Origin: Phallus indusiatus
Taxonomy: Eukaryota > Basidiomycota > Agaricomycetes > Phallales > Phallaceae
Assembly: GCA_027605045.1 (NCBI GenBank)
Contig: JAQFWX010000007.1
Coordinates: 1,798,001 to 1,862,000 of the forward strand
Reading direction: 5' to 3'
DNA: 64,000 bases
The translations under genes were made by a program, and so were the position numbers. Every line of letters starts with the position of its first letter. The first letter of the stretch is position 1. Below the pieces are notes generated by a model. It was not told the DNA's origin and did not search any database. It saw nothing but the letters and a program-made list of their open reading frames with translations. Shown here piece after piece: positions 1 through 64,000 of this stretch.

Positions 1-280
1 TATACATCAAATCATCTTCTGAGATCTGGTCTCTCTTTACTCCCAACGTTCAACCATCTCTCACTCACCGTGATGCGACCCAAGTTTGAACCCGAATGGA
101 GGTGAGAAAAATCTATCATATCATTCCATCAATTAAGATCATGGCTGAGCTCAAGAAAAAAACGAACAAAATAGAACGCCTTTAGGAATACAGGTCCCTC
201 ACCCTCGTTCATTCTCATTTGGCGGTCCAGGTCCTGCTAACCAACACCCCACCCTAGTTCCGACTCTGCCATTAACCATC

Positions 281-1867
281 ATGTCTATTTCTTCCTCCCC
301 TTCGCCGACACCCACCACTTCTCACACCCCAACGCCATCACCCTCGTCGCTTTCGCTCTCTTCACTCAATTGGAACTTTGAGCCTGTGTCGAACCCGATA
401 ACATGCACAAATGTGAACATCAGCTGGACATTTTTCAACAACCAATCCGATATTGATGCCATCTTTGCCTCCACCTCAACAGTCGACTTCACTATCACAA
501 TATCCGGTTTTGGCTCTTCAAATGTATCGATTCCGTTGAAATTTGAAGGCAGCGCAGAGCAGGTACTTGGAGGTCCAAAGAGTGTATCGTGGCTCGCAAA
601 TGCTCCACCGGGATTTTACGATGTTAATGGTATTGTTACGGCTAATGTCGAACCAGGCGACTCGCCGTCGGATAATGCATCACCTTCTATCGAAACCTCG
701 TTCAGGCTCCTACAAGGCCCTGATACGTCCTGCATCCCATCCCAAAGCTCCAGCTTCGGCTCCAGCCCTGACTCTCAAACAGGGGCTCAACCACATTCCC
801 ACTCGAGCTCAAATGCAGGGGCGATTGCCGGTGGAGTAGTCGGTGGATTTGTAGCACTCGGACTTTTGACAGCTGGCCTGCTTTTGTTCTTCAGACGAAA
901 ACGACAACACAATCGTCGACGTCGTGGTTCTTCTTCAGGTGACAGAGATGGATATACTGGTAAAGGATGGAACGGTCTCACTTCAGTTGGATCTATTAAT
1001 TCTCCCCCTCCTGTACTTGGGAGAGACGACGTATTCGAAAAACGACCATCGATATCATCTATTCCTCCAAATCACCCTACACAGCCGACGATAGAACCTT
1101 ATTCAAATATGCTAGTGCAAGAACCGGGATCGCCACCTGGTTCACCTGCATCCGTCGAACTCGCCAACCTCCCACTTCGAAGAGCTACGGTAGGCACAAT
1201 TGGGACCGTAACATCGAGAAGAAGTATGAGCGGTACAACAACGCACAGTCTAAGTCCAATCCCAGACCCATTCGCGACACCTATAATACCCGGTACACCG
1301 CGTGCTGTGAGTGAAGTTGGGCATAACAATGCGGGATCGGGATCTGGTTCAGGGTCGGAGGCCGAGTTTGACGGTGGCGGTGAAGGCGGCGGGTATGATA
1401 CACCTTCGGATACGTCATCTACGAGACATCGTGCATCTACGACTCCGGCTTTGTATACTTCTAGTCTCACACCAGCGTCGGCCAAACGGGCCTCGCAACA
1501 CTCTCGAAAGCCTGTTCCGGCGTACGAAGAGCTCAATCTTACATCAGAAGAAAAAGAGGCTTTAGGCGGTGCCCGTCGCGCTAATGCGAGAGAGGATCAT
1601 GATACTACCGATGATGATATTTCTCAGAAATCTCTTTCACCGCTTTCGGTTCAGTCTCCGTTGTCGTTGCATGGTAGTCCCAATGTCGCCGCCAACAACG
1701 TCAACAATGTCAACAACAATAGTAACAGAAACGCCACGAATGAAGATCCGACAGATCACGAACATGCGCTTGCTCTTTTGAAGAGTCTCCGTTCAAAGTC
1801 GAGCGGGCATATGAAAAGCGAGGCATATGTACATTATTTGATCCCTGATCCGCCTTTAGCGAACTGA
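281..1867 (+). CDS. Single-pass membrane protein with Ser/Thr/Pro-rich ectodomain
   Basis: A 528-residue single-exon reading frame from an ATG. The first 30 residues are Ser/Thr/Pro-rich, followed by a region with two cysteines (CTNVNISW near residue 47; another Cys near 149) that may fold as a small beta domain. A Ser-rich stalk leads to one hydrophobic segment at about residues 178-204, rich in Gly/Ala/Leu, followed at once by the basic stop-transfer run RRKRQHNRRRR. The rest is a low-complexity cytoplasmic tail with Ser/Pro, Gly/Ser and Asn runs. This layout is common in mushroom Mid2/WSC-like surface proteins, which suggests a wall or plasma-membrane role by inference only. No signal peptide is visible at the chosen ATG, so the hydrophobic segment may act as signal-anchor or an upstream 5' exon may be missing. 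Confidence 0.8.
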   Translation: MSISSSPSPTPTTSHTPTPSPSSLSLSSLNWNFEPVSNPITCTNVNISWTFFNNQSDIDAIFASTSTVDFTITISGFGSSNVSIPLKFEGSAEQVLGGPKSVSWLANAPPGFYDVNGIVTANVEPGDSPSDNASPSIETSFRLLQGPDTSCIPSQSSSFGSSPDSQTGAQPHSHSSSNAGAIAGGVVGGFVALGLLTAGLLLFFRRKRQHNRRRRGSSSGDRDGYTGKGWNGLTSVGSINSPPPVLGRDDVFEKRPSISSIPPNHPTQPTIEPYSNMLVQEPGSPPGSPASVELANLPLRRATVGTIGTVTSRRSMSGTTTHSLSPIPDPFATPIIPGTPRAVSEVGHNNAGSGSGSGSEAEFDGGGEGGGYDTPSDTSSTRHRASTTPALYTSSLTPASAKRASQHSRKPVPAYEELNLTSEEKEALGGARRANAREDHDTTDDDISQKSLSPLSVQSPLSLHGSPNVAANNVNNVNNNSNRNATNEDPTDHEHALALLKSLRSKSSGHMKSEAYVHYLIPDPPLAN

Positions 1868-2781
1868 GGGTGGGGAGGGGAAGCTGTAGAGAGAGAAGAG
1901 TAACACAAGATGGAGTAAAATGAAACGAGGAGACGGACAGGGCATGTGTATGTCTTTATGTGTGTTTTTTCCAATGCGCGTGTTGGATTCTTTTGAATCG
2001 GTTTTTCTCCCCTTTTTTGAATTATCCTTTGCCATCGTTTCAATGATGACAACGACGGGCCCCGTTTTCCTTTCCTTTCCTTTCATCATTTCCCACCCTT
2101 CACTTCCACTTTTTCGATTCAATTCGATTTGTATTACTTCTTTTCGTCTATCATACATATGTAGGTGTGTCAGATTCTCACTTCAAACATTAATGCAATA
2201 TTTTTTTCCCTCATAACAACCATTGACAATAACTCTTTTGTTTCTTTGTTAATTTGTACGCCCCACTTCATGATCACATATTACATCGCACCCCATTTTC
2301 AGGTACTTTTTCCGCCTTCCATTACTTTTCCAACTAACAAGTAATGTCGGGTATCATTGTCGGGATGAATATGAATGACAAAAATTCTAATGTTGTACGA
2401 CTTCGCTTGTTACCTTGCCTTATTTTTCTACTTCCGCATGCTATGTTTGCGTAGTAGATACATACACTCTTCTCACCCGAAATCACCGTCTCGGTGACCG
2501 TGTCAGTCGAGATGTGGATCACTGGGGTTGGTTTCGTCAAGTTGATTGTGAACTTCATCACAATGCGCAGATGTCAATGAGAAACACGTCTTTGGTTTAA
2601 AGTTCCATAATCAACTTAAGTATATGTCCCTAGGGGTTTCAAAACGTGCAAACGAAAATGAAATACAAATATAATACAAGACGCCATTCCGATTTGTAAA
2701 TACATATATAAAATCCTACACGCATAATATCGAATTTATCCAGAATTACAAGATAAAGATTGAGAATGAATCGAGTTGCTT
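1868..2781. other. Intergenic, no gene recognised
   Basis: This stretch separates the end of the membrane-protein gene from a broken F-box fragment. It is T-rich near 1960-2230, as expected for a fungal 3' untranslated region. Small open frames on both strands overlap each other and show no domain, so none is called. Confidence 0.5.
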
Positions 2782-3005
2782 CTACGCGTCCGACGCCGCG
2801 TCGAAATCATCATCCAAGTCTTTCCAAATAACGTCAACTTCACGTTCTCGCAAAGTAGAAATCACCGCATCCGGATCTTCATCAGCATCCATGCCCTGAC
2901 ACTCCACTAATTCCAAAATTCCAGCACCGTCAATTTAACCTCATGAAAGAGAACATCAAATAAGACGTTGATGCTCTTTGAATTCGAGTCGCTTCTCCTA
3001 CTCAG
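2782..3005 (-). pseudogene. C-terminal remnant of a family A F-box gene
   Basis: Reading the minus strand gives GILELVECQGMDADEDPD and then a tail ending in TAG at 2784-2782. This aligns with the C-terminus of the adjacent intact gene (EILELVECEDMDADGGPD). Further upstream the similarity continues as LFDVLFHEV against the intact LFSVV region, but in a shifted frame, so at least one indel is present. Only about 75 codons survive and there is no F-box or start. It lies directly downstream of the intact gene in the same orientation, which fits a tandem duplicate that lost most of its length. Confidence 0.75.
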
Positions 3006-3012
3006 TCTCGTA

Positions 3013-4774
3013 TCATGCCTCAGGATCACCCGAGTTCTTCCAAACAACCTCGACTCCTGAGTCCCGCAAAGCAGAAATCATTTCATCTGGACCTCCATCA
3101 GCATCCATGTCCTCGCACTCCACCAATTCCAAAATCTCAGCTCCTATCGATATAACCACCGAAAAAAGGGCGTCGAACGAAATGACACACCATGACAATA
3201 TAAGCCTTTTAACAGAGAAATTGGCCGGTATTAGTGCCTGTAACGTGTTTAAAGCTTCGGTGTCACAGTCTATCAATTCGACGGTACGAAGGTGAGGAAA
3301 TATTCTTGGTACATTTATGTTCGGCAAAGTGAGGATTTTCCATGCATAAGATTTCATTGAGAGGTGCCGTATGTGAGGCATGACGAATAATAGCTCAAGA
3401 ATGGCAGAGTACCTGAATGGAAGGTTCAAACTACCACACTCCAGTTGAAACGGATGCTCGGGAAAGCCCCTGTCAACCAATTTGTCATGGTGGAAGTTAT
3501 CATCGACAAGGGCTTGTCCGCGAATCGATAAAGAACTGCTGTCTTCGTCTGCGGTAATGATTAGGAATTGATAGTTTGAAAAATGGGAAAATGCCCCCGG
3601 TGGGACAGCTCCGAAAATTTGGAAAGAACTAGTTCCAATGGTAGTTTCATCGGAAGGTTCGGGAAAGTCGACATCGTAAATTAGCTTAAACGAGGATAAT
3701 GTTCCAAAGGTTTGGATACACCACGCAAATTGCCAGATATAGTAATAGCTTGCGGGACCCTGTGCTCCTAATTCAAGTTCGGTGAGTTTGGGAAGGTCTA
3801 ATCTTTGGATCGCCCTTAGACTTGTCAATGTCGTCGGGGGAAATTCTCTTTTAATCCCATTATGATCATAGTCGTCATTGGCAAGCTCAAGTGTGTTTAG
3901 ACAAGGGCAATTAGAGAGAAAAGATAGGAGCTGGGAAAGAGCGGGGGGGTTTGGTGGATTCCTCAATATAAATTGTGTCAACCTGTTGCGCGGGAGCTTC
4001 GTCCATGGTAAATCTAATCCCCAAAGTATGATCTCCTGTAAACAGGAGTTGTCGAATATATGTTGTAACGGTGGTGGTTCTAACCTATCTTCGCCAATAC
4101 TGTCCAGGTCGATGAATATGTCCAAGAATTGCAGTTGAAGTGGTAGTGATATAGAGTCCCGGACAACGCAATAAAGCGAGATAAAGTTAATGTAGCTAGT
4201 GAATATGCGGAGAGAACATAAGCGGGACAGAATGGATTTCGCGTGTAATACGAAATACGAATATGATGATGCTTTTTCGAGAGCGATAGGGCTGTCTATG
4301 GAGATGTCCCAGATTAACGTGAGGGGAGAGTTTTGTGACCTTTTCATGAATAATTCTGTCATTGTAAGAGAATTTTTCAGGTCTACGAATGCCCATAAAA
4401 CCGGCCATTCCAAAGCGAATTTCCTCCAATGGTGGCATACGTGAGAAATGCGTAGAGCAGCTGCCGTAGACGGCCCCGGACAATAAACTACCAGTGTGAA
4501 GATGATATAGAGTATATCCGGAGCAAGTTTGTTTATTGCAAGCCTGGAGTTACGAACATTGTTTAATCGAGAAATAATAAGCGAAAGACTTTGTTGTGTT
4601 TCGTCGATGACTTCTGAAGACCATTCGCCTGATTTTGTCCTGTTAAGAATACTGTTAGCATTGTGTGGGCTTGCTAGTATCCTGAAAGAGCTTTTACTCT
4701 ATGTCATCGTTGAACTGACGGAGATGTGGCCATATTAGTTTGTAATCGTCTTGCGACTGTGGCCGCTGGGCCAT
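3013..4774 (-). CDS. F-box protein with LRR-like body (family A, copy 1)
   Basis: Two exons give 567 residues: 4698-4774, then 3013-4639. The 58-nt intron (4640-4697) starts GTAAAAG, has a TGCTAAC branch site and ends AACAG. The start is the ATG at 4774 (MAQRPQSQDDYK), with an acidic helix (HLRQFNDDIE) before the intron. An F-box lies at about residues 61-110 (INKLAPDILYIIF ... ISHVCHHWRKFA ... WPVLWAF). The remainder is leucine-rich with irregular LRR-like repeats and the family ending ELVECEDMDADG. F-box proteins recruit substrates to SCF ubiquitin ligases through Skp1; no substrate can be read from sequence. Copy 2 at 8.7 kb is the closest relative. Confidence 0.85.
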
Positions 4775-4924
4775 ACAATCAGGATGTTAGTGGCTTATGC
4801 CCAACAGTTCAAATTTCAAAATGAGCCGCTAGCTCAGTCAATATTGGCTTCTTTCTGGATTATATAACGATTCATAATTTTACCTATACACCAATATGGT
4901 AGAGAGCCAATGAGAGCTTGATTA

Positions 4925-5638
4925 CAGCGCTTACGGTTACGTAAGAGAATTGCTAGTACACGCAACTGGTACACCGTTTTTTATTCTTGCTATAACTCAC
5001 TCCAATCTAAACGCAGATCCTTGAAATTTGCTACACAGATTTAGGCATATGTTATCTAGGGAACGCCAAGTTTTTTACAACGAAATTCATCGGCTTTCAG
5101 TTTTCCATTTTACACATCCCCGGTTTACACTATTCGCATTCTAAAGGCCCGGAACATGAAGATATCACACTGGTAGGAAGTTAGAACTATTACACGACAT
5201 ATGATTGAGGGAACACATGCCTTTATGTGCTCAAAATCCCTTGAGTTCTGGATGAAATGCCCTTCACTTTACTATAAACCTGGATTCCTGATGTAGTTCA
5301 GTTGGTTTTTTAGTTTAAAACAAAGATTCAGATCAAAAAAATGGATTGATTCCCTTGAGAATGAGCTAAACAATGTTTTAATCATCCTACAATAGTGGAA
5401 TTCCTTGAACTGGATCTTCTTGGATGCAAATAGTTTGACACGAGCAGGTGGGGAGTGAAATTTTGTAAATGAGTGAATTATATTGAAACTATCAGTGGGT
5501 TCCCTAGAATATACATGTGGAAATGCACGTGCAAATTTTCAGGAAGCTAGGATTCAGATTGAGTGAGATATAGCGAGAATAAAAAAAGACACTGTTGTCG
5601 CTTGTACCAGCTATTCTCTTACGTAACCGTAAGCGCTG
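4925..5638. mobile_element. TA-flanked MITE, 714 bp
   Basis: The ends are inverted repeats: CAGCGCTTACGGTTACG begins at 4925, and its reverse complement ends at 5638. About 26 bp match perfectly and weaker similarity runs further in. The element is flanked by TA on both sides (4923-4924 and 5639-5640), the duplication expected of Tc1/mariner/pogo-type transposons. No reading frame of note lies inside, so it is non-autonomous. Confidence 0.8.
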
Positions 5639-5839
5639 TAACTAACCAACCATGTCTTGTCATGGTTTGAAACTTAAAATTGAAAGAAATAATTTCATCG
5701 CAAGGTGGAAGGAACAAAACATAACACAGCGCCTTTACATAATAATAGAGGTCACCCTTCTTTCACTTACAAATAGCGATCCAAGGTCCTGATTGTCAAC
5801 GTATGTCCTAGTTGGCCAGGTTGTGGTGTATCATACACA

Positions 5840-5883
5840 GAGCACTGGCCACTTTGCAATTGGTTACCGCATGAATTTGGGAT
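5840..5883. repeat. 44-bp dispersed repeat, copy 1
   Basis: The segment starting GAGCACTGGCCACTTTGC is nearly identical to 8429-8472, with about three mismatches. The flanks diverge quickly. The origin is unknown; it may be a piece of a degraded transposon or gene. Confidence 0.6.
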
Positions 5884-6071
5884 GCTATAATCCACTTGAA
5901 TCCACTTACGCGTTGCGGACCTGAGATGGATTCTCTCCCTGATGCTTTGATATTGTAGATATTTCTTTTATTCGGATTCTGCAACCAATTGACGTTGCTG
6001 ATCAGCGGCCGTGACCATGCCCGCGCCAGCCCATGTCGCCCAACACTTTCACGCACTCGCCTAGCTCCTGT

Positions 6072-6781
6072 TCAAGGGCAGATGCCTTGGTTTTCCAGCG
6101 TACTTTGCATGGCGTTCGGCATTGGAACCCGCGAAACAGCAGAATTGTTCAATCCCCCAGCGTTGGAACTGACCGCACCGCTGATATTAGGAGCGACCGC
6201 ATTGCTAGGTGTATACATACATCTGACGACACATGTGAATCTGTTGTGCAGTAGCAGCATCCATTGGAACAGAAAATGGAGACGATGGATTGATGAGGGA
6301 CATGCGCGTTAGGGGTTTGTTGTAAGGTTGTAAGGACAGTCCTCTTTGGATCATAGTTTGAGCTATCCTGAACGGGATAAGGGGTTGACTGGTCACTGCA
6401 TTGAAACTCATTGAATTCCTGTTCTGATTTTGATTCTGACTTGCTCTACACGTTAGATCGTACGGACGAGAAATATCGGGATTCAAGTTGGAGGTGTTGG
6501 GGTTTACAGGATGCGAGTTGGTTGGTGGAAGGGGGAATGTTTCCGGGATTCTGTGACTGGTTGCGCGTGTGGCTGTCTTATTGTTGTTAAAATAATTGCC
6601 GGAAAGCGACAGGATCACATTCTAGTTGAGAAGGATTTAATTGCGCAAACCATGGTATTGAGTGCCTGAATTCATGAGGTGATTTGATTGGTTTGCGCGG
6701 ACGATAGATTGTTGGATTTGTTGTGAAAAACCTTGAAGCGCTGAGCCACCCCCAGGTCGTTTTTGAACAAGCGTCATCCAC
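6072..6781 (-). pseudogene. Degraded Asn/Gln-rich coding sequence
   Basis: The minus strand holds pieces rich in Asn, Gln, Ser and Pro in different frames: GFSQQIQQSIVRANQSN, then a piece rich in NQNQNRNSMSFN, then NISGAVSSNAGGLNNS. Each runs out at a stop or shifts frame, and I could not join them by plausible introns. The composition resembles low-complexity tails of transcriptional co-regulators, but there is no domain to name. It may be a decayed gene fragment or, less likely, a multi-exon gene that I failed to splice. Confidence 0.3.
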
Positions 6782-7330
6782 CGTTAGTGCAGCTGGAAGC
6801 CCAGATGATCTTCGTTAACGATCCCAGGCGGAAGGTAGTTACAACTAGATTCGACTTCTCTCTAATCTAGTCTTTGCAGGTGGCATCAAGTCCTAATCAC
6901 CACATCGCGTTCGCCCCCGTTTGTGTAAGTTAACACCATCTTCTCCATCTCCACGCCATCTTTTTTTGCATATATTTAGGTGAGTGTTATGCCTGTCATT
7001 TCTTCGTTGTCTTTTCTAATCAGCGTTCGTCTGCCAATTTTCCTATACTTTATTCACGCCCGTCGTCAGCCCCAACTCCCTCTCTTCGCCTGTTACCCCC
7101 GCTACTTGTTTTCTCACCCCTTTGAACGCTTTTACACGGTCATCATGTCATCGTTGCCTTCACCCTCATCTTTATCACCACCCTGTGATGTAATCTTTTT
7201 CTCTATAATAAAGAATTTCTTATGCATGGATTACACAATGAGGAGAAGTACCAAACAGTTGAATTATATGAAAAAGAAACTTGAACAAGTATAAGACGTA
7301 ACTGACAATTCCATATGATGGAAATGTATG
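6782..7330. other. Intergenic, no gene recognised
   Basis: A pyrimidine-rich stretch with TA-rich patches. One 104-codon plus-strand frame (6980-7294) is hydrophobic only because of T-rich DNA and has no recognisable domain. Confidence 0.4.
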
Positions 7331-8218
7331 TTAATCGACCCTTCTCCTCTTCTTCCTTTCCTCTTCCTGATCCTCTTCGATATCGTCTGATTCTACTTGG
7401 TCAGATTCATCCTCAGATAAAATGATTGGGGTCGGGGACAACCTAGACTCAGCCGTCTTGTGGAGCGACGCTTTAATATGTTTTGCTAGCTCGAGAAGTC
7501 TGCGGCAACCCTGTTTTTTCAGCGCCTTATGTCGCCACCAAATCGCGGGACACACGTCATTGATGGACTTGCGTGCTCTGGCTTTGGGGTTGATGTCTTT
7601 GCTGGAGGTATCGATTTGCATCACCATAAACCGATGGCCAAAGCATGAAAGGCCATACACGGTTTCAACATTTTGACACAAGTTCGGGTTAAGGCAATTC
7701 GTCAGACAGTTCTTCAGTTGATCAAATGCATCATGACGTAGGCTCGATTGGTTGTAATGGCAGGATGGTTTAATATTAACGACCAATATGATCCGAGTCC
7801 CCAAGGCTTTAACGAGATAGTGCAGGGCGGAGTCAGGTCCTCCCCTACGACTTTGGACCAAGCGTTGGGGCATAACAAGGAAATGCTCACTGACCGGGAA
7901 AAGGTGTGAAAGGAGATAATACCATGGACCATACCATTCGCTCTCATCAGTAGAATTTGGGTCTATCTTGAATAGGCCGCGGAGTTTGCCGTTAAAAAAT
8001 TCGGGAATATCCTCCGAATCTTCTGAATTGGTACTTTTCGATATGGAAGTTCCTTGTTCCAGAGAACTGGTTTGGGTTTCTGACAGGGAGGACAGCGGGG
8101 AGGATAGTAGGGAGGACAGTGGGGAATCAGAAAACAAAACCGGGCCACGTTCAAGCTCAGACTGGTTTGACTGGGAAACCGAAACTTCGTCACCATCCAT
8201 AATATGAGTTGAAACCAT
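7331..8218 (-). CDS. PD-(D/E)XK-like protein of the mushroom type, probably inactive
   Basis: A single-exon 295-residue frame from an ATG at 8218. The first 70 residues are Ser-rich low complexity. Residues about 85-250 resemble a family common in Agaricomycetes with a restriction-endonuclease-like core: WYGPWYYLLSHLF, then PDSALHYLV, then IILVVNIKP where active members show an EIK or EVK motif, followed by YGLSCFGHRFMV and NDVCPAIWWRHKAL. The tail is acidic and ends in a basic KKRRRVD, a likely nuclear localisation signal. The core E is replaced by N here, so nuclease activity is doubtful. The family assignment is from memory of the motif pattern and needs a profile search. Confidence 0.6.
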   Translation of the reverse strand: MVSTHIMDGDEVSVSQSNQSELERGPVLFSDSPLSSLLSSPLSSLSETQTSSLEQGTSISKSTNSEDSEDIPEFFNGKLRGLFKIDPNSTDESEWYGPWYYLLSHLFPVSEHFLVMPQRLVQSRRGGPDSALHYLVKALGTRIILVVNIKPSCHYNQSSLRHDAFDQLKNCLTNCLNPNLCQNVETVYGLSCFGHRFMVMQIDTSSKDINPKARARKSINDVCPAIWWRHKALKKQGCRRLLELAKHIKASLHKTAESRLSPTPIILSEDESDQVESDDIEEDQEEERKKRRRVD

Positions 8219-8684
8219 CCCTGGAATGAAAATTTGTGGGCTGAAGATTTGGAGTGGCGAAGGTAAATCTGTAAGTATCAGAGGCGGGAAGTGGCGAAGA
8301 AGGTAAATCTTATCAGCCCAATTGAAACACCGCTCAAAATCTCTTCAACCCTAGGGCAGCAAAGCAGCTTGGTCAGCAGCTTCTACAGACGCCTGGACGC
8401 GGCCGCATTTGCCGTGCTGCAACCATAGGAGCACTGGCCACTTTGCAATTGGCTACTCCATGAATTTGGGATAAAATGAAATCGCGGATTGATCGCGGAA
8501 CTATTTTCTGGCGGTATGTATATGGAAATTTGGAGTCGGCGCTCGAAATGCTAAGCGCTAGCCCATTTTCTTTGACACTGCATTCCACACTGGAGTCGAG
8601 ATAATATACAAAACACCACCCTCATACATTAAGTTCTATCTGCGCAATGGTATCCAAAACTACGAGATGCATTTTAAGTTCCTC
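8219..8684. other. Intergenic, holds second copy of the 44-bp repeat
   Basis: No gene is recognised. Positions 8429-8472 repeat the 44-bp segment at 5840-5883. In both copies the minus strand can be read in the same frame around it (SQIHGVANCKVASA here, SQIHAVTNCKVASA there), which may just reflect the shared DNA. Confidence 0.45.
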
Positions 8685-10448
8685 CTAATCGTGCCGTGCG
8701 TCCGGGTTATCCGAGTTCTTCCAAACAGCCTCAACTCCCAAGTACTGCAAAGCAGAAATCATTTCACCTGGCCCCTCGTCAGCATCTATTTCCTTACACT
8801 CCACTAATTCTAAAATCTCAGCTCCTATCGATATAACCATGGAGATGAGGATGTCGAACGAAATGATGCACCCTGTCAAGATAAGCCTTTTAACTCGGAG
8901 ATTGGCAGGTAGTGACTTCAGCGTGTTGAACGCCTCGGTGTCACAGTCTATCAATTCGACTGTGCGAAGATGAGGAAACATTCTTGGCATATCCATGTTT
9001 GGCAAAGTAAGGACCTTCCATGCATACCGCCTTATTGACAGGTGCCGTATGTGAGGCATGACGGATAATAGCTCGAGGACGGCAGAGTAACTGAACGGAG
9101 AGCTCAAACCACTACAATCCAGTTGAAACGGATGCATGTCGGGGAGGTCACCGCCATACAATTTATTAAGGTGAAAGTTATCGTTGACAGAGGGTTGTCC
9201 GCGAATCGTCAAATCATCCCCCTCTTTATTCCCAGTAATGAATAGAAATTGATAGTTTGAAAAATGGGAGAATGTCCCTGGCGGGACCGCTCCGAAAATT
9301 TGGAATGAACTAGTGCCAATGGTGGTTTCATCGGAAGGTTCAGGAAATCCGAGGTAGTAAATTAGCTTAAACGAGGATAACGTTCCAGTGGCTCGGATGC
9401 ACCACGCAAATTGCCAGATATAGTAGTAGCTTGCGGGTCCCTGTGCTTCTAATTCAAGCTCGGTGAGGTTAGGAAGGTCTAATCTTTGAATCCCCCTTAG
9501 ACTTGGCAGCGTTAGCGGAGCAAATTCTTTTTCACCCCCATCAGGAACATAGTCATCATTGGTAAGTATAAGAGTCTTCAGACAATAGCAATCAGAGAGG
9601 AAAGATAGAAGCTGGGGAAGAGCAGGGGGGGTTGGTGGATATTTCAATGTAAAATATGTCAACCTGTTGTGCGGCCGGGAGATCTTCAGCCGTGGTAAAT
9701 CTAATCCGAAAAGCGTGACCTCCTGGAGACAAGAGTTGTCTATTATAGATTGCAATGGAGGTGGCGTTAGCTTATCTTCATCACTGCCGGCCAGGTAGAT
9801 AACTATGGATAATAGCTGAAGCGGTAGTAATATAGAGTCCTGGATGACGCAATAAAGCGAAATGAAGTTGGATTGAGTAGTGTATATGCGCAAAGAACGT
9901 AAACGAGGCAGAATGAATCTTGCATGTGTTATGAGATATGGATTTGACGGTGCTTTTTCGAGAGCGATAGGGCTGTTTATGGGGGTGCTCCACATCAGCG
10001 TGAGACGGGAGTTCTTCGACCTTTTCATGAATAACTCTGTAATCGCAAGAGAATTGTTTAGGTTTATGAATGCCCATAAGACTGGCCAGTCCAAGGTGAA
10101 TTCCCTCCAATGATGGCATACGTGCGAAATGTCTAGGGCCGTTGTTGTAGGAGTTGGACAGTCAACTATCAGGGTGAAGATGATATAAAGTATGTCCGGA
10201 GTAAGTTTGTTTATCGCAAGTCTGGAGTTGCGAACATTGTTTAATCGAGAAACGATAAGAGAAAGACCATGTTGTGTTCGGTCGATGGCTTCTGAAGACC
10301 ATTCGTCTGATTTTGTCCTGTTAGGAATACTGTTAGTATCATGCGAGCCTGTGAGTATTTTAAGAGATTTTTACTCGATGTCATTGTTGAGCTGACGGAG
10401 ATGCGGCCATATTAATTTGTTATTGTTTTGTAGAGGTACTTGGGTCAT
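8685..10448 (-). CDS. F-box protein with LRR-like body (family A, copy 2)
   Basis: Two exons give 568 residues: 10375-10448, then 8685-10317. The 57-nt intron (10318-10374) sits at the same codon and phase 2 as in copy 1, with ATACTAAC as branch site. The start ATG at 10448 gives MTQVPLQNNNK, then the shared LIWPHLRQLNNDIE before the intron and an F-box at about residues 60-109 (INKLTPDILYIIF ... ISHVCHHWREF). The body and C-terminus closely follow copy 1, including FQIFGAVPPG and ELVECKEIDADEG. The pair is a recent duplication in the same orientation, separated by the MITE and the PD-(D/E)XK-like gene. Likely an SCF substrate receptor, target unknown. Confidence 0.85.
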
Positions 10449-10689
10449 TGAGTCAGGATGTTAAATGGCTCCCTGTACGTAGCAAATTCCCAGGCCTCAT
10501 TCAAGTGAGCCACTAGCTCAGTCAAATATATATCATCACCTAATTATCTAATCTGTTATCCATATTGGGTCTTTAGACCATATCGAGAGAGCCAATGAGA
10601 CCCTGATTAACAATCCTGTATTCGGCACGAGTTCAAACCTGGATCAACATTACGACCGTCCGCTGATCTCAAAATGTCAGTTTCTGCAT

Positions 10690-11170
10690 TCAAAACCACG
10701 TCAGAAATGTCAAAATACAATTTGAGGATGAGATCTTATTGAGCCAAAAGCTCCATGCTGCAGTGCTTTGGTTCGAGACTTTGGCTGAGGTGCCACGGCG
10801 GAGGCAAAGAAATGCTCTGCGAATCCTAAGATTCGTAAATGTCCGACCGGAAGTTATCACACTCGGACACGTCTCCCTCGCGCGAATTTGCTGGTCTACC
10901 GATCCCTCAACGTCTGTGTTACGAGGGACCAATTCATCGTGGGCCGTGGGCTGGGGATAGGCTAGAGATTGTTTTGATCATCCAGCATATCAAATAAATC
11001 ACTGAAGCGACAAAAACAAACCAGAAAGGACTAGCTGATCTACCGTCGAACAAATTTCTCCGCTCGTTGACAGCCATGCGCTGACAAGTATAGAAAATAT
11101 CTGGGAAGAAGATTATAGCGACGAATGGAAACAGAGGGTTTTGAAGCGACCTCGACCTTCAGAATTCTGG
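10690..11170 (+). pseudogene. Decayed copy of the MGQYWK/F-box-like family
   Basis: The plus strand reads ITLGHVSLARICWSTDPST, matching LRLGHIALSKICWSSDP in the intact gene at 63 kb. A frame change follows, then GPWAGDRLEIV (intact form GEWAGDRLEIV), and further on ENIWEEDYSDEWKQ (intact form GDIWEADYGSNWKE). Stops and frame changes lie between these islands, and neither the 5' exon nor the F-box-like part is seen. It is a dead copy about 50 kb from its relatives and on the opposite strand. Confidence 0.75.
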
Positions 11171-14100
11171 TAGACCGGATATCTGGCAGGAGCATCAGTT
11201 GATAGCGGCCGGCGCTTGTCTTAAGAGAAAAGACCTCTTCAAGTCGGGTCGACGTTTTCATTACAAAATCAGCTTTAACAAGAAAGTATGCATGTTCTAA
11301 GTTTGAAAATACGAAAGATCACGCTTTGCCGTGCCAATTCTGAAATTACTGGAAATTTTGGACGCTTGTGCTGACTTTAAAAATGTCTGGTTCACTTTCT
11401 CACACGGCTTGAAGACCAGTGCCCGACATCAACCTTATACATGTACGTAGACAGCAAAGGCTAAGGTATGTCAAACGTTGACTCGTTATGTAACGGGAGA
11501 GGGAAACTATTATTCACCCATTGCTCAGATGTCATCCCTGCCTTTCAATTTCAAGTTTGCTCAACGCAAAAAGAAGAAATCTGTCGATAATTCCTGCGCG
11601 CTTGACCGCCTTCCCTACGAGATATTCAGACGAATAATACTCTATGCGGACGATAGAGTGTCATCGCTTTTATTGCTTTCAATGGCAAAGTCAGAGATAA
11701 TTCCACCTCCAATAACAGCGTCGCATGTTTGTCATTCGTGGAGGGCGGCGCTTCTATCCGACCCAACGCTATGGACATGCCTTAGGATTCCGCAAATGGA
11801 ACCGCAACAGATAAAAGAGATGCTTCGTCGATCTTCCCATGTGCCTTTGAACGTGTTCATGAATACGGGTCGCTATGGTCTTCGTGCCTCTTTTCGTCAG
11901 TGGAAAGTGTACCAAAACGAAGTTCTTCCCTCGGTTTTCAAAGAAATGAGCCGATTCAAGGGTCTTCAAATAGACTTCTCGCTGCAGAGTCATCACTCAT
12001 TCAGAGCGATGGCGAATCGAGTCTTGGAGTTGCTAGATCAGCCAGCACCCATTTTGCAGGAGTTTTATCTAAGAATCGGAACAGACCATCGCGAAGAATT
12101 GTACGAAAGCCAAAAAAACCTTTTGCAAAACATGCTCTCCGATGCTCCTAATCTGAAACATATACATCGACAAGTTTTGGACGATTTCCGACACCTTTCA
12201 TTTCCGTCTCATTTTCGAAATTTATATAGTCTTCATCTCGAGCTGGTGAAGGGCGTGGTGATTCGCTGTGATACTTTTTTTGATGTACTCGATTCATCCC
12301 CCTTTCTTCGTACTCTTCAAATTGCAGCGTTTTGTATAGAACCAACACTTCTTCCTCCGGCGTCTGCCGCTCGACGAGCCTCGCTGTTACATTTACAAAG
12401 CTTCAGCATCATTCGACTCAGTGTCCATGTCGCGAATCTCGTTTTCGGCTATCTCGTTTTTCCTGAAGAGATCAATTATAGCATCACTTGCACCCATTAT
12501 CACCGAAAACTATCTCATACTCCACTGTTATTGCGATTTATCACTCAACGACGACCTACAGATTTAAAGCTATCGTTTCCCCCGAGCGGAGGGTTTGTAT
12601 TCCTTACCCTCAAACAACATTATCATTCGGGACCATATACAAATACGCTCTCACTAGAGGAGGATCTAGATTCACAACCCGAGGACGGCCTCCATGATCT
12701 ATTGCAAATGTTTACATTATCCGATATAACAAGCTTAACTTTGTGCTTCGCAGATGAATCAACAAATACGCCGGAAAACCTGGTAGACACATTTCCCTTG
12801 CTGATCAATCTAAAATTCCTCCAAATTCGGTACCACCCCCGGAAAGCTTGTGGTCGCACCATAATAACAGCGTCCATTCTCACATTAATCTCATTTCCGC
12901 CTTATGCATGCTGGGTGTCAAGTACCGATATCCGGGAACGGTAATAGATACTGTAATGTATTTTAGTCGCTGAATATAACACCAATAACTGTCACCGTTG
13001 GTTGACGACAGTCAGGACTTGGCCTCAATCTATAAGAGATTGTGCCACGACAGTCTTCTTCAGGATTTGTCCTGACGTTCGTCACGAGCGTCAAGTTCGT
13101 CAAGGACGTTACGGATATGTGCGTTCCGAGCTTCGAGAGCCGCGAGCTGTATCTCGTATTGAATGATATCAAGCTCAACGATAATGAAGAAAGCTTTTGT
13201 AAGGACACGATCGTTCAGCGGTTTAGACTTAAGGATCAGACGTTATAACCCAGTAGTCCAATCTATAATAGCGCAAGGAGCTACACTTGCGCGCACAGTA
13301 GTACTTATATACATGAGTGAGCTATCTCTACCCAATAGCGCTCAGGTGCTTTATCTACCAGTAGGAAAGGAGGTAGTCGACGACGAATGAGAAACAGGAG
13401 TGGAAAGGAAGATGGTGACAGTATGGAGCGAACGGAGAAACGGAAGATGTTCGGGAGAATACGGGAGGAAGAATACGGACCGGCATACCGGGTACCGTAC
13501 GATGGATGTGGTAGCGCGTAGACTAACACATACGTCTATACTATACGCACAATATACTAGATTAGCCCTTATGATCCTAGCACGTACCCTGACAGCTTTG
13601 AGATGTAACTCTCGGCAATGACGGATGGCTTCCGTTGCTGCAAGTCTCGAGGAACGATCTCGACGTTCAATGATGAAGAGAGTAAGAGAAGGAGAGTTTA
13701 TAGAGATATCGAACTACGTTCGATATTAAGTCTGAAGAACTATCTACGTGTATGCTAGGGTTTATATACACGTCAGATAAATAATTCTAGCTCAGTTCGA
13801 AATAGATTCCGAACTTGAGAAATACAAACAAGTCGTGAGATTCGTAAGTAACATCAATATATGCAGGGTATGATGTCTCATGTGATGAACATGACACTGG
13901 AGGCATGAGGAAATTTGCTTGATGTGCAAACCATTAAGCAAATCCCAAGCTGAGGCCCAGTTTGCACAAAGTTTTCTTGACACATCCAACTTTGTGTAAA
14001 CATGAGATTTGTTACAAGTTTCCTTAGCCAAGCTAACAATGGACAAATTTCATGCAAATTGAATGGTAAACTTTGAGGGAAATTCTGACTTTGTACAAAG

Positions 14101-14469
14101 TTTACATGTATAAGCAAATTCTGGGGAAATTAAATGTCTGCTTAATATTTGCAGGTCCATTTAAACTTTGAGGGAATAGGGTGCAAATTTTATTGCAAAC
14201 TGTTGAATTGTTCAAAATTTGCACAATAGAAAAACTTGATACAAATGAAGGTTTGCAGATCCTGCAAACTAATAGGGGATGACAAAGGAGAAATGAAATC
14301 TGCAATGAGTTTGCAGGGCTCAATCAAACACTATGTAAATTGAGAGTTTGTTCCTAAGTTTGATGATGCATGCAAATGACTGGTAGATATAGGGTTTGGA
14401 CAAGGTTTGGGTATAGGGGTAAACTATGAACATATACAGGGTTTGCCAGGGTGGGATAAGAGGTGAAAG

Positions 14470-16238
14470 CACACAGCAAAACAATGTAGGAGTGTAACAG
14501 TGTAACAGCATAGGAGTGTAAGAGCATAGGAACGTAACAGCGTAAGAGTGGAACAGTGTAGGAGTGTAACAGCATAGGAGCGCAACAGTGTAAGAGCATA
14601 GGAGTGTATGTAGGGGCGTAGGAGTGTATGTAGGGGCGTAGGAGTGTAGGAGTGTAGGAGTGTAACAGTGTAAGAGCATAGGAGCTTAGGAGCGTAACAG
14701 TGTAGGAGCGTAACAATGTAGAAGCGTAACAACATAGGAGTGTAACAACGTAGGAGTGTAACAACAGAGGAGCGTAACAATGTAACAGTGAAGGAGCATA
14801 GGAGCGTAACAGCATAGGAGTGTATCAGCATAGGAGCATAACAGTGTAAGAGCGTAGGAGCATAACAGTGTAGGAGCGTCACAGCGTAACAGTGTAGGAG
14901 CGTAACGTAACAGCGTAGGAGCATAGGAGTGTAACAGTGTAGAAGCGTAACAATGTACGAGTGTAGGAGCGTAACAGTGTAGGAGCATAGCAGTGTAGGA
15001 GTGTAAGAGTGTAGGAGTGTAACAGTGTAGGAGTGTAACAGTGTAGGAGCGTAATGACGTAACAGTGTAGGAGTGTAACAGTGTAGGAGTGTAACAGCGC
15101 AGGAGTGTAGGAGTGTAACAGTGTAAAAGCGTAGGGGCATCACAGTGTAACAGTGTAGGAGCATAGGAGCCGAACAGTGTAACAGTGTAGGAGCGTAACA
15201 GCATAACAGCATAGGAGCATAACAGTGTAGGAGCATAACAGCATAACAGCGTAAGAGTGTAACAGTGTAAGAGTGTAACAGTGTAAGAGTGTAGGAGCGT
15301 AACAGCGTAGGACTAAGGAGTGTTGCAGTGTAAGAGTGTAGGAGTGTAACAGCGTAGCAGTGTAGGAGCGTAACAGTGAAACAGCATAGGAGTGCAACAG
15401 TATAACAGCGTAGGAGCATAGGAGCATAACAGTGTAAGTGTAGGAGTGTAACAGCGTAACACTGTAAAAGCATAGGAGCGTAACAGCATAACAGCGTAGG
15501 AGTGTAAGAGTGTAAGAGTGAAACAATGTGGGAGCATAACACTGTAAGAGTGTAAGAGTGTAAGAGTGTAACAGCGTAACAGCATAGGAGCATAACAGTG
15601 TAAAAGTGTAAGAGCATAACAGTGTAAGAGCATAGGAGCGTAACAGCATAACAGTGTAGGAGTGTAACAATGTAACACCGTAGGAGCGTAACAGCGTAAC
15701 AGCGTAGGAGTGTAACAGTGTAAGAGCATAGGAGTGTAACAGTGTAATTGTCAGGGTACGCTACTGCGTCCCCTCATTTTTCCTCATTTATTATCATCGG
15801 TATATATTCCCCTCTACTTTATTTATATTTCCCATATATTATCTCCACCCTCCGTTTGCTCCCTCTGTCTCTATTCCACTTTCTCTACTTGCGCGCGTCG
15901 CGCGCTCGTACCCGGCGTGACGCCGTAGGCGTCACGTCGCTTATGTTCGGTTTGGGCGTCTGGCACTTAGCTGTGTCAGGGCCGCACGCCGCGCTATCGT
16001 TTTTCATGTATATAGTCGCTGTCCCTAGAGTGAGGGTCCCTAAGCTTGTTCTCTTAGGATCCCCTCCCTCTAGGTGAGTAGTTATTTCTCCCCAATATAT
16101 TTATCTTAGGATCCCCTCCCTCTAGTGTGAGCTGAGTAGCCCTAACAGTAATAGTATAGGAGCACAATAGTGTAAGAGCATAAGAGCATAACAGTGTAGG
16201 AGCGTAACAGTGCAGGAGCGTAACAGCATCACAGTGTA
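14470..16238 (+). repeat. Octamer array, left arm (G-Y-R-T-A-R-S-A)n
   Basis: Tandem degenerate 8-bp units such as GTGTAACA, GTGTAGGA, GCGTAACA, GCATAGGA and GTGTAAGA. About 1.35 kb of array, some 170 units, remains after discounting the inserted LTR at 15749-16147. A 20-bp higher-order unit (GTGTATGTAGGGGCGTAGGA) occurs twice near 14604-14643. Confidence 0.9.
15749..16147. mobile_element. Solo LTR (399 bp), copy 1
   Basis: It starts TGTCAGGGTACGCTAC and ends AGTAGCCCTAACA, with short inverted ends and a 5-bp duplication GTAAT (15744-15748 and 16148-16152). The sequence is clearly homologous to 59364-59753, which has a different duplication. Both contain a doubled CTTAGGATCCCCTCCCTCTA near the 3' end. 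It was inserted into the octamer array. Confidence 0.88.
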
Positions 16239-18095
16239 CTACGCTCTTACACTGTTTTGCTCCTACGCTCTTACACTGTTATGCTCCTACCCTTTTACAT
16301 CGTTATGCTGTTATGCTCCTATGCTTTTACGTTCCTACACTGTTATGCTCTTACACTGTTACACACCTACACTGGTACACTGTTACACACCTACGCTGTT
16401 ACACTGTTACACACCTACGCTGTTACACTCCTACACTGTTTCGCTGTTACACTGTTACACTGTTTTACTCCTATGCTTACACTGTTATGCTCCTATGCTC
16501 CTATGCTGTTATACTGTTACACTCCTATGCTGTTTCACTGTTACCCTCCTACACTGTTACGCTGTTACGCTCCTACACTGTTGCGCTCCTATGCTGTTAT
16601 GCTGTTATGCTCCTACACTGTTACACTGTTCCGCTCCTATGCTCCTACACTGTTACGCTGTGATGCTCCTGCGCTTTTACACTGTTACACTCCTACGCTC
16701 CTACGGTGCTACATTGTTACCCTCCTACACTGTTATGCTGTTATGCTGTTATGCTCTTCCACTGTTACGCTCCTACGCTGTTACACTCCTATGCTGTTAC
16801 ACTCCTACGCTGTTACACTCCTACTGTAACGGTTCCGCTATGAGCAGCGGACTACTATTAATCATAGTACATATTCGTATATACATACAATTGTATGCAG
16901 ACGATCGTCGTCTGCACAAGTACCTAGTATTATGTAATGTACATAGGCGCCATCACACCAGTAAATACCGCGTAACGGTAAAGGCGCCGGCAGCCTTTCT
17001 TACCTGCACTTGCAAATATACAGCTTTATACTGTTTGTTGTGAGTCCGTAAGAACCGGGCTAATCGTAAACTGTAACGAAACGTTACACCTACGCTCCTT
17101 CACTGTTACATTGTTACGCTCCTCCGTTGTTACACTCCTACACTGTTACACTCCTACGCTCCTAGACTCCTACGCTCCTAGACTCCTACACTCCTTGACT
17201 CCTACGCTCTTACACTGTTGCGCTCCTATGCTGTTGCGCTCCTACACTGTTCCACTCTTACGCTGTTACGTTCCTACGCTGTTACGCTCCTACGCTCTTA
17301 CACTGTTATGCTCCTATGCTGATACGCTCCTATGCTGTTACGCTCCTATGCTCCTACACTGTTACACTGTGATGCCCCTACGCTTTTACACTGTTACACT
17401 CCTACACTCCTGCGCTGTTACACTCCTACACTGTTACACTCCTACACTGTTACGTCATTACGCTCCTACACTGTTACACTCCTACACTGTTACACTCCTA
17501 CACTGTTACACTCCTACACTCTTACACTCCTACACTCTTACACTCCTACACTGCTATGCTCCTACACTGTTACGCTCCTACACTCGTACATTGTTACGCT
17601 TCTACACTGTTACACTCCTATGCTCCTACGCTGTTACGTTACGCTCCTACACTGTTACGCTGTGACGCTCCTACGCTGTTATGCTCCTACGCTCTTACAC
17701 TGTTATGCTCCTATGCTGATACACTCCTATGCTGTTACGCTCCTATGCTCCTTCACTGTTACATTGTTACGCTCCTCTGTTGTTACACTCCTACGTTGTT
17801 ACACTCCTACGTTGTTACGCTTCTACATTGTTACGCTCCTACACTGTTACGCTCCTAAGCTCCTATGCTCTTACACTGTTACACTCCTACACTCCTACAC
17901 TCCTACGCCCCTACATACACTCCTACGCCCCTACATACACTCCTACGCCCCTACATACACTCCTATGCTCTTACACTGTTGCGCTCCTATGCTGTTACAC
18001 TCCTACACTGTTCCACTCTTACGCTGTTACGTTCCTATGCTCTTACACTCCTACGCTGTTACACTGTTACACTCCTACATTGTTTCGCTGTGTGC
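16239..18095 (-). repeat. Octamer array, right arm
   Basis: The reverse-complement counterpart of the left array (units such as TGTTACAC and TCCTACGC). It is about 1.6 kb after discounting the LTR at 16825-17088. The 20-bp higher-order unit occurs three times near 17890-17960, against two in the left arm, so the two arms have diverged in copy number. Confidence 0.9.
16825..17088. mobile_element. Solo LTR (264 bp) of a second family
   Basis: It begins TGTAACGGTTCC and ends AACGTTACA, so the ends are TG...CA with short inverted repeats. It is flanked by CCTAC on both sides (16820-16824 and 17089-17093). CCTAC is common in this array, so that match alone is weak evidence. The interior is unlike the array and holds a palindrome, GCAGACGATCGTCGTCTGC. 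No reading frame is seen. Confidence 0.75.
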
Positions 18096-19276
18096 TTTCA
18101 CCTCTTATCCCACCCTGGCAAACCCTGTATATGTTCATAGTTTACCCCTATACCCAAACCTTGTCCAAACCCTATATCTACCAGTCATTTGCATGCATCA
18201 TCAAACTTAGGAACAAACTCTCAATTTACATAGTGTTTGATTGAGCCCTGCAAACTCATTGCAGATTTCATTTCTCCTTTGTCATCCCCTATTAGTTTGC
18301 AGGATCTGCAAACCTTCATTTGTATCAAGTTTTTCTATTGTGCAAATTTTGAACAATTCAACAGTTTGCAATAAAATTTGCACCCTATTCCCTCAAAGTT
18401 TAAATGGACCTGCAAATATTAAGCAGACATTTAATTTCCCCAGAATTTGCTTATACATGTAAACTTTGTACAAAGTCAGAATTTCCCTCAAAGTTTACCA
18501 TTCAATTTGCATGAAATTTGTCCATTGTTAGCTTGGCTAAGGAAACTTGTAACAAATCTCATGTTTACACAAAGTTGGATGTGTCAAGAAAACTTTGTGC
18601 AAACTGGGCCTCAGCTTGGGATTTGCTTAATGGTTTGCACATCAAGCAAATTTCCTCATGCCTCCAGTGTGAGGTATGCAGGGATGAGAGCTGTGCATAC
18701 ATGGACCTACGTTCGTCATCTATGACCTCATAACCGGAACGTGCGTGGAATATTCTAGAAAGGGCTTTCCGCGGATGTTCCAGGAGTTAAGAGAGACGGG
18801 TACGTCTCTATTCGAGTTGCGAGGTTGATTGAGATGACTGAACGCGAAGGTCATATCGTGAGTGACGTAAGCGTGATAAGATTACGGAGATAAACGGTAA
18901 ATGATCGGATATGGATTACGTAACGTTACCGGAAGTGATGTCATGAATTGGATCATGACACTGGGTTCGGGATGGTGGCCCCAGTAGCGAAGAAATTCAC
19001 GACGCCCTTCTTAATCCTCAATACCCAAGTTGTCCTCTTCTTCACACGTTATCTATAGTCGTGGATCGGGACTGTGCGAAGCTAGACAAGACATATGCTA
19101 TCGTGCTAAAAGCATGTTCACGGTTTCGACGGAGAGCGGGATACCCCCTTGAAGCTATAACCATCCGTTGTTCAGAATCGAGTTTGACCGAAGCGGCCGC
19201 AGCAACGTTATTGCCTCGTCGAGGTTTCCCCGTCACCATAACTTTGAAAGAAAATCCGGAATCATATCGGTGCTAA

Positions 19277-19588
19277 TTTTTTTTTCCCATGATACGGTCC
19301 CCCTAACATTATGAATCATTCTTGCGATATCTTCTGATATTAGCGGTGCGTTGAAAAACAGCTACCTATGCGTACTGTTGCGTACGCAAACAGGCTACGC
19401 AGAGATTTGTCAGCACTCGGTATATGCGCCGGTCTGTCAATATTTTGCAAATTCCAATTATTTTGTACCTTTCACCCGTTCGCAATTAAACTATTAGCCT
19501 TTTCCATTGTTTTTAGATTACATTTTAGCACCATTCCAATTTCCTGGAAACTCCCAAATCATGTATATAAAAATCTTTCTTTAGCTTA
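19277..19588. other. Short spacer, nothing recognised
   Basis: This holds the 3' flank of the split F-box gene up to the next transposon. No gene or repeat is recognised. Confidence 0.4.
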
Positions 19589-20789
19589 CACTGTGGAAAA
19601 AACTCCCACTCAAGTAAGTGGTACTCAGTGGGTATGACCACTGAGTAACATTGTTCAGTGGTCGGTTAGTGGGTTATACCCACTGATAATCAGTGGTAAC
19701 CAGTGGCTAAGTCAGTGGCCAGTGGAAAGTCAGTGGTTCGTTACCACTGACTTTAATGCCCAGTGGTAATTCAGCGGTAATGGTACCACTGAATTTCAGT
19801 GGTGGGTTAGTGGTGAGTCAGTGGGGGATAATATTCAGTGGTTCTATACCACCGGAATACTCAAACTAGCTTAAGCTACCAGCCTGTAATTAATTAATTA
19901 TTTTTGTAGTGAAAAAAGTGTTTTTTTGCTAAGTTACTTGGTATATAAGAGCACGTGACGTGACGCGTGGCGCGTAACTCGCTGTGTTTGAATCGGAGTT
20001 GAAAAGTGATTGTATGCGCGTATAACGTTTTTAAGCCTCACTTCACTTTTTTCTCGCCCCATCCCACCCTCCCATCATCCCACCGCCATCCACGGTCCAT
20101 GCCACGGTCCATGCACCGTTGACGCCGCCATCCACGCCGCCATCCCATTCCGCCATCCCATTCCGCCGTCACCCACGCCCCTTCGCATCGTCCCTTCGCA
20201 TCGTCCGCGGCCGGTGGCGGTCTGTCATGACGCGTGACAATTCAGAGTTACACAACGCTAGCCCAATATTCAGAGTGAGTCATATATAATTCATGTCGCA
20301 CGTTACTTACTATGAATAGTGCCCACAGACGAAGAAGACTTCGCTACTCGCGTGGCGCGCTTTACGGGACGGTTGGGTGAGAGCGAGAGGAGATCGGGAC
20401 CTGGGCGCAGTTGGGAGACGAGTAACATTCTACTAGTAGTGTAGTATTCATTAGTATAAGCCTTTTGTGTATATAATTACATGGATTTTATTACAAATAA
20501 ACATGACTTACATAATAAATAAATAACGAAAAACGAACGAAAAATAAATGCACGGGCCGTGAAACTGCTGTATGACTTATCGAGTACTTATCGAGTACTT
20601 ATCACTTAACTTTCAGTGGAAAATGCCACTGAGCGCCATTGAACCTCAGTGGTTTTTACCACGGAAACGGCGGAAGTTCCGCTGATTTTCAGTGGTCAGA
20701 CCACTGATAAACCACTGGTATTCAGTAGGTGTATCCACTGAGTCACCACTGAGTATCAGTGGCATTCAGTGGCGATATTTTCCACAGTG
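19589..20789. mobile_element. CACTG-ended element with CAGTGG subterminal repeats, 1201 bp
   Basis: The ends are CACTGTGGAAAA and its exact reverse complement, flanked by TTA (19586-19588 and 20790-20792). The outer 270 bp on the left and 180 bp on the right are packed with CAGTGG/CCACTG in both orientations. The middle holds TATA-like DNA and a CCATCCCATTCCG-type short repeat but no transposase. A 3-bp duplication with CACTG ends fits CACTA/EnSpm; a TTA duplication would also fit PIF/Harbinger, so the superfamily is uncertain. Confidence 0.75.
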
Positions 20790-20792
20790 TTA

Positions 20793-21495
20793 CAAAATAC
20801 AATAACAATGTTTCCCTCCTATTTCTCCCTCTGAGCACACATCCGCTGATTCCCTTATCTTCCCTGTTCGCTCCTGAGGCACGCGTATCAGTACTATGCG
20901 GGTATGGCCAATGGAGTTCGGCTTATATTTATGTATTTTTGAAATCTAATTTATTGTCTGTCGCATCGTCCCAAATCAGACATGTGTACTAAATAATAAA
21001 ATATATGCTAGTTTTTTTGTCTCGGAGATATATGTCCCATTTATGAGATGTGCTGTATCCTTCGAGCTACGACCGTGGAGCATATATAGCCTGGTTGATT
21101 GCTTTCTTGAAACGAACTTCAATTTTATGAGAAATCGTGTAACAAGTACGACGTTGTTCGTTTGTTATTGTTTGCGCACTTCCGTCTTCCTTAATGTACA
21201 CCTTAGTACTCTCCCACTCATTTTCTTGTTTGACCTTGATTTTGATACTTTGTAGTATATTCACTTCCACTATGAAAATTACATACAAGATATTCTCACC
21301 TCACATCCTCTACACCATTTCCCTCGTGCGAGGTTCACACGGGTGTCATATTTGATATTTGCCTGTTGCGGTCGTCTCAGGAATTCGCTGTCTGGCAGTC
21401 GTAGTTCACGAGCATGTGAACGGATGCCATGGCGTCCAAGCCTTGTCGGAAATGTATACGGAAATGAACTTTTATTGAATATTTAGAATGATCTA
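20793..21495. other. Intergenic, no gene recognised
   Basis: Spacer between the CACTG element and the 3' end of the six-exon gene. Open frames here overlap on both strands and show no domain. Confidence 0.4.
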
Positions 21496-22755
21496 CTACC
21501 GAGAGGGTTCAATCATCAGAGCCTGTTTATCCGCAATTTTCTGCGATTCTGAAACCTCATCGTAGTCTATGATAGGATCTTGTAGATCCGAATACACATC
21601 TGTGGATGAATATTCCTCCAGATCTACCCGTAGAACGAAGTCGAGGTATCTGTGGTGATGACGTTAATGCTGGTGGAAAGATACAGGTATGGGTTTCATA
21701 CGCTTGGTAGCGGGGAGGAGTTGGGTACTCTCGCGAACAGTTCGATAATTTTTGGTCTACAAACGACCAAAAGCATTCAAGAGAGTCTTCTTCTTCGTGC
21801 TGCACATAAATGGCGCGCTGAAACGAGAAATTCAGGACATCTCAGGACGGAAGTTTGTAAAATACCTTACCAGCAGAGCTAAACGCTGCAGCAATTCATC
21901 GGTAATAGCAACGACGCGCTTTTCTCCAACCGAGCATGAAGCTACTAAAATGCGCGCAATCGTAATAATATCTAATATTCGATCCTCCGCTGTTATATTC
22001 TTCGTCGTTTTTCCCAGCGAGTATTCAAGCTGAATAAATTAGTACGGTGATTCAAACAACAAAACAGAGAGGACATACAACTTTTCGAATATTATAACGC
22101 ACTTTGATGCAATGTCCACTGATTTCCGCTAGAATGACATTCATTTGCACAGTATCGCTGGGCGGCGGCAGATTCTCGATTCCCCCCTCTCGCATAGCGG
22201 CCTGCATCCAGAATCAGAGTGGCCGCAAGTATCAGGAAAGGACGATAAGCAGTACCATCACAACGTTGTCCCATGGAACACTGTATCTTTTCAGGTATGG
22301 GGATAAACCGAATCTATAGCTGTATTCTTGGATACTGTTACTCAGTTCACGGGAAAGCGTGTAAGCGGCCTGAGGTTGCGCAGCTTGGGGTTTGCATTTT
22401 CGGACTAAAGTGTGCGTTCCAAGAAGACGACCGTACAGCATGATATTGGATTGAAGTTTATCGCCCTAATAAGGAAACATGTCAACTAATAAGAATAAAA
22501 TGAATATGACAGGGTGCGTGATACCTCGGAGAATGATTGTATGTCAGCTTCATCTTCAGGCGTTAGCGGAAATTCGAGTTTCAGCATGTTGATACATTCT
22601 TGTGCGAGTGAGTTCCGAAGTGGAAGAGAAACATCAGCTGTACTCCTGACGGAGACTTCGTTAGAACTGGGGTTGGCTAAACCCATTGCCGTTTGAATTG
22701 TTCGTGTGTAATACGGAAAGATTTGGGATGTGTAAAGGTGAGGCGATGAAAACAT
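21496..22755 (-). CDS. Hypothetical protein, six exons
   Basis: Exons inferred from splice signals: 22525-22755, 22256-22465, 22079-22201, 21871-22029, 21702-21799 and 21496-21649. All introns are 49-71 nt and GT-AG, and the phases add up to 324 residues without a stop. The protein starts MFSSPHLYTSQIFPYYTRT, is mainly helical by composition, and has a conserved-looking core (EGGIENLPPPSDTVQMNVI, then ILDIITIARILVASCSVGE). It ends in an acidic tail (QDPIIDYDEVSESQ). No known domain, signal peptide or membrane segment is seen. The clean splice arithmetic argues for a real, functional gene; its role is unknown. Confidence 0.65.
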
Positions 22756-22928
22756 CGACTTGAATGGTTATATGGTCCTCAGGACTGGGACAGGAAGATT
22801 CCTCGTGGACATCGTTTGGGACCATTCAAGTTGGACATGGTAGATTCTGACAGAAGGGCGTCGGGACAGCAGTGTGATCGCGTGACGACGCCGCGTCTTG
22901 TGTGACGATATCGGACTCGAGGGAGCCA

Positions 22929-23286
22929 CTACTTTGTCTCCACTATAAACGTGTTAAAATGATCTTCACTTTGGGACAATGACCAGGAATTCATGTACTT
23001 GGTTAGCTTTAACCATTGGCTCGATAATGAAGCGAAGGTTCTCATGAAAATTTGATAAGACAATCGGGTTTCCAGGTATGGTGATGATAAATCACCATAC
23101 TCAGTGATAGTGTTTGTAAGTACATACATCCATAGTACACAATTTGATTGATTGTTGAAGATCGTTAGGTTGTTGTACCTCCATCACTTCTGCTCCCAAA
23201 TACCTGATGTAGTTCGTCCGCTTTGATTGGTTTTGGAGGCTACCCACGCACAGTCTAAACAAACTTTCGTCCTTCATCTCGCGCAA
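22929..23286 (-). CDS. Possible small gene, uncertain
   Basis: Two overlapping minus-strand frames, one starting MREMKDESLFRLCVGS and one containing EYGDLSSPYLETRLSYQ, could be parts of one small spliced gene just upstream of the six-exon gene. I could not find a convincing intron joining them, and neither has a recognisable domain. It may be non-coding. Confidence 0.2.
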
Positions 23287-24140
23287 TCCAAATAAAACCT
23301 TGTGCTAGGTGCTGGAATAAAAATAACATGGCTTTCGTATAGTTTTTACTATGCTTTTACTTTATTCTCAAGACGCGGTTACACTAAATATCTGAATATG
23401 CTCAGTCGGTTTTTACTAAGCATGTCTATTCCGTGCCTCGGCTCGCAAATTTTGGACACTACTTTCGAATGTCAGTGGCAATTTTTGTCACGGAGACGGT
23501 GCCATCATTAGACCATCTGCCACAGTGCTTCTCTGGCGCGTGAATTTCGTTCGTTGCTCATACACTCTCATACAATAACATCCGGATGATGTGTCACACA
23601 CTAGGTATGAAACTTTAACTGGTTCACAACTGTCAATTTACCATGGCTTCTAAAGTGTCTTCTTCTGGTTTTTGAGTGTTTCAGCCTGCTTCCCTTCCAA
23701 ACGAACTAGCTGCTATCACCGTAGCAAGCCCTCAGGTTCTAATTGCGCGATCATACCGATTGACCGTACACTGGTGACTGCTCAAGTCAAAGACCAAGTC
23801 CTGCTATAAGGAGGTGACCGCTTTGATTGAATATTTGAACGATCCCATTATGCACGTGGAGTCGATCAGTTCGATAAACTTTTACGGCATGTTAATAACT
23901 AACTAATGACAGTACGGGAGGATGGCGCTTCTTGGAAATTGGAAAGAGTGATTTTTCGACGAATCAAGTAATTTATCTGTGCGGATCGCTGACAGGTCTG
24001 ATCGTGGTTGCGGTTAGCCAGGTACGACCTCACTTATTGGCTGGCTCTTCATACATAAGGCCTTCACTTCTGTCCTCCCTTAGCAGCTTGCACACATCTT
24101 AATATCTTGCTGTGTGTCGGATCCACACCTTTTGAAAGTC
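23287..24140. other. Intergenic, promoter side of the DUF6533 gene
   Basis: No gene is recognised. The last 100 bases before 24141 are pyrimidine-rich, as is common ahead of fungal start codons. Confidence 0.4.
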
Positions 24141-26070
24141 ATGTCCGACATCGCTCAGCTCATCCAGGAGTTAGCCGACGAGGTGCAAGACGGTGACACC
24201 TTTGCGTACAACTCAGGTGAGATGAACATCAATCTCTTCAGGTCGCGATTCAGTACCAGCTTTTGGTATTATCTAGTATCGGCCACGTTTTTACTGATCT
24301 ATGAGATTATTCTCACCTTTCCTGATGAAGTCCGATATATATGGCTGTATGTCAATGCTGTTCCTCCGTTTATTGAGAGACTGCCTATCTATTCACCTTT
24401 TTATGGAAAGATCACCGTGGTCGTTTGTCACGATTCTTTATCTTGTGATTCGGTACCTCACGCTTACTCTTCTCATCCTCAACTCTTACGGTAAGACCCA
24501 AGATGTTTGACTGAATGCCTCTAACTCTTAGCCTTCCTTAAGCATCCATCAACACTGATCTCTCTATTCCGGTAAGGCTAAGACTCCAGTATGTTGTTAT
24601 TTTACGCATTGAATTTTTTTTCCTAGTTGTGAGGACAAAACCATCTGACTGATAATTCTCATGAATGATGAACTTGAACATGTTTTAGCTGTAATTTTTT
24701 CCTCAGCTTCCAAATATGGTATTCTAGCAGTGTTCACATTTATCAAAGTGCTGAATAGTCCTTAGGAGTCCAGTAGCTCTCGTTCCGGCGGTTGATATTC
24801 TCATTGTGTTAAGAGTTTATGCGCTTTATAAACGAAGTAAATCGAGTGCGTCAGGATTCATCTGGACTTCCTTTCTTATTTTAAACGTCCTTTGAATAGT
24901 AGGGTGCTTTTTGGTGTTTCTTTGGCTGGGTAGGTGGATTTCATTGTTCGGCAATCTTTCTCAGACTCTTATCTTTGTTTCGCAGGCGAGACAGTGGTAT
25001 GGTCTATCCTTTCTACTGCAAGAAGAACTGCACTCCCTTGCTTGAAAATAGATCATACTCGTTTTGACCGGCTTAGGATTCGGCCCCCAAAAAGGTGCAT
25101 CGCCAAATGAATTACCAGGCGTACTACAGAACTGCGATCCTACTGATCCCTTCAATACTCACAATCTAATAATCGGAGGGTAATAATTCCTTTGGCTGGC
25201 AACGGTTGTAAAATTGCTTATCTGCTCTCTTTGGTCTCAATTTTACGGTAGAAGTGTCGCTATGGGATTTCAAGGTACTACTTAGCTCCTTAAGGGTGAT
25301 TCTGACTCAGAGGTCATTTACTACTATATTGTTCGCCAGCGGTTTACTTAGGGCTCGCGTTATACAAACTTGCCATACAAATCAAATTCATAAAACGTTT
25401 GACGCCACTTTTAGAAATATTCATTCGGTGAGTTATGTTTTTTTTCTATATACGGCCTTTGTTGAGCCATGGGTGAACACAGAGATGGCGCCTTGTACTG
25501 CTTCAAGTATGTCCGTTACTTTCACCATTATTATAGCCATTATAATCAACCTCCTCTCGCCAGTATCTTAGGTATTGAATACATAGCCTTATTAACTTAT
25601 CAGAACTTTCTGAATGATTGCTTTGATTTCTAAGCCATGTACGCTTTAAGCGTCTTTTTCGCACAACACTATGGACCGAACACCCCATTAGAAGGCCTAG
25701 GCGGAGGGTAAGTTTCAGACCCTTTCTTCGTGGTACCGCATGAACCATAATATTTGGTAGATGGCTCGTCTCAATCATCGCTATCACCGTAGGTTTTCCA
25801 AATCAGTTTATAACAAACCACCCGCTTATAATTACCCCGTTATAATTATCCTATCAGGCTGGAAAATTAGTTCTCAACCTTAGAAAAAGCGTTCACCATG
25901 ACACTCCAAATAACGCTAGTAACCTTTCCGAACAATCCGGATCTTGCGAGCTTCAGTTCACGACCCCAATCGAACCTATTCACTCAACGATCATCATTGA
26001 TGCATCTCGAATACCTGAGAGCAACGAAATAGAACCGCTCCCCACCTCACATACCGTGGCGCTGGTTTAA
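24141..26070 (+). CDS. DUF6533-type multi-pass membrane protein
   Basis: The start is the ATG at 24141 (MSDIAQLIQELADEV). The family hallmark is split over small exons: LLIYEIILTFPDEVRYIW, then PWSFVTILYLVIRYLTLTLL, then ALVPAVDILIVLRVYALYKR, an extracellular-type segment GFGPQKGASPNELPGVLQNC, then LYKLAIQIKF, a FIRDGALYCF motif, and AGKLVLNLRKS just before a polar tail ending PTSHTVALV at 26070. The (Y/R)DGALY(F) and LVLNLR motifs near the last membrane segments are typical of the mushroom-expanded DUF6533 family, about seven membrane spans, plasma membrane, role unknown. At least eight introns are needed; one internal exon may be only about 11 nt. A few joins are unproven, so local decay cannot be excluded. 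Confidence 0.72.
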
Positions 26071-26857
26071 TTTGAACGAAAGAAACTTGCTTATCTCTCG
26101 GAAGCTTGGGGATTTTTCGCTACAACGCTCTTCAAGTTTGTCTCGTCTTCTTCAACCGTGACGTAGTGCTATCTTAGGCTGGAGCTGATTCTGGAGCATC
26201 ATGATACATAATAAAATTTATGAACTCTTCTTTTTCCACCGGGCTCATATTCTAAACCTGTTTGTTATAAATATCTGAATATCATTAACGACGTAATTGA
26301 AGGATATCACCGAGTCTGGTTCATATGGGAATTCGTCAGCGTCAAGGGTATGTAGATCACAAGACCCTCCTATCAGCTTCTCAGTGAATCAGGTTCTGCG
26401 CAGCCGATAAAAATAGACTGAATCTTCACTGGCATTAAGGTCAGTTCAGACTATGAAGAGCTGAAGAGCTGAATTCTCGGGTGTCCCCTTTGACCACACC
26501 GGCTCAATCCGCCGATGAGTTATTCTATATTCGCTCATGCCATATGTCTTTCTCACAACGTGAGATTCAATCTCAATTCACTAAAGTTTTGTTGATACTA
26601 TCTTTCAATTTCACCTAATTCATTTATTCGAGTCAACGGGATGAGTCCCACACTATCTATAAAGGTGTGCGTAAAGCATTTCTTTCGGTGAGAATTGAAC
26701 CTTAAGTTACCAAATATGAATATATGATCTTATGCTTCGAAATTATACTTTATGACCCAAGGCCATCAGCCTTGCAAATAGTTAGATAGACAAGAGGAAG
26801 GGATGTGGACGGGTGTCGCAAGATGCCGAACCGCGGAATCAAAAAAGGTTGCATGGC
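26071..26857. other. Intergenic, no gene recognised
   Basis: Spacer between two plus-strand genes. Only short frames without domains are present. Confidence 0.4.
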
Positions 26858-28426
26858 ATGTCATCCTCGTTCGTCGACATCCGAGTCATCAAAGACTCGC
26901 CATCCACCATATTCTGGTCAACATCACTCCTAATATTCATCACCTATCTGATATTTACCAATAAAAACACCAAATATGCTGTTTCATCGCCCGGTTCTAA
27001 TGTACCTGCATTGGTCCGTTCGATAAGAGTCCTTGTAGCGGTATTGGTGGGTCTACATTCAGGAATTGTCGCGAGGAGAATATTATGTGAGTTTTTCGTA
27101 ATTTGTTATATTCTAAGAGAGTCGCTAAGTACCTTTAGATGCACCTGTAAACTTGTTTACGCATTTTGATCTTCCGCTGATGACACCCATCAACGTCCTC
27201 CGTTCAACACTCAAACCTCATGTGTTAAGACCGACAACACCGCCTTCACATCTTCTTCCGTCAGAATTCGAGACGCTGCTGACGCGTTTATCATCCTTAG
27301 AAGGTCGTCTCACATATCTAAAGTAAGCATCCTTGCGCACCACCTCCTAACGCTCACTCATATCTTCTCAGATACGGCCCTAATCCGCTAACAACCTGCC
27401 CATCAACACTATGCACCTCTCAAAGCGAATTTGCGCTCTTTGTTTTTCCAAGTACAGCCTTAGTGTACCTCACAACGCTCATCCTGTGCTCGCTAATGAC
27501 TGTTCAAAGCGTATTCGGACGCGGGTACTGGAGAAGACCTGTACTAGTGGCTTTAAGTATCTGCTTTGGATCCGAATGGTGGTGGTGTTTGACTGGTACT
27601 GTCGGTGCGAACGCTCAGAGTGTGGATGGGAAGGTTACTGGGCTTGTAAGTCGTAGTGCTGCAAAGCAGGTTTATGCGTTTACCTTGAGCTAATCGCGTA
27701 TTTAGACATATACCCATGTTCACCTTATTCGAAATGCAATTCTTTTTCTTCTTCCTCTCATACTACATCACCTGCCACCAGACTCGACTCTCTCCGCACT
27801 ACCACCTTTCATAGTCACTCAACAATCTCATCGCGCCCATTCCGCCCATCAAGGTACTCAAACAGCGACGACACCAATTAATGCAAATCCCATAGTAGCA
27901 TTGAATTCGATCATAAACGGCATGGGATCTACCTTGAACGCGCTTCAAGCATTGAAGTTATTCCGCGTTGCGGGAAGCAGGAACGTTGGAATACGTGAGC
28001 GTGTACGTCGTCGATTTCTTCGTGTGGCTGATGATTGCTATATATGTGCTAAACTCATTTCACCAGATCGCGGATTATCATACCACAATTGGACGGAACG
28101 CTGCATTGGTGAGAGAGGATCCTCTCATGAGCGAGCATGCTCGGAAAGAAGGCTTTGGGTACCAGGAATCGCATTTAGAAAAAGAGGATGATATTGACGT
28201 ATGCCTTTACTTGTGGTCTCTTGTTCTGCCGAACTGATAATGGCTTTAGAGAAAAACTCCTATCGAAGATAATCAATCATTTCATCAGGAGAATGGCTCT
28301 AATGCTACTGATGCTGATACCACAGCACCGAGCCCACATTTGGACCCTGATCTCAAGCTAAGAGACAAAGCGAGAGAAGTCGCGCTGAGTATTGTTGATA
28401 CTTATATACTTCGAAAGCAACGTTAA
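26858..28426 (+). CDS. Multi-pass membrane protein, unknown function
   Basis: The start ATG is at 26858 (MSSSFVDIRVIKDSPS). GT-AG introns join exons that read WSTSLLIFITYLIF, LVRSIRVLVAVLVGL, YAPVNLFTHFDLPLMTP, a region EFALFVFPSTALVYLTTLI, HVHLIRNAILFLLPLIL, NGMGSTLNALQALKLFRV and VYVVDFFVWLMIAIYVLNSF, ending RKQR at 28426. About five to six membrane spans are apparent. Between LKLFRV and EYVSVYVVDFF the frame changes by one base near 27960-27990. Either an intron that skips a conserved-looking segment, or a frameshift, is needed. I do not recognise the family; the fixed cytosolic tail is polar. Confidence 0.6.
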
Positions 28427-29286
28427 CTTATATGAATTTGGATGTATCAAATAATATAGTCGCTAGAGGTTTATGATGCAGGAAGTTTGGACCTCTCAAC
28501 TATCGCTTGAAGTAAGATACTACGAACTTTACATTATTTGTAAACGTTCAACATAAATGTTCATGAGCAAAATTTATATTAAGAGAAGAGCGTTTAGGTA
28601 CATGTGTTTCTATGCATTTCAAAAAACAGAAAGTGATGGGTTTAGGGTTACAGGTTGCAAGTTTGCCGTTGGCACTAAACGCGCAGTTTCGATGACTAAG
28701 CATATCGTGACTGGCTGTTTCTGGTTTCAACTTTTATCCATCTTAAAATTAACAAACCTCTACTATACTTACTAAAATAGACCCCCAAAGGCCTAATTTG
28801 ATAAACGTTTCAGGGAAAAAAGGAATGGACATCGTACTAAACAAGGTACGAGTCGTCCAGGGACTATCCTTTTTTTTGTGGACATTCAAATCATCATTGT
28901 CGGGCTTTTCAGGTTTCGTCGCTGTATATTCTGGGTGGAATCTTCAGCTTCAGCCTGGGCGTGATTTGTTCTGAAATCGGAGCCTAGTGTCATCAAATAA
29001 GCATAGGATCGCTATCACGTTCAATTAGCAGGGGTACTTAATGCTGGTTAGTCCTAATTTCCTGTGCTCTAAATGTCCACAACATAAAGTATCGACGCTT
29101 ATTCATCTATATTTGGAAGATGTTCCTCAACATCATAAGACGACACACTTACCTCCCCAATTTATCTGGATGTCCATACTCTGGACGATATCTTGTCCCC
29201 AAAATAAAACGCGGTAAATCGATGCCCTAAAATGCTTGCTCTCTTTAAACTCTACCCGACACAGTGGCAGTCTCTCGCATCTCGCA
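28427..29286. other. Intergenic, no gene recognised
   Basis: An AT-rich spacer. A loose, imperfect inverted repeat lies around 28815-28880. No gene is called. Confidence 0.4.
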
Positions 29287-30900
29287 ATGGATCATGTTTT
29301 ATATGAAATCTTCTCCTACCTCCTCACCTCAGATCAGGCTGTTATGGCTCGTGTTTGCAGACAATGGTTTCACTGTGTGATTCCTCATCTGTACAAAACC
29401 GTGTGCATTTCACAAGCGGTAGCTCCCTTGGGAGAGCTAGTGTTACAGCCTGACAACTACTTCGTATGTGATTCTCTATAAGCTAGACTAATTTCTCATT
29501 CGTGGATAATCCTATAGCAATTCCGCGATCCAATCGCGGGGTATGACCGTTTCAAACGGTTTCTCATATATGCAATCTACGTGCAGTCTTTAAATGTAAA
29601 CGATGGGAGGTATAGCTTTGTTGTACAAAAATTAGCATGGTGGTCAAACCAAACAACGCCCGGCGCATACCCTTTCCCGCGCCTTCGCTTCTTACAATAC
29701 GCGGGTGGAGACAAGAATTATCGAGATAACATGAGCGCGTTACTCCCCCCTTCCGTGGAATACTTCTCTCTGAGCGCGTATGAATTTTCAGGAGCCTATT
29801 ACCACCATCTTTATCGAACTTTAACCACTAATCTCACGGATCTCTACTTCCTCTCTTTTGACAGTTGGTGCCGTCCACAAGATGCCGCGGACTATGTATC
29901 ATTACTCGAAAAGTTTCTCGAATATTTCGCACATACGCTGGTATGGGTCCAACTACCAGAGATGTTGATTACATCGTCCCTTCTCACCCGACTTGCCAAC
30001 GTAAAAAATCTTTGTAACCTCACGATTGGACCGCAGGACCCTTATCCATTGACGGATCCCGATCCAATACCCATCACGAAAGGCTATACAGGTGCTAATG
30101 GCCGGGGGAATTTCGATGTGTTACGTCAATTATACTACACTGACTATCCCACTCGCTTGTACAATGCCTTCCATTTAAGTCACAACCCAACATCCGTATC
30201 GTCATTCCAGTGGGACTTCAACTTTACTAAGAAGACCAATATCGAATGCCTTCTCACCATGCTCCATCGTCTGTTTCCCAGCCTAACCAGTCTAAACCTA
30301 GGAAACTCGGGTATGTATAAATTCGATGATTTTGAAATTAGGGACATACCTCTGTTTGAATGGTCGTCATTATACCCGGTCTTGGGATGTCAGCATCTAA
30401 CCGAGTTATCTGTGCATGCGATGCGCTTGTCCATTACGCAGGAGCAATTGGTGAATATTCTCAGAAGCAGGTCGTCTTGGAAAAAACTCGAGCTGTACGC
30501 TGAAAAGCCGTTTGACTTTCAAGAAATCAATCTCTTTGCGCAGCACTGTCCAAACCTAATACACCTGGGCCTACATTTCAACCCGACTCACCGAGAAAAC
30601 TCTCTTGACCATTTAGACCACTCGGCAACTTTCCAACATCTGCAGTCGATCGATTTTGCGTATAGCGCGCTCACGTGTAATCGCGTTTACATGGTTGCCA
30701 GGTATTTCTATGGTATCTGTAAGAATCCACCACGTCTTGTTGGCTGGAAAAAGGAAATTTGGGACATGGTTACGCGACACATCGCTGATTTTTATGTTGA
30801 TGAGGAAAGAAAGACTGGTAGGCCGATGTCATCAGAAGCAAGAGATTATGTAGAGCAACTGGGAAAAGTGGATTCTGAGATATTTCCTTTGAAGATGTGA
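29287..30900 (+). CDS. F-box/LRR-like protein (family B, copy 1)
   Basis: Two exons, 29287-29463 and 29518-30900, with a 54-nt GTATGT...ATAG intron in phase 0, give 519 residues. The start is the ATG of MDHVLYEIFSYLL; the first about 45 residues are a compact F-box (EIFSYLLTSDQAVMARVCRQW). A long leucine-rich body follows with irregular LRR-like strands, for example FPSLTSLNLGNSGMY and LTELSVHAMRLSI. The C-terminus is polar. Copy 2 lies 585 bp away in the opposite orientation, tail to tail, with its intron at the same place. Probable SCF substrate receptor, target unknown. Confidence 0.8.
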
Positions 30901-31484
30901 CGACGACGAGATGGCTACTATCGACAACAGATCTTCCAATCCTTATCAGATTCACCATTAAAATACCTATGTCATCTTTATATATGCATTATATCTTATC
31001 TATGATATTATAGTTTGAATTGAGTTCACGGGTGTGAGGAAGAAAGACAAATGGATAGCCGTGATCATAGGACGCGATGAGGCTGTATATACACCTTTTT
31101 TTTCTCTGGGTCGCCGACGGTATCAAAAGCATTCTGAAGGCTCAGGTCGTGAAGAAAGCTTGAATGTCGCGAAAATCGTATCAGCATTCTTTGATAAAGT
31201 TTAGCAACCAATCGAGATTCTAATATGAATTCTCAACCGTCTGATTCGACGATCTCGATTCAGAAATCAGAAAGAGCAATGAAGGGTATCTCGATACTAA
31301 TAGTATAGTTATTGTGATGGCTAATGGCCATCTTTTGTTACTGTAATTCATTATGCCAGTGTCGTAAGTAAAACGGTGAACGTAGAGGCACAATGCATTT
31401 TGATTTCAATAAGTAATGACCGATACATAAATTCAAAAGAACGTTTAAGTAATAAGGTAGTGTCGATGTGAAACTTCATTGACT
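30901..31484. other. Spacer between convergent family B genes
   Basis: It holds the shared 3' regions of the two tail-to-tail genes. It is AT-rich and no gene is seen. Confidence 0.5.
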
Positions 31485-33060
31485 TTAACACTGTTCACTA
31501 TCCTCATCATCTTCGGAGACATCTTCGTTTTCTGAATCCACTTCCATCCCTTTACTCCGTTCCAGTTCCTCAATGTAAGCTTTTGCTTCAGGCGACATCG
31601 ACCGTCCAGTGCTTATTTCCTCGTTGACATACAACTCAGCAATACATTGCGCAACGCCTTCCCAGGTTTCCTTATGCCAGCCTGAAACACGTGGTGGCTT
31701 TGCGCAGATTTCATAGAGGTACCGGCCAATCGTACGTATGGAGCTGTTTTGGATTTTGCTATACGCGAAATTGATTGACTCAAGATAACGGAAGGTAGCC
31801 CTTTGTCTGGAACGGTTCGTCATCAAATCTTCTTTGCAAGTTACGTCGAAATATATTCCTAGGTGTGTTAGAACAGGACAAAACTCCGCGAAAAGCCTTA
31901 GGTCACCAAAACTGAATGGTTCCGTTGTATATAGCTCCAGCCTTTTCCACGACGGCCTGATGTTAAAAAGTGCGAGTAGCTGCCCTCGCGTGATGGACAC
32001 ACATAGTGCAGGCAAGGAGAATTCGGTCAACTGCGTACAGAGCAAGACCGGACGTACGAATGACCAATTTAGTACAGGTATGTGGTCCATTTTTAAACCA
32101 GAGTCCATTTCGGAGTTTCCGATACGGAGACTGGTTAGAAAAGGAAACCAGCGAGAAACATTTAAGAAAAACAGTCGAATGTTGGGTCGATCTTTGGAGT
32201 TGAAAGCCCAGCGAAATGTTGTTACGTACAACAGCTGGTAATGATGAATAAAAAAGAACAAGGAAACGGGGTGGCCTTGGAAGGAAAACCGAAGGAGCGA
32301 GTTGAAATCTCCCCAGCCCGCGCCAGCAAGCTCAAAATTTTTCGCTGAGCTGGGTTCCGAAGCATCAGGGATTCCGATTGCAAGGTCTTTGAGGTCTGGG
32401 ATGTCGGCCAGGAGACAGATCACAGATGGGCTCAGGAAGCCTTCCGGAATGTGTACACGTGTCAGCGTGACTCTAAATTTTTCCAAGAGCTTTTCAATTA
32501 AAGGGACGCATCCAATGACTGCCTCCGTTTCATGCCGAAGGTATATAGAGAGAGAAGTAAGTTCCGTGCGATCCTCAATTAGGGCTTGATATATCGTGTA
32601 AAAATGAGATAGCGGAATTTCCGGTGCAGTTATAGAGAAATGATCCAAACTGGGGGGCATCAACAAGCTCATATCCCAACACCTCTTATTTTTTCCCTCC
32701 GCACATTTCAGTGAGCGGAGGTTCGGGAAGGGGTATTTACTGGGTCTGGCTCCCCGGTTTGACCAGTCGGATAACTCTCGTACGATGAAATGATATCTCT
32801 CGTCAACGGTGAGAATTTGAACATATGAGACGTATTGTCGTATACGCTCAAATCGACTTTGCGTGATTGGTTTGCGGAAGTGCTAAATGGTCATGAATTC
32901 ATTTATAATGGTTTTATATACATAATGAATCACTCACATAATAACCGTCGGATCGTAATTCAAGCGCTCCCAACGGAGCTACCGCTTCCGATATGTGTAC
33001 ATCTCTGTACAAACTGGAATTCACGCTGTGGAGCCATTGTTCGGAACTTGCCCAAGCCAT
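31485..33060 (-). CDS. F-box/LRR-like protein lacking an intact F-box (family B, copy 2)
   Basis: Two exons, 32938-33060 and 31485-32882, with a 55-nt GTGAGT...TTTAG intron in phase 0, give 506 residues. The body aligns with copy 1 throughout (for example ISEAVAPLGALEL against ISQAVAPLGELVL, and WKRLELYTTEPF against WKKLELYAEKPF). The tail is acidic (ENEDVSEDDEDSEQ). At the 5' end the F-box is degraded: the chosen ATG begins MAWASSEQWLHS, where copy 1 has MARVCRQWFH, and remnants of the upstream F-box (for example STLPEF) are in another frame near 33100. It is either an F-box-less product or a young pseudogene. Confidence 0.7.
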
Positions 33061-34237
33061 AATGAATTGTTTGGATTTTGACGAATTCGGGTAATGTGGA
33101 TATCTGAAGTTGAGAAAAAAATAATGTGAGAGCAAACGCGAACACGCGATTCCTAAACCAGAGACGTTTTATATTATAGGATGGGGACATTGTCCATGAG
33201 TTTATAAATTTGGAAGATCCATGGGCATCGGGACTCCCAATATCAATGTCCAACGACGTCATCGGACACGATCAGCTTCCGAAAATATGATTGAGCAAAC
33301 ACCTATGGACAATTACGGAAATGAACCGAAAGACTTAGCGGGGGCTCGAGAGACAAAACCGAGTGGTTTGAGACAGTAATGAAGATGGAGAAATCAGAAA
33401 TTTTCCAAATCAATCCCACAATGCAAAGCCCATGAACATTCGGATACGACTCATTAGCTATGGTGCACGATACACGAACCTGGCTATCAATGAACCGCAT
33501 GGCTACAATGATAGAGTGGACTGCGTACCTCTTGAGTGAGATATACTTGCGCGGTCCTAATTCCAATTACATCATATTCCAACTCGTTCTTCCAGGCCCA
33601 ATGGTACACCTAATGTGGCGAGACCTCACTTCGATATGTTTAACGGGCCTGACTCATTTTTCGTTCTGTCGAGCAATATAGTAGGTGTACGTAGGTGTCC
33701 ATGGATTTAAAAAGGGAATAACCGACTTGGTCCAGGGTGAAAAAGGAGGGCACAAAGGTTTCAAAATTGTCCTAACCCTTGTGGTCCGCACCACACCAAG
33801 GCTCAACGTTGCAACAACGAGCTAAGCGCGTAACACGTAACGCGTGCAAAAATACGCGGCGTAAACTCTCCGCCAACATTTGGCGCCCGAGAAAGCAACG
33901 GTCTTGTCAAAACGACGACGATATAGAATGGGAATTTCAAAACCGTCAATGACATCTCAATGACGACATATTCATCAATATGTTTGTACATTTTATGTAA
34001 GCTACATAATAGATGGGTCCGGATTGAATGCTGCATGCACCAGAACCTAGACGACATTGGGCAAGACAACTCGGTAGGCTTTCATTGATGTGGTCAAAAT
34101 TTTCGTTTTGTAAATCTGTATTATGAAGTGTGTTTCGTAGAAAACTAGTTACCAGTGAGCAATTTGTCTTGTGAAACGGACTGAACAGAACGATGCGAGT
34201 CGAGCTAGTCAAGCCTGACTTCGTCCACGAAAGCAGA
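33061..34237. other. Intergenic, no gene recognised
   Basis: Apart from F-box remnants next to 33061, I see no coherent gene. Several short frames lie on both strands without domains. Confidence 0.4.
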
Positions 34238-36029
34238 TTAATTGGTAATCACAACTCCCTTTGCGCGCAAAGCGGGCAGAACATCATGGTAATAATGACC
34301 GTAAGTGTAATCAATGTCAGAAGTCATGCCAGCCAACCGCAAAACCTTGGCTCCCGTCTTCAACGTCACATCAGCAAGAACCTTGTATGATAATCTGCAA
34401 GATTCCAAGATGAGCTTTTTGAGCCGTACATCTGGTGGTATCGACTTCAACGCATCCGTTACACAGTTGGTAAACTCGAGAATATGAAGGTTCGGAAACA
34501 CGCGGTGAAAATTAACTTTAACGTTCTCCAAACTCAGAAGCACCCATGCGGCATCCCTTAATTTCAGGTGCCGCACACGAGGCATAAAGTGGCCAAGTTC
34601 GAGAATGAAGGAATAATCAAACTCCTCGAAGCCTTGACACTCAATGGCTAGTGGACATATTTCGAACACTTCTTCGGGGCAGTCGCTGGGAGACATATAT
34701 CCATAAATCTTTAATCGTCCTGGAGAGTCAGAGTAGCTTATGTCCAAATATCGAAATTTCGAAAAATTGGATAATGTTTCTGATGGAATGGCCTCAAGAA
34801 CTTGGAGAGACGAGATCGATGGGGTCCCCTGATCATCATCATCTTCTTCCTCTTCCTCTATATCCGAGCTAGTGTCAGTCTTAGGTGTGTCGCTAGACTG
34901 GTAAATCCTGGTTCGGAAGAATAGTTTGAACTGAGACAATGATCGTAAGGTCCGTATGTACCTCGAAAGGTGCTGAATAAAACTGTAACTTGAGGGCCCC
35001 CACGCCTGTAGTTCCATCTGGGTGAGGTCGGGAAAATCAAGTTCGTTGGCCTTCGATTGTGGGTTTATTGATGGTCTCGTGTCATAAATTAGCTTCGTCC
35101 CATATTCATCAAAGTCTCCAAGATTGATTTCCAGTACTTTCAAAGAAGGACAATTGGATAAAAAGACTAGGAGATGGGATAGAGGAGGTGGGTTCATTAA
35201 TCTAGTCAACTTGAGAGATGTTAATTTGTTGTGCGAAAGCTGGAGCCATGGTAGATTAAGTCCCGTAATTTCGACGTCTCGAAGAAAAGAGTCGTCTAAT
35301 GCGTGCGTCATGGATGGTAATATTGGGTTAACATTCTGGCCCTCGTTGAAATTGGCTCTGTAATAATAGTCTCTGTATAAGCAGATGTTCAGGTGTCGTA
35401 GTTGAAATGGCAATGCAGAGTTAAAGAGATCACGATGAAGACCAGGAAAGCGATTGTATGAAGTTTTGATAGTCAGAGAATGTGTGCGGGATAAAATCGA
35501 ATGTGCGTTAGACATGAGATACGACTTTGACGGAGCATTTTCGAAAATGGGATCGTCCATGCCGTTTTCCCACAGTAGGATAAGTGGAGCATTCTGCGAT
35601 CGTTTCTCAAAAAGCTCAAAAAATTCGGGAGGGCGGCCTATATCCAAGAATGCCCATAAAGCCGGTCGTCCCAAAGCGAATTCCCTCCAATGTCTGCATA
35701 CGCGCGAAACATTCATGATCTCCCACACGGGATAGCGCGAGGTATAAACGACCAGAGTGAAGATGTTGTAAAGTATATCAGGAATCAGTTTGTTTATAGT
35801 AAGCTTGGAGTTACGGATATTCCTAAGCCGAAGATCGATGAAAGAAAGCACTAATTGTGCATTGTCTATGGATTTTAATGTCAACTGTTCGGAGTTCGCG
35901 CTGATAATTTCAGAATTTTTGTTAGTTAGGAGTATGTAATAATTGAAAGAAACAGCATGATTACTTTATTTCATCATCAATCTCAAAAAGATAAGGTAGC
36001 AGGTTGTCACCGTATTCTTCTACCTCCAT
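34238..36029 (-). CDS. F-box protein with LRR-like body (family A, copy 3)
   Basis: Two exons, 35965-36029 and 34238-35900, give 575 residues. The 64-nt intron (35901-35964) is at the same place and phase 2 as in the other family A genes, with CCTAAC as branch site. The start ATG at 36029 gives MEVEEYGDNLLPYLFEIDDE, an acidic helix like that of its relatives. The F-box is at about residues 58-105 (INKLIPDILYNIF ... VSRVCRHWREFALGRPALW). The body is leucine-rich, with an acidic insert of Glu and Asp after SSDI, and no ELVEC-type ending; it ends VVITN. More diverged from copies 1 and 2 than they are from each other. Confidence 0.85.
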
Positions 36030-36307
36030 GTGTAGTAGACCAGAACGAGCAGGTAGTGGTACTGACAAAACGTGGCCAGGAATCCAGAATGTACAACCAT
36101 GTAACGCGTAACGTTTCGGTTCCGTGGCTGTTTACGGCTGTTTACACCTGAATCCAAGAGTCTTGCCGGATAACATATTTCCATAGCACTAGTTCTCAAG
36201 TAACACAATTTTTTAAGATTTTATATGACAAAAGACGAATATATAGAACAAGTTACAAGACACGCCCATTGATTATCATTTCAAATGTGCACCCGCCAAT
36301 AGTACCG

Positions 36308-39286
36308 TCAAACGCGACCTAGAATTATATCCGCGGCTGTAATGCATTTAACATTATAACCGACGAAGTTCTACAACATGGTTACATGTTTTACTAACCT
36401 TTCTCCGCTATACCGTAGGCGATACCTATCAGTATGTCAGTCAGTACCATCGGTCATTATTAAAGTAAGCCACATACTTTGAGTGTGCGCCCCGATTAGC
36501 AAAGGGAGGATGGAAAGATCGCATACCCGAATATTTTTTGTGCCCCAGACCTATTTATCCATAATCAGACAATTGATCATGACTTCATATGATGTACCTT
36601 GAGAGAAGGATCAACGACACCACCATTTTCTCTCGGGAGCATTGACAAGGTGCTAGAGGTATCTGGAGATTGGGTTTATTCAGATCCTTGTTAATCTATG
36701 GAGACAATGTAAATCACATACGCCACACTGAGCTTATATTTTGGCAGATGTGCTCTATATTTGATTTCAGCCGCCGCGTTGAAAGGACTCGGGAAGTATA
36801 GCTATACCTTTCACTTCATCATCAGTACTGACTGTTGGTCCAGGATTTGCCTCCTTTGCAATAATATTCTTAAATGGTTCAACAGAACCCAAAGCTCGAG
36901 CAAATTTGAAAATTTCAACCATGATGTCGAGGTCAACCTCCTCATCCAAAATATTTCCATCTAGCGCGGGGTTGACCAGCGGGTCCTTAGAGGTAATGTG
37001 CTTGATAAACGTTATCAAATTAGAAGCTTTTTCAAAACATAGGTAGATAGAGACGCTTACAGCAGTTCCACGGGACCAGGGTGTCGCCATAACCATTATA
37101 AAGGAGACATAACGTTTCCCCGGTTCGACTTGATCTAAGAAGACTCGCTAAGTACATAACCAAAAATGACAGATATTCACAAACTAATGAACCCGTTGAA
37201 TACGGGAAAGGTAATTATTTCACAATCCGGCATTTCTGGGTTTTTCAACCTTTCAAGCTGAATCTTGTATTGCTCGCGTAATCCAGGTTGAGAAACAAGC
37301 TCATTGCTAGCCAGTCTTTCCTCCAATCTGGCGATGATTGCGTCGGCTTGAGGCGAAATTGCCTGCAATGGAAGGAACGAAAATCCAGTGACCGTGGTGG
37401 AAAGGAGTCCCGCTCGCTTCTGTTGACTGGGTATCGCGATGAGGCAATATCAGTAGTGTTTCATTATGGCTCAGAATGACTGTAACATTTGACTGACTAA
37501 AGCTCATTAAATTTTTGGAACTCTACGGGATCTGATAACATGTCGAGGGTTTGAATGTTTGTATCTGGATTCAGCTCTGGGATTTTAAGTTGTAAAAATA
37601 TAAAAGTGTATCGAATCAAGCGTCGTGATGTATGCACTTACCAAATGAAATACTGATGTTAGAAATATGCTCTTGGACGTTGGTTCCAACCCCAGGAAGA
37701 TTGACTCTAACATCAATCCCAAGAGGCTTAAGAATATTTGGGTCTCCAATACCGCTCAGCTCAAGAATTTGGGGAGATTTAAGGGCACTGCTAAAAGATT
37801 AAAAGGGAAATCGAGAAGAAGTCTCGTAAACTGACCCTGCGCATAGGAGTACTTCCTTGCCAGCGTAAACCACATATAAATCCTCTCCGTGCTTGAACTC
37901 TACTCCTTTGGCCGAGATAGGTTCGTTGGAGTCGCCATCAAGCAAAAGTCTCGTGACGTACGCCTCCGCTAAGACACTTAGATTTGATCGCCCCATATTC
38001 GGTTGTAAATAGCTCTGCAATCGAAACAATTAATAAAATTACGAATTTGCGGGATGAATAAGACGTACAGTAAATGCATTCGATCGAGTTAATGTAACTG
38101 GATTGACAGACGAGGTAGCAGTCCAGGTTCCGCAGTATTTCCCGTTAACCTGTTACGACATAGTTTAGACATATTTCTCTCCGGTGAATGGCATCTCTAT
38201 TTACGGGATCCTTTATACTAGGAATACCAAGGTTGTTGAGAGCCTAGTGGGAATATCAAGTCATCCTGATAGTAATAGTATGGAGGGCCAAGGTACATAC
38301 TGCTCTAACAATCGGTCCTGGATACATATACCAATCGGTAAAAGACACATCGATAGGCCCTATTACACATTAAGAAATAGTCTTGTACCATTAGCAGTAA
38401 ATACCGTTTTTGCCAAACGAGGAGGGTTCAACGGCTAGGGAATCGCGCTCAATGATCTCTTCGGAAGGAAAATGAAATCTGTGATCCATTACTTGTAAGA
38501 ATTATGATGGTATGATGCTGGCATTTGACTACCTTTCGGATTTCCTGATGTATGGAATGAAATTCTCGTACGACCATCCCGGATTCCCCAAGCGCTCCCA
38601 AGCTAAGTAATAGAGAATTAAAAAGAAAGGGGTATTTGGTTGAGAATTTCATACCATCGATCTCATCTTTTCCAGGGTGCGTCCACGCCATAAAATTCAT
38701 GTTCGAACTTCCTCCAAGACCTTTGCCCCTGTACATCAATGGTAAAATATGGAATCGCATCTTAAGTCAACACTTCAAACCTGCTCCATACTACTGATTT
38801 CCCTCCAAGTTTCTTCTGAGGGGTCTTTATGACATTGAATATTTCAAAAGAATTGAATGACACCGAGGAAGGCTTACTGTCTGGAAGGCCCAGTCATACT
38901 CAGGTTTGCCGAACTGTTGAAAGAATCCTGAAGGCATGTCTGTGATTAGCGTTAGCGGTTCCCTTATCTCATGATATTTATACTATATCGAAAACAAACC
39001 GATGAGAGGATCGTTAACATGCATTTTGCCTGCTTCGAGGACCAGGACGGTGATGTCAGATTTCTCGCTCAGACGAGCGGCAAGAGCCGAGCCCGTAGCC
39101 TGTGTCATGAACGCAAAATTATGAACCCAACAGCAAGTTTCAACACGGAACTTACACCACCCCCTAGATATCGATCAATCAACTATTGATAGCGGTACCA
39201 AGGAGCAGGACACAGTCCCTCTTACCGATGACAATATAATCAAAATGTTTGTTCGCAATATCGTCAACCTTTGCGCAGCCCGTCAT
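36308..39286 (-). CDS. GMC oxidoreductase (aryl-alcohol/glucose oxidase-like, AA3 type)
   Basis: FAD-dependent alcohol or sugar oxidoreductase. The start ATG at 39286 gives MTGCAKVDDIANKHFDYIVI, which runs over two introns into the dinucleotide-binding GGGATGSALAARL. Further exons read GKGLGGSSNMNFMAWT, NLSVLAEAYVTRLLL with KGVEFKHGEDLYVV, then SPQILELSGIGDPNIL. Near the C-terminus come WSRGTAV, VWHTSSTLSMLPRENGG with the active-site His in a position split by an intron (C at one exon end, AT at the next), VWGTKNIRVCDLSILPL and AYGIAEKAADIILGRV, with the stop at 36308. Many small introns join in frame, so the gene looks intact. No signal peptide is visible, which suggests an intracellular enzyme. 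It sits between two family A F-box genes, with no obvious functional link. Confidence 0.85.
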
Positions 39287-39782
39287 TGTTATCCTATTGA
39301 TGTAAGCTGAAGAATGATAATGTCTTCAAGTTATAGAGTGAGTGTTCGAGAGAAAGGTGCAATGCGATGACCAGTAATCTGGGAAAGCCTGCCCGCACCC
39401 TCAGGTCAGCGCATACCCTTACTGCGAAGTCTTTAATAACATGCGCTATATTTTGTTTAACTCCACTTTAAGGTGCAGACCGCGGAAATATAATTGCATA
39501 AAAATACACGCACAAATTTGTCCCTTGTGTATTTTTAGAACACGGCGATGGTCATTCCGACTCACGGGGTTGTCCTTCAATGAGTTTGTTGGGACAAACG
39601 TACATAAAATATTCAGCTGGAGAATGCCAGTCGGACATGCATTATGATATATATGTATATATTTAAGTATAGTAAAAGCATAAGATTCGAAATAAAATGC
39701 AAACTTTCAAGACTCCGTTGGACTATAATTTCAACAGGTTAGGGGCACACGTCGGTGCTAGTGCTCTTGACTCTACCGTTAG
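39287..39782. other. Intergenic, no gene recognised
   Basis: Promoter side of the GMC gene and 3' side of family A copy 4. AT-rich with no convincing frame. Confidence 0.4.
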
Positions 39783-41491
39783 TCAGTAATATTCGCCAGA
39801 CCGAACCACGACTTCAACTCCCATTTCGCGAAGAGCAGCCACAGCGTCTACAACATGTTCGTCTGCATCACTGTTCCCACATTCGATTATTTCCAAAACT
39901 TTGACTTCCATTCTCGAAACCATGTCGAAAAGAACATCGCCTGGTATGCGACTCCACGACAAGATGAGTTCATCTAATTGTAAAATCCCGGGCAATGAAC
40001 CTGGTCCGATGTCACATTGAATCAATTCCAGAGTTTTAAGACAAGGAAACGCCCTGCGAATCCCAAGGTTCGGCCATAAAGTGAGAACTTCCAATCCTCT
40101 ACATCTAAGTATCAGGTAACGGATTCGGGGCATGGCATTTACCAATTCTCGGATTGGGGAATAATCAGGTAGCTTGAAATCTTTGAATGCGATACCTAGT
40201 GGACTTGGTGATCTAGGCATATCGCCGGTTAAAACGCTCCCAAAGATCTGCAAGTGTTCTCCAGATTCATCAAAAAATGTTACGTCTAAAAAATCACAGT
40301 GTGAGAAATTGGACAATGATCCCCGTGGAATCGCCGCGAGAGTTTGGAGCGGTACGCCGTCTACGTGGTGTGGACCTAATTCTCCAAAATACGTGGGATC
40401 GCATCTCAGGTCCAACTGAGACAATGCTCCTGGAATGATATGGCTCGAAAACTGACAAAGAAACTTATAGCTTGAAGATCCTAACGCTTCCAATCTGAGT
40501 ATACTAAGATTCAATGCTACCTCAATTACCACGTCGACCGAGAGGCTTGCCGATGCAGGAAACATTGTTTGTATTCCACCACCGATATAATCTTGAAAAC
40601 CGAGGTCCAGGATTTTCAACGACGGGCAATTAGACAGAAAAACGAGAAGTTGAGGTATTGCAGGCGGGTTTATTGGGGTGCGGTAAGTGAGACTTGTTAA
40701 GCTTCTATGCGGAAGATTGAGCCAACGAGAATCCACTCCTACAAGTCTCAATTCTTGAAGACAGGAGTTGTCTATGAGATGTGATATTGGTGGCGGTACC
40801 GGTCTATCATTGTCGTTACCAAGTTGGGGGTCACGGGATAAGTCGATGTCCAAGTATCGTAATTGAATTGGTATTGACCCAACATTGTTTTGAATGTCAC
40901 GGTGAAGTCGAGCGAAGCGGACATACGAAGTTTTTACAGTTAAAGAATATAAGCGAGGTAAAATGGATTTTGCGCAAGACGCGAAATGTTGCGAGGAGTA
41001 ACCGAAGCCGTAGACGGTTTCGAGGGTTCTCCTGGGATTGGTCCATGATAGGCTGAGGGGAACATTCTGTGAGCGCTCGATCACTAGATGGAGAGACGAC
41101 GAATGCTTGTTCAGATCTATGAATCTCCATAACGTTGGCCATCCCAATGCGGATTTTCTCCAATGGCGGCACACGCGCGAGATCTTCAAGATAGTTGTTG
41201 GAGGAGAAGGTGATTCGTAAACCGCCAATTCAAATATGGCATAAAGTATATCTGGAAAAAGTTTATTGATCCCGAGTTTAGAGTTATAGAAATGGTCCAA
41301 TTGAAGGACGACGGAGTGAAGTTTTTGTCGCGTTTGGCGTATGTATTTGGGTGTCAACTTTTCAGAGTTTGTTCTAGTTATTACATGGTTTGATTAGTGC
41401 AATATGTACGCGTATGCGAAATAAACGCCTACTCCATTTCATTTTCGAGTTTGAGAAGGTAAGGGATTGGTTCGTCGTCTTGTTGCTCCAT
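39783..41491 (-). CDS. F-box protein with LRR-like body (family A, copy 4)
   Basis: Two exons, 41433-41491 and 39783-41373, give 549 residues. The 59-nt intron (41374-41432) is in the shared place and phase 2, with GTAGGC...AACTAG ends. The start ATG at 41491 gives MEQQDDEPIPYLLKLENEME, again an acidic helix ahead of the intron. The F-box is at about residues 50-100 (INKLFPDILYAIF ... ISRVCRHWRKSALGWPTLW). The body is leucine-rich and ends EVLEIIECGNSDADE then VVVRSGEYY, an ending like copies 1 and 2. Probable SCF adaptor, substrate unknown. Confidence 0.85.
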
Positions 41492-42835
41492 GAACAAGTG
41501 CCAGGACAATTACGTAAACTCAAACGCGATGAATCGCGTGACACGTCCACAACGTTCTCCGCGGACCGCGGTCAAGCCATTTTTGGCTCTTTAAGACAAT
41601 CTGTACGTACGATTTCTTCTGTTTCTTTATTGGCGGGCTAGTTTATCTGCTTTTGTATTTATCTAGTGCATTACTTCCGTCAGCCAGCGACGTCGCGACT
41701 TCCGGCAAGGTTTTATAACTTTTTAGCAGAGTATTAATGGACATCCCGATCTATCCCTTGTCTGTCGATGGTTGAGATGTCATTTATGTAACATTTCTCT
41801 TCGAATTTTTCTCTGAAAAAATCTGCTACGATGGAGGTGCCCCAGGTTAGGGCGGATTTGCCTTTCGGAACGGTCCCAGAACCCACCGCAGGTCTATTCC
41901 TGTTCTTACTATCTAGTAACTCCCACGTCCCGTTCGTTTTCGTCTTCTAATTATAAATATTTCTGTGCTGAATATACAACGCAAAAGGAAAAATAAATAA
42001 CCCTAAATTCTACTGACCCTTCCACGTTCCCAAACAAAAGGAGGACCCGAGTCACGGAGGGCACTTGAAGTTGAGTACGTTGAGTGGTCACTTCCCTCCT
42101 CCACGCAGTGAGCCCCTTCTTTCCACTGCCTCACACAGGGAACCCCGTGACCCCGTCAGCAACGAAGCGTCTGACGAGGCCCGAGGCTTGATCATCAGTC
42201 GTGGTCTCGAGTTATAATTTCATCTCTTCATACTTTTGACATACGTCAATGATCTGGGTTTAAGTCCATTGATAATGGTAGGTAAGCTACATTTTTTACC
42301 ACCTTCTCTCTCACACCATTTTCGTCAGAGTAGAAACTCGTGCTTAAGCAACACCGTGACAGGGGATCAATCGTCCATATGGATTCAACGCGTCCGAGTC
42401 GATTGAATCACAAGTTCAAGTTATACATATGTACATCCAAATATCTTCATCCTTGATCGGGCTTGACCTATCAAATGCCCAGAGTTCAACAAGAAGCGGT
42501 TCCTACGGACATTACGTGCCTCCATATCGGCATGTCAATACGTAGGGTGCCCATTGAAGTCTAGAACACAATTATGCGTGCCCATTGAATAGCGAATGCA
42601 AACAACAAAAGCGCGTACTTCAAGTAAATTGATCAGCTGCTCATATCATGCCGAGCCAATGTTGATCTGATTGGCCGTCTCGAGCATCAATTTGATCGTT
42701 GCTGCTATAAGAGATAAATGCTGTCTTCGATATTTCAGAATATGAGGTGCCACCGCAATGAAAGAAGATTTCTCCACAAGTCGAAGACCAAGAACTGTAG
42801 CTTTAGCTGTTTAAGCGTTTGGTTCCAGGGCGTCA
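41492..42835. other. Intergenic, no gene recognised
   Basis: A 1.3-kb spacer between divergent genes, so it should contain two promoters. I see no TATA box that stands out, nor any repeat or gene. Confidence 0.4.
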
Positions 42836-45026
42836 ATGGAACTAGCTATAGTGACCCTTATTACTCCGTTCAATGATAAATACGTTCGTCTCAATCCGTA
42901 CTCATCGGAGTTCATTGGCAGCCTAATGATGTTTTCCTCTCAAACAGACAAGCACATTTCGTTGCCCTCGACATTTCATGCCCCATGGCTGTCGAAGATT
43001 CACAAGAGGATAGTTGTATGTTGTGATGGAACATGGCAAGGTGGGCGCTGAATTTGTTAATCTACCTTTTCGAGCTGAAGCGTTGATAAAATATCGTCTA
43101 GATGGGCTTACTTGTAAAGCTCCCTCGCACTATACAAATATCTTAAAGGTTTGATCTATGGTTTAATTTACTGTTTGGAGCACATGTTCAGCTTTTCTTC
43201 TTGTCTCACAGATCGCTAGAGCACTAGATCCTGAAGATTCCAGACAGTAAAATGTGTTTTATTGACCAAACGAGCTTTCATAAACTTTTTTGAACAGGAA
43301 AATACCTATCCCACAAGTGGTCTATTATCAGGCCGGCGTTGGGACAACTACTGATTTTCTCTTGAATTGTTTTGATGGTACGCAATAGCATGGGAATTCA
43401 TTTAGAGAACACGTCCGTGCTAACCCAAATCATTTGACTCTTTACATTCTTAGGTGCAGTAGGCGGTTCTCTTCGAGATAAAGTTGAAGACGCCTACGCT
43501 TTCATTGCGAGTAACTATCGACCTTCAGACGAGGTTCGTGAGCATTCGATAAGTTAGATATATATCTTATGTTCGGTAGATTTTTTTGTTTGGTTTCTCT
43601 AGAGGGGCCTATACCGCACGCATGGTCGCTGCAATCATTGTACGTTGAAAATAACCACTATTTAATATAAATCAAAAAGTAAAGTATTAACCTCGAAGGG
43701 GGAAATTGGCATCCTGGATAAACGAGAAATGACCCATTTCACTGATATCTTCGACGCCTATCAAGAAAGATCCAATGGTCTCGACGAGAACAGTACGTTA
43801 TCAGGTTTAACATGTTGAAGACTGTTTTATATATAACACGTAATTTATCAGAGAAGAAGGCTGCAAACGAGTTTCTTTCTCGATATACGGATCCAAAATC
43901 CCCTAGTCGTATGCGTGCCGATTCAGATGGCGATAAATTCACCATCAAGTGCGCTATATTCACCTCATATTGTTCGATCTGCTTTTTTTACATACCACAA
44001 AAAAGATTTGTCGGCGTCTTCGACACAGTCGGTGCACTGGGTTTACCCACAGAACTACGACCTGGTTTCAAATCCGAAAGGTTGTTCGGATTCCCCGATA
44101 AAAAGCTGGGAACTCATATTCAATATGCCTATCAAGCGCTCGCTATTGACGAAACTAGAAAGGATTTTGTACGCATCATTCGTGTACCATGGGATAAGAA
44201 TAATTCTAATGATTTAGACGGCTGCGGAGTTCCGACAAACTATGGAAGGTGAAGCAAAGGGCCAGATTTTGAAACAAGTTTGGTTCACAGGTAGGGTTAG
44301 AACTAAAAAGGTTCATATTTAACAGAAAATAATACTCTTTAGGCTGTCATTCAGATGTGTGTTCTGTCAAAGCCTATATGCTCTCTAACAACGCTGAAAC
44401 CTTGTTAGATTGGAGGGGGGTATGCCGCTCATGATCTCTCTGACATAACCTTGATGTGGATGGTAGTCAGTGACATCTAACATCTATCCAGATTAACACG
44501 TTTCTCATTTATCAAGTCTCAAGCGGATCCTTTTCTGTCTTTTGATCTGGACTACTTGTTAAAAGATCTTCCCCAACCGGTCGATGACTGGGGAAAGCAA
44601 CCACCTCACGAGTCAGTATCATTTAATCATCGTCATAACAAAATAAATAATTATTTTTTTAGCTCGAAAACAGGTGTATTCACATTGGCAGCCTGTAGTA
44701 CTCGGACCTTTCCATCGTTGTCCAGTCCCGAATCCCCAACCTTCGAGCACATACATCCGTCCGTTTTGGAAAGAATGGTGTTTCCATCTGCCATAAAAGG
44801 TTTGATAGACAACGACCCTAACATTGTGTGCAAACTTCAGCCTTTTGAACTGTCAGTCAAAGAATATTGGCATAAACATTCTAAACGGGACAAGGTCAAG
44901 ACTATAGCTGAAGACGCATGCAAGCTTCACCGTCCAGTTTCTTTCAAAAAATTGGTCGCAATCATACTCGGATTAAAGAGTAAATTTTCTAGTTTGTTGT
45001 CCAAGACGCAGAAGAAGCTCGCCTAA
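42836..45026 (+). CDS. DUF2235 alpha/beta-hydrolase-like protein
   Basis: The start ATG is at 42836, and the domain begins near residue 55: HKRIVVCCDGTWQ, then KAPSHYTNILKIARALD, VYYQAGVGTTT (split by an intron), GGSLRDKVEDAYAFIASNY, and IFLFGFSRGAYTARMVAAII with the GFSRG nucleophile elbow. Later exons give FVGVFDTVGALGLP, AYQALAIDETRKDF, the HSD/IGGGYAAHDLSDITL region, and a C-terminal exon with HPSVLERM, ending in a Lys-rich tail. This is the full set of DUF2235 landmarks (the family related to bacterial Tle phospholipases), common in mushrooms. A Ser-Asp-His catalytic set is plausible, substrate unknown. About nine introns are needed, and the reading frame appears intact. Confidence 0.8.
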
Positions 45027-45559
45027 ACTTTCATGCTGGAGTTTTTTTTATAATTTATCGCATATATCTGGGTCTTAAGGTTTATCAACGCCCATTGTTC
45101 GCTTCGGTTTGGCAGATTAGGGTGCCTTTTTTCACATTATGTAACATTTCAAGCACTGGACACTCCTCCGTCCGCAGTTTTTATAGCTACGTACATATTT
45201 GTACTACTAGTATTATCAGTGAGTAGCACCATATTATTTATGTAAATTTATGTGCGAACAATTTGAGAGATTGTCTTGTGCTCAGCTTTATTAGAATAGA
45301 TCATTCCCTACATATGTATCAAAACATCCAGAAATACATCACAAGATGTTCCAAGAAGATATCATACATTTAACTAAGCGCGAAACTCGATTCTAAGCAG
45401 TGCCAAGCATCAAATGACCCAAGAAAATGAAACAGTCTCAAAAAAAATTCGCACAGAATGTTCAAAAGCAATTAAAGAAAATCCTTTTACCGTAGGTATT
45501 AGCAACATAACAACATACGATATTCCAGATATCGTCATTCCACAAACCCTAGACCCCCA
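45027..45559. other. Spacer between convergent genes
   Basis: 3' regions of the DUF2235 gene and the potassium channel gene. AT-rich; nothing further seen. Confidence 0.5.
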
Positions 45560-48500
45560 CTAACGTACTCCCGATCCCAAGATTGAAGTAGGATCAACGC
45601 CCGTACTCGCATTCTGGCTCGGATTCACTGATGGGGGAGGCAAGGGACTCTGCCTCCTCAATGGCAAATATCTCTGCTCTTCAAAAGTTGTCGCTACCGT
45701 TGGATTAGCCTCCAAGTCTAACCCCGCCGACAGTTTCGAAATTTTCGATTCCGCATCATTATCTCGTCTACCAATAGTTGTGCTCGTGTTGTTATTGTTA
45801 TTGGTGTTCAATAAATCACGTCTCGATAGGAGTGTTACGGCTCTTTGAGCGGTCTGAATCATCTTCTTGAGCGCGCCTGTCGACCGGTTAGCATTTGCTG
45901 TTGTTGTTTTCGAGCTGACTCAGAAGAAAAAACGACAAACCTTCATAGCTCATCATGAACAACGCCTTTTCCACCAAAAATAAAGATAAGATGAATAAGA
46001 ATAGAAGTATGAGGAAGATCACACGCTTACCCTTCTAGCCCCATCATCTCTCAGAACTTCTCTTCTCAGCCCTTCCGCCATATGCTCGCTCTCGGCCATC
46101 TCATTCAACAACTTCTCAAGCGGCGCAGGAAGCGGCTCTCCATCCGCACCATCTAAACTACTCATGAAATAATACACATGATCGTGGAATGTCTGTGCGT
46201 GATTGAGAAGTTCGCTCGGTAACGCTTCCAAATCGCGTTTAGCCTGCTCAAGAGTGTACATCTGCTGTTGCTGTTGTTGTTGCTGGTTTTGTTGCTGTTG
46301 CAGGTGTTGTGCCTGTTCATGTGATGGTAACGGCGAGGCTGGTGTTCCAGCCAGTGAGGAAACCAGCCCTCCGGGAGATTGGGTGTATCCTCCGCCGGCG
46401 CTGGCGGAGTTGTGGTGTAATCTCTGGGAATAAGAAGGCGGTGTGCGTGTTTGAGAATGTACACGATGGTGAAAATGCGGTGAAGGTGAGACTTCACGCC
46501 TTTTTCTAAAGTTTTTGACGGCGCGTTGGAAGGAACCTCCCGAAAGGGCGCTTTTGTATCTTGATGAACAGGCTTCACATAAAACTAGGATACTGCGCGT
46601 CAGCGATTGTGTTAATAATGTGGGCTTTGTTTCAATTATACCTGATACTAAGATTGTCATAGCTCCAACACCCAATAAAGCCCATACGACGAAAACAGAT
46701 CGACCAGCGGGTGTTGCGGGCGCATAGTCTCCATATCCTATACTACTGAAAGCCACGAAACCTAAAAGAAGTTTTGAGTGTGATTTCGTTCCTGTAAAGA
46801 AAGTTGGCTTACAAAAATAGAGGGAAATGCCATAATCCCATTTTTCAGTTTGCGAGAATATAACAGCTCCGATCTGCGAACGCAAGGGATTAGTTCCATT
46901 CAAGACAAGGATCAATGAATATGAAACGTACAAGCCAGAAGAGTAAGAATATGGCCAACGCGATCGTGATCTATCAGAGAAAAAAAGTCACATTAAGTAA
47001 CCAAACCCGAGAATGATGAACAAAAGTGAAAGGCACAAACCTTGGCAGCAAACTCTCTCCTCTCTTCACGGAGAATATTAGCCTTAAAGTCCCTATAATT
47101 TTCTTCATACATTTGCGAGTTGACGATATCCGAGACAGTTGAATCAAGGGAAAACGTCCTCTCGAACGTAACGCCAGAAGCCCCTGTAACAGCCTCTCCA
47201 AAGGACGGTCCACCTCCAGCACCAACGGCGCTCGCTCCCCTCAGCTGATGCTGATACCTCCTATTCATCAAAAAAATCGTCTCTTTCTCCGCATTCAAAA
47301 CCTGCTCCGGCGTCAACGCTTCCTCATTCAACTTCATCTTCCCGGGTTTAGCCGGATCAGGCACAAGCCCCGGTAATCCCGCTGTTCTCAAGATCCGCTC
47401 AATAACATGTTTCCTCGTTCGTTCCCTCTCCTTAATTTTTTTAAATTCTCCACGCCTTTGAGCTACTTCGTTGAGTCGGAGTCTGTATGATACTTCGAAG
47501 GATTCGATGATGGTCTCGCGGGCTGTTGAGATTGCGATACCAATTGTTATTATACCAATACTAGTATTGTTGATATAAGTGAGTATTTCAAGAAGAGTTT
47601 AATATTTTGAGTTTGCGAACGTGCCTATTATAAATTATAGCAAAAATTCTTGAGCTCGTTGAGTCAGGATGAATATCTCCAAATCCAATCGTTTCAATCG
47701 AAACGACTGTGAAATAAAGACCGTCGATATACGTTAGATGAAGTAATATTGAGTTGACGAGTCCACCAAAAGTTATCCAGCATAGAAGAACCATGACAAT
47801 TATGACAAGCGATCTCTATAAACAGGACAAAGGTTAAGGTACCATGAGGTGTACGTTGGGTTTTTGTTTACCTGTTTGCGGGTTAATCCGCTACCTGATG
47901 CATATATATGAGCGCTTTCTTTGAGGTGGAAAAGAGTTGTGAGCTTACCGCTTTTTGAAAAGTCCGGTGTTTTCCACAGGTCCCATAGAAGCGTTACCGT
48001 AGTAAAAAGCGAGACCCTGGCATAAGTAATTTAAGACATTCCCTCCATGCTTTCTGAAATTTTGGCTTACACTGTAGAAGCCACAACCAACCAAAAAGGC
48101 TGACCGTACGTAAACCCGTCATTGAAACGATGTTCAATACCGAAAATTGTGACAGTAACAGCGTTGATGATATCTTCGTATCACAATAAAAGCATCAACA
48201 TCACGAGGGTGTAGCAGCACTCCCTTATTACATACCATGTATTGAAAGCAGACAAAGCGATATAATCGTCATGCGCTTAACTTTCTTTTCCAAAAACCGG
48301 GTGATTAGACAGATATTCGCGATGAGGGCTGCTACCATTGCTACAATGTTGCCTGCGAGGAGGATGGGCGGATTGGGTCGGGATTGAACCGTCTGATTAT
48401 CTAACGTTCGAACATACCTAAACTAGTGATAAGACGACCACAACACTAAGGAAAGATGGGAGATAAGGGACTAACCAACGCTCGGTACACCCAGGTATTT

Positions 48501-49013
48501 GGAGCAAAATCGAAAACGGAATAGTTACACCACTTAAAATGGGTAACCATCTATAGTAAGGCACGACGTCGTCAATAGATTGACTGTCGTCTCTCCGAAA
48601 TATGAAATTCCATATTTTACGAAAACCGGAGCGTAGATTTAAAAATATTCGGGATTCGTGATTCGATGAGGCTGTTGTATTGATCGCAGTAGAGAAATTT
48701 GAGGACCATGTCGAGTTGGTAGGGAATGAACGAAATTGAACGTCCTTTCTGCCGTAGTTTGGGGAGCGACCTCTAAACTCTAAGTCTATGTCGTCCCGGT
48801 CTCGGTTCAGGTTGAGCGTCTTTTCGTCCATGTCTGACTGAAGGTCTCTATTGAAAGAGGGGAAAAATGAAATTAAGTTCATTAATTAAAATGAAAAGCT
48901 TACTGGTTAAAGTTTCTGTTGTTGTTTGTATTGAGACCGTCAACGGGCGACCCAGACAAGGCTTGTTCAGTAATTGTCTGAACAATTGGCACAACAATTG
49001 GCAGGAGGGACAT
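45560..49013 (-). CDS. TOK-type outward-rectifier potassium channel
   Basis: Two pore signatures lie on one protein: TIGFGD in VSIETIGFGDIHPDS (about 47660) and SIGYGD in VAFSSIGYGDYAPAT (about 46740). This is the two-pore, eight-span layout of fungal TOK1 channels, which release K+ across the plasma membrane at depolarised potentials. The start at 49013 (MSLLPIVVPIVQTI) uses a 56-nt intron (48848-48903) to join in frame to DLQSDMDEKTLNLN. Cytosolic N-terminal residues precede WLPILSGVTIPFSILLQIPG, the first span. The C-terminal tail is long, with a polyglutamine run and a Ser/Pro/Asn-rich end closing at 45560. At least eight introns are needed. It shares a 3' spacer with the DUF2235 gene. 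Confidence 0.85.
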
Positions 49014-50642
49014 GATGATAATATTATAAAGTACTTGTTGGAGCCGGTAGTTGAAGGATCAATCGTGTATGAAAGCCCCTCTCCTGTCTTATATATATAA
49101 TACGCCTTGACACTGCGGTGTAAATGATGGTGAATTCCCTACACCAATCCTAGCAGCAACAGCCTGAGTGTAGCGTGTCGCGTCTAATTTGCCTACGGTA
49201 TGTCGTCCAGCCGTTGTTCTGCTGTCTTGTCGTCGTTCGGCTCCGTGTCGTTTTTTCTTGTGCCAACGAGATTTCTGGATTCCCTAGCCCAACTGCAGAT
49301 ACAAGGAATAATAAGGGATAAGGGCGTCACTGAGGCTGTCCCGGAACGAGTTTTGTTAGCCCACAACTTGAAAAAGAGATCCTTTGGAAAGTAGAATACC
49401 TACCTAGAGTTGCCAGCTTTGTCCTAGTGTAGATACTAGTCACGGTGGGGTAATTCGCACGGAAGATGCCAGAACGAGTACCGTTTATGTCAAATGCAAA
49501 TGCAAATGTAGATGATACCCGTAAGCCTAGGCCTGTTTTCTCCACTAAGGGTCTAAATGTGCGTGTTGCCTGAGCCTTAGCCGGTGGGGGCCTCCACCTT
49601 GCGAGCAGTTGCACGTTGCGCGAGTCCGTTTTTGTTATCGATCCGCATCCGTCCAGGGACGAGATCTCTTTGAAATTCAAGCTGTGATGTGTTGACGCTG
49701 ACACCGCGTTTAGTAACGAAAACTATGAAAGTGTCTCACAGCACCAAAAGATGAGAATTGGGCCGTAGATCCACTTGCTGACTCGCTGGCGGTGTGTGCA
49801 TGCGTAAGACGATTGGTTATTGGGGATCGGGATCGGCGAATTTGATACTCCGCGGGCGTCTGTTGCAGCATAGTGCCGTCCGATTTGGGTCACGAGAGCT
49901 TTCGACAAGTTGTCAGCCGGGTGGCCATTGATTGAAGGTGCGTGGCTCTTATCAACTTCAAGGTTTAAGTATTTTTGTTTTGAAAACACCCGAATCTTTT
50001 TCTTTTCATTCAATGAGTAGTGCCTTCTTCGGTGTTAATTTTCCTTTTTCATAAGACTTTTCTTGGCTTTAGAAATATCTTTATCAGCTTTCTGGCGTCG
50101 ACAAGCGGACTAAATGACAAATTCAGATGGCTGATACAATGTGCTCGGTTTATCAATTCAAAGCAACAAAAAACCTGTAAGTAGGCAAGTCAAGTTTCCG
50201 GATTCCGAGTCATGCACCTGTTTGCCATCATCCCACGAGGCACGCATAACGACGATTTACGAAATATTTCACTCGGCAAACTAAATTATCTATTAACGAG
50301 ATAATCCCGTGACCAGAATCACAACCCTCGTGATTTTCTTGTCTGATGCCCTACTCAATTGCGCAAGCCCGACTGGATAGCTGTTCGTTTCTGTTTTGAA
50401 ACCTCCTCCTTCACAAAATAGAATTCACATTATACAACGCCTCCAGCACGCTAATTATACGCTCACTCATTTACGAAATAGGTTTCAACTGAGCCACTTT
50501 CAGCAGTTAAAGAAGAGAAGAACCCGTTACCTAGCTATAGATATGTAGTACCGTTCAATTCGCTCGGCCAATAAACTTCAGGCTTCTCATTGATACGTAT
50601 ACATCATCATCCGAATACACAAGACCGCTGGGTCATATAGAA
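49014..50642. other. Intergenic, two unexplained minus-strand frames
   Basis: A 1.6-kb spacer. Minus-strand frames at 49327-49704 (125 codons) and 49723-50013 (96 codons) have no recognisable domain, and I could not join them by splice sites. A small CAAATG repeat is near 49494. Confidence 0.35.
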
Positions 50643-53600
50643 TCATAAACGAGGCGTTTCTTTTTCAAGCCAAAGACGCGCTCTCTCGTCATTCCCTAAC
50701 AGCGGACTGATCTTCTCGCGTACTCCGGCATGGTACCGGTTTATCCATTCTTTCTCACTCACTGTCAAAAGGTCGACGTCGATAAGCTTCGTTTGAATTG
50801 GACACTGAAACAGATGCTTTAGGCTGTATGAAATACCTCGCTAAGGAACTAAACCCACCAAAGTTAGATTCTCGAATCCATAAAATGCTTGATCCCCGAA
50901 ATTATTAGGAGTATCAACCTTCTTCACAATAATGATATTTTCAGTCCGTATGCCGTATTTTCCGTCTTCATAATATCCGGGTTCTGCAAAGTTGTTAATG
51001 AGTCTTCGCCGACTCGGGACTGAAAGTACATATATACATATGCCAGTGTACGCACCATTAGACAACGTCATACCAGCCTTCAAACTTGTATCATTATAGG
51101 CAATTCGCAACCCGATACCCTGTGGTCCTTCATGAACATTCAAAAAATGTCCAACACCATGTCCGGTTCCATGTCTTCAAAATTGAACCAAACCCTCAAA
51201 TTAGCATCTCCGAGCATAAAACAATCAAGATACCAAAGAAAAAATTACGAAATCACCTGTAATCTATCCCAAACAGTAATAACAAAATCAATAATAATAA
51301 AAAGACGATCAGATTTCATTTCATTGGCATAAAGTAAACTCTGTGCCGCGTACGCACCTAGTCCGTCCTGCCACAACGCACGACGAGCCATTGAATCGCT
51401 TAACAAACACACACGACACGGGCGCACCTTTCAGTTAAGATAAAGAGCTAAAAAAAACAACACAGGATACTGACAGTTTGAAACCAGATGTCCCTTCTGG
51501 GAATATTACAGTATCGATGCTGATAACGCCTTGAAGGACCCTAGTAAACGCACGGCGCTCCTGAGGAGAAGGCGTGCCAAAGTGCTACGCAAGGGAAGAG
51601 TTTGAGTTTTTTTGTCCGTTTAATTAGCCTTTTATGGTAATAATTGAGATTAATAGATTTCGGAAAAGCCCCTTACCCATGTTCGCGTTACGTCTGTTGT
51701 GCCATCCCAGAATTGGGCTATAGAAACGGTATGAGTGAGAAATCTCAGGCTGTACAGTAGTTTGCGCGCGAAGGCGTGGTCGGGTGTATCTCACCTCCAG
51801 AGTCGCATAAATAAAGCTTGACGCAAATTCAGCACACTTAGAACCTGAGGAGAGTCAAGAAAAAGAGGTTTACTTGTTCTTTCTTGACTATCGCAGACCC
51901 GACCGGATCAGGTTGATAATGTATTATACCTAACAAGAAAAGAAGGAGCGTAAGCCAAAACCCTAACCAGGTAAAAAAACCCTGCTCTTGACCACGTACT
52001 TCCATTAGGTCCAGTGGCAGAAATAGTAGGGAACGATAAACCCTTGAACAGCGGCAACTCCCTTTTGTGATTGTTAATATTAGTAATTATAAAAAGAAAA
52101 AAAAAGAAATAATGATGTTAATAGTTTATCCCGTCATCGCATGTTCAATGTGGCGCATCGCGCCACACTCAGCAACATGCAAACGCGCAACATGCAAACG
52201 CGCAACATGCAACGCAAAGGATAGCAAAAGACAAAAAAGATACAAGAAAAGGAGCACAGATACATACGATCTGTATTTCTCAAGCTGCGTGGCTGCTTCG
52301 GTTTCTGTGAGAACAGTGCCCTTTCGCAGTTCCTCCTCAAGCCACGCGAAGTAGCGAACCTATAAAAATAATGCATCCAAAAGGATAACGGCGGAGGAAG
52401 GGCGCAAAGAAGAGCATTAAGAAGGTTTGAAAAACTCCAAGAACTTCACCGGGAACACCTACCAAAGCAGATCCATCGCGTATATGACATTGCCGAAATC
52501 CTTCAATTTCAGTTTCATTTTTGATCGATTTCGCTTCTGCAACAGGCGATCTTAAAATAACAACCTTTTCCTATCAAAAAGCGAGAAAAAAATGGCAAAA
52601 ATCCATAAAAAGATCGTTGTTTAAGAATAGGAAATCTCGGACAAACCCGACCAATAGCGTTCGCCAATGCCAGACTTGCGGTGCTTCCAAGAATAACCTT
52701 CTGACCCTAAAACGGATACAAAAACACAATACTCGATGGTCAGCTCCATCTCAATAATAATAATAAAACAATACTTGAGCATTGAAAACGTACTCACATC
52801 TGCTTGCAATGTTTCGCCAAACCGTTTCAGATCCTTCCATACATCCTCATACGGTTTAATCACAACACCTTCCCCTAGATGCGCACGCACATCTTTATTG
52901 ACTTGTGCCACATTTATATACAGTGTTGCTTCTGAATGTGAAACAAATGCGTAGGCAAAGAAGACTGGGAAAAGCTTTCATCAATATTATGGAGAAAAAT
53001 GAAAAAAAGGGGAGAGTTGGCGAACCGGGGTTGTAAGCGATGTCAGATCCTCGAAGATTGAATAACCAGGCGATTTCGTCCAGCATGTTGATTACTATTC
53101 CGGAGGCATTCTTTTCTGTTAGTTTCTCTCTGAGAGATTTTATTTTCTCTTGAGAGGATACACCTAATGACGGGTATTAACATTATAGGTCAAATAAGAG
53201 ACCTTTCCGAATTACTGACCGGCATATTTAACATCTAAAGGAAAGGCAGGATTACTTGTCCTGGGAGGACGAGCATCACCCCATACTTTATCTACGAGAT
53301 TACTTTCAATGGGAACCAGGGACGATCCTTTCGCAGATAGGGATTTCTCGATTGCTTGGACATCGTCTAGAGTCGAGATAAAGATTATGAAAAAGATTTC
53401 GAGATTTAGTTGAGACGGACTGTAAGATGTAACGGTGGGATCTATTCCTATACGAGAATCTTTAGGTAATTCCTATCAAAAGATAAGCTTCTTGCAAGGA
53501 TCTTGATACGGTGCGATCATTTACTTGATGAAGATATGTTTGCCATGTAGGAACGTCTGATGAAAACTAGTTAGACAACACATCATATGGAGTGACGTAT

Positions 53601-54248
53601 AATAAACGTACTCGGAAGTCCTTGCTTGATTAAAGTCCAGTTCCTACACAAAAGTTTAAAGAACGAGCAACTATTTGACAAAATACTCAACGTACTCGTC
53701 CAGTTGCTGACTAGCCTGCAAAAAGTATCTCCCATCGGTAAACAAAAGCGCTTCCTTGTGAGTTATAATAGCAGTTCCTATCAAAAGCGGACTTGAGCAT
53801 CTTTTTCGAAAATGCCAGCCCCTTATCTCACATGGCATGGCTGGACACACCATCAACATAACATACATACCAGCTGAACCATCAAACCCAGATATAAATG
53901 CCCGGCGTGCATCACAGTCATCTATATATTCGCTATAATCTACCACCCCATCGCCGATGAATCAGACAGAGATGAAATAATTTGACACGAGGACGTACGT
54001 TGATCTTCAGTAGGCACGACATAAGCATCCACTTTGTATGGATCTTTAGCCATAAGCTCTCGAAGAGCTTTAACACGCGTTGTGGTGTTCACCGCGGTAT
54101 TCGGCATCGTGTTTGTAGAAAGCGGACGAACGATTCGGAAATGATTTAAGGAATTGGTGAAATCGAGGATGGACCGCCGGAAAGTTGCACTGGGTTTGGT
54201 GAGAACAAGTTGCTGACACCAATGGAAGTAATAATTCCGGTGAAGCAT
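50643..54248 (-). CDS. AMPP: Xaa-Pro aminopeptidase P (M24B metallopeptidase)
   Basis: Removes N-terminal residues that precede proline, with a two-metal M24 site. The N-terminal creatinase-like part reads [20 protein letters not shown], then [20 protein letters not shown] and [20 protein letters not shown]. The catalytic part shows [19 protein letters not shown] (metal-binding Asp pair), then [19 protein letters not shown] (metal-binding His), and [13 protein letters not shown] followed by TENIII (both metal-binding Glu). It ends [18 protein letters not shown] then [10 protein letters not shown], at 50643. More than ten small introns are needed, and the frame looks intact. The ATG at 54248 gives about 45 residues rich in Arg, Ser and Thr, a possible mitochondrial presequence; the ATG at 54107 ([12 protein letters not shown]) would give the usual cytosolic start. 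Both may be used. Confidence 0.9.
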
Positions 54249-54665
54249 ATGTTTTCCAAGCCTTGTGCTACTGTGGTGTCGTATGGGCCCCCTCCCGGGT
54301 CCGGTTTCAATAGATGATTTCCAATTGGCACTACCAAACTGGGCGAATTACTGCTTTTCTATGTGTATGTATCTTTTGTATTATAAATTAGTTGCGCAGA
54401 GGATATCTGAGTGAAGAACAGAAAAAAACTATTCGAGAATAAAAATAAAAAGAAAGAACCTCTACGAGGCGAACCACCACCACTACCATTATTATTAATG
54501 TCCATTGTCAATTCAGAGTAAGAAAAGAGTGAGAGGATGTGGACCAGATGGATATATATACACGTATGACAGTGAGAGAGCGTGTGAGAGAGAACGTGGC
54601 CGGATTGTAGTGGATGAATGGGTTGTGTTTTGTTTTGTTTTGTCAAGAAGTATCAATCGTGTAAT
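54249..54665. other. Promoter region of the aminopeptidase P gene
   Basis: On the minus strand this is pyrimidine-rich, with a TATATATA-like run near 54552-54562 and CTCTCTCACACGCTCTC nearby. A short ATG frame near 54500 encodes a Gly/Asn/Ser-rich peptide and may be an upstream open frame. The 3' end of the transporter gene begins at 54666. Confidence 0.4.
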
Positions 54666-56399
54666 TCATCGCTGTAACCGCTCCAAACTGGTATTCCGAC
54701 TATGATTACGACTACCAGACGTCGGTCGACCATTCCCATTTCCAAACTCTAAACTTCGAAATTGACCACCACCCGGGAGCTTCCCTTTTGCTTTTTTGGA
54801 AGGATTCAACTGAGTCCGTTCGTTCGTTTCTTCATCTGAAAGCTCTCCTGCTCCTCCTCCTTCCATCTCTACTTCTTCCTCGTGTAAATCGCCCAGCACC
54901 ATATCACCATCAAACAGCGTTACGCTTCCGCCAACACTATTCCTTTGTCCACGACTGCCACGGCGCATATGACCTGGTGCACCGTTCAAACCGATAGCAT
55001 GCGGTGTGGACGGCCATCCCTCATTGCTCAGCCTCGATGCCGGGGCTCGAGGGTCGAGAACTCCGTTCTCTAACGAATGCCGAACGGAAACGTACGACTC
55101 ATCTGCATCATCCGCGTCTGTCCGCGAGATGTTGAGTAGATGAACGCCCAGAAAGGTGACGATGAAACCATCGATAAGTGAAACGGTGTTGCTTCCAGAT
55201 GTGGTGTTGAACCCTTGGAAAAGGATCAACGATGCTGATATTGTTGCTGTTGAGAAGCAGACGTAGTACATAGGATTAACACTAAGAGACATATGTTACT
55301 GTCATGAAGTCATAAACGGAGGATAGATTTCTGTGCTTACACATTGGTAGAAAAGATATCCAGCGCTTTGTTAAAGTAGTTCATCTGGACAAGGATACAA
55401 ACCGTAACAACGATAGCGAAAACATAAGTGCTCGGATGTGTAAATTGGTTGTTCCCGGAAAGTGTTAGCTTGACAGCAATGCCGAAGCCTTTGATAGCCA
55501 TGATAGATACGGAGCCAACTAAGGAGCATATTGAGACGTAAACAAGAGGATTCCGAGTTCCGTATCGCGGCGAGACGTAGTAGATCATGCCGAGTGTGAA
55601 GACGAGGACAGTTAGACAGTACATTAGGAAGCCTGATGCGAAATGAGGGTCATGAAGGGAGCTAAACGAAAAGACATAAGGATCAGCATACCGGGTTGTA
55701 AAGCGTAGTTGAGGATTTCGTCGACTGTTTGAATGTCTTTATCTTCTGGGGCGTGTAGCACAATGATGAGAGAGCCGAGTATACACAATGTGCAGCCTAT
55801 TCGTCCGACATGACCCAGCTTTTCTTTTAGGAACATCGATGCGAGAACAGCCCTTGAAAGAAGGATCAGCAGGATAAGGACAAAAGCATTATTGTCATGA
55901 CGGAAAGAAAACGCACCCAATGATGACGCTTAGAGCTCCTAATGGTGTTACGAGAATGGGCGGAGCAAATGTGTAGGCCGCAAAATTGGCAACTAAAATT
56001 TCCGATTAAAGTGAGTGCCTTGACATTGAAAACCATATTCTTACTTTCACCAATGACCACTATCAGCGGAAGAGGGGGAAATTTGAAGGGGAAAGACGTA
56101 AAGATCATGACACGTATATTGTAAAGAAGGCGTTCTCAAGACTCACTAGTTACCATTCCTACCCACCATATTGCGTTTCTTAGATATGAACGATCATCTG
56201 AGGCTTGATTTAGATTCGGATTTCGTCGTGCAGCATCGTTCAGACCCTGGTTAACAATGTCGGAAATGAATATAGTGGATCTGTATAGCCTGGCTGAGCA
56301 GTAAGAATACCTTACCTTCTTGGTGATGATGAAACTCGTACCAATGGCCAGCGAACTTGATAACGCAAGTACCAGACCAATGTACTTATCTTCTACCAT
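54666..56399 (-). CDS. NIPA-type magnesium transporter
   Basis: NIPA (DUF803) family members are nine-span Mg2+ carriers related to the drug/metabolite transporter superfamily. The start ATG at 56399 gives MVEDKYIGLVLALSSSLAIG and then SFIITKKG-like sequence before the first intron. Following exons read RNAIWWVGM, ANFAAYTFAPPILVTPLGAL, SVIIGAVLASMFLKEKLG, IGCTLCILGSLIIVLHAPED, ISICSLVGSVSIMAIKGF-like, QMNYFNKALDIFSTNV and NPMYYVCFSTATISASLILF, then GFIVTFLGVHLLNISR. These are the family landmarks in the right order. The C-terminal tail is about 150 residues, hydrophilic, rich in Gly, Ser and Arg, with an acidic DLHEEEVEMEGG segment. Five introns are needed, and the gene looks intact. Confidence 0.88.
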
Positions 56400-57434
56400 C
56401 AAAAATAAACCAGACGGAAACTAATGAATGAAAAGAAAGAAAAAAATGGCGGAATGGTTTCGTCTCTTGTTCGTGCGACTGTGGTGTATCAATCTTGTAT
56501 GTGGACAGCTGTGGGTTCTAGGCCTGCTTTGTTAGACGCCCAAAAAATCAGCCCAATTATTCGAAGCGCCGGTTCGTCCCCCCGTCCTTTTCATCTTCCA
56601 TCTTCTATTTGATGACTTTGCGGCTGTTCACTGGTACATGGCACGATGCGCTTGTATCGGCAAAATTGCCACGATGCCACCTGTCGAGACGAGGGCTGGG
56701 TTTACGGAATCCATCCTTTTTGTGGTTATGGTAATGAGACTGTCAATGGCAATGCGGTAGCTTGAAGAGGAGGAAATTGGCCAGGGCTGGCACACGGACC
56801 AGATTAGCTTTCTTCGTGCATGTCGTCTCCAGTTACATTTATCTAGCGAGGGTTGCGCAAAACTGAGGAAAAGAAACAGTTGGAGTTGGAAACGAGAAAA
56901 TATCTGCAGGGAGTTTTCTTTTTATTTGTGCTAGTGCAATGCGCTGTGTTGTTGTGTTGTTTTGGCGCCCGCTAACAACTCCCTATGGCACAGTTTTCAT
57001 GTTTTGAACCGATTGTTGGTTATCTAGTGTTCGATACACCTGAACCTAAGTGTAGCGGCTGCCTATATTAGGTCAATTGGTTTCGGCGATTTACAGAGCG
57101 CGTATGTATGTTCTTGACAGTAAAGGGCGGAGAGGGTAAATATCACAATCATCAATAACAAAAAAGTTTTTTTTTTTTTTTTCGTTTATTAAACGCGAAA
57201 TCATTAAGACTTTAAGACTAAGAACATAGCGTTTTGTTAAACCTGCAGCACAACAAGAAACGACATAGGAAACAGGTTTAATATAAAAATATTGATAGAA
57301 CATGAATGTTCTTCTGGCTTGTGAAACATCTAGATTTGAAGGTGTGATTTCAAGGGAAAGAAACAAGGAGCGAGTAGGATAAGAGGAGGGATATCTTTTG
57401 GAATGTTTACCAGTAAAAGTTCCTGCTACAATTT
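56400..57434. other. Intergenic; contains one end of a segmental duplication
   Basis: The segment from about 56711 (CATCCTTTTTGTGGTTATGG) is repeated near 60664, and GGTCAATTGGTTTCGG at 57071 is repeated near 60710. A poly-T run lies at 57165-57180. No gene is recognised. Confidence 0.5.
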
Positions 57435-58980
57435 CTACCAGTATCCCCCAAATCGAGGCTTTCTCACAGTATTCTTCCTCCAATCATCGCCAAAGTCTCC
57501 CTCCCAAATCTCCTCCATCAGCTTCATGCATTCATCAGTCACATCTTTCCATTCAGACTCGCCAGTAACATCTGTCGCTTGATCGGGTAAACCATCCTGA
57601 AGCGCCTTTGTCGCTTCCTGCATTTCTCTTTCGTGACAGTTTGTCGAAACGATCTCCAGCCTGTCTCCAGCCCACTTTCCGCGATGAAGCCCCTCGACAT
57701 TTAAACTCGTTGAATCGTCAGAAGACCAGCACACCTGTATAAGCGCGATATGTCCGAGCGTAACTGTCTCCGGTCGTTTGTCATCACATCCTTCAAAAAG
57801 CTTATCGAAACCTGTCTCGTTGACGTATAGCTTTTTCGACAGGTTTCGCAGGGTAAAAGGGGATCCGTCATTGTACTCTTCGCAAATATACTTCCACGCA
57901 TCCTGTTCCGAATTCGTCATTTTCATGGACACTCGATTAAAATTACGGATGCTTCTGGGATCAAGAAGACGGAGATTGTTACCGGGGTTAGGCCACTCTT
58001 CCTTCTCCAGATATAACTTGTATTCTTCCTTAGGAATACTCGATGGCCAGTCATCGGCGTCTTGATAATCACCAGCACAAATAACTCGGTCTCCTGGCCA
58101 CATCTTCTCAGCAATGAGACCGTCCCGGACACGTGTAATATGAGGTTTGCTGATTTCCCAGAAACGAGGACACGTCAGGGAGAAATATACGATATTATCT
58201 AAGCCATCGATACAGCCGCAGATGGCGTCTAGAACTTCGTTTGGAAAGTCGAGTATCTTGGATTCCGTATTAGCCCTATCAAGATCGATAAATCGGAGTG
58301 GCATTATCACAAGAGAGGCGAAAAATATCTTCCTACTGATTACTCTCGGTTTGTTTAATGCCAAGCAGAATGTTTCTCTCAATATAACGAATGATGGTGG
58401 AACTTTTCGTAAGCCCAGTAAGCATCATTTGCATTTGGCTTGCTAGATTACCAGATGCAAAGATGAATTCGCCTAGTTTTCTTCCTGAATGTGGCTCACA
58501 CGCTTCGCGTTTGTCCAGATTGTATCTGAAAAGATATGTAACTGTGAGTCTTTGTTATAAATGAACGACACTGTCTTTATAACTGACAGTTTCCAGTACT
58601 GGCCCATGTTGATAAAGTCCACGCAAAGAGCGATACTAGATCTTGTGGTTGGATTTGAAAGCTTCTCCCTCGCAACGATCGGTTCACGTGTCGTGACACG
58701 GTCACAGTGCCCCCGCTGTTTTTGTCTAGTTATTACAAGATAATTCCACAAAATTATAATTCAGCCTCTAATCTTCATACATGTCAAATACTTCTACCAT
58801 CCACACGCACGACGTACGGGCCACGACTCCAAATAGTACTGACAATGGCCACCCAATCCTCGTTATGCGAAAGTCATACGGAAATGTACATGATCGCTGT
58901 CTTCAGAGAGATCGATTCGGGTGCTGAGCTCGTTTGAAAGACGCTGGAGAGAATGACGCGGACGAGAAAAAACTAGTGAC
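56711..58980. repeat. Segmental duplication, block A
   Basis: This block and 60662-62850 share scattered but clear sequence from the 3' flank, through the whole gene, to the 5' flank (for example GTACGGGCCACG against GTACGCGCCACG). They lie in the same orientation about 4 kb apart. Indels, the solo LTR and the LINE fragment lie between them. Confidence 0.75.
57435..58607 (-). CDS. MGQYWK-start protein with F-box-like domain (family C, copy 1)
   Basis: Three exons: 58588-58607, 58337-58525 and 57435-58275, giving 349 residues with phases that add up. The first exon is only 20 nt (MGQYWKL) and joins YNLDKREACEPHSGRKLGEF, an N-terminus typical of a mushroom-specific protein family. The third exon adds an F-box-like part (FPNEVLDAICGCIDGLDNIV ... 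LTCPRFWEISKPHI), then WPGDRVICAGDYQDADDWPS, LGHIALIQVCWSSDD, KWAGDRLEIVS and a C-terminal VTDECMKLMEEIWEGDFG. Function is unknown; the F-box-like part suggests protein-protein binding. An ATG at 58304 (MPLRFIDL) would give a shorter product but lies inside the inferred intron. Confidence 0.75.
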
Positions 58981-59363
58981 TAGCGCCGCTTTACGCGGCA
59001 AATCCCTGCACCGGAGATATGCTGTGTTGACCAGTGAGGAAATATCGAACGAAATGCCAGATACAAACCAAATTTATTGGAAGCCATATAACACAAAGCA
59101 ATTTTTGGAAAGAGTATGAAAGGTTATGGAAGCCCTAAGAAGTGTTTTCTGTCTAGATTGACGGTGGCGGTCCAATTCTTTACTACAATCTGTCTGTGAG
59201 GGATGTTGAGATGACAATTTTTGTTTCAATCAAGAAGACGTGTTATGGTTCCTTCTTGGAGATGCTCGTCCAAGGATCCTATTTCTCGCAATAACGCCTC
59301 ACGCCAGTGATAAGCTTTCAACAATTTGAAACGCACGTCTGCATATTCCAAAATTCCTCGAAC
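58608..59363. other. Intergenic up to a solo LTR
   Basis: The first 370 bases belong to duplication block A. The remainder shows no gene. Confidence 0.4.
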
Positions 59364-59753
59364 TGTCAGGGTACGCTACCGCCGTCTCTCATTTTCCTTG
59401 ATTATTACCATCGGCATCACTTCATTTCTATTCCATTTATTATTTCCGTATTTTACTTTTACTTTCCGCTTCCTTGTTTTGTCTCTATTTCACTTTCTCT
59501 ACTCGCGCGCGTCGCGCGCTCGTACCCGGCGTGATGCCCGTGACATCACGTCGCTTAGGTTCGGCTTGGGCGTCTGGCACTTAGCTGTGCCAGGGCCGCA
59601 CGCCGCGTCGTCGTTTATGTATATAGTAGCTGTACCTAGAGTGAGGGTCCCTAAGCTTGTTCTCTTAGGATCCCCTCCCTCTAGGTGAGTAGTTAGTATT
59701 TTCCCAATATATATCACTTAGGATCCCCTCCCTCTAGCTGAGTAGCCCTAACA
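59364..59753. mobile_element. Solo LTR (390 bp), copy 2
   Basis: It starts TGTCAGGGTACGCTAC and ends AGTAGCCCTAACA, with a 5-bp duplication CGAAC (59359-59363 and 59754-59758). It is homologous end to end to the copy at 15749-16147. A different target duplication shows an independent insertion. Confidence 0.9.
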
Positions 59754-59865
59754 CGAACGGAATTCATAAAGATTCCTTTCAAAGAGTCAGATAACCGTTT
59801 TCTTTGTATATCGTTTGACCATTCGATAATAAACAATTTCAAGTTGATTGATAATGTCAACGGAT

Positions 59866-60148
59866 AATTCGGCGCACTTGCAACCGGAAATCCTACGCAT
59901 GCCAGAAAAGCAAAGAAGAACAAAAGAACCCGAACAAGATGCTAGACACCCTTCTTATCATTTACCCTCAAACCCAAAATCACACGGCTGAAGCACCTTC
60001 TTAAAAGACTGGCCATATCCCGGTAACGGGAACAGATGTTTTAGAATTAATTTACTATATACGAACATACTTAGATTACATGTATTGTATAATGTCTGAC
60101 CGGGGGCGACCCTATAGACAATAAACCTGATTAATCATCATCATCATC
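59866..60148 (+). mobile_element. 5'-truncated LINE 3' end with TCA tail
   Basis: A 13-bp direct repeat AATGTCAACGGAT flanks the segment (59853-59865 and 60149-60161). The 3' end is AATAAACCTGATTAATCATC and continues as a TCA repeat. A variable-length long target duplication and a simple-repeat 3' tail are signs of target-primed reverse transcription. The short upstream part may be the end of an ORF2, but it is too short to name. Confidence 0.8.
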
Positions 60149-60161
60149 AATGTCAACGGAT

Positions 60162-61257
60162 TCTCGGCATCCCAAGTATTCTAACTCAGACACTCAGATT
60201 CACCACCAGAATTTTGATTCCGTATGACGGTCCAGAACCCTGCTCGGTGCAGGGAAAAACGCGCGATTGCTCATGTTTCCGGTGTTATGAAGAACTTAAA
60301 GGAAGCGCGTCGCGATAGTCAGCCTATACTATGTAAGTCTTCTTTTGTGTCGCTCGCTGATTCAGAGAGGTGAACGTTGGTGTCAGGTGGCATCAGTGTT
60401 TCTGTGCATAGAAAACCGCGAGCTTGAACGTCTATCAGTTAAAAGTACATACTTGCATCTCCTCCGCTGTCACGGTGAAATGGTTGTCATCGCTCAAGAC
60501 ATCGCCGACTTCATTGACTGCTCTGAAGTCAACCCAATCTCATCGTTCTTAGTTGCCAAACCTACGACATGAGTACCCTATAATACTGATTCATATCAGA
60601 CGTTCATCAACCGCTTTTACTTGCTATTTGACTGCATATGTCCCAATATGGGCTGGTGAAGCATCCTTTTTGTGGTTATGGTAAACTGTCAATGGCTAGA
60701 TATATCTAGGTCAATTGGTTTCGGGCAGTTTCCAGAGCGTATATTGACATGCGGAGAGGGTGGCGCAAGTGGTCGTGGCGTGTAACTCCCTGGAGAACAG
60801 AGATTGCCTTAGAAGTTTCAAGTCGATGATTGATAACAGACGAGATTGTTTCTTCATATTAAACGCGAAAAAGATAAAAAAAAAAGAATTGAATATAGTA
60901 TTTTGTTATGTAAGCGTGCACACAGCAAGAAACGACATAGGAAACAGGATTAGTAAAAGAACTAAGGGACAGAACATGATTTTTCTTCTGGTTTGTGAAA
61001 ACAATTCAAATCGGAAGGCGTGGATCAAAAATTAGTTTATGGGAAGGAAAAGGAGTGAGTATTGGAATATATATGGATGGAGAGACACACGATGGACACA
61101 AGATGAATCCAAGATGGATCCACAGATGAGGGCATGACGGTGGAGACGATCGCGAATAGCTCAAGTCTATTACGCGTTAACCCGGAACTATATAGGGTCC
61201 CATGCTACAAAACGCCAGCAATAAGTAGGATAAGAGGAGGACTATTTTCTGCAAAAC
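60162..61257. other. Intergenic; start of duplication block B
   Basis: No gene is recognised. From about 60662 the sequence matches the 3' flank of family C copy 1. A purine-rich repeat-like stretch (GATGGAC/GATGGATCC) is near 61085-61125. Confidence 0.45.
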
Positions 61258-62850
61258 TTACGTCCTATATCTTATTCTAGGCAAGTATAGAGGCCCATTA
61301 AGTGGGGGTTGCCACACAGTATTCTTCCTCCAACCGTCGCCATAATCTGACTTCCAGATCTCCTCCATCAGCTTCATGCATTCATCAGTCACATCTTTCC
61401 ATTCAGACTCTTCAGTGAAACCTGTCGCGCGGTCGGGTGAATCGTCCTGAAACGCCTTGGTCGCTTCCTTCATTTCTATTTGGTGACGTTTTGTCGAGAC
61501 GATATCTAGCCTGTCTCCGGCCCACTTTCCGCGATGAAGCCCCTCGACATTTAAACTCGTTGAATCTTCAGAAGACCAGCACACCTGTATAAGAGCGATA
61601 TGTCCGAGCGTAAGTTTCTTCGGTCGTTTGTCATCGCACCCCTCAAAAAGCTTATCGAAACCTGTCTCGTCGACATATAGCTTTTTCGACAGGTTTCGCA
61701 GAATCAAAGAGCCTCCGTCGTTGTACTCTTCGCAAATATACTTCCACGCATTCTGTTCCGACTTGGTCATTTTCATGGACATTTGGTAAAAATCGGAAAT
61801 GCTCTCGGGATCAAGGAGATGGTGATGGTCATCGGGGTTAGGCCACTCTTCCTTCCCCAGATACAATTCGTATTCTTCCTTGGGAATATTCGATGGCCAG
61901 TCATCGGGTTCTTGACCATCACCAGCACAGATAACTCGGTCTCCTGACCATAACTTCTCAGCAATGAGACCGTCCCGGACAAGCGTAATATGACGTTTGC
62001 CGATTTCCCAGAAACGAGGACACGTCAGGGCGAAATATACGATATTATCTAAGCCATCGATACAGCCACAAATGGTGTCGAGAACTTCGTTTGGAAAGTT
62101 GAGTATTTTGGATTCTGGAATATTTCTATCAAAATCGATAAGTCCGAGGGTGGCATTGTCACAACAGAAGCGAAATTATCTGCCTACTGATTACTCTCGG
62201 CTTGTTTAGTAATGCCAGGCAGAATATCTCTCTCGATATAACGAATCATAGTGGAAGTCTTCGCAAGCCGATGGAGAATCGATTTCATTTGAGTCGGTAG
62301 ATCACCAGATGCAAAGATGAATTCGCCTAGTTTCTGTGCTGAACGTGGCTCACACACTTGGCGTTTGTCCAGATTGTATCTGAAAAGATAGCTGTGAACC
62401 TTGTTATAAAATGACGACTCTATATCTAGAACTGACAGTTTCCAATACTGGCCCATGTTGATAAATTCCGCGCAAAGAGCGGTACTACTCGTAGATCTTG
62501 TGGTTGGCTAAAGCTTCTCGCAACGATCCGAGCCGATTCATGCCGTGTCGTCGTGACATGGTCACATTGCCCCTTCTTGTTCCCCAGCCGTCCATGTTTA
62601 GTGATCACAAGATAACTACGATTCAGCCTCTAATATTCATACATACATGTCAACTACTTCTACCATCCAAACGCATGATGTACGCGCCACGGTATTGACA
62701 ATGGTCATTGGCCACCCAATGTTCCTCGTTATGCGAACAAAGTCATACAGAAATGTGCATGATCCCTGTCTTCAGAGAAATGGATTCGGGAGCTGAGCTC
62801 ACCTAGAAGACGCTAGAGAATAACGCGAGAAGAAAAATTGTGGTCACGCG
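60662..62850. repeat. Segmental duplication, block B
   Basis: Counterpart of block A (56711-58980) in the same orientation, containing family C copy 2. Confidence 0.75.
61258..62456 (-). CDS. MGQYWK-start protein with F-box-like domain (family C, copy 2)
   Basis: Three exons at the same places as copy 1: 62437-62456, 62188-62379 and 61258-62125, totalling 359 residues. MGQYWKL joins YNLDKRQVCEPRSAQKLGEF, then IRYIERDILPGITKQ, and the F-box-like exon (FPNEVLDTICGCIDGLDNIV ... LTCPRFWEIGKRHI), LGHIALIQVCWSSED and KWAGDRLDIVS. The C-terminus is different from copy 1: it ends PPLNGPLYLPRIRYRT, an extension. A 1-bp insertion relative to copy 1 falls inside the second intron, so it does not break the protein. 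The gene looks functional. Confidence 0.75.
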
Positions 62851-63015
62851 CGATTGGAACCGTGTAGTTTTATAAGGAACTAAAAGTTATTCATATGCAG
62901 AATCACAAGCAAAATTAAAGCCCTACAGAGCTCCTGCTGAGCATAAGTAAGAATGCTACAGAAAAGAAAACTGATATTATTTCATTTAGATTTCAGGATA
63001 ATGATTTGAGGACGT
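62457..63015. other. Intergenic, partly duplication block B
   Basis: Positions 62457-62850 match the 5' flank of copy 1. The rest is the 3' flank of copy 3. No gene is seen. Confidence 0.45.
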
Positions 63016-64000
63016 CTAACAGGATATCACATTCACATTTTCAATGACATCTTCCTTCCAATTACTGCCATAATCCGCTTCCCAAATGTCTCCTATTAGC
63101 TTCATACACTCGTCCGTTACATCCCGCCATTCAGCCTCACTAGAAAGATCTGTTGCGGCGGAACTCAATGATGGGTTCTGTTCAGCGCTGGTGTTGCCTG
63201 GCAAGCTTGCTCGACTTCCTTTCGTGTGCGTGGCGTCTTCAATTTCCTGCAGATGCCGATCAAGCGATACAATCTCGAGTCTATCTCCGGCCCATTCTCC
63301 GCGTCCAACTGGTCCATAATTGATATTTCCTTGAGGGTCAGAAGACCAGCATATTTTTGAGAGGGCGATGTGTCCAAGTCTAAGAGTTTTGGGCCGCGTC
63401 TGAGAGCATCCCTTCATAAGTTCGTCAATCCCTCTTTCGTCGACGTATAACCTTTTTGACATGTTTCGCAGGACAAAACAATCATCGTCGTAGACAGTCT
63501 CACAAATGTATTTGTAGGCTTTCCGTTCCTGCTTGCTCATTCTATAGTACTTTTGATATTCAAGCTCGAGGAGATCAGCGTTGCCACAGGACCACTCGGT
63601 TTTCTCCAGATATGATTCATATTCTTCTTTTGGAATACTAGGTGGCCAGTCATCGTCGTCTTGGGATCCGCCGCCACACATAATCCGGTCTCCTGCCCAC
63701 AACCTTTCAGCGATGAGAGCGTCCCTAGCGCGCATAATATGAGGTTTGGCAATTCCCCAGAATTGGGGACACGTCAGAGCAAAATAAGCAATATTATCCA
63801 GACCCTCGATACAGCCACAAATCATATTGAGAATCTCATTCGGAAATTTTTCAAGTATTGTGGACGTTTTCGATTTCGTAAACCTACCAAAATCGATCAG
63901 CGGTAACATAGGAAAGAACAAAGTGTTTTTTTACAGGTTAGTTGTCTTTGGTTTACTAACAAGACCAGGAAGAATCTTTTCTTCAATACAATGGATCATG
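63016..64000 (-). CDS. MGQYWK-type protein with F-box-like domain (family C, copy 3), 5' end outside the window
   Basis: The main exon, 63016-63883, encodes FPNEILNMICGCIEGLDNIA then LTCPQFWGIAKPHI, WAGDRIMCGGGSQDDDDWPP, LGHIALSKICWSSDP, GEWAGDRLEIVSLDRH and a C-terminal DECMKLIGDIWEADYGSNWK. A 51-nt intron (63884-63934, GTAAAAA...GGTAG) joins it in frame to an upstream exon, 63935 onward, reading MIHCIEEKILPGLVSKPK, which matches IRYIERDILPG in copies 1 and 2. That exon runs off the window, so the MGQYWK exon is expected beyond 64000. It has an extra Ser/Thr-rich insert (about 30 residues) before the C-terminal motif. Confidence 0.7.

Follow-up and report, generated by a model that had tools for sequence, protein, structure and literature searches.

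A near-perfect CACTG-ended palindrome built from eight-letter repeats in Phallus indusiatus

Most fold-back elements seem to belong to the Mutator superfamily (PMC4079207), to which Galileo, a P-type element, is an exception (PMC3573991). Three described systems, cited here from the consulted parts of the papers, are close in form to the element reported below. Tetris of Drosophila virilis, which has a MITE, DAIBAM, is like our element apparently non-autonomous, with long arms that contain internal tandem repeats; Tetris resembles it further in having few structurally complete copies (three), in sharing its final end parts with a MITE and in that no autonomous partner was found (PMC4079207). 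The repeat unit of Tetris is ∼220 bp long instead of 8 bp, its superfamily is undecided, and the consulted part of the report does not mention CpG decay (PMC4079207). Galileo (P superfamily) has long, internally repetitive inverted arms of variable length, and its authors invoke ectopic recombination and conversion; it differs in its 7-bp target-site duplications (TSDs) and P-type transposase, where we find a 3-bp TSD and CACTG ends (PMC3573991). The Tm1 Mutator/Foldback elements of root-knot nematodes have composite arms made of 13- to 15-bp tandem repeats as well as MITE-like relatives, and are unlike ours in their 9-bp TSDs and Mutator (Phantom-like) transposase (PMC3169594).

No CACTA fold-back was present among the titles and abstract openings searched, which is no proof of absence in print. 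Cryptococcus neoformans is a basidiomycete. Its active CACTA element, CNIRT6, has 24-bp terminal inverted repeats that start, like those of our element, with CACTG; it is ∼7.5 kb long and encodes a transposase, and neither a palindrome nor octamers are mentioned in the consulted part of the report (PMC12810828). Fungal EnSpm families likewise have CAC..GTG ends and 3-bp TSDs, but encode a transposase together with a TET/JBP dioxygenase, and the consulted text mentions no fold-back form (PMC12730594).

Here we describe an element in a window of 64,000 nt (the whole stretch of DNA analysed, C173:1798001-1862000) of the P. indusiatus genome (67.2 Mb, 206 contigs). It is a real, well-bounded fold-back, whose form is close to Tetris, Galileo and Tm1 but which has CACTA-type ends and an 8-bp repeat unit. 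We read it, with a probability of about 0.68, as a non-autonomous fold-back of a CACTG-ended EnSpm/CACTA (CMC)-type transposon, with copying between the arms and CpG decay.

Boundaries and insertion of the element

The element occupies positions 13895..18669 of the window (4775 bp) and is a near-perfect palindrome built from 8-letter repeats. It is flanked by TGA on the left (13892..13894) and on the right (18670..18672). The ends are CACTGGAG..CTCCAGTG on both sides, which agrees with the CACT..AGTG of EnSpm/CACTA elements, as does the 3-bp length of the duplication; the inverted ends are perfect over 27 bp, with CACTGGAGGCATGAGGAAATTTGCTTG read at each end. They are the outermost part of two CpG-free subterminal arms, the left one (13895..14474, plus strand) starting with CACTGGAGGCATGAGGAAATTTGCTTG and rich in TTTGC/GCAAA, the right one at 18090..18669 (minus strand). 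Comparison of the outermost bases with their inverted counterpart gives 584 identities in 585 positions, against at most 174 in 20 shuffles. The left arm has 6 TTTGC/GCAAA motifs in its first 250 bp and 8 in the next 250 bp; the background is a mean of 0.59 and a maximum of 4 per 250 bp (window outside 13600-19000). Within the subterminal 586 bp TTTGC occurs at 7 positions and GCAAA at 9, that is, as short direct and inverted subterminal repeats, a feature of EnSpm/CACTA elements (PMC8978399). A preliminary description of this DNA had claimed perfect CACTGG... ends, a TGA target duplication, about 580 bp of identical subterminal DNA and richness in TTTGCA, and all four are borne out.

At the level of open reading frames (ORFs), no gene is recognisable within the 4.8-kb element: the ORFs of at least 80 aa are octamer frames and short ones in the first of two solo LTRs (see below) and across the ends. 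The window contains no matches to Rfam families.

The comparison with empty sites proposed in the preliminary description was made with a 600-bp query, in which both flanks were joined with a single TGA. This query matches at least 41 places at 95-99% (40 of 194 candidates scored). Forty of the 41 matches run from base 1 to at least base 588 and the remaining one from 7 to 588; all of them cross the junction, with matched lengths of 584-594 bases, and none has a large insert there. One empty site, examined letter by letter, has 7 mismatches and an ungapped junction. The element was inserted as a single unit, giving a 3-bp duplication, and, since its flanks match 41 places without a large insert, it entered a dispersed repeat. 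The empty sites are paralogous members of that repeat, not alleles.

Octamer arrays and other copies

Inward of the subterminal arms the element consists of tandem arrays with a unit of about GYRTARSA, mostly of the form G-[TG/CG/CA]-TA-[GG/AC/AG]-A. The left array has an outer part at 14480..15748 and an inner part at 16148..16239 (both plus strand), and the right array an inner part at 16240..16824 and an outer part at 17089..18085 (both minus strand). The arrays total 1357 bp on the left and 1576 bp on the right (LTRs and one TSD copy excluded), and the arms 1942 and 2160 bp (LTRs excluded); a unique middle is absent. Long arms and tandem repeats within them are both as in described fold-back elements. 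The preliminary description had put the head-to-head arrays at more than 1.3 kb per arm, which holds, and had seen no spacer between them: the arrays do abut at the palindrome centre (∼16239..16240), but two insertions that it had missed interrupt them further out.

The first insertion (15749..16147, minus strand, 399 bp, TGTTAGGG..CCCTGACA on that strand) is flanked twice by GTAAT, and the second (16825..17088, 264 bp, TGTAACG..CGTTACA) twice by CCTAC. Both are bounded by TG..CA, and we read them as solo LTRs. LTR 1 is a dispersed repeat, for which the loci compared contain many relatives, including a 96.75% copy within the second palindrome described below, while insertion 2 has relatives at one other of these loci (L055). 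The LTRs entered the arrays later than the arrays formed; two LTR elements would have been inserted and then reduced to solo LTRs.

A BLASTN search of the genome with the 586-bp arm, which the preliminary description had suggested for finding other copies and an autonomous partner, revealed the former but no transposase partner. Besides both arms of the window element (copy A), it matches both arms of a second full palindrome (copy B, C163:55790-64689), a single arm on C77 (copy C, 33523-35338, ending at 35338) and one end fragment of 152 bp (C173:1537056-1537207); related MITEs complete the set. Copy B is 8.9 kb long and filled with nested elements, among them a hAT remnant (PF05699, E 5.2e-13) and LTR sequence. 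Over 1816 bp copy C is 99.67% identical to the left arm of A, yet the DNA around it is different, which strongly suggests that the family moved. Copy B adjoins a 398-bp MITE at its left end and is followed by TGA on the right; no TSD is thus visible, which argues to some degree against a clean insertion of B.

The 398-bp MITE belongs to a family with related ends (CACTGGAGACATAGG / CACTGGAGACATAGGAAAG), which share 76-79% identity with those of the window element over 167-183 bp. In its main orientation the family has at least 25 matches covering bases 1-398 (query included). Full-length matches on the opposite strand, at 70-73%, indicate that each MITE is an imperfect inverted repeat. Identical 3-bp flanks were found in 20 of 22 distinct MITEs checked. 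The count covers loci L014-L024 and L051-L067 and MITEs with lengths of 250-420 bp, of which there were 23, 22 of them distinct; a longer MITE on C1 (746 bp), outside this count, lacks matching flanks. The window element was considered as a member of this family and rejected: its ends are related, but it is 4775 bp long and carries octamers. The preliminary description had taken copies lacking TGA as evidence against the element, which is too strict; the related MITEs vary in the letters of the duplication, as expected.

CpG sites and the likeness between the arms

Five arms contain 615 octamer units matching GNNTANNA, 599 of which have C/T then G/A at positions 2-3. These positions read TG in 314 units, CG in 150, CA in 131 and TA in only 4, where independence predicts 71.7 (Fisher p 1.6e-46, to be taken as indicative because the units are related by descent). 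In the un-homogenised inner parts alone the counts are TG 156, CG 76, CA 69 and TA 3, with 37.7 TA expected. CG, TG and CA with TA nearly absent is the pattern predicted by methyl-CpG decay. Five of the six point differences in the tract shared by both arms of A and by C are CG to TG/CA (the sixth lies near a 32-bp gap), and in array columns 586-804 all seven base differences between A and B, counted manually by unit, are at the CpG site, with length differences in addition. A BLAST-based change spectrum was dropped because it chained unrelated octamers; its row for the two arms of A held 41 CpG-type, 97 other and 11 TG-CA changes, a mixture of homologous and chance alignment.

The 580-bp arm has no CpG at all, while the observed/expected ratio for the window is 1.0. 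Among 497 stretches of 398 bp from the loci used, 13 fall under a ratio of 0.3 and 5 under 0.05, and the latter five all come from arms of the three large copies, one of them extending into the adjoining MITE. Of the 22 MITEs, 20 are CpG-free and two contain a single CpG. The arm is enriched in TG (1.46 against 1.06 in the window) and in CA (1.63 against 1.07). LTR 1 and LTR 2, at 1.09 and 1.52, are not depleted; thus CpG decay is not general to repeats here: either the LTRs are recent arrivals or this element family is specifically targeted. The genome has three partial C5-methylase domain matches above the cut-off (best E 4.5e-8), and CpG-type C-to-T signatures have been described in three basidiomycetes, with a strong signal in Microbotryum and a weak one in each of two rusts (PMC4352252). 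Judging from these base patterns, CpG methylation probably lies behind the octamer decay, and each octamer would decay through C-to-T change at its single CpG site.

A somewhat unlikely alternative is that the octamers are functional sites: selection would retain them as giant CACTA subterminal repeats to which a TnpA-like protein binds, and CpG methylation would silence them. The 9-mer ACACTCTTA, which we take to belong to the TnpA motif of maize En/Spm, is present 11 times in the element and nowhere else in the window, which speaks for this reading, but this count is a consequence of the array itself. TNPA-like proteins do bind to the subterminal repeats of CACTA elements, and methylation may affect the GC-rich part of these repeats (PMC2613891); the tandem repeats in the arms of Galileo also contain secondary transposase sites (PMC3573991). 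Against such a role, about three quarters of the units have no CG at the site, and one 22-base octamer pattern is confined to the three large copies (all 25 genomic occurrences fall within A, B or C). Octamers are absent from the two MITEs examined in full, yet the MITE family is repeated and has TSDs.

The two arms of A are 99-100% alike over a left tract of 1276 bp (13895..15170, plus strand), equally close to C77, and its counterpart of 1328 bp on the right (17342..18669, minus strand), with one 20-bp and one 32-bp length difference. The left tract stops abruptly inside the octamer array. Beyond it the likeness is 70-82% per 100 columns, except in the last, nearly empty 60-column window; this is close to the 76-77% between each A array and the left array of B. 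The symmetry of the whole arrays implied by the preliminary description therefore holds for the outer parts and not further in. In B, the arms are alike for 814 bp with a single 1-bp indel and then diverge immediately. Over the 580 subterminal bp, 8 sites distinguish A from B, and at every one of them the two arms of each element agree; further variation is just a 1-bp indel in one arm of B. The five-arm alignment has 37 ungapped variable columns, of which 34 separate the elements with arms agreeing, none separates left from right and 3 show other patterns. Since this alignment is ambiguous past column ∼804, we also give the count for the first 804, safely aligned columns: 19 of 21 separate the elements with arms agreeing. 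The arms are thus concordant within each element, and the tracts end sharply.

This near-identity of the outer tracts could also mean that each palindrome was born once, and recently, by inverted duplication of one arm (hairpin-type). We regard such an origin as unlikely. It predicts likeness up to the centre, whereas near-identity stops at 1276/1328 bp in A and at 814 bp in B. In addition, the subterminal DNA and the array start are common to both arms of A and B, which suggests that the palindrome predates the split between these elements. Suggestive, too, is the inner right arm of A, where left-arm blocks are matched, in changed order, by runs of windows that lie on a common diagonal: five windows at offset 492 and three at offset 761 (89-96%), and four at offset 381 (88-94%). 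The background for A windows against the inner arrays of B has a mean of 82% and a maximum of 92% (60 draws). Individual inner windows of B attain 92-94% when compared with A or with the other arm of B, so only the runs of windows speak for older inner homology in A. A null for array order was built from 20 unit shuffles with fixed 8-mers. All three pairs within A exceeded their shuffles, a result we set aside because the fixed cuts break off-register units, which makes the null unfair for A. For B, where it is fair, one of eight pairs with an inner array of B lay above the maximum of 20 shuffles, so ordered homology to A, or between the inner arrays of B themselves, is slight.

Most simply, these patterns can be read as an old palindrome in which one arm has had its outer part re-copied from the other, with the copy ending out of register in the array. 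The arms would be kept alike by one copying the other, from the end inward, by repair, and copying would stop at varying points of the array, where out-of-register annealing is easy; the varying tract ends are those of the two full palindromes.

Superfamily and meaning

The element would be mobilised by an EnSpm-type transposase encoded elsewhere, acting on the 27-bp ends. The same enzyme would probably also bind the TTTGC-rich, CpG-free 580-bp subterminal arms, whose outer part appears related to the 398-bp MITE family. Since the transposase partner was not found, CACTA membership is inferred from the ends, subterminal repeats and TSD length. The CACTA-ended fold-back proposed in the preliminary description is accordingly upheld by its ends, TSDs, empty target and second palindrome, and weakened by the missing partner, by copy B without a TSD and by copy C with a single arm.

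Profile searches of the genome gave 66 Plavaka-domain matches, a number compatible with a basidiomycete source, and 10 Transposase_21 matches. A scan for CACT ends with ∼1.5 kb of flank found no convincing element with these ends and a transposase among 15 of the 66 Plavaka and all 10 Transposase_21 loci. Searches of the genome with end patterns gave 53, 69 and 59 ends; those that were placed are in MITEs, fragments or the three large copies. A looser pattern matched 207 places against 69 for a reversed control, and no partner was found among the places listed (to contig C130); it could be hidden among the remaining ones. Three candidates were set aside. A weak Transposase_21 place on C34 has a CACTGG-like match on either side, and the sequence at one of these looked coding by eye. 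On C1, a 1787-bp element with these ends is a MITE that contains a further element, whose ends resemble those of the copy-B hAT. A Plavaka gene on C149 lies near a family MITE, but that MITE has its own AGA/AGA duplication, so the gene is not the partner.

The excess of Plavaka-domain matches and the failure to find an EnSpm partner would fit ends that come from another CMC-type or undescribed superfamily, such as the Plavaka lineage. We doubt this: CACTG..CAGTG with a 3-bp TSD is unlike published PlavakaA (TGT..ACA, 2-bp TSDs) and PlavakaB (CATCA..TGATG, 2- or 3-bp TSDs) (PMC12730594), and Plavaka membership was rejected on the ends. Membership among the Mutator-type fold-backs (Tm1) and in P/Galileo was likewise rejected, as the TSD here is 3 bp long and theirs are 9 bp (PMC3169594) and 7 bp (PMC3573991).

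That copy B is itself autonomous, its central protein being the transposase, is highly improbable despite the length of 8.9 kb and the transposase remnant encoded between its arms: the remnant is hAT (PF05699), lies between ends of its own type (AGTGATGCCGAAGTTCGG) and within the array, together with LTRs, and the four frames of B searched gave no other family. hAT enzymes use ends of another kind and make 8-bp TSDs.

Within the preferred reading, a non-autonomous CACTA-type fold-back with copying between its arms, we tentatively propose that the palindrome maintains itself. A damaged end, e.g. at excision, would be rebuilt from the other arm; the array would serve as a tolerant zone for re-annealing in any 8-bp register, and its CpG sites as a clock, possibly also as a methylation mark. 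If true, the element would be a CACTA-type fold-back that templates its own ends, and self-maintenance would keep the arms matched while the array length drifts.

A CACTG-ended fold-back would widen the range of superfamilies that take the fold-back form, and would agree with the view that this form has arisen repeatedly. The comparison of two elements yields clear traces of copying between arms, the tracts ending sharply. Some 600 near-identical CpG sites in the arrays, many shared by descent, record decay in a CpG-normal setting, so that conversion and methylation-linked mutation may be dated on the same DNA.

Sequence and folding within copy A

The 9-mer ACACTCTTA, which we take to be part of the maize TnpA motif, occurs 11 times in copy A, the palindromic CACTG-ended fold-back element at window positions 13895-18669, versus no occurrences in the remainder of the window. 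When one subterminal arm (13895-14480) was considered alone as a single strand, its folding (DNA parameters) was better than that of 100 out of 100 shuffled sequences (z = −3.56).

Surroundings of copy A in the window

Copy A is surrounded by a dispersed repeat (13595-13894 and 18673-18960) of which at least 41 further copies were found. Another copy (82.75%) of solo LTR 1, the 399-bp insertion in the left octamer array of copy A (15749-16147), is located at 59364-59753. Low CpG o/e (0.24) was also observed in 5175-5572 and 19503-19900. Two long frames, 34241-35884 and 39786-41357, have F-box-like matches, that of the second being under the Pfam cut-off.

Related elements elsewhere in the genome

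The 398-bp MITE family has ends related to those of the fold-back element. One member (G000:C163:55392-55790) directly abuts copy B, the second palindrome (C163:55790-64689), with 0 bases separating them; the two outer flanks of this pair differ and do not match, and the left flank of the MITE, actcacctag, is identical to that of another MITE on C151 (L062). Another member, on C1 (L048:6309-8001 plus L049:1-94; G000:C1:2724608-2726394), has the TSD ATA; nested inside it is an element whose ends are of the AGTGATGCCGAAGTT type, resembling those of the hAT in copy B.

A 152-bp end fragment on C173 (L012:5057-5208; G000:C173:1537056-1537207) has one diagnostic base as in copy A and another as in copy B; this fragment perhaps represents a third lineage.
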